A DNA stretch of 64,000 nucleotides from Solemya velum gill symbiont (GTDB taxonomy: Bacteria > Pseudomonadota > Gammaproteobacteria > Chromatiales > Chromatiaceae). Below are positions 1 through 64,000 of this stretch, piece by piece. The stretch is from positions 1,054,001 through 1,118,000 of the forward strand of contig NZ_JRAA01000001.1 of NCBI RefSeq assembly GCF_000787395.1. The letters run 5' to 3'. Position 1 is the first letter of the stretch, and each line of letters starts with the position of its first letter. The notes beneath the pieces are model-generated. The model did not search any database, was not told the origin of the DNA, and was given only the letters and a program-made list of their open reading frames with translations. A program made the translations under genes and the position numbers.

Positions 1-2070
1 GCCTTGAAGCGCCGAAATATCTGCAACTTCGAGAAAGAGACCGTTCAGGCGGTTGAGCATGGCAAGACGATTATTACGTATCGCCATATCCTCGGCCATT
101 ACCATCACGTCATCAAAATAGCTGTCAGTTACATCTCGCAGCTGAGCCATCGACTGTAACGCCTGCGTGTATTCTCTTGAAGCGATCAGTGGAGCAACCT
201 GTTGCTGTGTCTGTGTCAGCTGCTCCAGAAGAAGGGATTCTGCATCCTTTTCAAACAGGGCAGTATCGATCTCGGCAGGGAGGTCGCCTTCGACTTTTTT
301 CAGCAGGTTGTGAATACGCTTGTTTGCTGCAGAAAGACTTTCTGCTTCGGCGAGTTCACGAAATGCGCTAACAGCAGAGATGCGCGCGTCAAAGTCATCC
401 AGTGTCTGTGGATTGACTTTCGCAACTGCCTGAAAGGTGTCGGCATCGGTGCCGGCTTCTGCGTAGATACCACGCAGGCGTTCCAGCATGTAAGCCTTGA
501 CCTCGGCAACCACGGCTTTCTCAGTGACTCTTTCTCCCAGCGCTGTTTTCGCCTCTTCGAGGAGGGTGTCGAGAGACAGCGGGAGTTGTAGTTCGCGTAG
601 CATTCTGAGAATGGCGATCGATGCACGTCGCAGTGCAAAGGGATCCTTGTCACCGGTCGGTTTCTGGCCGATACCAAAAATTCCGACAAGCGTATCAAGG
701 CGTTCAGCAAGTGCGATTGCGATACCGGTTTTCGTTTGTGGCAGGATGTCGCCGGAGAAGCGAGGCAGGTAGAACTCCTCCATGGCGCTTGCTATTTCAC
801 CATTCTCGCCATCACGTAGTGCCTGGTAACGCCCCATGACACCCTGCATGTCGGCAAACTCGTTTACCATCTCGGTCATCAGGTCACAGCGACTCAGGCG
901 TGCAGCACGTACAGCCATGTCCTGGTCGCCGCCAATTGATGCTGCAATGGTGGCGGCAAGTAAAGCGACACGCTCGGATTTTTCATGCATGTTGCCGAGT
1001 TTGTTCTGGAATACGACTTTCCTGAGTGACTCGATATGGTCCTCAAGACGCTTCTTGCCATCTTGCTGCCAGAAGAACATGGCGTCGGCAAGGCGTGGAC
1101 GGATAACACGTTCGTTGCCTTCGCTAATCACGCCCGGGTTACTGCTGTCGATGTTTGAAATCGTGATGAAGTGTGGCAGCAAGTTACCGTCACTGTCGAC
1201 CAGGTGAAAATACTTCTGATTTTTTTTCATCGTCAGGATCAGTGCCTCGTGTGGCACTTCGAGAAACGATTGTTCAAAGCCACCGGCAACCGGTACAGGC
1301 CATTCAACCAGCGCAGTTACCTCATCGAGAAGATCTTCATCGAATTCCACCTCTCCACCGAGTTCTTTTGCTGTCGTCTCCACCTGTTTTCTGATGGCTT
1401 CACGACGCTGGTCAAAATCAGCAATGACGAAGCCCTTGTCGCTCAATGCGGCGGCATAATCGCCCGGCTTGTTGATATCGATAGCTTGCGGATAGTGAAA
1501 ACGGTGACCAAAGCTTTGCTTGCCTGCTTCTGTATCGAGCAAGGTGCAGGGCACGACATCATTACCGTGCAGGAACAACAGCCAGTGGACCGGGCGCACA
1601 AATTCGGCATCCGATGCGCCCCAGCGCATGCGCTTTGGAATCGGTAACTGGTTGAGCGCATCCATGGCAATCTGTGGCAGCAGTTCGGCTGCATCCTTGC
1701 CTTTTTCCTCAACCTTGTAATAGAGCCACTCACCCTTGTCGGTCGACATGCGCTCGAGTTGATCTACACTGGTGCCGCAGGAACGAGCGAATCCTTCAGC
1801 AGCCTTGGTAGGATTGCCATCGGCATCGAACGCGGCTGCTACTGCAGGACCGCGTTTCTCGATTTCCCTGTCGGCCTGGCGCGTGGCGACATCTTCTATC
1901 AGCAGCGCAAGACGGCGCGGTGAGGCAAAGCTTTTGCATGTGCCATGCTGCAGGCCTGTTTTATCCAGGCCGTCGACAAAATGCTGTTCCAGTGCATTGC
2001 GCAAGCGCTTGAGTGCTGTCGGTGGCAACTCTTCGGTACCAAGTTCAAATAGCAGGTCGTTTGTGCTCAT
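1..2070 (-). CDS. glyS: Glycine--tRNA ligase beta subunit, C-terminus cut by window edge
   Basis: Beta subunit of the heterotetrameric bacterial glycyl-tRNA synthetase, which binds tRNA-Gly and supports charging by the alpha subunit. The reading frame starts at the ATG complementary to 2068-2070 (MSTNDLLFELGTEELPP, the usual family start) and stays open to base 1. Conserved blocks such as SFASPRRLALL near the N-terminus and GQKPTGDKDPFALRR in the C-terminal half are readable. The last visible residues, VADISALQG, match the very end of the family (E. coli ends VADISLLQ at 689 residues), and 690 codons are visible, so only a residue or two and the stop are missing. It lies 21 bp downstream of glyQ in the same direction and is surely cotranscribed with it. 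Confidence 0.96.
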   Translation of the reverse strand, partial: MSTNDLLFELGTEELPPTALKRLRNALEQHFVDGLDKTGLQHGTCKSFASPRRLALLIEDVATRQADREIEKRGPAVAAAFDADGNPTKAAEGFARSCGTSVDQLERMSTDKGEWLYYKVEEKGKDAAELLPQIAMDALNQLPIPKRMRWGASDAEFVRPVHWLLFLHGNDVVPCTLLDTEAGKQSFGHRFHYPQAIDINKPGDYAAALSDKGFVIADFDQRREAIRKQVETTAKELGGEVEFDEDLLDEVTALVEWPVPVAGGFEQSFLEVPHEALILTMKKNQKYFHLVDSDGNLLPHFITISNIDSSNPGVISEGNERVIRPRLADAMFFWQQDGKKRLEDHIESLRKVVFQNKLGNMHEKSERVALLAATIAASIGGDQDMAVRAARLSRCDLMTEMVNEFADMQGVMGRYQALRDGENGEIASAMEEFYLPRFSGDILPQTKTGIAIALAERLDTLVGIFGIGQKPTGDKDPFALRRASIAILRMLRELQLPLSLDTLLEEAKTALGERVTEKAVVAEVKAYMLERLRGIYAEAGTDADTFQAVAKVNPQTLDDFDARISAVSAFRELAEAESLSAANKRIHNLLKKVEGDLPAEIDTALFEKDAESLLLEQLTQTQQQVAPLIASREYTQALQSMAQLRDVTDSYFDDVMVMAEDMAIRNNRLAMLNRLNGLFLEVADISALQG

Positions 2071-2091
2071 GATCGTATTATTCTGAGATTG

Positions 2092-3036
2092 TCAGGCATC
2101 GTCAGACGTCTTTTCAGCCGCCTGTTGCGATGGTGGGCACATGGGAAAACCGAGTGCTTCACGCGAGTCGTAATAGGCCTGCGCAACTGCGCGGGCGAGG
2201 CTGCGTACACGCAGGATGAAACGCTGCCGCTCCGTCACCGAAATAGCATGGCGTGCATCCAGCAGGTTGAAGGCATGAGAGGCTTTCATCACCTGCTCGT
2301 ATGCAGGAAGCGGCAGGCCCTTCTCGATCAGGGACTGGCTCTCTTTCTCGCATTCATCGAACAGGCTGAAAAGAAAATCGACATCGGCATGTTCAAAATT
2401 GTAGGCTGACTGTTCCACTTCGTTCTGGTGGAAAACGTCTCCATAGGTGACGACGCCCGCATCATTTTTGCCACGTGTCCAGACGAGGTCATAGACACTC
2501 TTGACGCCCTGCAGGTACATGGCGATACGCTCAAGGCCGTAGGTGATTTCACCGGTGACCGGGCGGCAGTCAAGCCCGCCAACTTGCTGGAAGTAGGTGA
2601 ACTGGGTCACTTCCATGCCGTTCAGCCACACTTCCCAGCCGAGGCCCCAGGCTCCCAGTGTGGGTGATTCCCAGTTGTCTTCAACAAAGCGGATGTCATG
2701 CTCGAGCGGATCGAGTCCCAGCATCTTCAGTGAGCCCAGGTAGAGTTCCTGGGTCTCCAGCGGAGAGGGCTTCATAACGACCTGGAATTGGTAGTAATGC
2801 TGTAGACGGTTCGGGTTTTCGCCATAGCGACCGTCGGTCGGTCGGCGCGAAGGCTGTACGTAGGCAGCATCCCATGGCTCAGGTCCGATCGAACGCAGAA
2901 ATGTTGCAGGATGGAAGGTGCCTGCACCAACCTCCATGTCGAGAGGCTGCAGAATCACGCAACCCTGTTCTGCCCAGTACTCCTGCAGGGCGAGAATCAG
3001 CCCCTGGAATGTTGTAACGTCTGCTGTTGAAGCCAT
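2092..3036 (-). CDS. glyQ: Glycine--tRNA ligase alpha subunit
   Basis: Catalytic alpha subunit of the alpha2beta2 glycyl-tRNA synthetase (class II), forming glycyl-adenylate in the cytoplasm. The 314-residue product carries the diagnostic N-terminal blocks [38 protein letters not shown] and [20 protein letters not shown], and is close to the usual family length of about 300. The start at 3036 places TFQGLI a few residues in, as in homologues. The C-terminus has a short extension ending [12 protein letters not shown]. It is the first gene of a two-gene glyQS unit, and a TATAAT-like element lies about 45 bp upstream. Confidence 0.97.
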
Positions 3037-3079
3037 CTGTTATTGCCGTTGATCGAAATATGCCGAAAATCAAACCCGC

Positions 3080-3085
3080 ATTATA
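3080..3085 (-). promoter_or_regulatory. Possible -10 element for glyQS
   Basis: Reading the minus strand, a perfect TATAAT hexamer lies about 45 bp upstream of the glyQ start. A TTGACG sits further upstream but at a spacing of about 22 bp, too long for a canonical sigma-70 promoter, so only the -10 is convincing. Confidence 0.35.
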
Positions 3086-3153
3086 TAGGAATGTCTCAAA
3101 TGGCGCGCGTCAAGATGGCTGTAGTTGAGGATGGGCGCCCATTCGCCTCTACA

Positions 3154-3186
3154 TAAAAAACCCGGATTGCGTCGCAATCCGGGTTT
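3154..3186 (-). terminator. Rho-independent terminator of the proline-rich protein gene
   Basis: A 12-bp perfect stem (AACCCGGATTGC paired with its complement) with a 3-nt loop is followed, on the minus strand, by a run of six T. It starts 30 bp after the stop of the exported proline-rich protein gene and separates it from glyQS. Confidence 0.9.
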
Positions 3187-3217
3187 CAACGCTTCTTGAA
3201 GCGGAAGTCAGGGTGAC

Positions 3218-3946
3218 CTAGTTCCTCTTCAGGTTCCTGTCCAGGTTGTCGTTGATGTTGTCCTTGCGCATGTCATCCACCTGACCGGGGACGTCCTTGG
3301 CAGCATCTCCGAACTCTTCACCGACATCAATCGGGTTTGGAACATCAACAGAAGGTGCATACCAGCCTCCTGGCATTTCACCCATACGGCTTGGTGCATT
3401 GAGCATGTCATCCCATCCGTCACTCATAGAACCTTTTGGGTCATCCATTTCCATGAAGTCCCATGGGCTGTCTCCACGCCATGGCTTGCGTCGGCCCTTG
3501 AACCAGCTGCCGCCATTGTCGCGACCAAACCAGCCGCTTGGTCCATCGCTCCAGCTACGTCCACGATTGCGATTACGCGGTGGTGGAGGTGGTGGGTAGG
3601 CGCCATAGCCGGGAGGTGCTGAATAAGGCCCCTGCTGTGGCATAGGTTGTGGCGCAGCCTGCCTGTAACCGGGAGGTGGTCCGTATGGGCCTTGCTGGTA
3701 GCCGGGTGGTGGGCCATAGGCTCCTCCCTGCGGAGGTGCAGGTGGTGCATTCCGACGAGGCGGTGGCGCACGTCTGTAATCTGGTGGTGCGAATTGAGGT
3801 TCAGGCTGTTGCTGCTGTCCTGCCCATGGCGGTGCATCCATTGGTCTGAACTGGGGGTCATTCTGTGCCATGGCTGCCTGGGCGATTGCCGTGACCAGCA
3901 GAGCGCTACAGAGCTGGCCCACTCTTATCTTGTACTTTTTTTGCAT
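3218..3946 (-). CDS. Exported proline/glycine/tyrosine-rich protein
   Basis: Function unknown. The start at 3946 is chosen because it gives a clean signal peptide: MQKKYKIRVGQ, then a hydrophobic stretch ending AQAAMA, with cleavage likely before QNDPQF. A longer frame reaches 4000 but adds 18 residues before this signal. Residues about 40-125 are low-complexity, with repeated PPPGY / GPYGPPPGY units and Q/P/R-rich linkers. The middle has FGRDN, GGSWF and WRGDSPWDF aromatic-rich blocks. The C-terminal third is a different, acidic, non-repetitive segment (GWDDMLNAPSRMGEMPGGWY; VGEEFGDAAKDVPGQVDDM) that looks like the conserved part. The composition recalls sulfur-globule-type envelope proteins of sulfur-storing Gammaproteobacteria, but this is only a compositional analogy. 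The gene is single, with its own terminator. Confidence 0.75.
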   Translation of the reverse strand: MQKKYKIRVGQLCSALLVTAIAQAAMAQNDPQFRPMDAPPWAGQQQQPEPQFAPPDYRRAPPPRRNAPPAPPQGGAYGPPPGYQQGPYGPPPGYRQAAPQPMPQQGPYSAPPGYGAYPPPPPPRNRNRGRSWSDGPSGWFGRDNGGSWFKGRRKPWRGDSPWDFMEMDDPKGSMSDGWDDMLNAPSRMGEMPGGWYAPSVDVPNPIDVGEEFGDAAKDVPGQVDDMRKDNINDNLDRNLKRN

Positions 3947-4116
3947 CTTATTAGTACTCCATCCTGATTGTTTTTTTATCTTGGGTATATCGGGCCGCAT
4001 GGCCAGATGAATTCCCTGGATGCTGATGAGTCATTTCAGCAGCATTCTGTCAGGATAAAACGCATTTCCCCTCTTGTCTATGCCCTCTTGTATCCGGTTT
4101 TATTTCTGATTCGCGC

Positions 4117-4122
4117 TATAAT
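4117..4122 (+). promoter_or_regulatory. Possible -10 element upstream of the thiolase-tusA-CDF operon
   Basis: A TATAAT hexamer preceded by CGCGC lies 30 bp upstream of the first ATG of the operon. No good -35 was seen at 16-18 bp spacing, so confidence is limited. Confidence 0.35.
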
Positions 4123-4151
4123 GACGAACTGTTTAACCAGTTTTTCTATTT

Positions 4152-5192
4152 ATGACACAGAGAAAGGCAGTCGCCCTTATCTCCGGAGGACTGGATTCAT
4201 TACTTGCCGTGCGCGTGATGCAGGAGCAGGGAATCCATGTTGAAGGGATCAACTTTTTCACCGGTTTTTGTGTGGAAGGGCATACCCATGCGATCCGCAA
4301 AAAGGATCAGAAGAAGCCAAAGCGCAACAATGCGCTCTGGTGCGCGGAACAGCTGGGTATCAAGTTGCATATCATTGATATCATTGATGAATACAAGCAA
4401 GTCGTTTTTAATCCGAAGCATGGCTATGGCGCCAATCTTAACCCCTGTTTGGACTGCAAGGTCTTCATGGTAAAGAAGGCGAAAGAGTGGATGCAGGCGC
4501 ATGGCTTCGACTTTATTATTTCCGGTGAAGTCGTCGGCCAGAGGCCGATGTCGCAGCGCAAGGACACCATGCCGGTGGTGCAGCGGGAATCAGGTATTGA
4601 TGATCGCCTGCTGCGTCCCCTGAGTGGCAAAAATCTTCCCCCAACACTTCCGGAGCGCGAAGGCTGGATCAGCAGGGATGGTTTGTATGATTTTTCCGGA
4701 CGTTCGCGCAAGCCACAAATGGCGCTGGCGAAGCAGTTTGGCTTCGAGGACTATGCGCAACCGGCAGGTGGTTGCTGTTTTCTCACCGATGCCCAGTACT
4801 CGGTCAAGCTGGCTGATTTGTGGAATAGTCGTGGCAGCAAGGAGTATGAACTCGACGACATCATGCTGCTCAAGGTTGGACGGCATATCCGTCCGGCAAC
4901 GCATTACAAGCTGATTGTCGCCCGTGAGGAGGGGGAGAGTAATTTTCTCAAGGGATACAAAAAGCAGTATCCCCACATGCGCTGTACCAGCCACGGTGGT
5001 CCATTGACTCTGATAGACGGCGATATGAGTGAAGACGAGCTGCAGCAGGCGGCGCGAATCGTTGCGCGTTACAGCCAGGGCAAAAACACACCACAGGTTG
5101 AACTGGAGTTTGTCACCATCGCTGGTGAGGTCACCCCCATGAGCGTTGAGCCCATGCCGCCAGCTGAAATACCGAAAGAGTGGGTGCTGTGA
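4152..5192 (+). CDS. MnmA/ThiI-like PP-loop sulfurtransferase
   Basis: Predicted ATP-dependent thiolase of the N-type ATP-pyrophosphatase superfamily, probably adenylating and thiolating an RNA or another acceptor. The PP-loop SGGLDSLLA lies at about residues 11-19. Two cysteine sites resemble the catalytic pair of MnmA: NPCLDCKVF near residue 100 and GGCCFLTD near residue 210. The C-terminal third (from about residue 240, DDIMLLKVGRHIRP) looks like the NFACT-R-type domain often attached to this subfamily. Databases often call these tRNA (5-methylaminomethyl-2-thiouridylate)-methyltransferase, but it is not an orthologue of housekeeping MnmA. The next gene is tusA, whose start overlaps this stop, which fits TusA acting as the sulfur donor (inference). 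The true substrate cannot be read from the sequence. Confidence 0.85.
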   Translation: MTQRKAVALISGGLDSLLAVRVMQEQGIHVEGINFFTGFCVEGHTHAIRKKDQKKPKRNNALWCAEQLGIKLHIIDIIDEYKQVVFNPKHGYGANLNPCLDCKVFMVKKAKEWMQAHGFDFIISGEVVGQRPMSQRKDTMPVVQRESGIDDRLLRPLSGKNLPPTLPEREGWISRDGLYDFSGRSRKPQMALAKQFGFEDYAQPAGGCCFLTDAQYSVKLADLWNSRGSKEYELDDIMLLKVGRHIRPATHYKLIVAREEGESNFLKGYKKQYPHMRCTSHGGPLTLIDGDMSEDELQQAARIVARYSQGKNTPQVELEFVTIAGEVTPMSVEPMPPAEIPKEWVL

Positions 5193-5419
5193 GCAGGGAG
5201 CGACTCGATTGTCATCGCCTGCTGTGTCCCATGCCGGTGATCAAGACTCAGGACCGTATTGCTACCATGCAGCCGGGTGATGAACTCGAGGTCGTTTGTA
5301 CGGATCCGGGTGCGCTTAATGACATACCGGCCTGGAGCCGCATTAATGGCCACCAGGTGCTTGAAACAACAACACGTGACGGTGAGTACATCGTCGTCGT
5401 AAGGGTTTGTCAGGAGTAA
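5189..5419 (+). CDS. tusA: TusA-family sulfur carrier protein
   Basis: Small sulfur-relay protein that carries a persulfide on a conserved cysteine and hands it to downstream acceptors. The CPMPVIKT block contains the family Cys-Pro-x-Pro signature, preceded by LDCHRLL. The chosen start is the GTG at 5189, which overlaps the upstream stop (GTGA) and suggests translational coupling. A GTG at 5180 is also in frame and would add three residues. The 76-residue length is typical. It sits between the PP-loop thiolase and a cation efflux gene in one transcription unit. A second TusA-type gene elsewhere for the tRNA pathway is possible, so orthology to E. coli TusA is not claimed beyond the family. 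Confidence 0.9.
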   Translation: MSRERLDCHRLLCPMPVIKTQDRIATMQPGDELEVVCTDPGALNDIPAWSRINGHQVLETTTRDGEYIVVVRVCQE

Positions 5420-5421
5420 CG

Positions 5422-6636
5422 ATGCACGGCGGACATCACCACCATCATGTTGCACGGGATGCGACCCCGGAAGAGGCCTCTTCAGACCGCTATCGCCAGA
5501 TCAGGCGTGTCACCCTGATCGGAGCGGCGCTCGACTTGATGTTGGGAGTCTTGAAAGTTCTTGTCGGCTGGCTTGCCAGTTCTCAGAGTCTGATTGCTGA
5601 CGGCGTACACTCGTTTTCAGACCTGGCTACGGACTTCATTGTGCTCTTTGCAGCCAAGCATGGCAGCATGGAGCCGGATGAGGATCACCCTTATGGGCAC
5701 GGCCGTTTCGAGACCATAGCAACCGTTATTCTCGGTGTCAGCCTGATGTTTGTTGGTATCGGCATCGCTTGGGACTCGATCAACAGGCTGTTTCACCCAG
5801 AAATGCTTTTCAGCCCCGGCCCCTGGGCGCTGGCTATTGCGCTGCTCTCTGTTGTTTCGAAAGAGTGGATCTATCACTACACCATGCGCGTGGCCAAGCG
5901 CTTGCGTTCACACATGCTCGAGGCCAATGCGTGGCACAGTCGAACTGACGCCATCTCCTCGGTGATTGTTGTGGTGGGTGTTGGCGGCACCATGCTGGGG
6001 CTTGATTACCTGGATGCGATTGCCGCGATAGGCGTTTCATGGATGGTTGGTACGATCGGCTGGAAAATGGCCTGGAGCAGCCTTGGCGAACTCAGTGATA
6101 AAGGGCTGGGTGAAGAACAACTGCAGATTATCCGTGAAGCAATCATGCAGCAGGAGGGCGCTGAGCATGTGCACATGCTGCGCTCCCGTCGCATGGGGCA
6201 TAATGCGCTGGTTGACGTGCACGTCGAGGTGGACTCCATGCTGACGGTCAGCGAGGGGCACATGATTGCAACAGCAGTCGAGAACGCAATCAAGGAGAGC
6301 GATCAGGGTGTGACTGACGTCACGGTACACATCGACCCGGAGAATGATGAGCGTGCACCATCCTGTGATGGACTGCCCGGAAGAAAAAAGGTGCTGGAAA
6401 TCCTCTCCCGGGCATGGAAAGATGCAGGTGTAGATCTGCACTGGTACGATGTCCGCCTGCACTATCTTGGCGGCCGTATCGTAATTGATATCTACCTGCC
6501 GGATGCCTTTGTAGGGCGTATGGAGGATATTGAGCGCCTTGAAGAGCAACTCAAGAAGTCGCTCTCGGATCTGCCTGATTTTGGTGATGTTCATCTTTAC
6601 GCTGCCCTGGGTAGCAGGCGTAGCGAGAGGGATTGA
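5422..6636 (+). CDS. Cation diffusion facilitator (FieF/MamM-type) metal efflux protein
   Basis: Inner-membrane divalent-cation/proton antiporter. The start ATG at 5422 has CAGGAG eight bases upstream; the frame is open further but without a ribosome site. After a His-rich N-terminus (MHGGHHHHH) come six predicted membrane helices. Metal-site residues are visible as HSFSD in helix 2 and HSRTD in helix 5, the His/Asp arrangement typical of Zn/Fe-type members, and DHPYGHGRFE follows helix 2. The cytoplasmic tail is unusually long: a first dimerisation-type domain is followed by a second alpha/beta segment (about residues 310-395, LPGRKKVLEILSRAW onward), giving 404 residues instead of about 300. 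It lies 2 bp after tusA, so it probably belongs to the same operon; why a metal exporter travels with a thiolase is unknown. Confidence 0.9.
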   Translation: MHGGHHHHHVARDATPEEASSDRYRQIRRVTLIGAALDLMLGVLKVLVGWLASSQSLIADGVHSFSDLATDFIVLFAAKHGSMEPDEDHPYGHGRFETIATVILGVSLMFVGIGIAWDSINRLFHPEMLFSPGPWALAIALLSVVSKEWIYHYTMRVAKRLRSHMLEANAWHSRTDAISSVIVVVGVGGTMLGLDYLDAIAAIGVSWMVGTIGWKMAWSSLGELSDKGLGEEQLQIIREAIMQQEGAEHVHMLRSRRMGHNALVDVHVEVDSMLTVSEGHMIATAVENAIKESDQGVTDVTVHIDPENDERAPSCDGLPGRKKVLEILSRAWKDAGVDLHWYDVRLHYLGGRIVIDIYLPDAFVGRMEDIERLEEQLKKSLSDLPDFGDVHLYAALGSRRSERD

Positions 6637-6637
6637 C

Positions 6638-6652
6638 GCACTAAAATAGTGC
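6638..6652. promoter_or_regulatory. NtrC-binding site upstream of glnA
   Basis: GCAC-N7-GTGC dyad (GCACTAAAATAGTGC), the same geometry as NtrC enhancer sites upstream of enterobacterial glnA. It lies about 75 bp upstream of the -24 element of the glnA sigma-54 promoter. A nearly identical dyad occurs upstream of ntrB. A short GC hairpin (6667-6683) lies between this site and the promoter and may end the upstream operon. Confidence 0.75.
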
Positions 6653-6724
6653 GTTTAGCGCCATAGCGCCCCATAAGGGGGCGGTTTAAGCCCTGAATAG
6701 TGGCAAAAGCGGTTAATTTGCTGT

Positions 6725-6740
6725 TGGCATAGTTTATGCC
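6725..6740 (+). promoter_or_regulatory. Sigma-54 (-24/-12) promoter of glnA
   Basis: TTGGCATAGTTTATGC has the obligatory GG (6726-6727) and GC (6738-6739) dinucleotides exactly 10 bases apart. It lies about 95 bp upstream of the glnA start and downstream of an NtrC dyad, the classical arrangement for nitrogen-limited induction. Confidence 0.8.
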
Positions 6741-6833
6741 TTTGTTTTTGTCACGCCTATAGGGCAATCGATTCATACCGCTGTTTATCGCAGTGGTGAC
6801 TGTTTTAAACAATGTACTGGAGTGAACACTGCC

Positions 6834-8243
6834 ATGTCTGCAAAAGACGCAATGAAATTAATCAAGGACAGCGAAGCAAAATTCGTTGATTTCCGTTTTA
6901 CTGATACCCGTGGCAAGGAGCAGCACGTTTCCATGCCTGTTTCCGAAGTTAACGAGGATATGTTTGAAGAGGGCAAGATGTTTGATGGCTCGTCTATCGC
7001 GGGCTGGAAAGGCATCAATGAATCAGACATGATTCTCATGCCTGATGCTGGTACGGCGGTACTTGATCCGTTCACCGACGATGCCCAGGTCAATATTCTC
7101 TGCGACATCCTCGAGCCGTCCACAATGGAAGGTTATGAGCGTGATCCACGTTCCGTTGGCAAGCGTGCGGAAGCTTACCTGAAATCGACCGGTATCGCTG
7201 ATGAAGCATTCTTCGGTCCTGAGCCAGAGTTTTTCGTGCTTGACGATGTGCGCTGGAGTGCTGACATGAGCGGTAGTTCTGTCAAGATCGACTCCTCGGA
7301 AGCACACTGGAACTCTGAGCGTGTCTACGAAGATGGCAACATCGGCCACCGTCCAACCGTCAAGGGTGGTTACTTCCCGGTTCCTCCTGTCGATTCACTG
7401 CATGATATCCGTGCTGCAATGTGCCTGGTCATGGAAGAGATGGGTGTTCCTGTCGAAGTTCATCACCACGAGGTTGCAACAGCTGGCCAGTGTGAAATCG
7501 GAACGCGATTCAGTTCGCTCGTTAAGCGCGCCGACTGGGTCCAGATCCAGAAATATGTCACTTTCAACGTTGCTCACGCCTATGGCAAAACCGCAACCTT
7601 CATGCCCAAGCCAATTGTTGGCGATAACGGTTCAGGCATGCACGTTCACATGTCATTGGCCAAGGGCGGCGAGAACATCTTCGCCGGTGACCAGTATGGT
7701 GGCCTGTCAGAGACTGCGCTCTACTATATCGGCGGTATCATCAAGCACGCACGTGCGCTGAACGCCTTCACCAACGCTTCAACCAACTCATACAAGCGCC
7801 TGGTACCAGGCTTTGAAGCGCCGGTCATGCTGGCATACTCTGCACGTAACCGCTCTGCTTCAATCCGTATCCCATGGGTTGCAAGCCCGAAGGGTCGCCG
7901 TGTCGAGGTGCGTTTCCCTGATCCGACAGCAAACCCGTACCTGGCGTTTGCAGCCATGATGATGGCGGGTCTCGATGGCATCCAGAACAAGATCCATCCT
8001 GGCGATGCTGCAGACAAGGACCTTTATGACCTGCCTGCTGAAGAAGCACTGGCGATCCCGACTGTTTGTCACAGTCTTGACCAGGCACTTGAAGCACTTG
8101 ATGCAGACCGTGCCTTCCTCACTGCCGGTGGCGTTTTCACCGACGATCTGATCGATGGTTACATTGAGCTGAAGATGGAAGAGGTAACCCGCTTGCGTAT
8201 GACAACACACCCTGTTGAATTCGACATGTACTACAGCCTCTAA
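6834..8243 (+). CDS. glnA: Glutamine synthetase, type I
   Basis: Cytoplasmic dodecameric enzyme joining glutamate and ammonium with ATP, the main ammonium-assimilating step. The ATG at 6834 is chosen over an in-frame GTG at 6822 because the ACTGGAG ribosome site is correctly placed only for the ATG; it gives 469 residues, the length of the E. coli enzyme. Visible signatures include [23 protein letters not shown], the active-site [17 protein letters not shown] and [11 protein letters not shown]. The adenylylation tyrosine is present in DLYDLPAEE (Tyr 398 counting Met), so regulation by GlnE adenylylation is expected. Transcription is probably sigma-54/NtrC dependent, as judged from the upstream elements, and a strong terminator follows. 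Confidence 0.98.
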
Positions 8244-8270
8244 TAGCATCACAATGTAATCGATGATGCA

Positions 8271-8305
8271 GGCCCCCGGTGATTCTCATCGGGGGCTTTT
8301 TTATT
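8271..8305 (+). terminator. Rho-independent terminator of glnA
   Basis: An 11-bp stem GCCCCCGGTGA / TCATCGGGGGC with one G-T pair and a 3-nt loop, followed by seven T, lies about 28 bp after the glnA stop. It separates glnA from the DUF4124 gene. Confidence 0.9.
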
Positions 8306-8332
8306 GGTAGGGTTTTCGGCTATGCTTACACT

Positions 8333-8890
8333 ATGAACAAGGTATTTCTCTTTTTTCTCCTGCTTTTATGCATGCCGGTGACCGCAGAGGTTTACACCTG
8401 GATCGGTGCTGATGGCAATCGGCATTATGGTGACAGGCCACCAGAAGCAGGTGCGAAAGCCGCCACGGTACCTGAATCTGTCTACGCCTCGCCAAAAGTC
8501 GGTTGGGTGAATGGTGTTAGCCGCCGACCCCCGCTACCTGATGAGCCGCAGAGAGCTGCCAATGGATATTACAACAGCCTGGAAATTCTCAGGCCGGTAA
8601 ACGATGACTCTGTACGTAATTCCAATGGGGATGTGCAGGTCGTTCTCTATGCAGATCCGCCGTTGCGTCGAGGTGATCTCTTTACGCTTTACCTCGATGA
8701 CGAGGTTGTCTACGAAAATTTCAGCGCTGATGTGCGTATTTTGAATGGCGTCGATCGTGGTACTCATACCCTCCGGGCGGCAATTTTTGGCCAAGAATCG
8801 AGTGCATTAATCACCTCTGCCCCGACAACTTTCCATCTTCACAGTCCTTCACGGCTTATCAACAGGCGTAGTAATACTCCCAACCTGTAG
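8333..8890 (+). CDS. DUF4124 domain-containing exported protein
   Basis: Unknown function. The start at 8333 gives a typical signal peptide (MNKVFLFFLLLLCMPVTA) with cleavage before EVYTW. The mature N-terminus EVYTWIGADGNRHYGDRPP is the DUF4124 signature. The rest (about residues 85-170) resembles an Ig-like beta domain (VQVVLYADPPLRRGDLFTLYLDDE). The product is 185 residues. It sits between glnA and ntrBC, a position in which DUF4124 proteins are often seen in related Gammaproteobacteria (recalled, not checked), but no nitrogen role can be deduced. The longer open frame upstream runs through the glnA terminator and is not used. Confidence 0.8.
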   Translation: MNKVFLFFLLLLCMPVTAEVYTWIGADGNRHYGDRPPEAGAKAATVPESVYASPKVGWVNGVSRRPPLPDEPQRAANGYYNSLEILRPVNDDSVRNSNGDVQVVLYADPPLRRGDLFTLYLDDEVVYENFSADVRILNGVDRGTHTLRAAIFGQESSALITSAPTTFHLHSPSRLINRRSNTPNL

Positions 8891-8910
8891 TCTTTGACCT
8901 CTTGCGGAGC

Positions 8911-8925
8911 GCACCAAAATAGTGC
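8911..8925. promoter_or_regulatory. NtrC-binding site upstream of ntrB
   Basis: GCACCAAAATAGTGC, a GCAC-N7-GTGC dyad that differs from the glnA site at one base. It lies about 120 bp upstream of the -24 element of the ntrB promoter, a normal enhancer distance, and suggests autogenous control of ntrBC. Confidence 0.75.
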
Positions 8926-9043
8926 AGTCTCTATTTGTGCAGGCGTCCCTGAATCATACTGAAGGGAATAAACCCTGACCAAAAGCCAAGCTCTGTCCGC
9001 CCTGGCGAATAATCTTTGCTGATGAAAGCATTTTATTGCGACT

Positions 9044-9059
9044 TGGCATGTCTATTGCA
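9044..9059 (+). promoter_or_regulatory. Sigma-54 (-24/-12) promoter of ntrBC
   Basis: TTGGCATGTCTATTGC matches the consensus closely, with GG at 9045-9046 and GC at 9057-9058, 10 bases apart. The expected transcription start is about 12 bp after the GC, near 9070, only about two bases before the ntrB ATG. Confidence 0.8.
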
Positions 9060-9071
9060 TAGGTACATTGC

Positions 9072-10142
9072 ATGAACGGCTACGACAAGCAACACCTTCT
9101 TCTGGATAACCTCAATACCGCGGTTCTGGTTTTTGACCGGAATCTGCACCTGCTCTACGTCAATCCGGCAGCAGAGGTTCTGTTTGCGATGAGTGGCAAG
9201 CAGATGCAGGGGATGAGAGCCAGGGAGATTATTCCCTGCAGCGATGCCAATGCAGTCAAGCATCTTGAAAGGGCGTGGAGCTCAGGTCACGTTATTACCG
9301 AACGCGAGATTCATGTCCATTTCCCGGGCCACGAAGAGAGCATTACCATCGATTGCACCATCATGCCTTTTGATGATGGCGGTGAAGGTGCGCTGATGGT
9401 CGAGATACAGCAAGTTGATAGGCAGCTGCGCATCACCAGGGAAGAGCAGATGATTGCCCAGCAAGAGGTGTCGAGCCAACTGATTCGCGGGCTTGCACAC
9501 GAAATCAAGAATCCGTTGGGCGGGATTCGCGGAGCGGCCCAACTACTTGAGCAGGAGCTGGATAACAGCGAGCTTGAAGAATACACCAGCATTATTATCA
9601 ACGAGGCTGACAGGCTGAGAGAGCTGGTTGATCGTATGCTCGGTCCGCGCGAACTGCCCAGGTTTGAATCAATCAACCTCCACGAGGTACTGGAGCGTGT
9701 TCGCCAGCTGGTTAAGGCAGAAGTAGGTGACGAGATTACTCTTATATGTGATTACGACCCCAGCATTCCACCTCTTCATGCCGATCTGAACCAGATGATC
9801 CAGGTGTTTTTGAATATCACAAGGAATGCGGCGAATGTATTGCAGGGTGAAGGAAGCATCACGCTGCGTACACGCGTGATGCGTCATTACACAATCGGCA
9901 CGCATTGTCACAGACTGGTTGCACGAGTCGACATTGTTGATACCGGTCCGGGCATTCCACAAGACCTGCAAGAACAGATTTTTTTTCCCATGGTCTCCGG
10001 AAGTGCGCAGGGCACAGGGCTCGGTCTGACTATTGCGCAATCACTGGTTGCTGCGCACAAGGGCTTGATCGAGTGCCACAGCGAACCAGGTAAAACCACA
10101 TTTTCTGTATTTATTCCGCTGGAGATTGAGAATGGCAGCTGA
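9072..10142 (+). CDS. glnL: Nitrogen regulation sensor histidine kinase NtrB
   Basis: Cytoplasmic two-component kinase/phosphatase that controls NtrC in response to PII. An N-terminal PAS domain (LDNLNTAVLVFDRNLHLLYV, residues about 9-110) is followed by the H-box GLAHEIKNPLGGIRG with the phosphorylated His near residue 142, an N-box NITRNAANVL, and the ATP-lid motifs DTGPGIP and GTGLGL. The length of 356 residues is normal. The start at 9072 is the only Met that keeps the whole PAS domain. No Shine-Dalgarno sequence precedes it, and the predicted sigma-54 transcript would begin about two bases upstream. It overlaps ntrC by 11 bp. Confidence 0.96.
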   Translation: MNGYDKQHLLLDNLNTAVLVFDRNLHLLYVNPAAEVLFAMSGKQMQGMRAREIIPCSDANAVKHLERAWSSGHVITEREIHVHFPGHEESITIDCTIMPFDDGGEGALMVEIQQVDRQLRITREEQMIAQQEVSSQLIRGLAHEIKNPLGGIRGAAQLLEQELDNSELEEYTSIIINEADRLRELVDRMLGPRELPRFESINLHEVLERVRQLVKAEVGDEITLICDYDPSIPPLHADLNQMIQVFLNITRNAANVLQGEGSITLRTRVMRHYTIGTHCHRLVARVDIVDTGPGIPQDLQEQIFFPMVSGSAQGTGLGLTIAQSLVAAHKGLIECHSEPGKTTFSVFIPLEIENGS

Positions 10143-11532
10143 CCGAATCTGGGTCATTGATGATGACAATTCCATCCGCTGGGTGTTAGAGAAAGCGTTG
10201 ACCAAGGCGGGTATGGAAGTGCGCAGTTTTGAATCTGCGGTTGGTGTGGTTGAGGCGCTCGACAAGGAAATCCCGGATACTATCGTTACCGATATCCGCA
10301 TGCCGGGAAAAGATGGCCTGCAACTCCTTTCCGAGCTAAGGGAGAGCCATCCCGATCTTCCGGTCATCATCATGACAGCGCATTCTGATCTGGATAGTGC
10401 CGTATCCGCCTATCATGGCGGTGCTTTCGAATACCTGCCAAAGCCATTTGATATCAAAGAGGCGGTTGACCAGGTACAGCGCGCCTGTCGCAAGTCGGCA
10501 GCAGCTAAACCGGCTGCAGAGAGTGGTGATTCGCGCCTGAAAGGGATCATAGGAGAAGCGCCAGCTATGCAGGAGGTGTTTCGCGCTATCGGACGTTTGG
10601 CGCGCTCAAATATCACGGTCATGATTACCGGAGAGTCCGGTACTGGTAAGGAGCTTGTAGCTCTCGCCCTGCACAATCATAGCCAGCGTGCAGCAAAGCC
10701 CTTCATTGCAATCAACACGGCTGCCGTACCACGGGACCTGCTGGAGTCGGAGCTCTTCGGACATGAGCGTGGTGCTTTCACGGGTGCGACTGAACGTCGT
10801 ATTGGACGATTTGAGCAGGCAGATGGCGGCACACTCTTTCTCGATGAGATCGGTGACATGCCTGCCGACCTTCAGACGCGCCTGTTGCGTGTGCTGGCTG
10901 ACGGCGAGTTTTATCGGGTTGGCGGACGAGCACCGGTCAAGGTGGATGTGCGCATTATTGCAGCCACCCACCAGGATCTCGAAGCGCTGGTCAACAGGCA
11001 GGAATTTCGCGAGGATCTGTTCCATCGCCTCAATGTCATTCGTATCAAGCTGCCCTCGCTACGTGAGCGACGCGAGGATATTCCCCTTCTGATGAGTCAC
11101 TTTTTGCAATCTGCTGCCGAAGAGTTGGGTGAAGAAACCAAGGAGCTGACACCGGAAGTCGAAGAGTTAATGCGATCCTGGGACTGGCCGGGTAATGTGC
11201 GTCAGCTGGAAAATACCGCTCGCTGGATCACGGTGATGGCGGCTGGAAACCAGGTTCACCTGGACGATTTACCCCCCGAGATGCGTGAAGAGGCGACTTC
11301 AGAAAGTGTCTACAGCGGAGACTGGGACGAGGCATTGCGCCAGTGGGCTCGCGTTGAATTAAAGAGAAATGATGCGCCCCTGCTGGACAAGGCACTGCCC
11401 TTGTTTGAGCGCACCCTGATTGAAACCGCACTCGAGGAGACCGGTGGCAAGAAGCATGAGGCCGCGACGATTCTGGGGTGGGGACGTAATACATTGACGC
11501 GCAAGATCAAGGAGCTCGATATCGAGTCATAG
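10132..11532 (+). CDS. glnG: Nitrogen regulation response regulator NtrC
   Basis: Sigma-54 enhancer-binding activator of nitrogen-assimilation promoters. The receiver domain holds the phospho-acceptor Asp 54 ([11 protein letters not shown]). The AAA+ domain shows Walker A GESGTGKE (about residues 167-174), the sigma-54-contacting GAFTGA (about 216-221) and the DEIGDMP Walker B region. A Fis-type helix-turn-helix closes the protein ([21 protein letters not shown]). The ATG at 10132 with GGAG upstream is preferred to a TTG at 10126. The 466-residue length is as expected. Likely targets in this window are the two GCAC-N7-GTGC dyads at 6638 and 8911. Confidence 0.97.
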
Positions 11533-11534
11533 GA

Positions 11535-11643
11535 GCCCCGTCCCTGTCCGACCGGGGCGATTGCCTGGCAGTAGCGGAATCGGCACTATAGCGCCCGCAG
11601 TCTTTGGCCACCACCCCTGACCATCCGGGGCGATCAGCCTGTC
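11535..11643. repeat. Two imperfect copies of a short CCGGGGCGAT-containing repeat
   Basis: Between ntrC and the next gene, two segments (about 11536-11568 and 11612-11643) share the order C-rich run, CCTG, then ACCGGGGCGATTGCCTG or TCCGGGGCGATCAGCCTG. The first also forms a GCCCCG/CGGGGC hairpin just after the ntrC stop and could serve as a weak terminator, although no T run follows. Confidence 0.45.
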
Positions 11644-11722
11644 CCTTCGATGTGTACGGATAATTCCCATCACCATGCCGTATAATCGTGTGCTGGAAAT
11701 TTACAGCAGTGGTATTTGAACA

Positions 11723-12121
11723 ATGGACAGTAGCAGTATCGAGCTAAACGGCAGCGAAATATCAGGCGTCAGTGTCAGTGGCGACGAGGTGCGGGTACAT
11801 CTTGAGCGTGCCATTATCATCAAGACCATGACGGGTTCGGTTGAAAAGACCAAGTGGTGGCAGAAAGGGGATATCGTCTTTACCGGTGCATCGGTTGTTG
11901 AACCGCTGCCTGATGCCTTTGGTGAATGTGAAGGCGGTGATGTCGGGGAGAATATCTACACTTACCGCGACATGATTCCATTACCGCTTGAGAGTCGCGG
12001 GCAGGCAAGCTGTGATTTGATCATTGCAGGTCAGACACGCCATATCGTGGTGCAGGGAGAAACGATCAAACTCGAAATGGTCGAGGTGCCCAAGTATATC
12101 GAGCATATTCGCCCGGAGTAG
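11723..12121 (+). CDS. Hypothetical protein, 132 residues
   Basis: Not recognised. The product is acidic and soluble, with no signal peptide or membrane segment. It looks mainly beta (GVSVSGDEVRVHLERAIIIK; IIAGQTRHIVVQGETIKLEMVEVP), with two tryptophans in KTKWWQKGDIVF. The frame has an ATG at 11723, codon usage like its neighbours and no overlap with other genes, so it is probably real. It is followed closely by the convergent hemG. The preceding 190 bp hold only the short repeats noted above and no clear promoter. Confidence 0.7.
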   Translation: MDSSSIELNGSEISGVSVSGDEVRVHLERAIIIKTMTGSVEKTKWWQKGDIVFTGASVVEPLPDAFGECEGGDVGENIYTYRDMIPLPLESRGQASCDLIIAGQTRHIVVQGETIKLEMVEVPKYIEHIRPE

Positions 12122-12155
12122 CACGCGTTAATCCCTGGCATTCGCATGCATCTTG

Positions 12156-12683
12156 TTACATTTCGCCAACCATTTGCCCGAAGCTTTCAACTTTGTCCCA
12201 GTCTGTAAATTCAACAACAGCATTCGGGTCAGTGGGTCCTTTGGTCATATACATGATCAGGCGAATTATCGTGCGGTCCAATACGCCATATTTTGGATAG
12301 TCTATTTTTCCTGCAAAGATCCCTATCGCATCCGGTTTCCACGAAATACCGGACAGGAATTTCTTTACATAAGGATTGGTTTCAGGCGTGTTTCTGTTCG
12401 GTTTTCGCGCAACCACGCTGACTGAGAAAAAAACACTGGGTTTTTCTTCGAGGAGACTCTTGTATTCAGATACAAAATCAACAACTTCCTTTTGATGTTT
12501 TCCATACCGTATGCTGGCACCAATGATAATTTTATCGGATGCGTGTAATTCGTTCACGTCAGCTGAAGCAATAGGCAGAACTTTCACTTCATGGCCGACT
12601 TTTTCCAGTACTAACTGAATTCTTTGGGAAATCTTGATCGTGTGTCCATCAGTTGTTGAATATAAGATCAGGATATTATTCAC
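12156..12683 (-). CDS. hemG: Menaquinone-dependent protoporphyrinogen IX dehydrogenase (HemG-type flavodoxin)
   Basis: FMN protein oxidising protoporphyrinogen IX to protoporphyrin IX at the membrane, the penultimate step of haem synthesis. The 175 residues align through memory with E. coli HemG: ILILYSTTDGHTIKI (FMN phosphate loop), IIIGASIRYGKHQKEVVDFV, FFSVSVVARKPNRNTPETNP, IFAGKIDYPKYGVLDRTIIR and EFTDWDKVESF. The gene is alone on the minus strand, convergent with the unknown gene at 11723 and preceded by the large nested palindrome. Its base composition is a little more AT-rich than its neighbours, which may hint at separate acquisition. Confidence 0.93.
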   Translation of the reverse strand: MNNILILYSTTDGHTIKISQRIQLVLEKVGHEVKVLPIASADVNELHASDKIIIGASIRYGKHQKEVVDFVSEYKSLLEEKPSVFFSVSVVARKPNRNTPETNPYVKKFLSGISWKPDAIGIFAGKIDYPKYGVLDRTIIRLIMYMTKGPTDPNAVVEFTDWDKVESFGQMVGEM

Positions 12684-12768
12684 CTTGCCCTCCCGTACAC
12701 ATACAGCTCATTATTTCACACGATAGAATCCATCAATAGTTCTTTCACATAATAGCGGTAATAGGAGC

Positions 12769-13140
12769 AGACAAGGTTTTGTCGCCCGGCACCAACAGTC
12801 TCACTCTCCTGACCTCCGCCTGTTTCGTTCACGTGCCAGCGCAAAAAGAACTCGCTCCCCATGGTCGCTCAGACATCTTTTTGCTTCACCTGTCACGTGA
12901 CCGGGCTCCGCTCACGGAGAGTGAGACTGTTGGTGCCGAGCTCCCTGCAGGTGCAACACCCCTCTCTTTTCCCAACGTCAGCGGAGCCGTATTCACACCA
13001 CGGAGGAGAGCGAAAGTATGTTTGAGTGATCCGCGATCGCGAGTTTCTTTCGAGTCCGTGGGGTGGATACACAAGGCGTAGCGTGGTGGGAAAAGAGAGG
13101 GGTGTTGTACCAGTTCGGGCGACGATAAGAAGCCTGGTCT
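12769..13140. repeat. Nested palindromic element with two long hairpins inside an outer stem
   Basis: Three inverted repeats are nested. Hairpin A: 12787-12809 is a perfect 23-bp inverted copy of 12916-12938, and inner segments continue to pair imperfectly (TCACGTG with CACGTGA, GCAAAAAGA with TCTTTTTGC) down to a CCATGG centre at 12859-12864. Hairpin B: 12954-12973 is a perfect 20-bp inverted copy of 13088-13107, with further imperfect pairing to a CGCGATCGCG centre at 13032-13041. Outer stem: GTCGCCCG at 12781-12788 pairs with 13116-13123, and flanking AGACAAGG / CCTGGTCT (12769, 13133) pair with one mismatch. Together they would form a three-way junction of about 370 nt as RNA, or a double cruciform as DNA. 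Open frames across it are considered fortuitous. No transposase is nearby. It could be a MITE-like element or a structured RNA. Confidence 0.85.
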
Positions 13141-13204
13141 ATCCCCTGTCGGAACGGCGGCTGCCGTGTTTCTCGTGGTGATTGTTTCCGGAAAGGAGAG
13201 CGCA

Positions 13205-13235
13205 AAGATAAAGCCCGCAATTGCGGGCTTTATCT
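13205..13235 (-). terminator. Terminator downstream of the small coiled-coil gene
   Basis: A perfect 28-nt palindrome centred on AATT, with arms GATAAAGCCCGCAA, lies about 22 bp after the stop of the gene at 13256-13480 and is followed on the minus strand by TTTG. A second, outer pair CCGGAAA / TTTCCGG (13188-13194 and 13238-13244) brackets it. Confidence 0.75.
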
Positions 13236-13255
13236 GGTTTCCGGCAGCTGATGAA

Positions 13256-13480
13256 TCAGTTGCGGGTAGAACCAACGATTTCGTGTGACAGGTCAACAAC
13301 GCGGGTTGCCATCTCTGCGTACTTCTCACGGTAGTCAGCCAGCAGGCCTTCCTGTGAGTAGTAGTAGTCCTTGCCTGAAATGCCCTTGTCATGCTCGATA
13401 TCCATGAACTTCTTCTGCATTTCAATCATCTCTTCAACCAGCTTGTTCTTCTCGTCGATCAGTGCTTGCTTGTCACTCAT
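13256..13480 (-). CDS. Small coiled-coil hypothetical protein, 74 residues
   Basis: Not assigned to a function. The product is charged and almost entirely helical: MSDKQALIDEKNKLVEEM followed by heptad-like IEMQKKFMDIEHDKG, a short DYYYSQEG turn, and a second helix REKYAEMATRVVDLSHEI. No signal or membrane segment is present. The start is supported by a GAGT ribosome-site-like sequence shortly before the ATG, and a perfect-stem terminator follows, so it is an independent, probably well-expressed small gene. A small scaffold or regulatory protein is possible, but nothing in the sequence proves it. Confidence 0.75.
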   Translation of the reverse strand: MSDKQALIDEKNKLVEEMIEMQKKFMDIEHDKGISGKDYYYSQEGLLADYREKYAEMATRVVDLSHEIVGSTRN

Positions 13481-13631
13481 TGTTTTTACTCCGTATCAGC
13501 TGCGCGATGTCTATCGCACGGTTCATAATTTACGGGGGTCAATATAGCACTGGTGCCTGCTTGGCCACCCCTCCCAAAGGGGATAGTGGCGGCAAAAGCG
13601 GAAAATTAATCCGGCGGACTGATTTTGGAGC

Positions 13632-13649
13632 TATCCCTTTCGGGATAGA
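13632..13649 (-). terminator. Hairpin immediately after the pyrD stop
   Basis: CTATCCC-TTTC-GGGATAG, a 7-bp stem with a 4-nt loop, lies two bases beyond the pyrD stop codon. There is no T run after it, so it may protect the 3-prime end rather than terminate by itself. Confidence 0.5.
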
Positions 13650-13651
13650 TT

Positions 13652-14641
13652 TCAGCAGTTGCACTTGTTATGTTGTGCCGGTGGCTGATTAAGGGACAAT
13701 GTTCCTGTCAGCTCCGCGACACTTGTCAGTTCATGACGATCGAGGTATGCCTTGATGCCGTCGTTGATTTTCGGGCAGATCAGCGGATCGTAGAAGAGCG
13801 CGGTTCCGACACCGACGGCACTGGCACCGGCAATCAGGAACTCAATTGCATCCTCTGCCGAGTTGATGCCGCCCTGGCCGATGATGGGAATGCCGTGATC
13901 ACGACACACCTGGTAGACCTGGTGGGTTTTGAGCAGTGCAACCGGCTTGATTGCCGGGCCTGAAAGACCGCCCTGGTTGTTGCCGATGATCGGCGAGCGT
14001 GATTCGATATCGATCGCCATACCCATCAGCGTATTGATGACAGCAAAGGCGTCACTGCCGGCCTCAATACAGAGGCGGGCATTGTGCTGGATATCGGTCT
14101 GATTTGGCGACAGCTTGGTGATCAGCGGCTTGTTGGTGACTGCGCGGCAGGCCTCGACGACACGTGCCGACATCTCCGGGTCATTACCAAAGGCGACACC
14201 GCCCTCCTTGACGTTGGGACAGGAGATGTTGATCTCGATCGCATCAATGTCGGAATCATCGAACTTGCGCGTAACATCGATGTACTCTTCAATGGTTGAG
14301 CCCGAGACATTGGCGATGAAGCGGGTTTCGGAGAAATCCAGCTCGGGCAGAATCGATGAGACCACCTGGTCTACGCCGGGGTTCTGCAGGCCGATAGCAT
14401 TGAGCATGCCGCCCGGTGTTTCATAAATCCTGTGCGGCTGGTTACCGAGACGCTGGGTGCCGGTTGTGCCCTTGAGGCAAACCGCGCCGACATCCCGGTT
14501 GGAAAAGCCGCTTACACGGGTATACTCTTCGCCGAAGCCGACGCAGCCGGAAAGCAGTACGATCGGTGTCTGGAAGTTCATGCCGCAAAATTCTGTGGCA
14601 AGAGGATTGCTAGTTGTATCGATAGATTTTTCTGAGGTCAT
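13652..14641 (-). CDS. pyrD: Dihydroorotate dehydrogenase, class 1B-like catalytic subunit
   Basis: FMN enzyme of pyrimidine synthesis oxidising dihydroorotate to orotate. The class 1 catalytic cysteine is in [13 protein letters not shown], where membrane-bound class 2 enzymes carry serine. Other class 1B-type blocks are ILLSGC-like [48 protein letters not shown] and [13 protein letters not shown]. The 329 residues are slightly longer than usual because of an N-terminal lead ([15 protein letters not shown]) and a Cys-containing tail (KCNC). Class 1B enzymes normally work with an Fe-S/FAD partner, PyrK, but none is adjacent, and most Gammaproteobacteria use class 2. Its start codon is only five bases from the divergent trmL start. 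Confidence 0.88.
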
Positions 14642-14646
14642 CTGAT

Positions 14647-15117
14647 TTGTTTCACATTCTGCTTTACGAGCCGGAGATTCCGCCTAACACGGGCAATATC
14701 ATACGCCTTTGTGCGAACAGTGGCAGCACCTTGCACCTGATTCATCCGCTTGGCTTTGAACTGGACGATAAAAAACTGCGTCGCGCAGGTCTTGATTATG
14801 CAGAATATGCAGCCGTACGTGAACATGCATCGCTAGACGCTTGTCTGAAGACGCTGAAACCTGGTCGCCTGTTTGCATTCACTACCAAGGGTGGAAATGC
14901 GCATAGCTCGCCCTCATACAGAGAAGGTGATGCATTCCTGTTCGGCCCCGAGACACGCGGTTTGCCGGATGATGTACTGGCAGGTATCGAAAAAGATAAC
15001 TGGCTGCGCGTACCGATGCTGGAAAACAGCCGCAGCCTCAACCTGTCGAACACGGTCGCTGTTGTACTCTATGAAGCATGGCGGCAGGCAGGTTACGAAG
15101 GCGCTTTGATTAAATAA
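14647..15117 (+). CDS. trmL: tRNA (cytidine/uridine-34-2'-O)-methyltransferase
   Basis: SPOUT-fold methyltransferase modifying the wobble 2'-hydroxyl of leucine tRNAs. Conserved blocks are [49 protein letters not shown] and [20 protein letters not shown], with the trefoil-knot SAM site near the end. At 156 residues it matches E. coli TrmL. The start is a TTG at 14647, giving [12 protein letters not shown] as in homologues; GAGGT lies eight bases before it, inside the divergent pyrD coding sequence. No ATG alternative keeps the N-terminal strand. The prlC gene follows 25 bp later in the same direction. Confidence 0.93.
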
Positions 15118-15142
15118 CACCTGGAATAATGGAAACAACCGC

Positions 15143-17182
15143 ATGGACAATGCAAACCCGCTATTGAAAGAGACATTTCTGCCGCAGTTCAACGAAATCA
15201 AGGCTGAGCACGTGGAGCCGGCAATTGATACGCTGCTGGCGCAAAACCGCGAGCAGATTGAGAAGCTGCTCGATACGGTTGAGAGCCCCGGCTGGAAAAA
15301 TTTTGTTGAGCCGCTCGAGGAGCTGGATGACTTGCTTAACCGTGCCTGGTCGCCAATCAGCCACATGAACTCGGTGGTCAATACGGATGAACTGCGTGAT
15401 GCCTACAACACCTGCCTGCCGAAGCTGAGCAGTTATGCAACCGAGATGGGGCAAAACGCCAGGTTATACAGCGCATACAAGGCAGTACTTGAGAACGAGA
15501 CATCCCTCAACAAGGCGCAGACAAAGATGCTGGAAAATATCCTGCTCGACTTCCACCTCACCGGTGTTGATCTGCCGGAAGAGAAAAAGCAGCGTTTCAA
15601 GGAGATCAGCAAGCGCCTCTCGACTCTCACCAGCAAGTATGAGCAGAACCTGCTTGATGCAACCCACGCCTGGGCCAAGCTTGTCAGTGATGATTCGCAA
15701 CTTGCCGGTCTGCCTGAATCGGCGATTGACCTTGCCCGCCAGGCAGCCGAACAACGTGAGCAGGAGGGCTGGCTGCTGACGCTCGATTTTCCATCCTATT
15801 TTCCGGTCATGACCTACGCGGATGATCGGGAACTGCGTTATGAGCTTTACCAGGCTTATGTCACACGTGCCTCGGACCAGGGGCCGAATGCCGGTGAGAA
15901 TGATAACGGCGAGTTGATGGGGGAAATACTCGCGCTGCGCCACGAAGCGGCACAACTGCTTGGTTTTGATAACTATGCGGAGCGTTCGCTGGCGAGAAAA
16001 ATGGCATCAACAATTGACGAGGTCATGACTTTTCTTGAGGATCTCGCAGATCGATCTACACCACAGGCGCAACAGGAATTTGACGAGTTACAGCAGTTTG
16101 CCCGTGATGAATTTGGAATGGATGAACTGCAGGCGTGGGATGTTGCCTACTATGCGGAGAAGCTGCGCGAGAAACGCTACAACCTTACCCAGGAGGAGCT
16201 CAAGCCATACTTTCCGGACACGCGTGTTATCAGCGGCATGTTCGACGTGGTGCAACGCCTGTTTGATATCAGTATCGAGCAAAGTGATGGGGTGCAGACT
16301 TGGCATCCTGATGTGCGTTTCTATGACATCAGGGACAGCAGCGGCAAATTGATGGCGCACTTTTACCTGGATCTCTATGCCCGCGAGAAAAAACGTGGCG
16401 GTGCCTGGATGGATGTCTGCATCAGTCGCTTCCGTTCAGAGAAGGTCGATCAGCTGCCGGTTGCATATCTTGTGTGTAACTTCACACCACCGGTTGGCGA
16501 CAAGCCCGCGCTGCTGACGCACGACGAGGTACAGACGCTGTTCCATGAATTCGGTCATGGACTGCATCATATGCTGACACAAATCGACTATCCGCCAGTC
16601 TCCGGCATCAGCGGTGTCGCCTGGGATGCGGTTGAACTGCCGAGCCAGTTTCTCGAGAACTGGTGCTGGGAGCGCGAGGCGCTGGATATCATCTCGGGCC
16701 ACTATGAAAGCGATGAATCGATACCTGAAGAGTTGTATGAGCGCATGATCGCGGCAAAGAATTTCCATTCGGCAATGCAGATGGTGCGTCAGCTTGAGTT
16801 TTCCATTTTTGATTTTCGCCTGCATCGTGAATATGACCCTCAAAGGGAGGCAGATATCGAAGCGCTCATTAGTGAGGTGCGTGATACGGTTGCCGTGGTG
16901 AAGCCGCCAAAGTGGAATCGTTTCGCTAACGGCTTCGCACACATTTTTTCCGGTGGCTACGCAGCAGGCTATTACAGTTACAAATGGGCGGAGGTGCTCT
17001 CTGCAGACGCCTTCTCCCTGTTTGAAGAGAAGGGTATTTTCGATCAGCAGACAGGCCGCTCATTCCGGGAAAACATTCTTGAGAAGGGTGGTTCGGAAGA
17101 TGCGATGGATCTGTTCGTGAATTTTCGCGGGCGCAAACCGGAAGTTGAACCGCTCTTGCGACATACAGGAATTACCGGCTGA
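15143..17182 (+). CDS. prlC: Oligopeptidase A (M3 family zinc metallopeptidase)
   Basis: Cytoplasmic peptidase degrading oligopeptides, including cleaved signal peptides. The zinc motif HEFGH is at about residues 468-472 (TLFHEFGHGLHHML), with the third ligand in the following VAWDAVELPSQFLENW block. Length, 679 residues, is that of E. coli OpdA, and the N-terminus (NPLLKETFLPQFNEIKAEHV) and the C-terminal GGSEDAMDLFVNFRGRKPEV segment are typical. It follows trmL closely. The 166 bp after it hold no gene but contain the TTGACT-like element upstream of ubiD. Confidence 0.97.
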   Translation: MDNANPLLKETFLPQFNEIKAEHVEPAIDTLLAQNREQIEKLLDTVESPGWKNFVEPLEELDDLLNRAWSPISHMNSVVNTDELRDAYNTCLPKLSSYATEMGQNARLYSAYKAVLENETSLNKAQTKMLENILLDFHLTGVDLPEEKKQRFKEISKRLSTLTSKYEQNLLDATHAWAKLVSDDSQLAGLPESAIDLARQAAEQREQEGWLLTLDFPSYFPVMTYADDRELRYELYQAYVTRASDQGPNAGENDNGELMGEILALRHEAAQLLGFDNYAERSLARKMASTIDEVMTFLEDLADRSTPQAQQEFDELQQFARDEFGMDELQAWDVAYYAEKLREKRYNLTQEELKPYFPDTRVISGMFDVVQRLFDISIEQSDGVQTWHPDVRFYDIRDSSGKLMAHFYLDLYAREKKRGGAWMDVCISRFRSEKVDQLPVAYLVCNFTPPVGDKPALLTHDEVQTLFHEFGHGLHHMLTQIDYPPVSGISGVAWDAVELPSQFLENWCWEREALDIISGHYESDESIPEELYERMIAAKNFHSAMQMVRQLEFSIFDFRLHREYDPQREADIEALISEVRDTVAVVKPPKWNRFANGFAHIFSGGYAAGYYSYKWAEVLSADAFSLFEEKGIFDQQTGRSFRENILEKGGSEDAMDLFVNFRGRKPEVEPLLRHTGITG

Positions 17183-17250
17183 ACAGATCGGGGAACTTAG
17201 CCCTCCGTGGCCACCTGGTCCCTTGCTGGATGCCCGGAGAGGCATCTATT

Positions 17251-17266
17251 GACTCGTTAACAAGTC
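17251..17266. promoter_or_regulatory. Imperfect dyad at a possible promoter of ubiD
   Basis: GACTCGTTAACAAGTC is a palindrome apart from one central pair, centred on GTTAAC, and overlaps a TTGACT that could be a -35 box (17249-17254). The match to any known operator is not established. Confidence 0.25.
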
Positions 17267-17348
17267 TAGTACATAAGGGGGCTTTTGCCATTTGCATTTC
17301 TTATGGTGAATATGGTGATAAAGTTGGCGATATGGGAAAGGGGAGAGC

Positions 17349-18815
17349 ATGAAGTACAGAGATTTACGGGATTTTATCGCCAGGCTCGAGGAGATGGGAG
17401 AGCTGAAACGTATCAACGTTGAAGTTGATCCATTTCTCGAGATGACAGAAATCTGTGACCGCACCTTGAAAGCCGGAGGTCCGGCTCTTCTGTTTGAGAA
17501 AGTTAAGGATTCGGACATACCGGTACTTGGCAATCTCTTTGGTACCCCGGAGCGCGTGGCGCTGGGTATGGGCGAAGAGTCCGTGTCGGCTCTTAGAGAA
17601 GTTGGCACCTTGTTGGCGCAGCTCAAGGAGCCGGAAGCGCCGAAGGGTATGCGTGATGCGCTTGAGAAGATGCCGGTATTTAAAAAGGTGCTCGACATGG
17701 CACCGAAGAAGGTCAAAAAAGCCCTGTGCCAGGAAGTTGTTGTAGAGGCTGGTGATGTCGACCTCTCTAAAATACCTGTGCAGACGTGCTGGCCGGGTGA
17801 TGCCGGCCCGTTAATCACATGGGGGCTGGTGGTCACGCGTGGCCCCGAAAAACCGAGGGCCAATCTCGGTATCTACCGCATGCAGGTGATCGGCAAGAAC
17901 CGTGTCATTATGCGTTGGCTTGCACACCGTGGTGGAGCGCTCGATTTTCGCGACTGGCAGAACGCACATCCTGGCGAGCCTTTTCCTGTTTCAGTTGCAT
18001 TGGGAGCGGATCCGGCAACAATTCTCGGAGCCGTAACCCCGGTTCCCGACTCGCTTTCTGAATATGCCTTTGCAGGCCTGCTGCGTGGCTCACGCACTGA
18101 GGTGGTGAAGTCGATCGGCAGTGATCTGATGGTGCCTGCATCGGCCGAAATCATTCTTGAGGGTCATCTACATCCTGATGATATGGCCGATGAGGGGCCT
18201 TTTGGAGACCATACGGGTTATTACAATGAGGTGGAGAGCTTTCCTGTCTTCATCATCGATCGTATCACTATGCGTGAAAAGCCGATCTATCACAGTACTT
18301 ACACAGGTCGTCCACCTGACGAGCCGGCAGTACTCGGTGTGGCGCTCAACGAGGTGTTCGTTCCGATACTGCAGAAGCAGTTTCCGGAGATTGTCGATTT
18401 CTATCTGCCACCGGAAGGTTGCTCCTACCGTATGGCTGTTGTCAGCATGAAAAAACAGTATGCAGGACATGCCAAGCGCGTGATGTTCGGCGTCTGGTCA
18501 TTTCTGCGCCAGTTCATGTATACCAAGTTTGTGATTGTCACGGATGATGATGTCAATGTACGCGACTGGAATGACGTGATCTGGGCAATGACAACGCGCA
18601 TGGATCCGGCGCGCGATACCGTGCTGGTCGAGAATACCCCGATCGACTATCTTGATTTTGCCTCGCCGGTTTCCGGTCTCGGTTCAAAGATGGGTATGGA
18701 TGCCACCAACAAGTGGCCAGGTGAGACGGATCGAGAGTGGGGTGAGCCGATTGAGATGGATGCAGAGGTCAAGGCGCGAGTCGATGCGATCTGGAGTGAT
18801 CTGGGTATCAATTGA
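17349..18815 (+). CDS. ubiD: 3-octaprenyl-4-hydroxybenzoate decarboxylase
   Basis: Prenylated-FMN-dependent decarboxylase of ubiquinone biosynthesis. The 488-residue frame begins [22 protein letters not shown], as in the family. Signature regions are [20 protein letters not shown] (prFMN/metal region), [25 protein letters not shown] (catalytic Glu region, given here in two overlapping parts: [13 protein letters not shown] and [12 protein letters not shown]), [12 protein letters not shown], and the C-terminal [19 protein letters not shown]. The flavin-prenyltransferase partner ubiX is not nearby. It has a GGGGAG ribosome site directly upstream and appears to be monocistronic. Confidence 0.96.
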
Positions 18816-18888
18816 CCATAATCATCGCGATGAGAAGTCAATTCCTGCCATAATTAATTGCAAAGCAATAAACTCCCGGGAACGATAG

Positions 18889-19467
18889 ATGAGCAAGAGC
18901 ATCAAGGGCACTCAAACAGAAATCAACCTGATGAAAGCGTATGCAGGAGAAGCGCAAGCAAGAAACAGGTATACCTACTTCGCCGGCGCAGCGAAGAAAG
19001 AGGGGCTGGTTCAGATCGCCGATATTTTCGAGGAGACCGCGAATCAGGAAAAGGAGCATGCAAAACGCTTCTATAAGTTCCTTGAAGGTGGAAATATTGA
19101 AATAACCGAGATTTTTCCGGCTGCACCAATTGGCACAACCCTTGAGAACCTGGTCGCTGCTGCAGAAGGTGAGGAGCATGAGTGGGAGGAGATGTATCCC
19201 GCGTTTGCTCAAATAGCACGGGAAGAGGGCTTTGATGAAATTGCAGAGGCATTCGATGCAATCTCGATTGCCGAAAAGCAGCATGGCAAGCGCTACAGGG
19301 ATCTGGCGAGCAACCTGCAGGAAGGAAAGGTCTTTAAAAGAAACGGCAAGGTTGTGTGGCGTTGCAGAAACTGCGGTTACCTGCATGAGGCAGAAGAGGC
19401 GCCGGACAAATGCCCGGCATGCCTGCATTCAAAGGCCTATTTTGAATTGCTGGGTGAGAACTGGTAA
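18889..19467 (+). CDS. Rubrerythrin
   Basis: Non-haem diiron peroxidase protecting against hydrogen peroxide under low oxygen. The N-terminal ferritin-like domain shows ESLA/E-type ligands as GEAQARNRYTYFAGAAKKEG, EETANQEKEHAKRF and ISIAEKQHGKRYRDL. The C-terminal rubredoxin-like domain has the iron-binding pairs WRCRNCGYLH and DKCPACLH. The 192-residue length is standard. It is a single gene following ubiD by 73 bp. Rubrerythrin suits an organism of microoxic or anoxic habitats (inference). Confidence 0.96.
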   Translation: MSKSIKGTQTEINLMKAYAGEAQARNRYTYFAGAAKKEGLVQIADIFEETANQEKEHAKRFYKFLEGGNIEITEIFPAAPIGTTLENLVAAAEGEEHEWEEMYPAFAQIAREEGFDEIAEAFDAISIAEKQHGKRYRDLASNLQEGKVFKRNGKVVWRCRNCGYLHEAEEAPDKCPACLHSKAYFELLGENW

Positions 19468-19548
19468 TCAGGCATCTTGGTTTCCAGGCCGTGGCTAGGG
19501 CGCCCATCCTAAAGAGCGTGGTAGCAAGTAATCTGATAATGGAATCAA

Positions 19549-20514
19549 TCAGCCACGTGCCTTGGCTCGCCGCTTCAGCCACACTTCCAGTCCTTGTGCA
19601 TTGAGTTCCAGGTCGCTGCTGAGAAACTCCAGGATCTGCTCTTTACTCATATCAACACCGTGGTCGATGATCTGCTGTGCAGTCAGGTCGCCGAGCTCTC
19701 CCTTGATGCGCTCATGGCGGCCCGCCTCTTCTCCCTCTTCACTGATAGCAATCTCGGAGATCGCATCAATATTCCTGTGCAGTTGCTGCGCGAGTGATTC
19801 AAGGTCGGTCACCAGGCTGTAGTGGGTCAGCAGCATGGCTGATGGATTGAGTGCCATCAGCTTGTCGATGCTCTGGTGCCATGCATCCGGGTCAAAGGCA
19901 ACAGGGGTGGATGGAGCAAAGATGTAATCGCCCTTATCAGTCTTTAGTTCACGATAGGAGAGGCCGAAGGTATCACCGGTGACGATGGCGCGTGACTTGC
20001 TGTCAAGAATGCAGCCGTGGTGATTAGCATGCCCGGGGGTGTCGTAAAAGGTCAGGGTGCGGCCATTGAGGTCAAAAGTGTCACCATCCTGTGCAGCAAT
20101 GACGCGCTCCTCGTCAACCGGCAGCAGGGTGCCGTAGTCGTTTGCGAAGCGCTCTTCACCGTAGACGGCAGTCGCCCCTGCCACGATTCTCGACGGATCG
20201 ATCATGTGGGGTGCGCCCTTCGGGTGGATCACCAGTTGTGCATTGGCGCAATCTGCCATCAGTTGTCCGACCCCACCGGCGTGGTCGAGATGCACATGGG
20301 TCGGAATCACGTATTTAACATTATCACGTGTGAGACCAAGCACATTGAGCAGTGCATAGACTGTTGGTGCGGTGAAATTGGTACCTGTATCAAGAATGGC
20401 AGCGGCATCTCCCTCACGAATCAGGTAACAGGCTGCCATCTTCGGGCGCAAAAAGCCTGTATCGATACAGTAGATGTCGTCGCCCAGCTCTTCCCAGTTT
20501 TTTTCTATGCTCAT
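19549..20514 (-). CDS. MBL-fold metallo-hydrolase
   Basis: Metallo-beta-lactamase-fold hydrolase of the glyoxalase II-like group; substrate unknown. The zinc motif is THVHLDHAGG (HxHxDH), with additional ligands expected at VIHPKGAPHM, GHANHH and TGDTFG. A helical C-terminal domain ends LELNAQGLEVWLKRR. The ATG at 20514 is chosen because the product then begins MSIEKNWEELGDDIYCIDTG, a normal start for this family; an upstream in-frame start adds an unlikely hydrophobic lead. The product is 321 residues. Downstream 80 bp to the convergent rubrerythrin gene hold no further gene. Confidence 0.88.
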   Translation of the reverse strand: MSIEKNWEELGDDIYCIDTGFLRPKMAACYLIREGDAAAILDTGTNFTAPTVYALLNVLGLTRDNVKYVIPTHVHLDHAGGVGQLMADCANAQLVIHPKGAPHMIDPSRIVAGATAVYGEERFANDYGTLLPVDEERVIAAQDGDTFDLNGRTLTFYDTPGHANHHGCILDSKSRAIVTGDTFGLSYRELKTDKGDYIFAPSTPVAFDPDAWHQSIDKLMALNPSAMLLTHYSLVTDLESLAQQLHRNIDAISEIAISEEGEEAGRHERIKGELGDLTAQQIIDHGVDMSKEQILEFLSSDLELNAQGLEVWLKRRAKARG

Positions 20515-20592
20515 GGTGAATAATGGTATTGTGCAAAGCACAAATCATATCAGGATTAAATCCGGCTTGCAGTCATCCGGCAGGCAGTTTTT

Positions 20593-21345
20593 TTACACGG
20601 GATTATCAATGTCGATGAAGCGGTAGCTGATACCAAATTCTTCCGCAATTCGCTCGCCCAATGCCTGTACACCGTAGCGCTCAGTGGCATGATGGCCGGC
20701 TGCAAAGTAGTGAATGCCGAGTTCACGTGCGGAATGAAAAGTGTGCTCGGAGATTTCACCACTGATGTAGGCATCGGCCCCGAGCGCCGCCGCCTCGTTG
20801 ATATAGCCCTGTGCACCACCAGTACACCAGGCAACTTTGCTGATCAATCCGTTGCCACCATCAATATGCAACGGTAAGCGCCCAAGTGCCTGTGCCAGCT
20901 GGCCGGCCATCTGGATGGAATCCATAGGTTTAGCAGTTTCAGCTGCCCACAAGAGCCCCCTGGGGGCGTCAATCGGCGCCATTTGCTGGAAGCCGAGAAG
21001 TTGCCCCAGTTGCGCATTGTTGCCGAGTTGTATGTGAGCATCGAGTGGCAGATGGTAGGCGAGCAGGCTGATGTTATGCTGTATCAGCTTCCTGATACGC
21101 CGGGCTTTCATGCCGGTCAGGACTTGGGCCTCACCTTTCCAGAAGTAACCGTGATGCACGAGTATGGCATCTGCTCCGGCCTCGATGGCACCATCAATCA
21201 GTGCCTCACATGCGGTGACGCCTGATACAATTGACGTTATCGGTCTCAGCCCCTCGACCTGTAATCCATTCGGGCAGTAGTCATCAAACTGCCCTGTATC
21301 GAGCAGTTGTGAGCACCAGTTGGCGAGTGTTTCGGGTTGGATCAT
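20593..21345 (-). CDS. ybgI: Nif3-like dinuclear metal-centre protein (YbgI family)
   Basis: Member of the Nif3/YbgI family, toroidal hexamers with a dinuclear metal site; labelled GTP cyclohydrolase I type 2 in some databases without firm proof. Metal ligands are visible in LVHHGYFWKG, LLAYHLPLDAH and the C-terminal AGHHATERYG. Other family blocks are YCPNGLQVEG and VAWCTGGAQGYI. The length of 250 is typical. It is divergent from degS with 57 bp between starts, an arrangement often conserved in Gammaproteobacteria (recalled). Confidence 0.95.
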   Translation of the reverse strand: MIQPETLANWCSQLLDTGQFDDYCPNGLQVEGLRPITSIVSGVTACEALIDGAIEAGADAILVHHGYFWKGEAQVLTGMKARRIRKLIQHNISLLAYHLPLDAHIQLGNNAQLGQLLGFQQMAPIDAPRGLLWAAETAKPMDSIQMAGQLAQALGRLPLHIDGGNGLISKVAWCTGGAQGYINEAAALGADAYISGEISEHTFHSARELGIHYFAAGHHATERYGVQALGERIAEEFGISYRFIDIDNPV

Positions 21346-21402
21346 CGGGATCTGGCCATATATTGTAATTAAATCATTCTACATCGAAAGTGGAAATAAC
21401 CC

Positions 21403-22554
21403 ATGCTGAAAAGTCTACGCTTCATTTTCATCTCGGTATTCGCGGGCGTTGTTGCTGCAGCCATTATTCTCTCGCTTGGCAGCGATGACGACAAACAAGT
21501 CACACTGGTCACGAATACGGCTGCACCTTCCGGGCCAGTGGTCCAGGGTCCATATTCCTATGCGGATGCGGTTGGCCAGGCATCGACCTCGGTGGTCAAT
21601 ATTTATGCGACAAAAATTCGTCAGCAACGTATCAGTCCGCTGTTCGACGATCCCTTCTTTCGTAACTTTTTCGGTGACGCGTTCCGTGGCCTGGGTGAGC
21701 AGGGCAGAACACGCAAGGAGAACAGCCTGGGATCAGGCGTTATCGTTGACCCGCGTGGCTATATCGTCACCAATAACCACGTCGTCGCCGATGCCGACGA
21801 AATCAAGGTTGTGCTGAGTGATGGAACCGACCTGGAAGCAGAGGTTGTCGGAACCGATCCTGAATCCGATGTTGCCGTGTTACGTGTCGATAATGGCAAA
21901 CTGCCGGCGATAACGCTTGGCCTGTCGGAAAATCTTCGAGTCGGTGACGTGGTGCTTGCGATTGGTAATCCCTTCGGTGTGGGCCAGACGGTGACCATGG
22001 GGATCGTCTCTGCAACCGGCCGTAACCAGCTTGGCATCACCAGTTTCGAAAATTTCATCCAGACGGATGCGGCTATTAACCCGGGTAATTCAGGTGGTGC
22101 GCTGATCGATGCGCGCGGAAATCTTGTTGGTATCAATACGGCTATTTTCAGCAAAAGCGGTGGTTCACAGGGTGTCGGATTTGCGATTCCCGTGGATATG
22201 GTGCGTGGGATCATGGAGCAGCTGGTTGAGCACGGCGAGGTCAGTCGTGGCTGGCTGGGCATGGCGGGACAGGACGTAACCAGGGCGCTGGCTGAATCCT
22301 TTGGACTGGAAAATGTAGACGGCGTGCTGATATCAACAGTTTATCGTGACGGACCTGCGCACAAAGCGGATATCCTGCCAGGTGACGTGGTTACCACTAT
22401 TAATGGCAATCGTATTGAGACAGCTGCTGACATTATCAACCTTGTCGCTTCGCTCCCTCCCGGAGAGAAGGTCAGCGTGACGGGATGGCGTGAAGGAGAG
22501 CCCTTCGAACGTGTGGTCAAGCTTGGCAGGCGCCCGACGACAAACGAACGATAG
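21403..22554 (+). CDS. degS: Site-2-independent trypsin-like periplasmic protease DegS/AlgW
   Basis: Membrane-anchored envelope-stress protease that cleaves the anti-sigma factor RseA/MucA when unfolded porins bind its PDZ domain. A single N-terminal membrane anchor (SLRFIFISVFAGVVAAAIIL) precedes the protease domain with catalytic His 126 (TNNHVV), Asp 156 (ESDVAVL) and Ser 230 (NPGNSGGAL). One PDZ domain occupies about residues 280-375. A single PDZ and a membrane anchor distinguish it from DegP/DegQ. At 383 residues it is close to AlgW length, slightly longer than E. coli DegS. Confidence 0.94.
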   Translation: MLKSLRFIFISVFAGVVAAAIILSLGSDDDKQVTLVTNTAAPSGPVVQGPYSYADAVGQASTSVVNIYATKIRQQRISPLFDDPFFRNFFGDAFRGLGEQGRTRKENSLGSGVIVDPRGYIVTNNHVVADADEIKVVLSDGTDLEAEVVGTDPESDVAVLRVDNGKLPAITLGLSENLRVGDVVLAIGNPFGVGQTVTMGIVSATGRNQLGITSFENFIQTDAAINPGNSGGALIDARGNLVGINTAIFSKSGGSQGVGFAIPVDMVRGIMEQLVEHGEVSRGWLGMAGQDVTRALAESFGLENVDGVLISTVYRDGPAHKADILPGDVVTTINGNRIETAADIINLVASLPPGEKVSVTGWREGEPFERVVKLGRRPTTNER

Positions 22555-22576
22555 ATTGTGATTCCGCTATTCCGGA

Positions 22577-23545
22577 TCAGGGAAGAGAGGAGTAGATGAC
22601 CCAGCCCTGGTAAGAGACATAACCGATCAGCAGTAGCAGGCCACCGATACGATTGATGTGGCGCACGCCCTTTGCTGTCCAGGCGAGACCGACAATGGCA
22701 AATGTCAGCACCATCATCGCGGGCATGTCACGACTCAGCAGAACATCGTCGACGACACCCGGTGCAATTAGCCCCGGAATCGAGAAGACCGCGAGCAGAT
22801 TGTAGAGGTTCGAGCCGATCACATTACCAAGGGCCAGGTCTGGCTCGCCCTTCAGCGCGCTTGCCATACTGGTGGCAAGTTCGGGCAGGCTGGTACCCAG
22901 GGCCACGATTGTCAGGCCGATAACCAGGTCACTTACACCAAGCCAGCTTGCGACTTCAACTGATCCCCAAACTAGGATTTTCGATGCAAAAACCAGCAAT
23001 AAGAGTCCGGATCCGAGCCATAGAAGGGCTTTCCCTGTCGACATGGTCTTGGGGATTTCGGCTTCCAGGTCTTCGAGCATCGGGTCCCTTGCACTACCGG
23101 AGACAGCCACTCGCCACATCAGGAAGAGAACTCCGGCAAGCATGAAGATGAGTAACAGGCCATCATAAAATCCTAGTTCGCCATCTATAACGAGAAGCAG
23201 CGCCGTGATGGTAACGACTAGAAGTATTGGATATTCACGCCGAAGGACTTGTGAACTGACACTGAGAGGGATGACAAGAGCCGTGAGGCCGAGTATCAGG
23301 CCGACATTTGCAATATTTGAGCCGACCGCGTTGCCGATGGCGAGACCTGCATTGCCATCGACAGCGGCGGTCAGTGCGACCAGAATTTCAGGTGCAGAGG
23401 TGCCGAAGCCAACGACCGTGAGGCCGATGACGAGGGTAGAGACACCAAGGTTGTTTGCCAGTGCGGCAGCGCCGTTAACGAAGTGATCGGCGCTCCATAC
23501 CAGCAACGCAAATCCGGCAAGGATCGCGAGAAACTCAAGCCACAT
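22577..23545 (-). CDS. yrbG: Calcium/sodium antiporter (YrbG family)
   Basis: Inner-membrane CaCA-superfamily exchanger. The two inverted alpha-repeats are clear: GFGTSAPEILVAL with GNAVGSNIANVGLILG in the first half and ALGTSLPELATSM with GNVIGSNLYNLLAVF in the second half, each bounded by hydrophobic helices (about ten in total). A cytoplasmic acidic loop (MLEDLEAEIPKTMS) separates the halves. The length is 322. In E. coli yrbG is next to the mla cluster; here the mla operon lies about 500 bp away on the opposite strand, with the small 73-residue gene between. Confidence 0.94.
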   Translation of the reverse strand: MWLEFLAILAGFALLVWSADHFVNGAAALANNLGVSTLVIGLTVVGFGTSAPEILVALTAAVDGNAGLAIGNAVGSNIANVGLILGLTALVIPLSVSSQVLRREYPILLVVTITALLLVIDGELGFYDGLLLIFMLAGVLFLMWRVAVSGSARDPMLEDLEAEIPKTMSTGKALLWLGSGLLLLVFASKILVWGSVEVASWLGVSDLVIGLTIVALGTSLPELATSMASALKGEPDLALGNVIGSNLYNLLAVFSIPGLIAPGVVDDVLLSRDMPAMMVLTFAIVGLAWTAKGVRHINRIGGLLLLIGYVSYQGWVIYSSLP

Positions 23546-23616
23546 AAAATCTGGTCTTTAATTCTGTCAGAAGCGCGGATTGTTTCAGATTAGACGCAAT
23601 GCGACAAGCGGCACTG

Positions 23617-23838
23617 TCAGCGGTTTTTTCTGACAGGGCAGAATTTGCTGGTGCGGCTGGCTTCAGGTACGAGCGCTGCAATTCGCTTGGCGAGGTAGAT
23701 GCCACGTTGCCCCGGTGGTAGCTCTTGAGCCTTTTCCTGCCATTGACGAATCATTTTCTCCTGCAGTTGCCCGGATTCACCAGCTGATGCCATTGCAGGA
23801 AGTAAGGCAAGAAGTAAAACAGGAAGGTATTTGTGCAT
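23617..23838 (-). CDS. Small exported hypothetical protein, 73 residues
   Basis: Not recognised. It begins with a convincing signal peptide, MHKYLPVLLLALLPAMASA, cleaved before GESGQL. The mature part is about 54 residues, basic, with a helix-prone segment QLQEKMIRQWQEKAQEL and a single cysteine in KFCPVRKNR at the end. It lies between yrbG and the divergent mla operon. The upstream region of about 210 bp is non-coding; no clear promoter was identified there. Confidence 0.6.
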   Translation of the reverse strand: MHKYLPVLLLALLPAMASAGESGQLQEKMIRQWQEKAQELPPGQRGIYLAKRIAALVPEASRTSKFCPVRKNR

Positions 23839-24051
23839 AGTGACAGCCCTCGGGTCTGTCAGGAATATATATCTGGAGTATAGTCAAGACTAATAGCTTT
23901 CTTCCCATATCACAACAAAAGGAAAGGTGCCGAAGGCTGGGCGGATCAGGGATGGGATTATGCTATGCTTTTGACGCATGGATTGCTTGACCTGTAACAG
24001 AAGCAGACGCAGAATGCCTATCAATATGAAAACCTCCGGACCCCAGCCAGC

Positions 24052-24852
24052 ATGAGTGCCCTGGTCAGCATCAGAAACCTGCATTTTTCGCGTGGAGATC
24101 GAGCCATTTTCAATGGCGTCGACCTTGATATACCGCGTGGCAAGATCACAGCGATCATGGGGCCCAGTGGCACCGGTAAAACCACCCTGCTGAAACTGAT
24201 CGCCGGCCAGCTTGTGCCTGACCAGGGAGAAATTACAGTTGACGGGCAACGTATCGATCAATTGTCGACAAAAGAGCTGTATGCGTTACGAACGCGCATG
24301 GGCATGCTGTTCCAGAGCGGTGCCCTGCTGACCGATCTGAATGTCTACGAAAATGTTGCCTATCCATTGCGCGAGCATACGGGCCTGCCGGAAAGCATGA
24401 TCCGCAAGCTGGTACTCATGAAGCTTGAGGCGGTTGGTTTGCGTGGTGCACGTTACCTGATGCCGGCAGAGCTGTCCGGCGGCATGGCGCGTCGCGTGGC
24501 AATGGCGAGGGCGATTGCACTCGATCCAATGATGATTCTATATGATGAGCCCTTTACCGGGCAGGATCCCATTTCAATGGGCGTGCTCGTTGACCTGATC
24601 CGGCGTCTCAACGATGCAGCTCATCTTACATCCGTGATGGTGTCGCACGATGTACCTGAAAGCATGTCGATAGCGGACTATATCTGCGTGATTTCAGGCG
24701 GAAAAATAATCGAGACGGGCACACCAGAACAACTCAGCGCCTCAAACAATCCATGGACGCACCAGTTTATTCATGCTGAATCAGATGGCCCTGTACCTTT
24801 TCATATGGGTGCACCCTCAAAAGAGGTTGATTTTCTGGGGATTGACGAATGA
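24052..24852 (+). CDS. mlaF: Phospholipid ABC transporter ATP-binding protein
   Basis: ATPase of the Mla system, which moves phospholipids between inner and outer membrane and maintains lipid asymmetry. Walker [11 protein letters not shown]-loop [28 protein letters not shown] (start [15 protein letters not shown]), signature [17 protein letters not shown] and Walker [13 protein letters not shown] are all intact; the ARRVAMARA form is typical of MlaF rather than other ABC ATPases. It begins the mlaFEDCB operon and overlaps mlaE by 4 bp (ATGA). Confidence 0.97.
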
Positions 24853-25625
24853 ACTGGCTTGCATCGATTGGCCACAGGGGAATTAATGTATTGCGCAACC
24901 TAGCACGGGCGCTGTTGCTGCTGCTAGCTATTCTGCGTGCCCCACAGGGCCTGGTTACACGCTTCCGTGAATTTCTGGCTCAGCTCTACTCGGTTGGTGT
25001 ACTGTCACTGTTGATCATCTCGGTGTCGGGTGTTTTTGTCGGCATGGTGCTTGGCCTGCAGGGTTACTATATTCTGTCGCGTTTTGCTGCGGAATCGACT
25101 CTCGGGGTCTTTATTGCAGCATCACTGGTTCGTGAGCTGGGCCCCGTGGTTACAGCCTTGCTGTTTGCCGGCAGGGCGGGTTCTGCACTGACTGCAGAGA
25201 TTGGCCTGATGAAGGCTACAGAGCAGCTTTCGGCGCTTGAAATGATGGCGGTCAATCCTGTTTCGAGGCTGCTGGTGCCACGTTTTTTTGCCGGACTTGT
25301 TTCAGTTCCCCTGCTTGCCGCGATGTTCAATGCACTCGGCGTGCTGGGTGGTTATTTTGTGGGTGTCGGGCTAATGGATGTCGATGCAGGCACATTCTGG
25401 GCGCAAATGCAGTCCCAGGTTGATTTTAACAAGGATATAATTAACGGCGTGATCAAAAGCGTTGTTTTTGGTGTCATATGTACATGGATTGCGCTGTTTC
25501 AGGGCTATGAGGCTGTACCTACTTCAGAAGGAATCAGTCGCGCAACAACAAGAACCGTCGTACACTCATCACTCGCAGTACTGGGCATGGATTTTGTTCT
25601 GACTGCGCTTATGTTTGGAGATTAA
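24849..25625 (+). CDS. mlaE: Phospholipid ABC transporter permease
   Basis: Inner-membrane permease subunit of the Mla complex. The 258-residue protein has five to six hydrophobic segments and the family blocks [60 protein letters not shown] (the coupling region to MlaF) and [16 protein letters not shown]. It overlaps mlaF by 4 bp and ends two bases before the probable mlaD start, so translation is likely coupled. Confidence 0.97.
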
Positions 25626-25626
25626 T

Positions 25627-26118
25627 GTGGCGAACAGCAGGTTTTCCCTTTTAACTGAGGCAGCCGTCGGGGCAATGATGTTGCTTGGCGGTATTGCGCT
25701 CTTTTTTCTGGCGATGCAGGTGAGCAACCTGGGTGGTTTCAAGCGTGTCAGCGGCTACCAGGTAGAGGCTCGTTTCGATAACATAGGTGGTCTCAAGGTG
25801 CGTTCGCCCGTTACCATGGCTGGTGTGCGTATCGGTGAGGTCTCCTCGATCGGATTCGATGCGACCACCTACGAGGCAGTGGTAACGCTCGACTTGCTAC
25901 CTGAGTTTAACCAGGTGCCGACAGATACTTTTGCCAAGATACTGACACAAGGGATTCTCGGTGAACAGTATATCGGGCTTGATCCTGGTGGCAGTGAGCA
26001 ATACCTGCAACAGGACAGTGAAATTACCATGACGCAATCAGCGTTTGTGCTGGAGGAGATTGTGGGACAATTTCTCTTCAGTAAAGCGGAGGAGTCAGCC
26101 ACAGGAGGTGGATTTTGA
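25627..26118 (+). CDS. mlaD: Phospholipid transport protein with MCE domain
   Basis: Membrane-anchored MCE protein forming the hexameric ring of the Mla complex in the periplasm. The GTG at 25627 is preferred because GGAG lies six bases upstream; an ATG at 25615 would place that GGAG inside the coding sequence and overlap mlaE. After one N-terminal membrane helix comes the MCE domain: ARFDNIGGLKVRSPVTMAGV, VGEV-like IGEVSSIGFD, GILGEQYIGLDPGG and AFVLEEIVGQFLF. The length of 163 is slightly short, because the disordered C-terminal tail of E. coli MlaD is mostly missing. Confidence 0.95.
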   Translation: MANSRFSLLTEAAVGAMMLLGGIALFFLAMQVSNLGGFKRVSGYQVEARFDNIGGLKVRSPVTMAGVRIGEVSSIGFDATTYEAVVTLDLLPEFNQVPTDTFAKILTQGILGEQYIGLDPGGSEQYLQQDSEITMTQSAFVLEEIVGQFLFSKAEESATGGGF

Positions 26119-26135
26119 ACAGCGGAGAAAGAGCG

Positions 26136-26747
26136 ATGAAAAAGAGTTTGATCTGGAGCTTTCTGGTTTCCTTGCTCTTTATTGCTCCTGTCACAATGGC
26201 GGCGGATGAAGATGTCATCAAAGTGGTTGATGATGCGGCACAGAAGGTTTTGAAACGCTTCGAATCACGTAAGGATGAGCTCAAGGCACATCCCGAGCGC
26301 ATACATGACGCGGTGGCTGACCTGGTTAAACCGCATTTTGATTTTAATGCCCTGACGCAGTCGGCCATGGGTAAACACTGGCGTCGTGCATCCTCAGCAG
26401 ATAAGAGGTCTGTCGTTAAAGCCTTCAGCGAGTTGCTCATACGTACCTATGGTTCGGCGCTACTGAACTACTCCGGCAAGCCGATTGAATACGGAGAAGC
26501 AAGGCGCTCAAAGGATAACTTGCGAGTGCTTGTTCCGAGCAAGGTGACAACCGCATCCGGGAGCCTGGTGACGATTGACTATATTCTGCACAAGCCCGGA
26601 AGGGCATGGCTGGTTTCTGATGTCAAGATTGAGGGTATCAGCCTGGCAGCAAACTACCGCACCAGTTTTGCCAACGAGATTCGTTCAGGTGGTGTAACGG
26701 GCCTTGTTGCCAAGCTTGAAGAACGTAACAAGGCGTTGGTGAATTAA
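26136..26747 (+). CDS. mlaC: Periplasmic phospholipid-binding protein MlaC
   Basis: Periplasmic shuttle carrying phospholipid between the outer-membrane MlaA complex and the inner-membrane MlaFEDB complex. The ATG at 26136 gives a signal peptide (MKKSLIWSFLVSLLFIAPVTMA). The upstream TTG at 26115 is rejected because it precedes the signal. Family blocks are HPERIHDAVADLVKPHFDF, LTQSAMGKHWRRASSADKR, LLIRTYGSALLNYSG and VIGFASFANEIRSGG-like YRTSFANEIRSGGVTGLV. The stop overlaps the mlaB start by one base. Confidence 0.95.
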   Translation: MKKSLIWSFLVSLLFIAPVTMAADEDVIKVVDDAAQKVLKRFESRKDELKAHPERIHDAVADLVKPHFDFNALTQSAMGKHWRRASSADKRSVVKAFSELLIRTYGSALLNYSGKPIEYGEARRSKDNLRVLVPSKVTTASGSLVTIDYILHKPGRAWLVSDVKIEGISLAANYRTSFANEIRSGGVTGLVAKLEERNKALVN

Positions 26748-27046
26748 TGCCGGCAATCCTGAACTCCCCTGATGGTTCAGGTCGGTTGCAGCTGTCGGGT
26801 CAACTCGACTTTTCATCTGTTACGGGCTTGCGTTCTTCACTCTCCCCGTTTCTGAAAAGAGGATCTCGGCTGGAGATTGATTTCAAGGCTGTCGACAGGA
26901 CTAACAGTGCCGCGCTGGCACTACTGCTGCAATGGCAACAGGATGCACTTGACCGGAATTGCCGCATCAATTTTGTCAATCTGCCCGAGAAACTGATCGA
27001 TATTGCCGAGCTGCATGGCATCAAGGGTCTTCTGCCCATCTCCTGA
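26747..27046 (+). CDS. mlaB: STAS-domain protein MlaB
   Basis: Small cytoplasmic STAS-domain protein required for assembly and activity of the MlaFEDB complex. The 99-residue product has the STAS pattern GRLQLSGQLDFSSVTGLR and VDRTNSAALALLLQWQQDA; the Thr/Ser in the usual contact position is present in RTNSAAL. The start ATG shares one base with the mlaC stop (TAATG). In E. coli a BolA-type gene (ibaG) separates mlaB from murA; here only about 85 bp lie between, with no such gene. Confidence 0.93.
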   Translation: MPAILNSPDGSGRLQLSGQLDFSSVTGLRSSLSPFLKRGSRLEIDFKAVDRTNSAALALLLQWQQDALDRNCRINFVNLPEKLIDIAELHGIKGLLPIS

Positions 27047-28390
<1,344 letters not shown>

Positions 28391-28394
28391 GGCG

Positions 28395-29039
28395 ATGCAG
28401 TTTGATACACCATTAACAATAGCGCTCTCCAAGGGCAGAATTTACAAGCAGACAATGCCGCTGCTGAAACATGCCGGTATTGAGCCACTGGATGATCCTG
28501 AGACCAGTCGCAAGCTGATTCTGGATACGAACCATGAGCAGGTGAAGCTGGTCATTATCCGTGCAACTGATGTACCTACCTACGTGCAGTGGGGTGCAGC
28601 AGATGTTGGCGTAGCAGGCAAGGATGTATTGTTGGAACATGGCGGTGAAGGCCTTTATGAACCACTCGACCTCGAGATTGCTCGCTGCCGCCTGATGGTT
28701 GCGGGCAGATACGGTGCCTCGCTTGAAGGCGACCCGTTGCGGATTGCGACAAAATACGTTCACTCGGCACGCGACTACTTTGCTGCGCGTGGACAGCAGG
28801 TTGATATCATCAAGCTCTATGGCTCAATGGAGCTTGCACCACTGGTTGGCCTTTCTGACCTGATTGTTGACCTGGTTGAATCCGGCAATACCCTCAAAGC
28901 AAATGGGCTTGAGCCGCTTGAGCATATTGCCGATATCAGTTCTCGCCTGGTAATTAACAAGGCGGCATGGAAAATGAAACACAACACCATTATGCAATTG
29001 ACCGATCTGCTGAAACAGGCAGTTGAGCAAAATCGCTGA
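28395..29039 (+). CDS. hisG: ATP phosphoribosyltransferase, short form
   Basis: First enzyme of histidine biosynthesis, condensing ATP and PRPP. At 214 residues it is the short HisG form, lacking the C-terminal regulatory domain. Motifs [38 protein letters not shown] (in parts) and [20 protein letters not shown], the PRPP site, are clear. Short forms normally need the HisRS-like partner HisZ for activity and histidine feedback; no hisZ is in this window, so it should be sought elsewhere. The murA-hisG-hisD-hisC order is tight, suggesting one transcript. Confidence 0.97.
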
Positions 29040-29051
29040 CGGGGCACAGAT

Positions 29052-30359
29052 ATGGCAGCAATTAGACGACTCGATTCAAATAATGCGGGCTTTCAGGAAG
29101 AGCTGGAGGCACTGTTGGCATGGGACTCTGTTTCCAATGCAGAGGTAAACAGCATCGTAGACGAGATCATCGCTGGTATTCGCGAAGAGGGTGATGCCAG
29201 CCTGATTGAACTGACAGCGAAACTTGATCGCTGGCAGCCATCATCGGCTACTGACCTCGAAATTCCGCATCAGCGTATGCAACAGGCACTCGAGGCGATT
29301 CCGTCAGAACAGCGTGAAGCGCTGGAAAAGGCTGCTGAACGTATTCGCGCCTATGCAGAACACCAGAAAATGAACGACTGGAGCTACACTGAGGATGACG
29401 GCACACTGCTGGGTCAGCAGGTGACGCCACTCGATCGTGTTGGTCTCTATGTCCCAGGCGGCAAGGCAGCCTATCCCTCGTCAGTATTGATGAATGCAGT
29501 GCCAGCCAAGGTTGCCGGTGTCGGGGAGCTGATCATGGTCGTTCCGACACCTGACGGCGAACTGAATGAACTGGTACTCGCAGCAGCAGCTGTCTCCGGT
29601 GTTGACCGGGCATTCGCGATTGGTGGTGCGCAGGCAGTTGCTGCACTGGCTTATGGCACCGAGACAATACCGGGTGTCGACAAGGTTGTTGGTCCGGGAA
29701 ATATATTCGTTGCCACCGCAAAACGTGCCGTGTTCGGCCAGGTTGGCATCGACATGGTTGCCGGACCCTCAGAAATTCTCGTTGTCTGTGATGGCAAAAC
29801 CGATCCGGAATGGATCGCCATGGACCTCTTTTCCCAAGCTGAACATGACGAGGATGCACAGTCGATTCTCGTCTCTTCTGATGGTGATTTTCTCGATCAG
29901 GTTGCAGCCGCAATCGAAAAGCTGCTGCCGACCATGGAGCGTAGTGACATGATCACCACGGCACTTGAGGCGCGTGGTGCCCTGATCAAAACGAGTGACA
30001 TGGAGGAGGCTGTTGAGGTCGCAAACTTTATTGCGCCGGAACACCTTGAGCTTTCTGTAGAAGATCCGCTGACAATGGCAAAATCGATTCGTCATGCGGG
30101 AGCGATTTTCATGGGGCGCTACACTTCCGAGCCGCTCGGCGACTATTGTGCCGGACCCAATCACGTCTTGCCGACTTCGCGTACTGCACGCTTCTCATCG
30201 CCACTTGGTGTTTATGATTTCCAGAAGCGCTCAAGCCTAATCATGGTGTCACCGGATGGTGCAGACACACTTGGACAAGTTGCCTCTGTCCTTGCTCGCG
30301 GCGAAGGACTGACTGCCCACGCAAGAAGTGCAGAGTATCGCCTCAAGGTTAAGAAGTGA
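29052..30359 (+). CDS. hisD: Histidinol dehydrogenase
   Basis: Zinc enzyme performing the last two oxidations of histidine biosynthesis, from histidinol to histidine. Recognised by [77 protein letters not shown] (zinc ligands Gln/His), IAPEHLEL and [14 protein letters not shown]. The 435-residue length is normal. It lies 12 bp after hisG and overlaps hisC by four bases. Confidence 0.98.
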
Positions 30360-31453
30360 GTGAGATTGAAAAGCGAATCCGGCAATGGATTCGCCCCGAG
30401 GTCCAGGCGATCAACGCCTATCATGTTCCGCTCTCTGAAGGGCTGATCAAGCTCGACGCAATGGAAAATCCCTACACCTGGCCAGAAACAATGCGAGATG
30501 AGTGGGCAGCGCTGATTCGTGAAACGGATGTTAACCGTTACCCGGATCCGCAGGCTGCGACACTGACACAGGCATTGCGCGAGGCCATGCAGATACCTGG
30601 TGATGCGGGCGTGTTGCTGGGTAACGGTTCTGATGAAATCATCCAGATGCTTGCCCTTGCCCTTGCCCTGGGTGGAGAGCAGCGCGTCATTCTTTCTGTT
30701 GAGCCAAGCTTTGTCATGTACCGCATGATTGCCGAGTTCTCCGGCTTGCGTTATGTCGGCGTGCCACTCGATGCAGATGATTTTTCACTACAGCCGGAAG
30801 TGCTGCTGGCGGAAATCGCCCAACACCAGCCGGCCGTGGTTTATCTTGCTTACCCGAACAACCCTACCGGCAACCTGTTCGATATTGATGTCATCGAAAA
30901 AGTGATTGCAGTTGCGCCCGGCCTGGTTGTGATTGACGAGGCCTATTCTCCCTTCACCTATGCCAGCTTCATGCAACGAGTTGGCGATTACGACAATCTG
31001 GTTGTTATGCGTACAGTCTCGAAGATGGGGCTTGCCGGTTTACGTCTCGGCCTGCTTGCAGGACCCGCTGAATGGATCGAACAGATCGACAAGACGCGGC
31101 TGCCATACAATATCAACCGTCTTACCCAGGTCAGCGCCAGCTTTGCGCTGAAACACAAACAGCTCTTCGATGAGCAGACAAACAGGCTGCGGGTGGAACG
31201 TGAGTCATTGCTTGCTGAGCTGGCATCGATTCCAGCTGTAAAAGTCTTTCCAAGCGAGGCAAACTTTATCCTTATAAGGCTTGAGCAGGGTGATGCATCG
31301 GAGACCTTTGATGCCATTCGAGCACAAGGTGTACTGATAAAAAACCTGTCGAACTCACACCCCTTGCTTGCAAACTGTTTGCGCGTTACTGTCGGTACAC
31401 AAGAAGAGAACGCAGCATTTCTTACTGCGTTCAGGAGAGTTTACCAGCCATAA
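30356..31453 (+). CDS. hisC: Histidinol-phosphate aminotransferase
   Basis: PLP-dependent class I/II aminotransferase of the histidine pathway. The start is a GTG at 30356 overlapping the hisD stop (GTGA), giving [16 protein letters not shown]. Signatures include [47 protein letters not shown] and the PLP lysine in [14 protein letters not shown]. The length is 365. The order hisGDC followed by a lipoprotein-type gene ends this operon. Confidence 0.97.
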
Positions 31454-31466
31454 AAAGGAGTTTGGG

Positions 31467-32323
31467 ATGAGACGTTACCTTATGCAGTATGGATCGCTGC
31501 TTGTTATTTTTCTTTTTGTACTCGCCGGTTGCGGCTCGCCGACACTCAGGTCCGCAGGATCACAGACGAATGTCGCACCTGCCCTGTGGCAGGTCACCTC
31601 AGGTGCATCTGATGTTTACCTGTTCGGTTCCTTCCATTCACTCCCTTCAAGTATCAAGTGGTATGGCGGTCCTATTGCTGATGCCTTTGAGGCTGCTAGT
31701 GAACTGGTCGTTGAGAGTGTCGATTCCCCCGAGGAGGCGCGCAATGCTTTGCTGTTGCTCGAGAGCAAGGCGTTGTTGCCGGATGGCAAGACGCTGGATG
31801 AATATGTTGACGAAGAGACTTTCACAGAGCTGATGGAGAGTGCCGACAAGCTGGGACTCAGCAGGTGGCGTGTATCGCGTTCGCAGCCCTGGTTCCTGTC
31901 AATCATGTTCGCTTATGAAGGCATGTCTCAAGTCGGCATTCACAAGGAGTACGGGGTCGACAGCCTGCTTGAACAAACTGCGGCCCAGCGTCGGATGAAA
32001 ATTTCCGGTCTCGAAACTGCAGCCGAAGCACTGGATACACTCGCTAGCCAGCCGCTCAAGATACAGGTCAGGCGTTTGCAGGAGAAGCTCAGGGAGAAAC
32101 AGCCACAAGTATCGCCCTTGGCCAGCCTGTTTCAAGCCTGGGCGTACGGCGATGAGAAGGGGCTCGCGCGCCTGATGCGCAAAGAGATGACCCACGTGTA
32201 GAAAAGCATATTGCATCACCGGGTAAGACCATGATCGTGGTAGGTGCTGCACACCTGGTTGGTGAACAGAGCCTGGTAGCAATGCTTAAATCGAAGGGCT
32301 ACGCAGTCAGCCGCATACAGTAA
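31467..32323 (+). pseudogene. TraB/GumN-family lipoprotein, C-terminus deleted and frameshifted
   Basis: TraB/GumN-like (PF01963-type) protein of unknown biochemical role. The start at 31467 has AAAAGGAG upstream and gives a lipoprotein signal (LLVIFLFVLAGC). The family opening APALWQVTSGASDVYLFGSF, HSLPSSIKW and the YGVDSLLEQTA block are intact. The frame stops at 32199-32201 after RKEMTHV, giving 244 residues. In the +1 frame, immediately downstream (32204-32323), the conserved family ending is readable: TMIVVGAAHLVGEQSLVAML then KSKGYAVSRIQ and a stop. The segment normally joining them, with the RNxxW motif, is missing, so a small deletion with a frameshift has occurred. The truncated protein may still be made, but it lacks the conserved GAAHLVG region. 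Confidence 0.8.
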
Positions 32324-32350
32324 ATCACCCCACCACTCTATAAGCCATTT

Positions 32351-32430
32351 TCGTCACCCCGGGCCTGACCCGGGGCCCATCAAGAACAGAGCACATGCTA
32401 ATGGACGTTGGCCCAAGGCCGGCATGACGA
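32351..32430. repeat. Dispersed intergenic palindromic repeat, copy 1
   Basis: An 80-bp segment bounded by TCGTCA and TGACGA, with CCCCGGGCCTGACCCGGGG forming a hairpin near the left end and GGCCGGCATGACG at the right. A segment with the same architecture occurs at 59959-60034 (CGTCATCCCGG ... GGGGATGACG). These look like two members of a family of short intergenic repeats. Confidence 0.6.
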
Positions 32431-32432
32431 GT

Positions 32433-33500
32433 TTATTTTCCATCCGCCAGTGAGGCAGAGTCAGCAGGAAAGATCACCAGGTGATCAATTTCAAGTGCAA
32501 TGCCCAGCTTCTCTCCAATGGCATGGTCATGGTGGGAGTGCACAAGTGAGAGCAACTCGGTGCCACTGCCAAGCTGCAGTGTGTAGAGGTAGTTGGCACC
32601 ACGGAAAACCTTCTCTGTTATCAGTGCCTTTCTGGGGCTGCAGTCGTCGTGAAGAATATCATCCGGGCGTACCAGTACACGTACCTTACTGCCAGGTTTG
32701 CAGCCTTCAGGCAGCTCCCCTTCGAGTGTTGTCAACTCGGTTTCGACCTGCATGGCATCATTGACCACACCATCGACAAAGACGCCCTGACCGATGAAAT
32801 CCGCAACAAATTCGCATGCGGGTTCATGGTAGAGGTTATAGCTCGTATCAAACTGGAGGATAATTCCCTCGGAGATGACCGCGATACTATCAGCCATGGC
32901 GAAAGCTTCATGCTGATCGTGGGTGACGAGAATCGCGGTGATATTTTCACGCTTGAGTATATCCCGCACTTCAGCTGCCAGGGCTTCGCGCAGGTCCGCA
33001 TCCATGCTGGAAAAGGGTTCATCCATGAGCAGGAGCTTCGGGCGTGGTGCTAGTGCGCGCGCCAGTGCAATACGCTGCTGCTGGCCTCCTGAGAGTTCAT
33101 GCGGGTAGCGTGAACCGTGGCCGGGCAGGCCGATCAGTTCCAGCAGTTCAGTAACACGCCGTTTTTTGTCGTTACCCTCGAAGTGGCGGATACCAAAGGC
33201 GATATTGTCGAAAATGCTGAGATGTGGAAACAGCGCAAAATCCTGGAACACCATGCCGATCTGCCGGTGCTCAGGAGGGGTGGTGTGAGTCGGCGTACTG
33301 ACACTGTTGCCGTCAATCGAGATGCGTCCATTTTTCAGTGGTTCGAAACCGGCAATGGCCCGCAGCAGGGTTGTTTTGCCGCAGCCGCTTGGGCCGAGCA
33401 GGCAGCCGATCTCACCTTCACCAAGAGCCAGGTCAACCTTGTTGACAACAATGGTTCCGTTATAGCCAATCGAGGCTTGTTCTATAGTCAGGCAGCTCAC
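32433..33500 (-). CDS. fbpC: Iron(III) ABC transporter ATP-binding protein
   Basis: ATPase of a ferric-ion importer. Walker A GPSGCGKTT, the Q-loop FQDFALFPHLSIFDNIAFG, signature LSGGQQQRIALARALAP and Walker B LLLMDEPFSSMD are intact. A C-terminal TOBE-like regulatory domain follows (VRVLVRPDDILHDD). The 355-residue length is typical of the FbpC/AfuC group. It overlaps the permease gene by four bases, forming part of a three-gene fbpABC unit read leftwards. Confidence 0.93.
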   Translation of the reverse strand: MSCLTIEQASIGYNGTIVVNKVDLALGEGEIGCLLGPSGCGKTTLLRAIAGFEPLKNGRISIDGNSVSTPTHTTPPEHRQIGMVFQDFALFPHLSIFDNIAFGIRHFEGNDKKRRVTELLELIGLPGHGSRYPHELSGGQQQRIALARALAPRPKLLLMDEPFSSMDADLREALAAEVRDILKRENITAILVTHDQHEAFAMADSIAVISEGIILQFDTSYNLYHEPACEFVADFIGQGVFVDGVVNDAMQVETELTTLEGELPEGCKPGSKVRVLVRPDDILHDDCSPRKALITEKVFRGANYLYTLQLGSGTELLSLVHSHHDHAIGEKLGIALEIDHLVIFPADSASLADGK

Positions 33501-35179
33501 TCTTGTACTCCTCCTGCTCGCGAACGGCTGATGATTCTGCTGAGCATGATCACCGGAATGATACCGGCAGCGACGATCATCAGGGCAGGGGCACCTGCAT
33601 CGGCAAGGCGCTCGTCAGATGCCATTTCGTAAGCGCGTACGGCAAGGGTGTTGAAATTAAATGGACGTAGTATCAGGGTTGCCGGGAGCTCCTTGAGTAC
33701 GTCAACGAAGACCAGCAGCAGGGCCGTGACCACGGTGCCCTTCATCAAGGGCAGGTGAATCCGAGCAAGTACTCCTGTGGGTGACAGGCCGAGCGAGCGC
33801 CCGGCATCATCCATTGAGAACTTGATCTTTCCCAGTCCCGACTCAATTGCCTGGATCGATACGGAGAGAAAGCGCACTGTGTAAGCAAATACCAGGGCAA
33901 ACAGGGTGCCGGAGAGAAGCAGCCCTGTCGAGATGTTGAATTGTTCGCGCATCCATGCATCGATGCTGTTGTCCAGCCACGCGAAAGGTAGCAGCACGCC
34001 AACGGCAATAACGGTACCGGGAACTGCATAGCCCATTGATGCGATGCGTACGCCGGTGTTGCTGAGCAGATTGCCCTGCAGACGTTTTCCGTATGCCAGC
34101 AGCAGCGCCAGGAGTACGGCAACCACAGCAGAGATACCGGCGAGCATCACGCTGTTCCATGCCAGCAGGGCGAATGACCAGTTGATGGTTTCAGTGGCAG
34201 TGTTAATAGCCCAGTAGAGCAGTTGCCCGGCAGGAATGATAAAGCCGAACAGGACGGGCGACAGGCATGCAATAAATGCAAGCCATGCACGCTTTCCGTG
34301 CAGTTGGTAACGGCGAATCTCCGAGTACCTGTTACTGGTATGGTGGAAGCGCGCACGCTTGCGTGACCAGCGCTCCATGATTACCAGCAGGAAAACGAAA
34401 CCGAGCAGTGTGGCTGAAAGCTGTGCAGCAGTGGCGCTGTCACCGAGGCCGAACCAGGTACGGAAAATACCGGTAGTAAAGGTGCTGACACCGAAATACT
34501 GCACTGTGCCATAGTCTGCGAGCGTCTCCATCAGCGCAAGAGAGAGGCCGGTAACGATCGCAGGTCTTGCCAGCGGCAGCGCGACACGTGTAAAGCTGCG
34601 AAACGGCGTGTTTCCGAGTGTGCGACTAACCTCCAGAACGCAAATCGACTGTTCGAGAAAAGCGGCACGTGTCAGCATGTAGACATAGGGATAGAGCACT
34701 AGTGACAACATCACCATGGCGCCACCGAGCGAACGTACTTCCGGGAACCAGTAGTCACCGTATGACCAGTCAAACCATGCGCGCATTGCACCCTGCACTG
34801 GGCCTTCGAAGTCGAGCAGCCCGGTATAGGTGTAGGCGATAATGTATGCCGGGATGGCGAGTGGCAGAAGGAGTGCCCAGGTTAGCCAGCGCCGACCGGG
34901 AAATTCACACATGCTGGTTAGCCACGCAGTGATAACACCAATACTCAGTACACCAACCGAGACACCGACCATCAACAGCAGGGAGTTGCTCACATATTCA
35001 GCGAGCAGGTTATCGACAAGATGTTGCCAGTTTTCGCTAGCGGGCAGAAACACGAAGCTTGCGATGACCAGCACAGGCAGAGCCATCAGGAAGGCGATGC
35101 CAATGATACCGAGGTTCCACAGGTTGATCAGGGACCTGGGGAACCAGTAGAGATTGGACGGTATCGAAAGCGTTGGCAT
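33497..35179 (-). CDS. fbpB: Iron(III) ABC transporter permease
   Basis: Inner-membrane permease of the ferric transporter. The 560 residues form two homologous halves of about six helices each; EAA-loop-like sequences are seen in both (VSRTLGNTPFRSFTRVALPL in the first and DDAGRSLGLSPTGVLARIHL in the second). A basic linker (KRARFHHTSNRYSEIRRY) joins the halves. This fused two-domain form is typical for FbpB/SfuB. It lies 80 bp after fbpA; the gap contains an imperfect hairpin around AGCAC/GTGCT that may reduce downstream expression. Confidence 0.93.
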   Translation of the reverse strand: MPTLSIPSNLYWFPRSLINLWNLGIIGIAFLMALPVLVIASFVFLPASENWQHLVDNLLAEYVSNSLLLMVGVSVGVLSIGVITAWLTSMCEFPGRRWLTWALLLPLAIPAYIIAYTYTGLLDFEGPVQGAMRAWFDWSYGDYWFPEVRSLGGAMVMLSLVLYPYVYMLTRAAFLEQSICVLEVSRTLGNTPFRSFTRVALPLARPAIVTGLSLALMETLADYGTVQYFGVSTFTTGIFRTWFGLGDSATAAQLSATLLGFVFLLVIMERWSRKRARFHHTSNRYSEIRRYQLHGKRAWLAFIACLSPVLFGFIIPAGQLLYWAINTATETINWSFALLAWNSVMLAGISAVVAVLLALLLAYGKRLQGNLLSNTGVRIASMGYAVPGTVIAVGVLLPFAWLDNSIDAWMREQFNISTGLLLSGTLFALVFAYTVRFLSVSIQAIESGLGKIKFSMDDAGRSLGLSPTGVLARIHLPLMKGTVVTALLLVFVDVLKELPATLILRPFNFNTLAVRAYEMASDERLADAGAPALMIVAAGIIPVIMLSRIISRSRAGGVQE

Positions 35180-35258
35180 GGCTGGAGAATATTATCAGAT
35201 AAAGGCGCGTTGCATCCGGGTGCTCACCGCTTGCAGCACGCCCTTGTCAGCGTTTTGA

Positions 35259-36281
35259 TTAACGCCAGCCAGCGCGATCCATCAACCGCACAGCATCAGC
35301 ATTGAGTTCGCCAAGCCTGGCCAGGCTGAGGTTATCAGGCTTGAAGTCGCCCCATGATTTCAGAATCTCGCTCGTACCCGCGCCTTCGACAACCGGGTAT
35401 TCATTATTGGCTTCTGCGTACCACAGTTGGGATTCAGGGCTGACAAGAAACTCGATCAACTTGATCGCATTCTCCCTGTTAGTAGCGGCCTTGGTGACAC
35501 CCACACCGGAGACATTGACATGGGTGCCGCGCCCATCCTGGTTGGGCCAGAAGATGGCAACTGAATTGGCTGCCTTGATCTGTGCATCATCGCCCGAGAT
35601 GAGCATGCCGCCATAGTAGTAGGTGTTTGCAATGGCGATATCGCACTGGCCTGCTGCAGCCGCCTTGATTTGGTCACGGTCTCCGCCCTTGGGCGGACGT
35701 GCAAAATTGCCCACAAATGCGTCAGCCCACTGCTGTGTTGCTTCCGCGCCATTATGGGCAATCATCGAGGCAACCAGTGACTGGTTGTAGATATTGTTCG
35801 AGGAACGAATGCAGATACGTCCTTTCCACTTCTTGTCGGTAAGTGCCTCGTAGGTGGAGAGCTCTTCCGGTTTGACGCGATCCTTGGCATAGAAAATCGG
35901 GCGCGCCCGGACCGACAATCCGAACCAGTAGCCCTCCGGATTGCGCAGGTGTGGCGGAACGACCGTATTGAGCTTTTCTGATTTGACCTGCTGCAGCAGG
36001 CCGGCGCTATGTGCACGATGCAGTCTGCCGGAATCGGTGGTAATCAGCAGATCGGCGGGTGAGTTGGCGCCTTCAGACTGGAGACGTTTGAGCAGGGCAT
36101 CCGCCTTGCCGGTGACCAGGTTGACCTTGATGCCGGTCTCCCGGGTGAATTGATCGAGAAGCGGCTTGATCAGCGCCTCTTTGCGTGCAGAGTAGAGGTT
36201 AGCTTCTTCGCTGGCAGCCATGCTAGCGTTGCTGCCAAACAGCAGGATGACGACAGCAAAGAGTGCCTTGGTTATATTCAT
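35259..36281 (-). CDS. fbpA: Iron(III)-binding periplasmic protein
   Basis: Periplasmic ferric-binding protein feeding the FbpBC transporter. A signal peptide (MNITKALFAVVILLFGSNASMAA) precedes NLYSARKEALIKPLLDQF, the usual FbpA/FutA start. The paired tyrosines that hold iron are visible in IANTYYYGGML, and other family blocks are SPADLLITTDSGRLHRA and RICIRSSNNIYNQSLVASM. The length is 340. A Fur-like box lies about 50 bp upstream of the start, consistent with iron-repressed expression. Confidence 0.94.
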   Translation of the reverse strand: MNITKALFAVVILLFGSNASMAASEEANLYSARKEALIKPLLDQFTRETGIKVNLVTGKADALLKRLQSEGANSPADLLITTDSGRLHRAHSAGLLQQVKSEKLNTVVPPHLRNPEGYWFGLSVRARPIFYAKDRVKPEELSTYEALTDKKWKGRICIRSSNNIYNQSLVASMIAHNGAEATQQWADAFVGNFARPPKGGDRDQIKAAAAGQCDIAIANTYYYGGMLISGDDAQIKAANSVAIFWPNQDGRGTHVNVSGVGVTKAATNRENAIKLIEFLVSPESQLWYAEANNEYPVVEGAGTSEILKSWGDFKPDNLSLARLGELNADAVRLMDRAGWR

Positions 36282-36331
36282 GTTCGATGTTTCCCGGAGT
36301 AGTTTGTAAACTCAACGAAAATCATCTTACT

Positions 36332-36350
36332 GCAAATGAGAATGATTCGC
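36332..36350. promoter_or_regulatory. Fur-like box upstream of fbpA
   Basis: GCAAATGAGAATGATTCGC matches 13 of the 19 positions of the classical Fur consensus, and the following AATAGTAATCAT adds a partial overlapping unit. It lies in the 108 bp between fbpA and purU, about 50 bp upstream of fbpA. Confidence 0.6.
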
Positions 36351-36389
36351 AATAGTAATCATGTGGCAATATTACCTGCTATAGACTGA

Positions 36390-37253
36390 TCAGAAAACGA
36401 TTGTTCTATTCCGATAGGCGAGAACTCGGTGCTGCAGGTGTTGCCAAATGGCACGTGCGAGAACGATTTTCTCTAGATCACGTCCCTTGCGAACCAGGTC
36501 GTCGATCGAGTGTTCATGGCTGACACGCACCACGTCCTGTTCGATGATGGGGCCTGCATCAAGATCGGCAGTCACATAGTGGCTGGTTGCACCGATAATC
36601 TTGACGCCACGTTCGTAGGCGGCGTGGTAGGGGCGTGCGCCTGCAAAGGCTGGCAGGAACGAGTGGTGAATATTGATGACCTTGTGTGGCCAGGCTGACA
36701 CGAAATCCTCACTGAGAATCTGCATGTAGCGTGCCAGCACAACGAAATCAACGCCATAGTGCTGCAGTAATTCGAGCTGTTTCTGCTCCTGCTGGGCCTT
36801 GTTTTCCTTATTTACCGGCAGGCAATGAAAATCGATACCAAGACGTTCAACCGCGGGTCTGAGAGTTTCGTGATTACTGATGACCAATGGAATTTCGACG
36901 CGCCATTCGCCAGTCTCGTAACGTGCAAGAATGTCGTAAAAACAGTGTGAGTGCTGTGAAACGAACAGTGCCATGCGCTGTACGTGGTCAGTGAATTCAA
37001 GTGACCACTCCATCTGCATCTCTCTGCCTAATGCATCTGCAAAAGCGGCATCGATATCTTCTCGTTCCAGGTCGAACTGGTCGAGTGACCAGGCCACGCG
37101 CATGAAAAACATACCCTGTTCTGGATCAACATACTGATCGAGCGCAGTGACATTGCCGCCGTGACGGAAAATAAAATCGGTCACTGCACGTACGATACCG
37201 CGCTGGTCTGGGCAGTGGATGAGCAGAATGGCGCTGTTGAGATGGTCTGTCAT
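36390..37253 (-). CDS. purU: Formyltetrahydrofolate deformylase
   Basis: Cytoplasmic hydrolase releasing formate from 10-formyl-THF, supplying formate for purine synthesis and balancing one-carbon units. An N-terminal ACT domain (ILLIHCPDQRGIVRAVTDFI) is followed by the formyltransferase-like catalytic domain with VISNHETLRP, VNIHHSFLPAF-like VINIHHSFLPAFAGARPYH and the catalytic Asp region TADLDAGPIIEQD. The 287-residue length is typical. It follows pyrE by three bases, so both are probably cotranscribed. Confidence 0.96.
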   Translation of the reverse strand: MTDHLNSAILLIHCPDQRGIVRAVTDFIFRHGGNVTALDQYVDPEQGMFFMRVAWSLDQFDLEREDIDAAFADALGREMQMEWSLEFTDHVQRMALFVSQHSHCFYDILARYETGEWRVEIPLVISNHETLRPAVERLGIDFHCLPVNKENKAQQEQKQLELLQHYGVDFVVLARYMQILSEDFVSAWPHKVINIHHSFLPAFAGARPYHAAYERGVKIIGATSHYVTADLDAGPIIEQDVVRVSHEHSIDDLVRKGRDLEKIVLARAIWQHLQHRVLAYRNRTIVF

Positions 37254-37256
37254 GGA

Positions 37257-37898
37257 TTACACGCCATACTCTTCAGAATAGGCGACAATCGGTTTCAGCC
37301 ATTTATTGTATTCAGGCATCTCTTCGACGAAAGTAATCAAGTCTTCAAGATGAGCGATCGCACTGACAGGAATACCGATATCAGATTCAACTTCCTGAAC
37401 GGCTGATGTCTCACCCTGGCCGCGTTCCTGGCGGTCGAGAGCGATCACAACACCGGCAGGTTCTGCATTCTGTTCGCGAATGATGTCGACCGATTCACGT
37501 ACGGAGGTGCCAGCAGAGATGACATCATCAATGATGAGAACACGCCCTTCCAGAGGGTGACCGACGATAATACCGCCTTCGCCATGGTCTTTTGCCTCTT
37601 TACGATTGAAGGCGTAAGCGACGTCGATATCATGGTTGTCTGCAAGTGCGGCAACGGTAACAGCTGCCAACGGAATGCCTTTGTATGCCGGGCCGTAGAG
37701 CACGTCAAACTGGATATCGCTGTCAACGATCGTCTGTGCGTAGTAACGCCCGAGTTCGGCAAGGCTGAGGCCGGTGTTGAAGAGCCCGGTGTTGAAAAAG
37801 TAGGGGCTCAGACGGCCTGATTTCAGGGTGAATTCACCAAAGCGAAGAACCTCTTTGTCGAGGGCAAATTTGAGAAAGCTGCGCTGATAATCTTGCAT
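37257..37898 (-). CDS. pyrE: Orotate phosphoribosyltransferase
   Basis: Transfers ribose-5-phosphate from PRPP to orotate in pyrimidine synthesis. The PRPP-binding motif [13 protein letters not shown] is intact, and [11 protein letters not shown] and [16 protein letters not shown] are typical. At 213 residues it equals the E. coli enzyme. The next enzyme upstream in the pathway (pyrD) lies about 23 kb away in this window. pyrE and purU form a short nucleotide/one-carbon operon. Confidence 0.97.
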
Positions 37899-37994
37899 TT
37901 TCTTTACAGTTTGTGTGCGAATAGCGCATTGTCGGGCGATGAGGGCCTGTAATCAAGTAGAATGTGACAATTCATTAACTGCTTTGTTTGATTT

Positions 37995-38648
37995 ATGTCC
38001 CCACGCGTTCCTTTCAGTACCAGGCCTGGCCGTCACGAGCGGCACTTCATGCGCAAACTGGATAACCCGATGTTTCCAAGGCCGATTCTCGATTACGAGG
38101 ATGATGCCCTGCTGGATGCCCAGCGCCAGGATCACGAGGAGTTGCTGGAATTTATCACCGCACTGCGCAAGCTGATTGAGTCTGTCATCAACCTCAAGCC
38201 AAACGAGGAGTCACAACGTATTCTCGATCTCAAGGGAGAATTCGACAAGGCGTATGAAAAGGCCTGCACGCTGGCGGATGACCAGGCGGGTAACAAGTCA
38301 GCCATCTCAGAAATGATCAATGTCATCATGCAGGTGATTCGCAGGTCGGCCGGGGATGACCTGATGGCGCTTAAGGAGTTTGCAGACGAGGAACTCGCCA
38401 GGAGCAACCATTTTCGCCTGTGTGAACATGCGCTGGTTGCAGACCTGCTGGATCCCGATTCCCTGATTCTCGAAGATGAACTGGTTGCCGTGTTACTGGG
38501 CGCGCCCGAAGATGAATTCACTTCAGCGCTTGAGTTGTTCGATGACGAACAGCGAGCAGAGTTGGTAAAGCAGGCAGGGACTGCCATTTCCCGTTTTGAT
38601 TCACCGGATTCAGATTGGCTGCAGCGTATAGAACAGATGGGAGTGTAA
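37995..38648 (+). CDS. Hypothetical helical protein
   Basis: Not recognised. The product is soluble, acidic and almost entirely helical, with no signal peptide: DAQRQDHEELLEFITALRKL, ILDLKGEFDKAYEKACTLAD, and a C-terminal half LFDDEQRAELVKQAGTAI. The first Met at 37995 gives 217 residues but has no ribosome site; Met at 38049 (MRKLDNPMF) gives 199 and is an equally possible start. The gene is flanked by divergent pyrE and a repeat-rich gap, and its codon use resembles its neighbours. No membrane or metal motif is visible. Confidence 0.6.
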   Translation: MSPRVPFSTRPGRHERHFMRKLDNPMFPRPILDYEDDALLDAQRQDHEELLEFITALRKLIESVINLKPNEESQRILDLKGEFDKAYEKACTLADDQAGNKSAISEMINVIMQVIRRSAGDDLMALKEFADEELARSNHFRLCEHALVADLLDPDSLILEDELVAVLLGAPEDEFTSALELFDDEQRAELVKQAGTAISRFDSPDSDWLQRIEQMGV

Positions 38649-38713
38649 GTACGGGTATCGCCCCGGCCGGAACGGTTCCTTACGGTTCCCGGCATTTCCG
38701 CCATCCTTGGCGG

Positions 38714-38800
38714 TCAAGGAAGGGGCTCCTACAAATGCACTAAACCCCGTAGGAGTGGCGTCCCCGCCGCGATCACAATGACTCCGGTGCCGGAGTAGCG
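38714..38800. repeat. Dispersed GTAGGAG-type intergenic repeat
   Basis: The 150-bp gap between two convergent genes holds GGCTCCTAC (38723-38731) facing GTAGGAGTGG (38749-38758), then CGTCCCCGCCGCGATCA. Repeats built on GTAGGAG...GCCGCGAT are common in intergenic regions of many Gammaproteobacteria (recalled). The left half of the gap (from 38652) contains further C/G-rich inverted segments (CCGGCCGGAACGGTTCC). No gene is seen. Confidence 0.55.
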
Positions 38801-38802
38801 AT

Positions 38803-39537
38803 CTAATCAGCACTTGCCTGGCTGCAGCGGTAGTTGCCAATTGTCTTATTACAGAAGAGCTCAACTGTTCCGGTAACACTGACAGTGAGAGTGCTGCTGC
38901 CAGCCTCGATGGCTGCAGGTGCTGCCTTCGCTTCCATTGCCATCATGTTCCCACGGTAGTAGGGAGTCGGTGGGCGGACATTGCCGTTGTTGATCGAGAC
39001 GTTGACAAGATGGAAGTCATCAAATCCGAAAGCGCTGGCGCTCTGCTGCGCGCGCTGGCGGAATGCCTCTATTGCTTCATCGGTCAGTTTTTGCATGGCT
39101 GCTTCCCGGGCACTTCTGGATACCTTGTAAGCAAGATTCCGAATCGCCAGTTTTTCCTGCAGTACCGCGATCAGGTCACCGAGTTTTTCACTATCGCCCG
39201 ATTCGAGTCGCAGTGACTGGGAAGCGCGCCATGCCTTGATGCGTTTTTTATCGTAAACAGCGTTGGTGCTGTAGTTGAGCGTTCGCACTTCGATACCGTC
39301 AATCTTTTTTGCCGTATCGACAGCCCAGTTGATCGCCTTGTTGACTTCCTTTGCTGCATGCGCAGCGTTGCCGGCCTGGAATTCAGCGTAGAGTTCTGCA
39401 ACCAGCAGGTCGTTTTCAATCACCTGTGCCGCTTCTGCACTGAGGTGAACACGGTTGTATGTTTCGTCTGTTTCAGCAAGTGTATTGCCCGCGAATGCCA
39501 GGATGGAAAGTAGAAGGAGTGCAAGCACTGTACGCAT
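38803..39537 (-). CDS. SIMPL-domain (DUF541) exported protein
   Basis: Predicted periplasmic SIMPL-domain protein, a family related to E. coli YggE whose molecular role is not settled. The start at 39537 gives a signal peptide (MRTVLALLLLSILAFAGNTLA); the longer frame upstream is ignored. The mature part begins ETDETYNRVHLSAEA, a normal DUF541 start, and contains WAVDTAKKIDGIEVRTLNYS, SQSLRLESGD and the C-terminal beta region STLTVSVTGTVELFC. Two cysteines near the end (FCNKTIGNYRCSQ) could form a disulfide. It lies 25 bp after the giant oxidase gene and probably shares its transcript. Confidence 0.85.
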   Translation of the reverse strand: MRTVLALLLLSILAFAGNTLAETDETYNRVHLSAEAAQVIENDLLVAELYAEFQAGNAAHAAKEVNKAINWAVDTAKKIDGIEVRTLNYSTNAVYDKKRIKAWRASQSLRLESGDSEKLGDLIAVLQEKLAIRNLAYKVSRSAREAAMQKLTDEAIEAFRQRAQQSASAFGFDDFHLVNVSINNGNVRPPTPYYRGNMMAMEAKAAPAAIEAGSSTLTVSVTGTVELFCNKTIGNYRCSQASAD

Positions 39538-39562
39538 AGGTTTCTCCCCGGGAATGCGAAAA

Positions 39563-42500
39563 CTAGAGCAGAACGCGTTCGATACCATCTTTCTGCAGGC
39601 CATCAATAAAATTTGCCTGCCAGTTGTCTCCAAGCAGCTTGTTGGCCATTTCTATGACGATGTAATCAGCCTTGAGGCCGGTTTCATCCTGGTATTTTGC
39701 AAGGCCCTGCAAGCAGGCAGGACAGGAGGTGAGCAACTTGCTCTCCTCGGCATCTGTACGTTCCTTTCCTGTCAGACTCTTGACGCCTTTGAGAAGTTCC
39801 TCCGATTTACGGAAGCGTAACTGGCTGGCAATGTCCGGGCGGCTGACGCCAAGTGTGCCTGATTCGCCGCAGCAGCGATCCGACAGTTGCACTTCACTAC
39901 CGGTGAGTTCGCTTGCGACCTTGAGTGAAGAGTGCTTCTTCATCGGGTTATGGCAGGGCTCATGATAGAGATACTTTCGACCTGTGGTGCCATTCAGCGT
40001 GATGCCCTTTTCTAGCAGGTACTCGTGAATATCCAGCAAACGGCAACCGGGGAAGATTCTCCCGAATTCATATTTCAGCAACTGGTCCATGCAGGTACCG
40101 CAAGAGACGACAACTGTCTTGATATCAAGATAGTTAAGAGTGTTAGCAATACGGTGAAAGAGCACGCGATTTTCTGTCGTGATGCGCTGCCCCTGTTCTG
40201 CAAGCCCTGCTGATGTCTGCGGGTAGCCGCAGCAGATATAACCGGGAGGCAGAACAGTCTGTGCACCGGTTTTATGCAGCATGGCAATAGTTGCCAGTCC
40301 AATATCGGAAAAGAGACGTTCTGAACCGCATCCGGGAAAGTAGAAAACAGCATCACCATCTCCGTTCTGGTTCGGATCGGAAATGATGGGCACTTGTGTT
40401 TTGTCTTCCAGTCGCAGAGCTTCACGAAAGCCCTTTTTGGGCAGGTCAACACGGATCGGTCTGCGCACCAGTTCGATCACCTGTTCCGTGACTGATGCTT
40501 CCTCTGTTGTCGCCTTCGGTAATGGCGGTGTTTTGCTGATGACGCCGCTCAGGCGTGCCAGTGTGTGCCCGGCATTGAGTCCGCGAAAGCCCCACTTGCC
40601 CAGTGTTGCACGCAGAAAACGTACAGTGCCCGGGTTGGTGGTGTTGAGGAATGCCATCGCAGCCTTTGCTCCGGGGCTGGTGCGTTTCTGTCCGCGATTA
40701 ACGAGGATTTTACGCATGCGCGTGGTGACTTCACCAAAATCGATATCGACCGGGCACGGATTGAGGCACTTATGACAGACGGTGCAGTGGTCTGCAACAT
40801 CATTCATATCATCGAAGTGACGGGCAGAGAGACCACGGCGTGTCTGCTCCTCGTAGAGGAACGCCTCGATCATCAGTCCCGTTGCGAGAATCTTGTTGCG
40901 CGGCGAATAGAGCAGGTTAGCTCGCGGTACATGTGTCATGCACACGGGCTTACACTTACCGCAACGCAGGCAATGCCGGATATCGTCATTGAGTGCGCCG
41001 AGCTCACTCTCCTCGAGAATGATCGCCTCCTGCTGTACCAGTCGCAGTGACGGTGTATAGGCATCACCGAGGCCGGAGTCCGGCATCAGTTTGCCGCGGT
41101 TGAAGTTGCCGTCAGGATCGACATCCTGTTTATAGCTAACGAAGGCCGCCAGCTTGTCATCATCGAGGTACTGGATCTTGGTGAGACCGATACCGTGTTC
41201 ACCGGAAATTGAACCATCAAGTGACAGCGCCAGTTCCATCACCTGGTCGACGATCTCGTCGGCTTCCTGCAGCATGCGATAGTTGTGTGAATGTACCGGG
41301 ATGTTGGTGTGTACGTTACCGTCACCGGCGTGCATGTGCAGGGCTGCAAAGAGACGCTCGTCACGCAATTCAGCATGGATTTTTTCGAGGCGCTCCCGTA
41401 CCGGCTGCATATCCTGTCCACGGAAAATCTCTCGTGTACGTTCAACCACCTCTTCGCGATAGCTGTGGCGCAGGTCGCCGCGCAGTAGCAGGTCGATGAG
41501 CTTGTTGCCCGGCTGTATACGTTCACGTTCATCCTCGGTCAGCAGGATTCGTGATGTATCCGCCAGTTGATCAAGAGAGGCGAGTATCTCTCCCCAGCGT
41601 TTGAGAGACTTTTCAACCATCTCGCGAGCGGCATCCTGTTTGGCTGTCAGAATTGCGGTGTTTTCTTCCGAATCCTCGTACGCCTCGATCCGCCACAGTT
41701 CCGGCATCTCGCTATTGAGGTAATTGAGTACAGCCTGCTTGATACGCAGCTTGTTGCGAATCGACTGCTCGATGTTGATGCGCTCGATACCAACGCTGTA
41801 TTCAGCCAGGCGATCCAGCGGAATGACCACGTCCTCGTTGATCTTGAAAGCATTGGTGTGCTTGGAAATCGCTGCCGTGCGTGAACGGTCAAGCCAGAAA
41901 CGGCGACGCGCTTCCGGGCTGACTGCGATGAAGCCCTCTGCGCTCCTCGCATTGGCAAGGCGAATAATTTCATCCGTTGCTTCTGAAACTGCATCTTCAG
42001 AATCAGACACCAGGTCGGCAATCAGGACCATCTTCGGACGTTCGCGCCTCGCCGCCTTGGTGGCGTAGCGCACTGCCTTGATGTAACGATGATCGAGGTG
42101 TTCGAGACCGGACATGGCAACTTCGGGCTGGCTGTCGATGTAATCCCTGATCTCGACAATTGCGGGAACTGCTCGTGACAGGTCATTGCCAAAAAACTCA
42201 AGGCAGACAGTGCGTACATGATCCGGCATGCGGTGCAGAATGAATCGTGCAGAGGTGATCAGGCCATCACAGCCCTCTTTCTGCACCCCGGGCAGGCCGC
42301 TGAGAAATTTGTCGGTGACATCCTTGCCCAGGCCGGCCTTGCGAAAGTCCTTTCCCGGGATATCGAGCTGTTTCTCGCGGGTGATCTCGTTACTTTTCGC
42401 ATCGCGCCATGTGAGGCGGAAAGAGACAAGCTCCTGCTCATGGATTTTGCCAAGGTTGTGATTGATTCGTTCAACATCAAGCCACTCACCGGAGGGAGTG

Positions 42501-43408
42501 ACCATGCTCCACGAGGCGAGGTTGTCCAGTGTTGTGCCCCACAGAACGGCCTTTTTCCCGCCTGCATTCATGGCGATATTGCCACCAATGGTGGAGGCAT
42601 CCTGCGAGGTCGGGTCAACGGCAAAGGCGAGTCCGTTGGCAGTGGCAAGATCGGAAACTCGACGTGTGACAACCCCGGCACCGGTTCTGACCGTGGCAAC
42701 TTCACTTTCCAGGCCAGGTAGCTGCTGCCATTCGACAGCGGAAAGCGCCTCCAGTTTTTCGGTGTTGATAATGACGGACTTGGCATCAAGAGGCACCGCG
42801 GAACCTGTGTAACCGGTGCCGCCTCCACGCGCAATAATGGTGAAACCGCTGTCGATACATGCACGTACGATCGCAGCAACCTCCTCTTCGGTATCGGGTG
42901 AGATCACAACAAAGGGCAGTTCGACACGCCAGTCGGTTGCATCGGTTGCATGGGAGACGCGTGCCAGACCGCCAAAATCGATGTTGTCCTTGCGTGTCAG
43001 TCCATTGAGAGCCTGGGTGAGGCGACTGCGCCATTCGCGGCTGTCATCAAGACAATTTGAGAACTTGTCAACTGCCTCGCGCGTGAGTTCCAGCAGTTTG
43101 AGTGCCTTTGCGTTACCGGATGCACGCTGATTGAACTGATCGAGCCTGTGATTGAGGGCACCGACCAGCGCCTGCCTGCGAGAGCGATTCTCCTGCATGT
43201 CATCCAGCAGGTAGGGATTGCGTGCAACAACCCACATATCCCCCAGTACTTCAAACAACATACGCGCGGAACGCCCCGTGCCGCGGGAGTCACGTAACTC
43301 CTGGTGCAGGTGCCAGCCCTCTTCGCCGAGATAACGCAGAAAAATCTCGCGATCGGAGAAGGAGGTGTAGTTGTAGGGGATCTCGCGTATGCGAGTGATT
43401 TCGCTCAT
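39563..43408 (-). CDS. Large FAD-linked oxidase fused to Fe-S and CCG domains (DUF3683 type)
   Basis: Multidomain flavin/iron-sulfur dehydrogenase of the GlcD/Dld/YdiJ kind, probably oxidising a 2-hydroxyacid and passing electrons to a quinone-linked chain; the substrate is unknown. The start at 43408 yields [20 protein letters not shown], the DUF3683-type N-terminus; the longer frame is unlikely. Domains in order: DUF3683 (about 1-140); FAD-binding type 4 with [15 protein letters not shown] and [13 protein letters not shown] (about 170-400); FAD-oxidase C-terminal domain with [12 protein letters not shown] and GEHGIGLTK (to about 800); two 4Fe-4S motifs, [11 protein letters not shown] and [11 protein letters not shown] (about 830-930); two CCG domains, PGCGSERLF and CCGYPQTS, then CCGESGTLG (about 1050-1250). 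The 1281-residue fusion is complete with no frameshift. Confidence 0.9.
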
Positions 43409-43550
43409 GGTTCGGGGTCGTCGTGCAAAAAGCGATTTTAACGGATTTTGCACTGCAATGAACAGTAACAACCCACCAGTATTCGTGTATTTTCCCCTTT
43501 TCCCGGCTTTCGGATAGACTGACGCTGTTCTATTTATTCGGAGAAACATA

Positions 43551-44510
43551 ATGAAGGCCGTTTTTCTTGATCTGAAAACACTCGACCAGGAGGATCTGGA
43601 TCTGTCAGGACTTAAGTCTTTGGCTGATGATTGGGTGTTTCACGATTTGACGGCAGCTGAAGAGACAGCTGAACGTATCCGGGATGCTGAAATCGTCATT
43701 ACCAACAAGGTGGTGATCGATGCAGCATTGATGGATGCGGCCGAACAACTCAAGCTGATCTGCGTGGCAGCAACAGGCACAAACAATGTTGATCTCGATG
43801 CTGCAAAAGGCAAGGGCATTATGGTCACCAATGTGACCGGTTATGGAACTCCATCGGTAGTACAACACGTCTTTGCAATGATTCTTGCGCTGAATACCAA
43901 CCTGCTTGGTTACCATGAGCGTGTTCAGGCCGGAGCCTGGCAGAAGAGTAACAGCTTCTGCCTGTTCGATTACCCGATCACAGAGTTGACCGGCAAGCGT
44001 ATGGGTATCATCGGATACGGAGAGCTGGGACAAGGTGTTGCTGCAGTTGCCGAGGCTTTTGGAATGCAATTGATGATCGCACAGCGACCCGGAAGCAGAG
44101 AGGCGCAGCAAGGTCGATACCTGATAGATGAAGTGTTGCAGCAGGCAGATGTGATTTCACTGCATGTGCCGCTGGCTGAAAATACAGCCAACCTGATAGG
44201 TGCGCGTGAACTGAAGATGATGAAAGCGGATGCGCTGCTGATCAATACGGCACGTGGTGGTATTGTTGATGAAGATGCGCTTGTGGTTGCACTCAAGTCA
44301 GGTGAAATCGGTGCTGCAGGTTTCGATGTGCTATCGGTTGAGCCGCCTAGAGAGGGAAATGTGTTGCTTGATAACCCGATGCCGAATCTCATCGTTACGC
44401 CGCATGTTGCATGGGCAAGCCAGCAGTCGAGACAGCGCTTGCTGAATCTTGTTGTCGAAAGTATCGATGATTATATTGCCAAATCTTCTGTCAGGCGGCG
44501 GCTGGTCTGA
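43551..44510 (+). CDS. D-2-hydroxyacid dehydrogenase (glycerate/hydroxypyruvate reductase type)
   Basis: NAD(P)-dependent D-2-hydroxyacid dehydrogenase. The nucleotide fold is [20 protein letters not shown] (Rossmann GxGxxG), and catalytic residues are visible as [14 protein letters not shown] (Arg), [10 protein letters not shown] (Glu region) and TPHVAWAS (His). The N-terminal substrate domain starts [20 protein letters not shown]. Length, 319 residues, and these motifs fit the HprA-type glycerate dehydrogenases. It is divergent from the giant flavin oxidase gene, and both could act on 2-hydroxyacids (inference). Confidence 0.9.
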
Positions 44511-44516
44511 GTTTCA

Positions 44517-46343
44517 CTAAAAATATGGCTTGAGGTGTTTCTCATAATGTTTCCAAACACCAATAGCCTTCTCAGGCATGGATGAATAATTGCTGTTCAT
44601 GTACTCCATATATTCATTTTCATAAGGGAGGTCGCAGAATTCCAGTATGCGTTTAATCTCCATTTCAGGATCGCATAGCAGATCCTCAAAATTGACTGTG
44701 TGGATAGAGTCAGGGAATATTTTTTTCCAATGCGACATTATTTTGTGATGCGAATCATACTTTTCTGATATGTCAGGTATGTTGTAAGTGTATTGATAGG
44801 CATGCGATGCGAATTGTTTGGTAAAGATCTCAAAGATATTATCTTCTCGATTACGTGCAACGTGGATAATTTTTAAATTGGGAAGAGAGAGCAGGGCGAT
44901 GCCGACATGTAAATCCAGGTTCGGAGCGGTTCCTATAACGCGCTTTGATATTTCGTGTAACTCTCGAATGGAAGTTGATGATTCCCGTCCTGTTTCCGTC
45001 ACCTGGTTGCCATCAAGGTCTTGAATGGCAGATACGGAAGTATAATTATTCAGCTGGGGCATCCTCTTTTCAATAGTTGAAGAGAGGATGCCTGCCGCGG
45101 ATTCTCCTGTTTTGGCTGTGTTGGAACTGAGGCCAATGATATTTTCGAGCATGGTTTTTCCGGTTCGAGGAAGACCGATGATCAAAATTGACTGATCTTC
45201 TGTATATCCGGATCCGGAGACCTGGTGTCTCAGTTCAGGCTTGAAGTTCATAAGAAGGGTTTCAACCTTTTGAGAAAGGCCTGCAAGGTCATGTTCGGAC
45301 TCAAGAGCACATAGTTTGTTGGCTTTTTCAAAATGCTGGTAAGAGATGTCGTAGTCTTCAAGGTTTTGATAAATGTAACCAAGACCAAAATGAAGTAATG
45401 ATTTGTCAGAATCAGGTAAATCTTCTTTCTGTAACAGTCTTTCCAGAACCGCCGCGTTGGAATCCACCTCTGTGTATTTCGTTTGCATGGCTAAAGCATG
45501 CTGTGCAAGGACGTTTTCAGGATTTAGTCGGATACTTTTCTGGAAGTTCTTGACGGCTTCATGATAATTGCCTTTCGCATCCTGAATAACGCCAGATTCT
45601 GCATAACAGTCTGAATCATTAGGGTATTTTGATATTGCGGACTGTATCGATTTTTCAGCATCTTCAAGTTTTTCGAGTCGTCTGAGAGATGTTGATTTCC
45701 CTAGTAATGCTTCTCGGTAATCAGGATTTAGTGCTAAAGACTTGTTATAGCTGGTTAGTGCGGTATCAAATTTGTATAGAGCCATATTGGCCATGCCCAG
45801 TTGGCACCATGCCTCAGCGAAATCGGGCTTTACCCGAATGGCTTGTTTGAAGACGTTAATTGCGAGTTCGTCTTGACCGGATGCTCGCAATGCTATGCCC
45901 TTGTAAAACAGGATCTCCGGATGATTTGGCTGTATGGAGAGCGCTTTATCCAGGGCCGACAGAGCCTTTTCATAGCTTTTCAGAGAGCCAAAATTGATTC
46001 CTTTTCTAAGCCATGCTTCAGGATTGTCAGGAGTGATCGCGAGGACTTTATCAAAGCAGTCAATGGCATCCTGGTAACGCTGTAACCTTTCCAGGGTAAT
46101 ACCTTTTGCAAACCATACCTGGGGGTTATTTGAAACAATGGTTGTTGTTTTCTCAAAGCATACCAGGGCTTCCTTCAGTCGATGCATTTCAGACAGAAGA
46201 TTGCCCTTGTTGAACCAAAGAGCAGGTTCATTCGGAGCCAGTCGCAGTGCCTTGTCGAAAGACTTCAGTGCTTGATTATGCCGTCCTGCCATTGCATGTT
46301 TTATGCCTTTGGCCATCAATTCCTGTGGATTTGGGTTGCTCAT
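44517..46343 (-). CDS. TPR-repeat protein with C-terminal sulfotransferase domain
   Basis: Predicted cytoplasmic sulfotransferase with an N-terminal superhelix for protein or substrate docking. Residues about 8-330 are nine or so TPR units (for example AGRHNQALKSFDKALRLAPN, SYEKALSALDKALSIQPNHP). The C-terminal domain from about residue 370 shows the PAPS loop SILIIGLPRTGKTMLENIIG, where PRTGKT replaces the commoner PRSGTT, and a 3-prime phosphate region IIHVARNREDNIFEIF. In the latter the usual Arg-Asp...Ser pattern is not kept, so PAPS binding is uncertain. The gene is clearly more AT-rich than its neighbours and is squeezed into a 7-bp gap after a convergent gene, which suggests lateral transfer. 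Confidence 0.82.
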   Translation of the reverse strand: MSNPNPQELMAKGIKHAMAGRHNQALKSFDKALRLAPNEPALWFNKGNLLSEMHRLKEALVCFEKTTTIVSNNPQVWFAKGITLERLQRYQDAIDCFDKVLAITPDNPEAWLRKGINFGSLKSYEKALSALDKALSIQPNHPEILFYKGIALRASGQDELAINVFKQAIRVKPDFAEAWCQLGMANMALYKFDTALTSYNKSLALNPDYREALLGKSTSLRRLEKLEDAEKSIQSAISKYPNDSDCYAESGVIQDAKGNYHEAVKNFQKSIRLNPENVLAQHALAMQTKYTEVDSNAAVLERLLQKEDLPDSDKSLLHFGLGYIYQNLEDYDISYQHFEKANKLCALESEHDLAGLSQKVETLLMNFKPELRHQVSGSGYTEDQSILIIGLPRTGKTMLENIIGLSSNTAKTGESAAGILSSTIEKRMPQLNNYTSVSAIQDLDGNQVTETGRESSTSIRELHEISKRVIGTAPNLDLHVGIALLSLPNLKIIHVARNREDNIFEIFTKQFASHAYQYTYNIPDISEKYDSHHKIMSHWKKIFPDSIHTVNFEDLLCDPEMEIKRILEFCDLPYENEYMEYMNSNYSSMPEKAIGVWKHYEKHLKPYF

Positions 46344-46393
46344 ATAGATAGACCTGAAAAGGGGGTTAAGCAGTGCGGAGAAATGATTTTAGA

Positions 46394-48538
46394 TTATTTC
46401 TTTTTCTCATTAAAGACTCGGCGTCCACCTGAACGTTTGCTTTTCTTTCCTGTTCTGATGCGGTGGTGCAGATCTTTTTTCTGTCCGTGTATTTTCGGTG
46501 CACGCTTTTCACCCGGTTGCCAGGATGGCACCAGGTGGCGTTTGCCATTTCCGATGAGATCTGCGCGCCCCATCTGTTTAAGCGCATCACGCAGCAGCGG
46601 CCAGTTGGCAGGGTCGTGATAACGCAGGAACGCCTTGTGCAGGCGACGTTGTTTGATGCCCTTGACGGTCGCAACCTGTTCACTCCTGCGAGTGACTTTT
46701 TTCAGCGGGTTCAGGCCCGTGTGGTACATGGCAGATGCAATCGCCATCGGCGTCGGCAGGAATGCCTGTACCTGGTCGGGGCGGAAGTTATTGCGTTTCA
46801 GCCACATAGCAAGGTTCAGCATGTCTTCATCGGAGGTGCCCGGGTGAGCCGAGATGAAGTAGGGGATCAGGTATTGCTCCTTGCCGGCAGCCTTTGAATA
46901 CTTGTCGAACAGCTGCTTGAACCTGTCATAAGTACCGATACCCGGCTTCATCATTTTCGACAGTGGACCACTCTCGGTATGTTCGGGGGCGATCTTCAGG
47001 TAACCGCCGACATGATGTGTTACCAGTTCACGGATATATTCCGGATCGCGAACAGCGATGTCGTAACGCAGGCCGGAGGCAATAAATACTCGCTTGATGC
47101 CGGGCAGTTCTCGCGCGCGGCGATAGAGTTGCGTCAAAGGTGCATGATTGGTTCCGAGGTTCTTGCAGATATCCGGATAGACGCACGAGAGACGTCGACA
47201 GGAGGCCTCGATTTTTTCATCCTTGCACTTGAGACGGTACATGTTGGCCGTCGGTCCGCCAAGATCCGAGATGTTGCCGGTAAACCCGGGAACCGTGTCG
47301 CGAATGGTTTCGACCTCGCGAATGATTGAATCCTCTGAGCGGCTCTGGATGATGCGCCCCTCGTGTTCGGTGATCGAACAGAAGGTGCAGCCGCCAAAAC
47401 AGCCGCGCATGATATTGACCGAAAAACGGATCATTTCCCATGCAGGATTACGAGCATCTCCATAGGCGGGATGTGGTCTGCGCGTGTAGGGGAATTCGAA
47501 CAGCTGATCCATTTCACTTGTTGTCAGCGGTATGGGTGGCGGATTGAGCCAGACATCTCGCTTGCCGTGCCTCTGTACCATGGCGCGTGCATTACCGGGA
47601 TTGGTTTCCAGGTGAAAGACACGCGAGGCGTGTGCATAGAGTCGCTTGTCGTGAGACACCTGGTCATAGGAGGGCAGCCGAATAACGGTTGTATTTCGGT
47701 CAAGTTTTGAGGGCCGCTCATAGAAATGAACAACCTTGGCGGCACCGGCATTTTCGCTCTTGCAGTCTGCTTCTGCAGTGGTATCAGTGTATGGATGAGG
47801 ATCACGATGATGCGCTGATCCTGGCTCATCGATCTCGGTCGAGTCGATCACGGTCCAGCCCTCGGCAATACCCTGTTGCATATAAGCGGTACCGCGGATA
47901 TCCCTGATTTCACGAATATTCTCGCCCGCAGCAAGGCGATGTGCCAGTTCTACAATGGCGCGTTCGGCGTTACCGAACAGCAGCATGTCGGCCTTTGAAT
48001 CTGGCAATACGGAGCGCCTGACTTTCTCGGACCAGTAGTCATACTGAGCAATGCGTCGCAGGCTTGCCTCGATGCCGCCAATGACCACTGGGGTGCCTTT
48101 GAACGCCTCGCGTGCACGTTGTGCATAGACAGTGACCGCACGGTCGGGACGTTTTCCACCAGCACCATCCGGTGTGTAGGCATCATCCGAACGCGACTTG
48201 CGGTCCGAGGTGTAGTGATTCACCATCGAATCCATGTTGCCGGCCGTGATACCAAAGAAGAGATTCGGTTGGCCGAGTTCACGGAATGCATCAGCCGAAC
48301 GCCAGTCCGGCTGCGAGATGATGCCGACACGAAACCCCTGTGATTCAAGCAGGCGCCCGATAATCGCCATACCAAAGCTGGGGTGATCGACATAAGCATC
48401 ACCTGTTACGATGATGATGTCACACGAGTCCCAGCCGAGCATATCCATCTCCTCGCGGGACATCGGCAGCACGGGTGCGGGCCCGAACTTGTGAGCCCAG
48501 TGCTTGCGATAGGAGAAAATGTCAGGATTCGTTTGCAT
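46394..48538 (-). CDS. ygiQ: YgiQ-family radical SAM protein
   Basis: Radical SAM enzyme of unknown substrate. The cluster motif [16 protein letters not shown] (Cx3Cx2C) lies at about residue 390. The N-terminal domain resembles a cobalamin-binding/UPF0313 region with [32 protein letters not shown] and [18 protein letters not shown], all characteristic of YgiQ. The C-terminus is basic and low-complexity ([16 protein letters not shown]). The 714 residues are near the usual length. It follows the CysB-type regulator gene by 31 bp and may be cotranscribed. Confidence 0.95.
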
Positions 48539-48569
48539 TGTCTGTCAGGGTATGGACGGAGCGGGGATT

Positions 48570-49556
48570 TTACCCGTCATTGCCTTTCAGCATTGATTTT
48601 TCTATTTTTTTAATTCGCGCTTTCAGTTTTTCCTTCGGCATTTCAACAATATTGACAATCTCCTCTTCACTCCAGTAAGGCGACAGGCGTGTCAGGAAAT
48701 CGAGTTCAACCCGGCTCGGGACATAGGCGCGACGGATAGCAACACGGGTAATATTATTGTCAAACAGGTGTTTGAGCGGACGCATCGAGAATCGCTTGGC
48801 ATCTTCATCCGAAAAGGCCATTTCGGCTATTACGCCGATACCAATACCATTGTTCACATAGGCTTTGATTGTGTCGGAGTCATTTGCTGCAATGACAATG
48901 TCCGGTACCAGGCCGGCTTTTTCGAATGCGCTGTCCATCAGTTTGCGCCCTGTCATACTGGTGACATAGGTGACCATCGGATAGCTGGCAAGGTCTTCAA
49001 GTGTGATTTCATCAATTGATTCAAGCGGATGCCCCTTCGGAATCAGCAGTAACCGGTTCCAACTATAGGCGGGCAGAGCAATCAGATCCGGATGCTTGCT
49101 GACTGATTCGGTTGCAATACCGATATTTGCAACGCCGGAAGCGACCATTTCAGCAACCTGTATCGGCATACTCTGGTGCAGGTTGAAGCGCAGTTCGGGA
49201 TAGTCATGACGGATTTCGCTGATGACATCGGGCAGCAGGTAGTTGGATTGTGTGTGTGTCGTCGAAATTGAGAGTGTGCCGCCGCGCGGATTGCGCTCCT
49301 CTCGCGCAATGCGTTCAAGCGCCTCGAACTGAGCAACCACGACCTGTGCATGATGCAGGGTGCGCTTGCCTGCATTTGTGAGGCCGATCAGTTTTCTGCC
49401 TCGGCGCTCAAACAGGGGCGTGCCAAGCGCCTCCTCAAGGTTCTGCAAGTGGCGGCTGACTGCTGGCTGTGAGGTGAATAGTGCTGCTGCAGCACGGCTC
49501 ACGTTCAGCTCTTCAGAGCAGACCTTGGCAAAACAGGCAAGTTGTTGCTGGTTCAT
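48570..49556 (-). CDS. CysB-type LysR family transcriptional regulator
   Basis: LysR-type regulator of the CysB/Cbl group, which controls sulfur-assimilation genes with acetylserine or sulfate-type effectors. The N-terminal helix-turn-helix reads ELNVSRAAAALFTSQPAVSRHLQNLEE (core AAAALFTSQPAVSRHL). The effector domain has the CysB-specific STTHTQSNYLLPDVI, the YSWNRLLLIPKGHPL strand, YPMVTYVTSMTGRKLMDSAF and AANDSDTIKAYVNNGIGIGV. The length is 328. A perfect dyad TATGCA-N5-TGCATA lies 7 bp before its start, a likely operator for itself and for the divergent DsrC-like gene. Orthology to CysB is not certain, because an additional paralogue may exist. Confidence 0.9.
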   Translation of the reverse strand: MNQQQLACFAKVCSEELNVSRAAAALFTSQPAVSRHLQNLEEALGTPLFERRGRKLIGLTNAGKRTLHHAQVVVAQFEALERIAREERNPRGGTLSISTTHTQSNYLLPDVISEIRHDYPELRFNLHQSMPIQVAEMVASGVANIGIATESVSKHPDLIALPAYSWNRLLLIPKGHPLESIDEITLEDLASYPMVTYVTSMTGRKLMDSAFEKAGLVPDIVIAANDSDTIKAYVNNGIGIGVIAEMAFSDEDAKRFSMRPLKHLFDNNITRVAIRRAYVPSRVELDFLTRLSPYWSEEEIVNIVEMPKEKLKARIKKIEKSMLKGNDG

Positions 49557-49562
49557 GACTCT

Positions 49563-49579
49563 TATGCACTTTCTGCATA
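49563..49579. promoter_or_regulatory. Perfect dyad, probable operator of the CysB-type regulator
   Basis: TATGCACTTTCTGCATA is a perfect 6-5-6 inverted repeat in the 109-bp divergent intergenic region, with the T-N11-A core expected for LysR-type proteins. It lies next to the regulator start and about 90 bp from the divergent gene. Confidence 0.6.
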
Positions 49580-49665
49580 GCTTTATCCGAAGTCATTATT
49601 TTACATTATATTGCACGCTTGACTAGTATTGCCTCAACGATGATTCATATTACGAGGATACCGGG

Positions 49666-50001
49666 ATGGGCATAACACAACTTCAGCAGGTCACGGCTTT
49701 CGTAGCGGTCGAAGTGGATGATGAGGGGTTTCTCAAGGATTTTGATTCCTGGAGCGAATCATTTGCCGATGCAATTGCACTTGACCATGGTCTCACGCTG
49801 GATTATGAAAAGCTCCAACTGATCGGGCGTATGCGTGAAGCATATTTGCGCAACGGCAGTATTATCAGCCTGCGGAAAATGTGCCGCGAAAACGAAATTG
49901 ACAAGAAGCGTATTCAAAACCTGTTTGGCAGCTGCCTGCTGTTGTGGCGTTTGGCCGGTTTGCCCTATCCGGGTGAAGAGGCGAGGTCCTACCTCTCCTG
50001 A
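49666..50001 (+). CDS. DsrC/TusE-family protein lacking the active cysteines (RspA-like)
   Basis: DsrC/TusE-fold protein of 111 residues, the usual length. The family start is clear: VEVDDEGFLKDFDSWSESFA, then DAIALDHGLTLDYEKLQLIG, RMREAY and the C-terminal LAGLPYPGEE. In DsrC and TusE the C-terminal arm carries a cysteine in the position after P-x-P-x-G and, in DsrC, a second one 11 residues earlier. Here these positions are Glu (PYPGEE) and Trp (LLLWRLAGLP). The only cysteines are in RKMCREN and FGSCLLLW. A persulfide-carrier role is therefore unlikely. Cysteine-free DsrC-like proteins have been proposed to be regulatory (RspA). It is divergent from a CysB-type regulator and followed by a strong terminator. 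Confidence 0.88.
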   Translation: MGITQLQQVTAFVAVEVDDEGFLKDFDSWSESFADAIALDHGLTLDYEKLQLIGRMREAYLRNGSIISLRKMCRENEIDKKRIQNLFGSCLLLWRLAGLPYPGEEARSYLS

Positions 50002-50055
50002 TTAACGACCGGGTGTGGCATCCGGACCTGATAGATTTCCACTTTTGAGTATTTC

Positions 50056-50093
50056 AGGGAGTGCTGCGCAAGCAGCACTCCCTTTTTCTTTTT
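50056..50093 (+). terminator. Strong terminator after the DsrC-like gene
   Basis: A 12-bp perfect stem AGGGAGTGCTGC with a GCAA-type loop region is followed by a T-rich tract (TTTTTCTTTTT). It ends the single-gene transcript and isolates it from the signalling gene at 50284. The remaining 190 bp before that gene show no clear promoter. Confidence 0.92.
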
Positions 50094-50283
50094 GTGATCA
50101 TCAATCTGAGCCAATGGCTTAACAATTATTGTCTTGAAAAGTATTGCTGGCAAGAGTTCGTAAAACCCTGCACCATAGAACTGACATATAGTTGTTAAGG
50201 CAGTTCAGCTATAGACAATATTCCAGATCCTGTTTTTTTCCTGGCTGAGACGAACAGACAGATACAAGGATCCTGAGGGGACA

Positions 50284-53200
50284 ATGGCACAACTCCAGCT
50301 CGCTGATATTCTTACATTCCCCGTTGTCACTGTGACGCCGGACCGACCTGTGCATGATGCCTTGTCTCTGATGCGTGAACGTATGATCAGCTCCCTTGTG
50401 GTTGTTGACGGAGATCGGCCTGTCGGTATCTTTACCGAGCGAGACGCCGTACTGCTGACCTATCGTCATCTGAATGCCGAAAACATCCTTGTTGGCGAGG
50501 TGATGAGCAAGCCTCCCCTCACTGCTCTGCCAGGCGTTGATTACCATCAAGGCTATGGCCTGATCACCGCACAGCAGGTCCGTCATCTCATCATCGTGAA
50601 TCAACAGGGTGAGCTGGCAGGCATTGTCAGCGAAGGTGATTTTCTGAAACATCTGAGCACCGATTTCCTGGTGCGTTTCAAGGAAGTCGGTGCGGTGATG
50701 GTTGAGAACGTTGTTACCTTCCCCGGAGATGCCACGGTGGATGATGCGGTCTGTTTGATGAGGCGTGAAAACATCTCTTGCATCGTGGTCGAAGAGCAGG
50801 CGCAGCCACTGGGTATCTTCACGGAGCGGGACCTGGTGCGGCTTGCAGCAATACCTGGGCAGACGTTTGACATTCCGCTGGTTGAGGTCATGACCCGTCC
50901 GGTCTGCAGGGTAACTGTCGATACTGCTTTAAATGATGCCATACAGGAGATGGATACAAGGTGTATCCGGCGTCTGGTCGTGGTTGATGCCAAGGGATGT
51001 ATCGTGGGACTGGTGACGCGCCACGATATCGTCAAGCAGCTCTACAACCGCCACGTAGAACACTTGCAGGAGACCCTGGATCTGCGCGAGAGTGAGCTCA
51101 CAGAGGTGCGAGCCGAACTCAAGGTGGAGCGTGAACTGAGACGCACCGAGGAGCGCCTGGCAGAGTCCCAGCGGTTAACCCGTATTGGCAGTTGGGAACT
51201 GAAGTATGAAACGGGCGAACTCTGGTGGTCAGATGAGACTTTCAATATCTTCGAGGTCGATCCCCGGCAGTTCGAATCCACGTACGAGGCCTTTCTCAAC
51301 GAGTTGCATCCTGATGATCGACACCTGGTTAACCAGGCGTACACAGAATCAGTAGCTAACCATACCCCATACGATATCGTTCATCCTCTGCATTTCAAGG
51401 ATGGCAGGGTCAAATATGTCAACGAGCGCTGCGAGACCTTCTATGACGATGCGGGCAAGCCTCTGCGCTCCGTCGGAACCGTACAGGACATCACCGAGCG
51501 CGAGCAGGCGCAACAACTGTTGAGCGAAAGTCAGGCACGTTACCAGAGCTACTTTATCCACGCGAATAACGCGATTCTCATTTTCGATCCGGAAGGTGAC
51601 CTTATTCTGGACGCCAACCCCAAGGCCTGCGAGCTGCTGGAATACGGACATGATGAGTTACTGCACACTTCTGTATCCAGCTTTCATCCCGATGAAATGG
51701 AGGCTTTGGAGGTGTTTGTAAAAGCCGTTTTCAGTGAAGGGAATGCGGTCACCGAGGAGCTGACTTGCCTGACCAAAAGCCGTCAACGAATTTCAGCCAT
51801 TATTACTGGAGCTGTTATACCTTATGAGGGGAACACGGCGGTGTTGGCTGTGGTGCAGGACGTTAGTGATCGTGTCCGGCTTGAGGAGAGTCTTGCTCAC
51901 TCAGAGTTGATGTATCGCCAACTCTTCGAGCGTACCGGCACCGGTATGACAGTGGTCGAGGCCGATGGCACCTTCTCCCTGGTCAACCAGGATTTCGCCA
52001 AACTGGCCGATAGTGTTGTAGAAGATATCATCGGTCGTTCCTATCTCGATTTTGTGGATGAGCAGGATCGAGCCCGTATAAAGTCGTACCACGACAGCCG
52101 TTTGCTGGGTGAGGAAGCGCCACTTTCATATGAATTCAGGTTTTCCACGGCGGCAGGCCGGACTGGATGGACGCTGCTGAATATTGCATTCATCTCGGAA
52201 ACCGGGCAAACGCTGGCATCTGTCATAGATGTCACCGAAACCAAGCAGGCGCATGAACGTCTGCGCCTGGCAGCCAGTGTCTTCGATAACACGGCCGAGG
52301 GAATCGTTGTGACGGATACCGATGGCAATATTATTGAGGTCAACAAGGCCTTCACGGAAATCATGGGCTATTCGCGTGAGGAAATTCTCGGTCGAAATCC
52401 GCGCATATGGCAGTCCGGGCGTCATGACATAAATTTCTACCGAAATATTTGGAAAGCACTAATCGCTACCGGGAGTTGGCGAGGTGAAATCTGGAACAGG
52501 CGCAAGGATGGTGATGTTTATCCCGGGTGGCAGAATATCAACGGTGTTTTTGACGAGGACGGGAAGCTGACCCAGTATGTGTCGGTGGTCTCCGATATCA
52601 GCCAGATCAAACAGTCACAGGAAAAACTTGACCACCTGGCACACCACGATGCACTCACCGGCCTGCCCAATCGCCTGCTGTTGAGCGAACGCCTGAAACA
52701 GGCTATTCGGCATGCTGATCGTACAGGAACTGACCTGGCGTTATTCTTTCTCGATCTGGACCATTTCAAACATATCAATGATAGCCTGGGGCATCCACTA
52801 GGGGATCAGTTATTGCAGGATGTGGCGGAGAAATTGACTCAGTCGCTACGCCGGGAAGATACCGTGGCCCGTGTCGGCGGTGATGAATTCGTGCTATTGC
52901 TGGGAAGTGTGAGCAGGCCTGAAGACATTGCCAACATGGCAGAAAAACTCTTGAAGGCTTTCAGGGCCCCCGTTTTGCTGAACGGCCATGAACTCAGTAT
53001 CGGAGCGAGCCTGGGTATCTCCCTGTACCCTCAGGATGGCAAGAGTGCGGATGAATTGTTACACAATGCCGATGCTGCGATGTACCGTGCCAAGGAAGAG
53101 GGGCGTAACAACTACCAGTTTTATACTGAAGCATTGACCCACAAAGCGTTCGAACGCGTTCTGATGGAAAACAACTTGCGCCAGGCGTTGGAAAAAGAGG

Positions 53201-53928
53201 AGTTTATTCTTCACTATCAACCCCAGCTCGACCTGCATACTGGCAAGATCGTGGGCGCAGAGGCACTGATTCGCTGGCAACAACCGCAGCTTGGCCTGAT
53301 TTCTCCTTCAAGATTTATTCCCATTGCCGAGGATTCCGGTCTCATCATGCCCATCGGTGAATGGGTGCTGCAAGAGGCGTGTTCTCAGGCCAAAAAGTGG
53401 TTAGACAAGGGTATCGACATAGGCCGGATAGCAGTCAACGTGGCCGGGCCACAACTCCAGCGCGGCAGGCTCGTTGAAGTGGTACAAGATGTACTTGCCA
53501 AATGTGGTCTGCCGGCCTCACGATTGGAGATCGAGGTGACAGAAAGCCTGCTTATGCAGAAAACTGAATCTGCGATTAAACAATTGGATGAGTTGCGTCA
53601 GCTCGGTATCGTGTTGGCGATTGATGATTTTGGTACTGGCTACTCCTCGCTCAGTTATTTGAAGCAACTGCCCATTCACAAGCTCAAGATCGATCGATCC
53701 TTTGTGCACGACATCCCGGGTGACCCTGATGACATGGCGATTGCTGATGCAGTTATCGCCTTGGGAAAAAGTCTTGGCTTAACAGTTATTGCCGAGGGTG
53801 TAGAGACACTGGAGCAGGCTGAATTTTTGCGCGGTGCAGGATGCCAGGAAGTGCAGGGCTATTTATACAGCCAGCCAGTCACGGCGGAACAGTTTGAGCA
53901 GCTGATTTCCTTACATGAACTAAAATAG
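50284..53928 (+). CDS. Multi-sensor cyclic-di-GMP protein: 4 CBS, 4 PAS, GGDEF, EAL
   Basis: Large soluble signalling protein (1214 residues), apparently cytoplasmic as no membrane segments are seen. Domains in order: four CBS motifs as two pairs (about residues 5-130 and 135-262, with FTERD in the first and third), a coiled linker, four PAS domains (about 295-395, 410-530, 540-655, 665-780), a GGDEF domain with intact VGGDEF near residue 865 and an RxxD inhibitory site (RRED) five residues before it, and an EAL domain with EALIRW near 993 and DDFGTGYSS near 1114. All catalytic motifs are present, so it could make and degrade cyclic-di-GMP, although such tandems often keep just one activity. 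CBS pairs usually bind adenine nucleotides, so the protein may link energy state to cyclic-di-GMP (inference). Confidence 0.94.
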   Translation: MAQLQLADILTFPVVTVTPDRPVHDALSLMRERMISSLVVVDGDRPVGIFTERDAVLLTYRHLNAENILVGEVMSKPPLTALPGVDYHQGYGLITAQQVRHLIIVNQQGELAGIVSEGDFLKHLSTDFLVRFKEVGAVMVENVVTFPGDATVDDAVCLMRRENISCIVVEEQAQPLGIFTERDLVRLAAIPGQTFDIPLVEVMTRPVCRVTVDTALNDAIQEMDTRCIRRLVVVDAKGCIVGLVTRHDIVKQLYNRHVEHLQETLDLRESELTEVRAELKVERELRRTEERLAESQRLTRIGSWELKYETGELWWSDETFNIFEVDPRQFESTYEAFLNELHPDDRHLVNQAYTESVANHTPYDIVHPLHFKDGRVKYVNERCETFYDDAGKPLRSVGTVQDITEREQAQQLLSESQARYQSYFIHANNAILIFDPEGDLILDANPKACELLEYGHDELLHTSVSSFHPDEMEALEVFVKAVFSEGNAVTEELTCLTKSRQRISAIITGAVIPYEGNTAVLAVVQDVSDRVRLEESLAHSELMYRQLFERTGTGMTVVEADGTFSLVNQDFAKLADSVVEDIIGRSYLDFVDEQDRARIKSYHDSRLLGEEAPLSYEFRFSTAAGRTGWTLLNIAFISETGQTLASVIDVTETKQAHERLRLAASVFDNTAEGIVVTDTDGNIIEVNKAFTEIMGYSREEILGRNPRIWQSGRHDINFYRNIWKALIATGSWRGEIWNRRKDGDVYPGWQNINGVFDEDGKLTQYVSVVSDISQIKQSQEKLDHLAHHDALTGLPNRLLLSERLKQAIRHADRTGTDLALFFLDLDHFKHINDSLGHPLGDQLLQDVAEKLTQSLRREDTVARVGGDEFVLLLGSVSRPEDIANMAEKLLKAFRAPVLLNGHELSIGASLGISLYPQDGKSADELLHNADAAMYRAKEEGRNNYQFYTEALTHKAFERVLMENNLRQALEKEEFILHYQPQLDLHTGKIVGAEALIRWQQPQLGLISPSRFIPIAEDSGLIMPIGEWVLQEACSQAKKWLDKGIDIGRIAVNVAGPQLQRGRLVEVVQDVLAKCGLPASRLEIEVTESLLMQKTESAIKQLDELRQLGIVLAIDDFGTGYSSLSYLKQLPIHKLKIDRSFVHDIPGDPDDMAIADAVIALGKSLGLTVIAEGVETLEQAEFLRGAGCQEVQGYLYSQPVTAEQFEQLISLHELK

Positions 53929-53939
53929 TGGCAATCTCC

Positions 53940-54671
53940 CTATAGCTTTTCTTCAAGCAACGGACGCATGGCGTGCAGCATGTTTGCAAACAGGTGCTTG
54001 TTTTCACCCTCAAGCTGCGCCAGCAGCTGTTTCATCGACTCCCTCTGTGTTGGCATTGAAAAGCATGCCGGACAGGAGTCCGGGATGACAGGCAGTTTTG
54101 CACTATTGGCAAAATCAGCCATCTGGTTTTCACGCGCATAGGCGAGTGGACGGATGATGCGCACATCTCCCTCCCTGTTGGTGTAATTCGCCTTCATGGT
54201 ACGCAGTTGACCGCCGTGAAATATTGACATCAGCAGGCTTTCTGCAAGGTCATCAAGGTGCTGTGCCAGCGCCAGCACGTTATAGCCTTCTTTGCGACAG
54301 GTCGAGTACATGATTCCGCGCTTCATACGTGAGCAGTAGGCGCAGAAAGAGTCGCCATCCATGTTCTGTTTTGCCTGCTCCATGATCGGCTGTTCAGCGT
54401 AGTGCCAGGGCACACCGATGCGGGTGTAATATTCAGTCAGTGAGTGTGGGTCAAAGCCTTCGACTTCCGGATCGACCGTCAGTACCCCAAGATCAAATTT
54501 AACCGGTGCATAGCTTTGCAGGTGGCCAAGGATGTGTAGCAGCGAGAGCGAATCCTTACCGCCGGAGACACCCAGCAGGATTCTGTCGCCGTCGCGGATC
54601 ATGTCATAATCGGCTATCGCACGGCCGACCTTGCGCAACAGGGATTTTGGAGGTTTGAGGTAACTTGTCAT
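53940..54671 (-). CDS. TtcA-family PP-loop tRNA thiolase
   Basis: ATP-pyrophosphatase of the TtcA group, which makes 2-thiocytidine at position 32 of certain tRNAs using an Fe-S cluster. The PP-loop is LLGVSGGKDSLSLL; two Cys pairs, FCAYCSRMKRG and DSCPACFSMPTQRE, are in the positions that hold the cluster. At 243 residues it is shorter than E. coli TtcA (about 311), missing part of both ends, so it may be a TtcA-like paralogue rather than the true enzyme. It is convergent with the signalling gene and divergent from the paraslipin gene. Confidence 0.88.
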   Translation of the reverse strand: MTSYLKPPKSLLRKVGRAIADYDMIRDGDRILLGVSGGKDSLSLLHILGHLQSYAPVKFDLGVLTVDPEVEGFDPHSLTEYYTRIGVPWHYAEQPIMEQAKQNMDGDSFCAYCSRMKRGIMYSTCRKEGYNVLALAQHLDDLAESLLMSIFHGGQLRTMKANYTNREGDVRIIRPLAYARENQMADFANSAKLPVIPDSCPACFSMPTQRESMKQLLAQLEGENKHLFANMLHAMRPLLEEKL

Positions 54672-54797
54672 ATTGCTGTGCTATGGTATCTGTGATTGCC
54701 ATAAAATGAAATCAGTGTCGCTTGGAACGGTAGTTTCAACCGCAAATAATCGCTGCTTTGTTCCAGAAAGTCATCATCAATAGGAGAGACAGGAAAA

Positions 54798-55727
54798 ATG
54801 GGTATGGAAATGGAGATGTTTACTGTTGTCACCGTCGTACTTGCCTTCGTTATCGTCATGCTTGGCGCGAAGCGAGTGCCGCAGGGATCTGAGTACACGG
54901 TTGAAAGGCTGGGGAAGTACACCCGCACGCTCAAGCCCGGTTTTCATGTCATTATTCCGATCATCGATGGCATTGGTGCCAAGATGAACATGATGGAACA
55001 GGTACTGGATGTGCCGTCGCAGGAGGTAATCACGCGCGATAACGCAATGGTCACAGCTGACGGCGTGGTTTTTTTCCAGGTGATGGATGCTGCCAGTGCC
55101 GCCTACAAGGTTAACGATATGTACCGCGCCATCCTGCAGATGGCAATGACCAATATTAGAACGGTACTTGGCTCGATGGATCTTGACGAGTTGCTCTCCA
55201 ATCGTGATGCGATCAACTCACGCCTACTGTCGGTTGTCGATGAGGCGGCCGGAACATGGGGCATCAAGATTACGCGTATCGAGATCAAGGATATCAATCC
55301 ACCGCAAGACCTGGTCGAGGCGATGGGTCGCCAGATGAAAGCCGAGCGTGAAAAACGTGCCAACATTCTCGATGCCGAGGGTTTTCGCCAGGCGGAAATT
55401 CTGCGTGCAGAAGGTGAAAAGCAGTCGCAGATACTGCATGCAGAGGGTGAGCGTGAAGCAGCCTTCCGTGAGGCCGAGGGTCGCGAGCGCCTGGCGCAGG
55501 CTGAAGCGAAGGCGACCGAGGTGGTCTCAGACGCGATCTCGAAAGGTGATGTCAATGCGATCAATTACTTCATCGCCCAGAAATATACCGAGGCATTGCA
55601 GACCATAGGAACGGCCGAGAACCAGAAACTGATCATGATTCCACTCGAAGCCTCGAGCCTGATAGGTTCAATTGGCGGCATCGCCGAAGTGGCCAAAACT
55701 GCACTTGCTGAGAAAAAGGAAGCCTGA
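54798..55727 (+). CDS. qmcA: SPFH/Band 7 paraslipin (QmcA-type)
   Basis: Membrane-bound stomatin-like scaffold that forms lipid-microdomain assemblies. One N-terminal membrane helix (EMFTVVTVVLAFVIVMLG) is followed by the SPFH domain (VPQGSEYTVERLGKYTRTL, then DVPSQEVITRDNAMVTADGV) and a long Glu/Ala-rich coiled coil with repeated AEGE, AEGFRQAEILRAEGEKQ (cut at EILRAEGEKQ) and LAQAEAKATE. The end (LIMIPLEASSLIGSIGG) is typical. The length is 309. It overlaps its partner NfeD-type gene by one base. Confidence 0.94.
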   Translation: MGMEMEMFTVVTVVLAFVIVMLGAKRVPQGSEYTVERLGKYTRTLKPGFHVIIPIIDGIGAKMNMMEQVLDVPSQEVITRDNAMVTADGVVFFQVMDAASAAYKVNDMYRAILQMAMTNIRTVLGSMDLDELLSNRDAINSRLLSVVDEAAGTWGIKITRIEIKDINPPQDLVEAMGRQMKAEREKRANILDAEGFRQAEILRAEGEKQSQILHAEGEREAAFREAEGRERLAQAEAKATEVVSDAISKGDVNAINYFIAQKYTEALQTIGTAENQKLIMIPLEASSLIGSIGGIAEVAKTALAEKKEA

Positions 55728-56176
55728 TGATGGAAGGATTGTTCGATTCCATGAACTGGTGGCACTGGCTTATCGTTGCCGTGCTGTTTCTGATAATGGA
55801 GATATTCTCACCCGCAGCCTTCTTTATGTGGTTGGGCTTCGCGGCAGCAATCACAGCACTGGCTGCGCTCGCGATCGAAATGAGCTGGGAGATGGAGTTC
55901 TTGCTGTTCGCGGTGCTGAGTGTCGCTTCGATTCTTATCGGTCGTAGCTGGTTCAAGCGTCACCCGATCGAGAGCGAGCAGCCTGCACTGAATGAGCGCG
56001 GTGTCGAGTTGGTCGGGAAAATGGCTGTTGTTGAGACCCCGATCGTCAACGGTACCGGGCGTATTCACCTTGGTGAAACCACATGGAAAGTGACCGGGCC
56101 TGATGCGGCTACCGGTCAGAAGGTTCGTATCATTGGATCACAAGGCTCGACACTAAAGGTCGAATTGATCGACTGA
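55727..56176 (+). CDS. NfeD-family membrane protein
   Basis: Short NfeD protein (149 residues) that normally pairs with a paraslipin. There are three hydrophobic segments: WWHWLIVAVLFLIMEIF, FMWLGFAAAITALAALAI and FLLFAVLSVASILI. The C-terminal OB-fold part contains GVELVGKMAVVETPIVNGTG and LGETTWKVTGPDAATGQ. The start ATG shares its A with the upstream TGA; a second ATG follows directly. This gene and the SPFH gene correspond to the E. coli ybbK-ybbL (qmcA-nfeD) pair. Confidence 0.9.
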   Translation: MMEGLFDSMNWWHWLIVAVLFLIMEIFSPAAFFMWLGFAAAITALAALAIEMSWEMEFLLFAVLSVASILIGRSWFKRHPIESEQPALNERGVELVGKMAVVETPIVNGTGRIHLGETTWKVTGPDAATGQKVRIIGSQGSTLKVELID

Positions 56177-56191
56177 ACAGGAAGATAGAAT

Positions 56192-57970
56192 ATGACACAT
56201 GACCAGTGGCTGATCAGCGCTGTTCTGCTCCTGTTGTTCATCATGTTTGCCTGGGGGCGCTGGAGGCATGACCTGGTTGCCATGTCCGCACTGGTCTTTT
56301 CAACGCTTCTTGGGCTGGTACCTGTTGAGCAGGCATTCTCCGGATTTGGTCACCCGGCGGTGATAACAGTTGCTGCCGTGCTGATCATCAGTCATGCACT
56401 CAAGCGTGCCGGTGTTGTAGACCTGATTACCGGCGGTCTTGCTCCGCTGACAAAACATCCGATGTTGCATATTGCATCCCTGACTCTGGTGGTGACGGTG
56501 GCATCGGCATTCATGAATAATGTTGGTGCGCTGGCACTGATGCTGCCTGTTGCAATTGCAACAGCGAAACAGCAAGGACGTTCACCGGCAATGCTCCTGA
56601 TGCCGTTAGCCTTCGGCAGCATCCTCGGTGGTATGACAACCCTGATCGGTACGCCGCCGAATATTATTATCGCTACAATGCGTTCCGACCTGACTGGCGA
56701 GGCGGCTTTCAAACTGTTCGACTTTGCGTGGGTAGGATTGCCCGTGGCAGTTGCCGGCTTTCTTTTTGTCATCATTATCGGCTGGCGACTGTTGCCCAGG
56801 GAGAGACTCGAAAAAAATATTCCCGATCAGCTGTTTGATGTGGGTGATTACCTGACTGAACTCGAGATACTTCCCGAGTCGCCGCTGATAGGGCGTTACC
56901 TGCGGCCGGTCATGCTCGAAGAGGGATGGGATATCCAGTTGGTCGGTCTGCTAGGTAAGGCGCAGGGCGTGCAACCTATGCCACCGGGTTTTCGTTTTCA
57001 GGAAGGAGATGTCCTGATTGCTTCAGGAAAAGCGGAGGATCTGCAGCCGGTACTGGATAGTTACGGACTGCAGCTGAGGGCAGCATCGGCAAGTGATGTT
57101 GAACATATTGATCCCCAGGAACTCGAATTTTTCGAGGGTATCGTATCGGCCCAGTCAAAACTGGTGAATCGTAATGTCAGGTTTCTGCGCAGGGAGAGTG
57201 GTGACAATCTTTCGCTGGTCGGGCTTTCTCGACATGGTGAAAACTTGCGCAAGCGCCTGCGTCACATCCGCTTCAGGATAGGTGACGTTCTGTTGCTGCA
57301 GGGGCGGCGTGACGAAATGGATGAGCAGTTGCAGCGCCTCTCTCTGTTGCCGCTTGCGCCAAGGGATATCTCACTGGGGCAACGCAGAAATGCCAGCTTG
57401 TCGCTAATAATTTTTATTGTCGCTATCTGTCTTGGTCTGTTCGAGCTGATGCCGCTGTACCTCGCCTTTCTGCTCGCTATATTCGGCTATATTGTGATTG
57501 GCATGCTACCGGTGCATCAACTCTATGATGAAGTCGACTGGCCAGTGATTGTCCTGCTGGGTGCCATGATTCCTGTCGGCAAGTCACTTGAAACCACCGG
57601 TATGACAGAACTGGTTGCAAGCAACCTGACTGGTTGGTCTGAAGGAATGGCGCTTTACTGGATAATTGCGCTGGTACTGGTGGTGACAATGTTCATGTCC
57701 GATATCATCAATAATGCGGCTACGGCACTGGTAATGGCACCAATTGCGGTCGGTATCAGCCAGCAACTGGGTGTTTCTGCCGACGGCTTTTTGATGGCAG
57801 TGGCGGTGGGCGCATCCTGCGCTTTTTTGACCCCGATCGGGCATCAGTCAAATACCCTTGTCATGGGCCCTGGCGGTTACAAGTTCAGCGATTACTGGCG
57901 TATGGGTTTGCCGCTCGAGGTGATAATCGTAGCCGTGGCGGTGCCGTTGATTATGATGGTGTGGTTTTAA
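56192..57970 (+). CDS. SLC13-family anion transporter with two RCK-C (TrkA-C) domains
   Basis: Inner-membrane transporter of the divalent anion/Na+ symporter (SLC13/ArsB-like) group, commonly sulfate-, thiosulfate- or dicarboxylate-specific in other bacteria; the substrate is unknown here. The 592 residues comprise two membrane halves. The first carries AFMNNVGALALMLPVAIATA and MTTLIGTPPNIIIATMRS, the second MFMSDIINNAATALVMAPIA and ASCAFLTPIGHQSNTLVMGP. Between them (about 210-385) lie two TrkA-C regulatory domains (LLGKAQGVQPMPPGFRFQEG; LVGLSRHGENLRKRLRHIRF). The gene is 15 bp after nfeD, so the three genes may form one operon. Confidence 0.9.
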   Translation: MTHDQWLISAVLLLLFIMFAWGRWRHDLVAMSALVFSTLLGLVPVEQAFSGFGHPAVITVAAVLIISHALKRAGVVDLITGGLAPLTKHPMLHIASLTLVVTVASAFMNNVGALALMLPVAIATAKQQGRSPAMLLMPLAFGSILGGMTTLIGTPPNIIIATMRSDLTGEAAFKLFDFAWVGLPVAVAGFLFVIIIGWRLLPRERLEKNIPDQLFDVGDYLTELEILPESPLIGRYLRPVMLEEGWDIQLVGLLGKAQGVQPMPPGFRFQEGDVLIASGKAEDLQPVLDSYGLQLRAASASDVEHIDPQELEFFEGIVSAQSKLVNRNVRFLRRESGDNLSLVGLSRHGENLRKRLRHIRFRIGDVLLLQGRRDEMDEQLQRLSLLPLAPRDISLGQRRNASLSLIIFIVAICLGLFELMPLYLAFLLAIFGYIVIGMLPVHQLYDEVDWPVIVLLGAMIPVGKSLETTGMTELVASNLTGWSEGMALYWIIALVLVVTMFMSDIINNAATALVMAPIAVGISQQLGVSADGFLMAVAVGASCAFLTPIGHQSNTLVMGPGGYKFSDYWRMGLPLEVIIVAVAVPLIMMVWF

Positions 57971-58015
57971 TAAAAAAGTATAAAGCCTGACTTATTACAA
58001 AAAAGGAGAATGAGG

Positions 58016-58789
58016 ATGAAGCGACTGATTACAGTGATGACGCTTTTGTTGGCAATGCCGGTTCAGGCAGAAGTTCAAACAAAGACGGTGGAATACGAAC
58101 ATGATGGGGAAAAACTGACCGGTCACCTCTACTGGGATGATGCAAAGAAGGGCAATGGTCCTGGCGTCATGGTGATACACGCCTGGTGGGGTCTGAACGA
58201 TTATGCAAAAACAAGAGCACGTATGCTGGCAGAGGCGGGATATGTTGCTTTTGCGGCTGATATGTACGGTACCGGAAAAGTTACTGATAAACCAGCCCAG
58301 GCGAAAGAGTGGATGTTGGAAGTGACTGCAGATGTCGATGGATGGCAGGAGCGTGCAGCGCTTGGACTTGAGCAGCTCAAGAAGAGTGGCCTGGTTGATC
58401 CGCAGCGAATGGCTGCCATCGGCTATTGCTTTGGCGGTGGTACGATCTTACAAATGGCCTATTCAGGCACGGAAGCGAAAGCTGTAGTCGGTTATCATGC
58501 CTCGCTTCCTGCGGCACCGGAATCGGTCAAGGGTAAGATTGGTACGAAAGTCATGATGTTTCATGGCCACGGTGATAAGTTCGTCGCCCCCGAGGTTGTC
58601 AGCAATTTTCAGAACAAGCTGGAAGAGGCAGATGCGGACTGGGAAATGGTGATCTTTGGTGGTGACGTCAGGCACTCATTTACCAATCCGGATGCTGCTA
58701 AATATGGTATTGAGAACCTGAAGTATGATGCAGATGCGGATGCCGCATCCTGGCAGCGTACCCTTGAATTATTTAAACAGACTTTATAA
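58016..58789 (+). CDS. Exported dienelactone hydrolase-family protein
   Basis: Alpha/beta hydrolase of the dienelactone hydrolase family with a signal peptide (MKRLITVMTLLLAMPVQA). The start is set at the second ATG, 58016, because AAAAGGAG lies seven bases upstream; the ATG at 58010 is too close to it. The catalytic triad is visible as Cys in IGYCFGGG, Asp in FHGHGDKFVAP and His in VRHSFTNPDA. The length is about 257 residues. The natural substrate is unknown; periplasmic DLH proteins are common in marine Gammaproteobacteria (recalled). Confidence 0.9.
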   Translation: MKRLITVMTLLLAMPVQAEVQTKTVEYEHDGEKLTGHLYWDDAKKGNGPGVMVIHAWWGLNDYAKTRARMLAEAGYVAFAADMYGTGKVTDKPAQAKEWMLEVTADVDGWQERAALGLEQLKKSGLVDPQRMAAIGYCFGGGTILQMAYSGTEAKAVVGYHASLPAAPESVKGKIGTKVMMFHGHGDKFVAPEVVSNFQNKLEEADADWEMVIFGGDVRHSFTNPDAAKYGIENLKYDADADAASWQRTLELFKQTL

Positions 58790-58809
58790 ACCGGTAGGAG
58801 AAAAAACTA

Positions 58810-59280
58810 ATGTCAGAGCAGGCGCGTTTCACGCTGACGCTTGAACACCTTGAGGATTACGAGTTCAAGGTGAAGTTCGATAAAAAAGCACTCGACGACA
58901 TGATTGTCGATGAGCCACCTCCTTTGGGCATGCTGGCCGGTCCCAATCCCTCACGCCTGCTGGCTGTCTCGGCAGCCAACTGTTTGAGCGCGAGCCTCCT
59001 TCATTGTATTAATCGCGGTGAACCATTGCCCGGCAGTGTGACTACCGAGGTGACGGCAACGATAGTACGCAATGAAAAGAAGCGTCTTCGCATTGGTGGC
59101 ATGAGTATCAAGCTGAAAATGTCGGAGGATCTCTCCAATGCAGCAAAGGCGAAGCGTTGCCTCGCACTGTTCGAGGATTTCTGCGTGGTCACAGACTCGA
59201 TTCGGCAGGGTATCCCGATCACGGTCGAAGTTGAGAACAGTGAAGGTGAGGTGGTCTACCAGAATGAAGATGAAGCCTGA
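58810..59280 (+). CDS. OsmC-family protein
   Basis: OsmC/Ohr-fold protein with the two reactive cysteines in AANCLSASLLHC and FEDFCVVTDSIRQG, as expected for peroxide-reducing members; the fold also includes proteins with other roles. The length of 156 is typical. It follows the hydrolase gene by 20 bp with GGAG before its start and overlaps hslO by 17 bp, so it may form an oxidative-stress pair with it. Physiological substrate is unknown. Confidence 0.9.
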   Translation: MSEQARFTLTLEHLEDYEFKVKFDKKALDDMIVDEPPPLGMLAGPNPSRLLAVSAANCLSASLLHCINRGEPLPGSVTTEVTATIVRNEKKRLRIGGMSIKLKMSEDLSNAAKAKRCLALFEDFCVVTDSIRQGIPITVEVENSEGEVVYQNEDEA

Positions 59281-59926
59281 AGCAGATCTGCAGCAACGTT
59301 TCCTGTTTGACACTATGGGTGTCAGGGGTGAGTTGGTACGGCTTGATAGCAGTTTCAAGGCACTGCTTGAGAACCATGATTATCCGCGGGAAATCAAGGC
59401 GCAGCTGGGTGAGGCACTGTCAGCAGCTGCGCTGCTTGCATCTACCATCAAGCTTGACGGCGCCTTGATCATGCAGGTTGAAGGTGATGGCCCGATGCGA
59501 ACACTGATTGCCCAGGCAAACAGTGATAATACTGTCCGCGGTTTGGCACATTATGATGACAGCTTTGAAACCGCTGCCGGTTTTTCTGAGCTTGTCGGCC
59601 AGGGACGCATGGTGATCACTATTGATGCACAGGGTAGTGAGCGTTACCAGGGCATAGTTGAACTTAAAGGCGATTCAATTGCAGAGACATTGAAAACCTA
59701 TTTCACTCAATCAGAGCAGTTGCCAACACAGCTATGGTTGACGAGTATCGATGGTATGGCTGCAGGTCTGTTGCTGAATATGGGCAAGGAGGAGGTGGAA
59801 AGCCTGCTCGAAGAGATGGATGTTGTTGAGACACACTGTGATTTCTGTATGGCAAAATACAATTTTGATGCAGTTGATGTTGCTGCGCTTTTCAGTGATG
59901 CCATGCCTGCGGAGAAGGGCCAGTAA
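59264..59926 (+). CDS. hslO: Hsp33-family chaperone with internal deletion
   Basis: Hsp33 is a redox-activated holdase; four cysteines (CxC and CxxC) bind zinc in the reduced state. The N-terminal domain is intact from QQRFLFDTMGVRGELVRLD to YFTQSEQLPTQLWL. After AAGLLLN, however, the sequence jumps to MGKEEVESLLEEMDVVE and HCDFCMAKYNFDAVD. In E. coli about 70 residues lie between these points, including the linker and the first CxC. Only the CDFC pair is left, and the product is 220 residues instead of about 290. The frame is unbroken, so this is an in-frame deletion and not a frameshift. The ATG at 59264 lies inside the osmC end; an ATG at 59270 is also possible. Confidence 0.9.
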   Translation: MKMKPEADLQQRFLFDTMGVRGELVRLDSSFKALLENHDYPREIKAQLGEALSAAALLASTIKLDGALIMQVEGDGPMRTLIAQANSDNTVRGLAHYDDSFETAAGFSELVGQGRMVITIDAQGSERYQGIVELKGDSIAETLKTYFTQSEQLPTQLWLTSIDGMAAGLLLNMGKEEVESLLEEMDVVETHCDFCMAKYNFDAVDVAALFSDAMPAEKGQ

Positions 59927-59958
59927 CAAATCGGGTTTGTGTGTGGCATTCCATAAAC

Positions 59959-60034
59959 CGTCATCCCGGTCTTTACTTGGTGAAGAACCGGGATCTGATG
60001 TACTGTTCGGATCCCCGCGTGCGCGGGGATGACG
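59959..60034. repeat. Dispersed intergenic palindromic repeat, copy 2
   Basis: A 76-bp segment bounded by CGTCA and TGACG, containing two hairpins: CCCGG...CCGGG (with ACTTGGTGAAGA between) and ATCCCCGCG-TGCGCGGGGAT. Its outer organisation matches the segment at 32351-32430. It lies between the convergent hslO and tag genes. Confidence 0.6.
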
Positions 60035-60041
60035 AATAAAT

Positions 60042-60653
60042 TCAGGTGGAACCTGATCCCATTAGGGTAATTAATTCCCGGTGTCTATAACAGTCAGTCG
60101 TATGGTCATTGACCATGCCAATCGACTGCATAAATGCATAACAGATAGTTGGGCCGACAAAGCGGCAGCCGTAACTTTTCAGTGCCTTGCTGAGCTGTAC
60201 GGACAGCTCTGTCTGTGCCGGTATATCTGAAACGGTTTTCCACTTGTTGTGTTGTGTTTCGCCATTTACAAAACTCCACAAGAAGGCATCGAGTGAGCCG
60301 TGCTCCTGGCGGATTTTCTGTACTGCACGTGCATTGTCGATGGTAGAACTGATCTTCAGGCGGTTACGCACAATACCGGCATCGCCCATCAGGCTCTCGA
60401 ACTTGCTGTCGTCATAAGCGGAGACTTTATCGATATCGAAATTATCGAAAGCCAGCTTGTAATTTTCCCGCTTGCGTAAAATGGTGATCCAGCTGAGCCC
60501 TGCCTGCGCCCCCTCGAGGGTCAGCATTTCGAAGAGCTTCCTGTCATTGTGTACGGGCACGCCCCAGTCGCTATCGTGATAAGCGACATAGAGAGGATCA
60601 TCACCGCACCATGTACAACGCCGGGTAAGATCAGTCGTCCGTTTTTTGCTCAT
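60042..60653 (-). CDS. tag: DNA-3-methyladenine glycosylase I
   Basis: Base-excision enzyme removing 3-methyladenine from alkylated DNA. Recognised by CTWCGDDPLYVAYHDSDWGVP (as CTWCGDDPLY and YHDSDWGVP), LEGAQAGLSWITIL, KSYGCRFVGPTICYAFMQS and VNDHTTDCYRH; the zinc-site Cys and His residues are in the first and last of these. The 203 residues are close to the E. coli length. The start lies inside the phoH 3-prime end, a 23-bp overlap, which suggests coupling to the miaB-phoH operon. Confidence 0.95.
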   Translation of the reverse strand: MSKKRTTDLTRRCTWCGDDPLYVAYHDSDWGVPVHNDRKLFEMLTLEGAQAGLSWITILRKRENYKLAFDNFDIDKVSAYDDSKFESLMGDAGIVRNRLKISSTIDNARAVQKIRQEHGSLDAFLWSFVNGETQHNKWKTVSDIPAQTELSVQLSKALKSYGCRFVGPTICYAFMQSIGMVNDHTTDCYRHRELITLMGSGST

Positions 60654-61602
60654 AAGCCTCGATTACCTTTTGCACCAGCTTGTGACGCACTACGTCATGT
60701 GAGTTGAAAAAGGTGAAGCTGATGCCATCGATATCTGCAAGTACATCAATCGCCTCACGCAGTCCTGATCGTTTGCCTGTCGGCAGGTCAACCTGGGTTA
60801 TGTCACCAGTAATGACTGCGGTGGATCCGAAACCGATTCGTGTGAGAAACATTTTCATCTGCTCGGTGGTGGTGTTCTGTGCCTCGTCGAGAATGATGAA
60901 GGATTCATTGAGTGTACGCCCGCGCATGTAGGCCAGGGGTGCGACCTCGATAACATTGCGTTCAATCAACTTGTGTACGCGTTCAAATCCGAGCATTTCA
61001 TACAGGGCATCGTAAAGCGGACGCAGGTAGGGGTCGATTTTCTGGCTCAAATCTCCGGGTAAAAAGCCGAGCTTCTCACCCGCTTCGACAGCCGGACGTA
61101 CAAGCAGAATACGGCGTGCGGTCTGGCGTTCGAGTGCATCCACGGCACAGGCAACAGCGAGAAAAGTTTTACCTGTTCCTGCCGGTCCGATACCGAAGTT
61201 GATGTCGTGCGTCACGACCTTGTGGAGGTATTCTTTCTGGTAAGGGCCGCGTCCACGCACCATGCCGCGGCGGGTTTTTATCACGACCTCCTGCGGTTCA
61301 TGTGCAGGCTTTTTGGCGAGTAACTCTTCTATACCGGCCTGTTGCAGGGCAAGGTGGGTGCGCTCTGCATCCAGGGCTTCATTTGTGGTATCACGGTAGA
61401 GTTCAGTGATCAGCTCTTCAGCTGCATTGACCGCACTGTCCGGACCAACCAGGCTGAAATCATGGCCGCGATTATTGATCTCTATGCCGAGCTGGCGCTC
61501 GATCTGGTGCAGGTGTTCCTCGAGCGGACCACAGAGATTTGATAGACGCTCGTTATCCTGTGGCTCGAGTGCCAGTTGCAGTGTTGTTGGGTGGTCATTC
61601 AT
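60631..61602 (-). CDS. ybeZ: PhoH-family protein (YbeZ)
   Basis: Predicted RNA helicase-like ATPase of the PhoH/YbeZ group, linked to ribosome and RNA quality control with the endonuclease YbeY. Walker A is [16 protein letters not shown], Walker [14 protein letters not shown]. Other blocks are [19 protein letters not shown] and [12 protein letters not shown]. The length is 323. It overlaps miaB by four bases. In most Gammaproteobacteria ybeY follows next; here the position is taken by tag, and ybeY is not in the window. Confidence 0.95.
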
Positions 61603-62930
61603 TGCTTGTCTGCCATCTCGCCGCGTAGCGAGTTGGGAAAGGCCTCCGTAATACGTACATCGACGAATTGTCCGATCAGTTCTTGTGATCCCTTGAAGTT
61701 GACCACGCGATTATTCTCGGTACGCCCGGAAATTTCGTCCGGATCCTTGCGCGCAGGGCGGTCGACAAGTACACGCTGTGTGGTGCCGACCATCTGCCTG
61801 CTAAAGCGTTGCGCATTACTGTTGATCGCCTGCTGCAAGCGTTGCAGGCGTGCCTGCTTGGCTTCCATGGGCACGTCGTCGGTATAGTCAGCGGCAGGCG
61901 TACCGGGGCGCTGGCTGTAGATAAAACTGAAAGAGTGGTCGAAGTCGATCTCCTCGATCAGTTTCATTGTCTGTTCGAAATCGGTATCGGTTTCACCGGG
62001 GAAACCGATGATGAAGTCGGACGACATGCTCATATCGGGGCGGAGTTCACGTAGACGGCGAATTTTCTGCTTGTATTCAAACGCGGTATGGCCGCGTTTC
62101 ATGCGCATAAGAATCTGGTCCGAACCACTCTGAACAGGCAGGTGAAGATGACTGACCAGTTCGGGTACATCTGCATAGACATCGACCAGCGAATCACTGA
62201 ACTCGACAGGATGCGAGGTGGTGAAGCGGATGCGATCAATACCATCAATTGCAGCAACATAGCGGATCAGCAGTGCAAGATCTGCGATCTCATCGTCATG
62301 CATCTTGCCTCGGTAGGCATTCACGTTCTGTCCCAACAGGTTGACTTCACGTACTCCCTGGTCAGCAAGTTGTGCGACTTCAGCGAGTACATCATCAAAG
62401 GGTCGGCTGATCTCTTCTCCGCGTGTGTAGGGTACAACACAAAAGGTACAGTACTTGGAGCAGCCCTCCATGATGGAGACAAACGCTGTGGGTCCCTCGG
62501 CACGCGGCTCGGGAAGGCGGTCGAACTTCTCGATTTCAGGGAAGCTGACATCAACCTGGTGCCCACCTTCACTCCTGATGCTGTCCAGCATCATCGGCAG
62601 GCGATGCAGGGTCTGGGGTCCGAAGACGAGGTCTACAAAGGGCGCGCGTTTGGTTATGGCATCGCCTTCCTGGCTCGCAACACAACCACCAACACCAATA
62701 ACGAGATCAGGATTTTTCTGTTTCAGTGGACGCCAGCGACCAAGCTGGTGGAACACCTTTTCCTGCGCCTTTTCGCGCACTGAGCAGGTGTTCAGCAGTA
62801 GCACGTCAGCTTCTTCAGGAGTGTCTGTCAGTTCCAGGTTGTGTGACTCACGCAGGACATCGAACATTTTGTCCGAGTCATACTCGTTCATCTGGCAACC
62901 GAAGGTCTGGATGTAAATTTTACCGCTCAT
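61599..62930 (-). CDS. miaB: tRNA-2-methylthio-N6-isopentenyladenosine synthase
   Basis: Radical SAM methylthiotransferase modifying A37 of tRNAs reading UNN codons. The N-terminal UPF0004 domain binds a cluster through Cys in [24 protein letters not shown] and GGCVASQEG. The radical SAM motif is [20 protein letters not shown] (CxxxCxxC). A C-terminal TRAM domain ([20 protein letters not shown] region) completes the 443-residue protein. It starts the miaB-phoH-tag unit; xerC lies 62 bp upstream in the same direction. Confidence 0.97.
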
Positions 62931-62992
62931 GTAAGTTCATGTTTTATCAACAGGGCGGCAATTATACGGCAATTCAGCATCAGAGGTTTCCC

Positions 62993-63958
62993 CTACTTGC
63001 CGTTTTCCTTCTCGGCAGGAGTCTCATCACTTTCCTTGTTCCGCCGTGCACGCGGATGCGCCTTGTCGTAGACCTGGGCCAGGTGCTGGAAATCGAGGTG
63101 GGTATAGATCTGAGTGGTGCTGATATCTGCGTGCCCGAGCAACTCCTGCACGGCACGCAGATCACCGGAAGATTCGAGCAGATGAGAGGCAAAGGAGTGG
63201 CGCAGCATGTGAGGAGTCAGGTGCCTGTTGGTCTCCTGTTTGACGGCACGTTCGGCAACACATTTCTCAACCATTCTGGGACTGATGCGGCTGCCGCGAA
63301 CGCCGGTGAAGAGAGCAGTTTCACCCTCTTTTGCCATATCGCCACGTACTTTCAGCCATGCATCAATAGCATCGCGTGCCATGCGTCCAAGGGGGATACG
63401 GCGGGTTTTGCTGCCCTTGCCGGTAACCTCAAGCTGGTTGTCCTCTGAGGGGATATCATTGACATCAAGTGACACCAGTTCAGCCAGGCGCAAGCCACAA
63501 GCATAGAGCAACTCGAGCATGGCACGATCACGCAAGGCAAGTGGATCGGTCTCACGGATCGTCAGTAGCTGGTTGACCTGGTCGGCATCCAGTGACTTGG
63601 GCAGGCGCCTGGCAATTTTCGGTGCACGCACGCCTTCTGCCGGATTGATGCCGGTAACACCTTCACGAATCAGGAATCGGAATAGCGCACGCAGGCTTGA
63701 GAGTACACGCTGCAGGCTTTTCGCGGTTGTGCCGTTACGGTGGCGCCAGGCAGCGTAGGCGCGTACATGGTGCTGTGTAATCTCCTTCGGATGGCTGACA
63801 TCCGCTTGCCGGAGCCATTCGCGAAAGCGTTCGATATCGCCCTGGTAGGCAGAGAGTGTACGTGGAGAGAGGCGCCTTTCGTAGGCGAGATAGTCATGAA
63901 AGCGTTCAACCAGTTCCCTGGCTATTGCCTGCCGGGAGTTGTTGTCGCCTTCACTCAT
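62993..63958 (-). CDS. xerC: Tyrosine recombinase XerC
   Basis: Site-specific recombinase that, with XerD, resolves chromosome dimers at dif. Catalytic residues are visible as Arg in YACGLRLAELVSLD, Lys in VTGKGSKTRRIPLG, His-x-x-Arg in LTPHMLRHSFASHLL, His in LGHADISTTQIYTHL and the Tyr there. The C-terminus VYDKAHPRARR distinguishes XerC from XerD. The length of 321 includes a short charged tail. The start overlaps the stop of an upstream gene (ATGA). Confidence 0.95.
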   Translation of the reverse strand: MSEGDNNSRQAIARELVERFHDYLAYERRLSPRTLSAYQGDIERFREWLRQADVSHPKEITQHHVRAYAAWRHRNGTTAKSLQRVLSSLRALFRFLIREGVTGINPAEGVRAPKIARRLPKSLDADQVNQLLTIRETDPLALRDRAMLELLYACGLRLAELVSLDVNDIPSEDNQLEVTGKGSKTRRIPLGRMARDAIDAWLKVRGDMAKEGETALFTGVRGSRISPRMVEKCVAERAVKQETNRHLTPHMLRHSFASHLLESSGDLRAVQELLGHADISTTQIYTHLDFQHLAQVYDKAHPRARRNKESDETPAEKENGK

Positions 63959-64000
63959 CTGTCATCCGACTGTTGAAAGCGCGAGATGGCATAGCTGGCG
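63955..64000 (-). CDS. 3-prime end of an upstream gene, possibly DUF484 family
   Basis: Only the last 14 codons and the stop are inside the window, reading ASYAISRFQQSDDR. The TGA overlaps the xerC start by ATGA, which supports this frame. In many Gammaproteobacteria a DUF484 gene lies directly before xerC, and a helical tail like this would fit, but the fragment is too short to prove it. Confidence 0.4.
   Translation of the reverse strand, partial: ASYAISRFQQSDDR

Follow-up and report, generated by a model that had tools for sequence, protein, structure and literature searches.

Between a hemG-like gene and a short ORF in the genome of the Solemya velum gill symbiont lies a large palindromic structure, and the question raised by this locus is what kind of element it is and how its arms stay matched. 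We analysed it within a window of 64,000 nucleotides, to which positions refer unless a contig is given. The gene on one side (12156–12683, minus strand) matched Flavodoxin_5 in Pfam with an E-value of 6.7e-45, consistent with hemG. The ORF on the other side (13257–13480, minus strand, 74 aa) gave no Pfam match and belongs to a segment that shares 90% identity with the sister genome; a separate 15-bp palindrome at 13206–13235 on the minus strand, outside the element, is probably its terminator.

Anatomy of the window element

The whole inverted dimer, delimited by its sequence and arms and including an outer bracket, spans 12769–13140. It consists of two hairpins, H1 (12784–12941, family orientation +) and H2 (12950–13111, family orientation −), separated by a spacer at 12942–12949; the covariance model described below matched H1 at 12815–12919 on the plus strand (C1:1066815–1066919) and H2 at 12973–13080 on the minus strand. 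The arms of H1 (12784–12809/12916–12941) are 26 nt long and those of H2 (12950–12974/13087–13111) 25 nt, each pair being 96% complementary, and within them lie perfect cores of 23 bp (12787–12809/12916–12938) and 21 bp (12954–12974/13087–13107), which exceed all other perfect inverted repeats of the window with gaps of up to 160. The longest perfect arm in 20 first-order Markov sequences of 64 kb was 14, and the two large palindromes reported in the first-pass annotation are thus real, although the second had been given as 20 bp at 13088 and is off by one (21 bp, 13087). The palindromic centres of the two hairpins, CCATGG and CGCGATCGCG, were as that annotation had them. It had also proposed folding the region: 12755–13150 was far more stable than its shuffles on both strands, at −201.7 kcal/mol on the plus strand (z −11.5) and −188.8 kcal/mol on the minus strand (z −8.5). 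The apical loops lie at 12849–12875 on the plus strand in H1 and at 13019–13044 on the minus strand in H2, ∼170 nt apart in a +/− orientation; the H2 loop is a variant in which ACTCAAACA replaces GCTCAAACA, with an inner GATC/GATC mini-stem.

A third inverted repeat had been noted around both hairpins, and it exists in the sequence, with a left part at 12769–12788 (AGACAAGG, GTCGCCCG) and a right part at 13116–13140 (CGGGCGAC, CCTGGTCT), both given on the plus strand, which pair as 12769–12776/13133–13140 and 12781–12788/13116–13123. However, this bracket is the weakest part of the palindrome and conservation of its pairing is unsupported: a diverged second copy in the same genome (C1:940 kb) lacks anything that corresponds to the right-hand CGGGCGAC. 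That copy matched window positions 12779–12841 and 12976–13110 by BLAST, with an alignment extending to 13134, and it looks as if the middle of the dimer was lost. In the sister genome (G001), homology jumps from window positions 11716–12347 to 13142, just beyond the right bracket, with 3 bases between; the sister site is also without part of hemG, and it reflects a deletion or an effect of the assembly and does not qualify as a clean empty site. A decayed protein-coding gene was considered and rejected, because the ORFs over the element are mechanical and aligned copies keep the palindrome and the loop while varying in length and frame.

A dispersed family and its apical loop

H1 and H2 are two members, in opposite orientation, of one dispersed repeat family. 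This goes beyond the first-pass annotation, which had not seen that the two hairpins are one repeat or that their loop is common to several phyla; the searches for further copies that it had proposed, by BLAST and by covariance model, found copies in the own genome and, with the model, in the sister genome. The element as BLAST query gave 23 matches in its own genome (10 contigs, 2,702,377 bases). From 14 stretches around BLAST matches we left out the 4 weakest (L019–L022) and aligned the other 10 with H1 and H2; mean column identity among these 12 copies, collected without use of the motif, was 50%, and the columns of the apical loop were the most conserved. Of the 14 pairs in the consensus fold of this alignment, 8 showed a pair-preserving double change. 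With the truncated L013 left out, the remaining 11 copies were used to build a covariance model, which matched the own genome 18 times and the sister species 6 times, and 8 of 55 related genomes, own included, had matches at E ≤0.01; the other matches were 21 weak ones in G004 and 1 to 3 each in five further genomes, of which the G003 match and one of the two G035 matches were chance-like on reading. In four subfamily II loci (L026, L035, L038 and L053) the main hairpin has a further, short palindrome beside it, of the CTACTTTCTTGTGCTGACAAGAAAGTAG type; comparable short palindromes occur next to certain members of the family in other genera.

The most conserved part of the family is the apical loop AACTCGC(T..C)GCTCARACA, from which we derived the search pattern AACTCGCTN{1,10}CGCTCARACA; H1 fits it exactly. 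Scanning species genomes with this pattern gave at least 120 stretches, not a random sample and many of them from metagenome-assembled records, and among the matches listed were records named Proteobacteria, Bacteroidetes, Firmicutes, Nitrospirales and others. Constancy of the loop in these pan-bacterial sets follows from how the pattern was made, and the stems were scored separately: the stretches held 136 motif sites, 111 of them with sufficient flank, and at 98 of these 111 the closing stem had at least 8 of 12 pairs, compared with 6.7% of random positions. Read by eye, the stem sequences differ among taxa, and the motif sits at hairpin tips in other phyla.

Among 398 genomes from the phylum, 20, all belonging to the class of the window, had a strict short motif, AACTCGCTNCGCTCARACA, and none had its reversed control; carriers had up to 36 occurrences, and 15 of the 20 had at least two. 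The own genome has no match to this strict motif because the loops there are longer. With a slightly wider motif, 29 of 30 genomes, picked because each had yielded a locus, gave 618 occurrences summed, against 2 for the reversed control, and in the phylum of a Clostridium genome the motif was found in 6 of 198 other genomes (reversed control, 0 of 199). An origin in phages or plasmids was considered and rejected: across 2.9 million viral contigs the exact motif occurred in 87 stretches and its reverse in 1, and BLAST with two dimers from other genera hit 13 and 5 of 72,556 plasmid records; with the window element as query, no E. coli genome was hit. Because stems vary, the plasmid and E. coli searches do not gauge the whole family. 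On large replicons of Paraburkholderia (plasmid records H6–H12), at least 37–40 places match ∼50 bases of the right end of a Variovorax dimer, separate from the rest of that dimer.

Searches of the open literature by motif, flanking palindrome and topic, with subscription papers and figures outside their scope, found no description of the family, which may be known already under another name. The consulted text of the S. velum symbiont genome paper (PMC4287430) describes ICEs and insertion sequences, and the string ‘palindrom’ is absent from its main text.

Gene context and evolution of the arms

Could the hairpins act as RNA? A structured RNA was among the proposals of the first-pass annotation, and in its fullest form such a reading would have the hairpin at transcript ends, co-transcribed with the upstream gene, where it would bind a protein, protect the mRNA or stop transcription. 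Strong folding and covarying pairs are what such a reading expects, and several features of gene arrangement, all scored on ORFs and not on annotation, point the same way. The 18 loci of the own genome occupy 9 convergent, 9 tandem and no divergent gaps by an ORF heuristic (H1 and H2 share one gap). In a wider set, where sites were mostly outside ORFs (9 were within), convergent gaps were enriched (22 of 69 sites versus 32 of 179 controls, p 0.025), a result obtained with spurious ORFs of the element masked, the unmasked test giving an odds ratio of 1.87 and p 0.051. Moreover, 41 of 59 single hairpins shared the sense of the gene whose 3′ end was nearest (p 0.004). A simple scan of 12600–13300 found 3 terminator-like sites, including one within H2 at 13026–13040; shuffles gave 0.7. 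Other features of the arrangement count against this reading: hairpins in tandem gaps of the own genome ran with the genes in 4 cases and against them in 5, the 12 +/− clusters were spread over 3 convergent, 7 tandem and 2 divergent gaps, and the depletion of divergent gaps (10 of 69 versus 40 of 179) was not significant (p 0.22). Rho-independent terminators resemble the family in being hairpins beside gene 3′ ends, but the present hairpins are much longer, are dispersed in copies with a near-constant loop, and have no family T run that we could see. Rfam offered no gathering-level family for the window, and 18 other carrier loci gave one tRNA only; a permissive search returned two sub-threshold matches, the better of which, a plant-virus tRNA-like element, scored 19.1 bits against a cut-off of 40.

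The spectrum of changes between arms also bears on whether pairing is kept as RNA or as DNA. Isolated mismatches in 152 stems (those below a pairing score were excluded) comprised, in the loop sense, 61 G-T, 98 A-C (p 0.004) and 305 others, so that the loop sense, the one that fits gene orientation, showed no G-U preference and the opposite strand a small one. The A-C excess counts against an RNA of the loop sense and equals a G-U excess on the opposite strand; an RNA of that opposite strand may exist. When eight orthologous Marinobacter hairpins were compared with G225, 36 pair positions had exchanged a Watson-Crick pair for a different one and 46 had changed on one side only (10 G-T, 19 A-C and 17 others), the double changes being phylogenetically non-independent and taken from a simple pair alignment. 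An initial Marinobacter count (33 double, 101 one-sided and 10 double non-pairing changes) was discarded because one site had been mis-picked and alignments had slipped. Compensatory arm changes, the sign that would favour RNA, are thus plentiful, but 21 of the 36 paired changes have no route through G-U, and together with the Rfam result this leads us to regard the RNA reading as unlikely.

Sites also come and go. Across 21 genomes of a single genus, apparently Marinobacter, one orthologous site carries the hairpin in 10, a stub by eye in 1 and no hairpin in 10, G452 among the last aligning poorly; several Marinobacter species without the repeat carry terminator-like hairpins with T runs there, as judged by eye. 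At another site, 4 of 5 close genomes have the hairpin and the fifth keeps part of one arm only, a remnant that probably reflects a deletion. A partly deleted hairpin was noted in G451. The presence/absence pattern could reflect gain or loss alike. The target-site duplications for which the first-pass annotation advised a search did not appear: no gain with such a duplication was observed, and the one close orthologue of this kind has a partial hairpin and not a clean empty site.

Mobility and maintenance of the repeat

Absence of a target duplication bears on whether the element is a conventional non-autonomous transposon, a MITE or REP/REPIN whose transposase lies elsewhere or has been lost. 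The inverted dimers are of the kind expected from such an element: of 20 pairs of neighbouring motifs 150–450 nt apart in the set of at least 120 loci, with one mismatch allowed, 16 were +/−, 2 were −/+, and +/+ and −/− were seen once each. Five tandem units of ∼500–530 bp in G004 (L063:839–3475; spacing 497–530 bp) each hold two opposed hairpins, several full dimers elsewhere have inverted ends or short terminal palindromes, and in subfamily II the right end is common to 4 of 5 aligned copies, 4 of 9 loci having been dropped by a position and motif filter. The G004 units likewise carry short palindromes such as TTACTTTTACGGGTAAAAGTAA at their ends, and the neighbouring ORFs are cytochrome-like by eye. 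Yet the transposase search, which covered the Y1 family (PF01797), gave no match in the own genome, and to that extent the remark of the first-pass annotation that there is no transposase holds. Of 24 carrier genomes, drafts among them, 8 gave no PF01797 match at E 0.001, and these negative carriers include genomes in which the motif occurs 32, 44 and 53 times. When the longest ORFs between neighbouring hairpins were read by eye, only one Y1 gene was recognised, and Pfam confirmed it. It lies in G225 (L291:1813–3131) together with GTAGGTCGGATTA repeats between two opposed hairpins, which indicates that a second palindromic family shares that site and that REPs can neighbour these hairpins. We therefore consider a conventional transposon quite unlikely.

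Comparison with known systems gives a similar picture. REPs of the GTAG and CGTC types, REPINs and BIMEs are, in the parts of the literature consulted, dispersed, extragenic, palindromic and often inverted dimers (PMC3733652, PMC3116915), and the present family is likewise multicopy, extragenic apart from 9 sites inside ORFs, palindromic and arranged in inverted dimers. REP stems, however, measure 5–13 bp (GTAG) or 8–9 bp (CGTC) and bear the tag of that name, according to the portion of PMC3733652 that was consulted, whereas the stems here are far longer, the loop is constant and in some carriers no Y1 transposase was found; no GTAG or CGTC tag was seen by eye at the feet of H1 and H2. Term searches of the REP papers, which describe short stems, did not find CTCGC or GCTCA in their main text. 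Bacterial MITEs, TIMEs included, are described in the consulted text of PMC10969869 and PMC4133298 as non-coding, multicopy and of inverted-repeat form, as the element is. Here, however, each half forms a long hairpin of its own whose loop is nearly constant, no transposase ends were recognised and no target duplication was seen. Among the earlier proposals a MITE-like compound hairpin nevertheless comes closest, since the element is a dispersed two-hairpin inverted repeat with more genomic copies; the bracket around the window element is not conserved in its second copy.

Genes between hairpins were mostly ordinary by eye, with no general cargo recognised. In G463, a decayed toxin-like stretch lies between two hairpins by eye, with no intact ORF seen. 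The one clear exception is G455 (L320, 409–1304, minus strand), where two near-identical direct hairpins flank Gp49-like and HTH_37 genes, a pair that resembles a captured toxin-antitoxin cassette, and the same site in other species has one hairpin, a pair or none. Such an arrangement would suit a recombination site of the integron attC type that captures cassettes through its folded hairpin. An attC site has paired core boxes at the foot of its hairpin. The constant part here is instead the loop, and G455 is a single clear case, so that we find the attC reading highly improbable.

The best explanation, which we hold to be evenly balanced between right and wrong, is that the window carries a +/− inverted dimer of a dispersed palindromic repeat that is kept palindromic as DNA, by copying from arm to arm. 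Its monomers are shown to be long hairpins in which a nearly constant loop (AACTCGC...GCTCARACA) tops a stem of varying sequence; scored with ORF heuristics, most sites avoid ORFs and modestly favour the gaps between convergent genes. A mutated arm would be corrected with the other arm as template while DNA is replicated or repaired, by hairpin or template-switch correction, and, as the spectrum of changes suggests, the arms would then drift jointly as Watson-Crick pairs. Copies would spread in genomes as monomers or dimers, to judge from the dispersed and tandem copies, and, on the pattern in one genus, may be lost by deletion within the palindrome. The loop is presumably contacted by a putative activity, supplied by the host or by the element, that recognises DNA in single-stranded or cruciform form, and a Y1/REP transposase is seemingly not required, none having been found in the 8 carrier genomes. 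A further step, that this is a selfish or structural DNA element of several phyla without a transposase of its own, recognised by its loop and relying on general replication and repair machinery alone, is tentative and on balance doubtful.

No name for a reader of such hairpins was found, and a near-constant loop on varying, well-paired stems in Gammaproteobacteria, Bacteroidota, Bacillota and others implies that this hairpin reader is widely shared. To our knowledge, hairpin-templated correction of arms is usually studied at single loci; the family offers natural replicates for measuring such correction between the arms of a palindrome.
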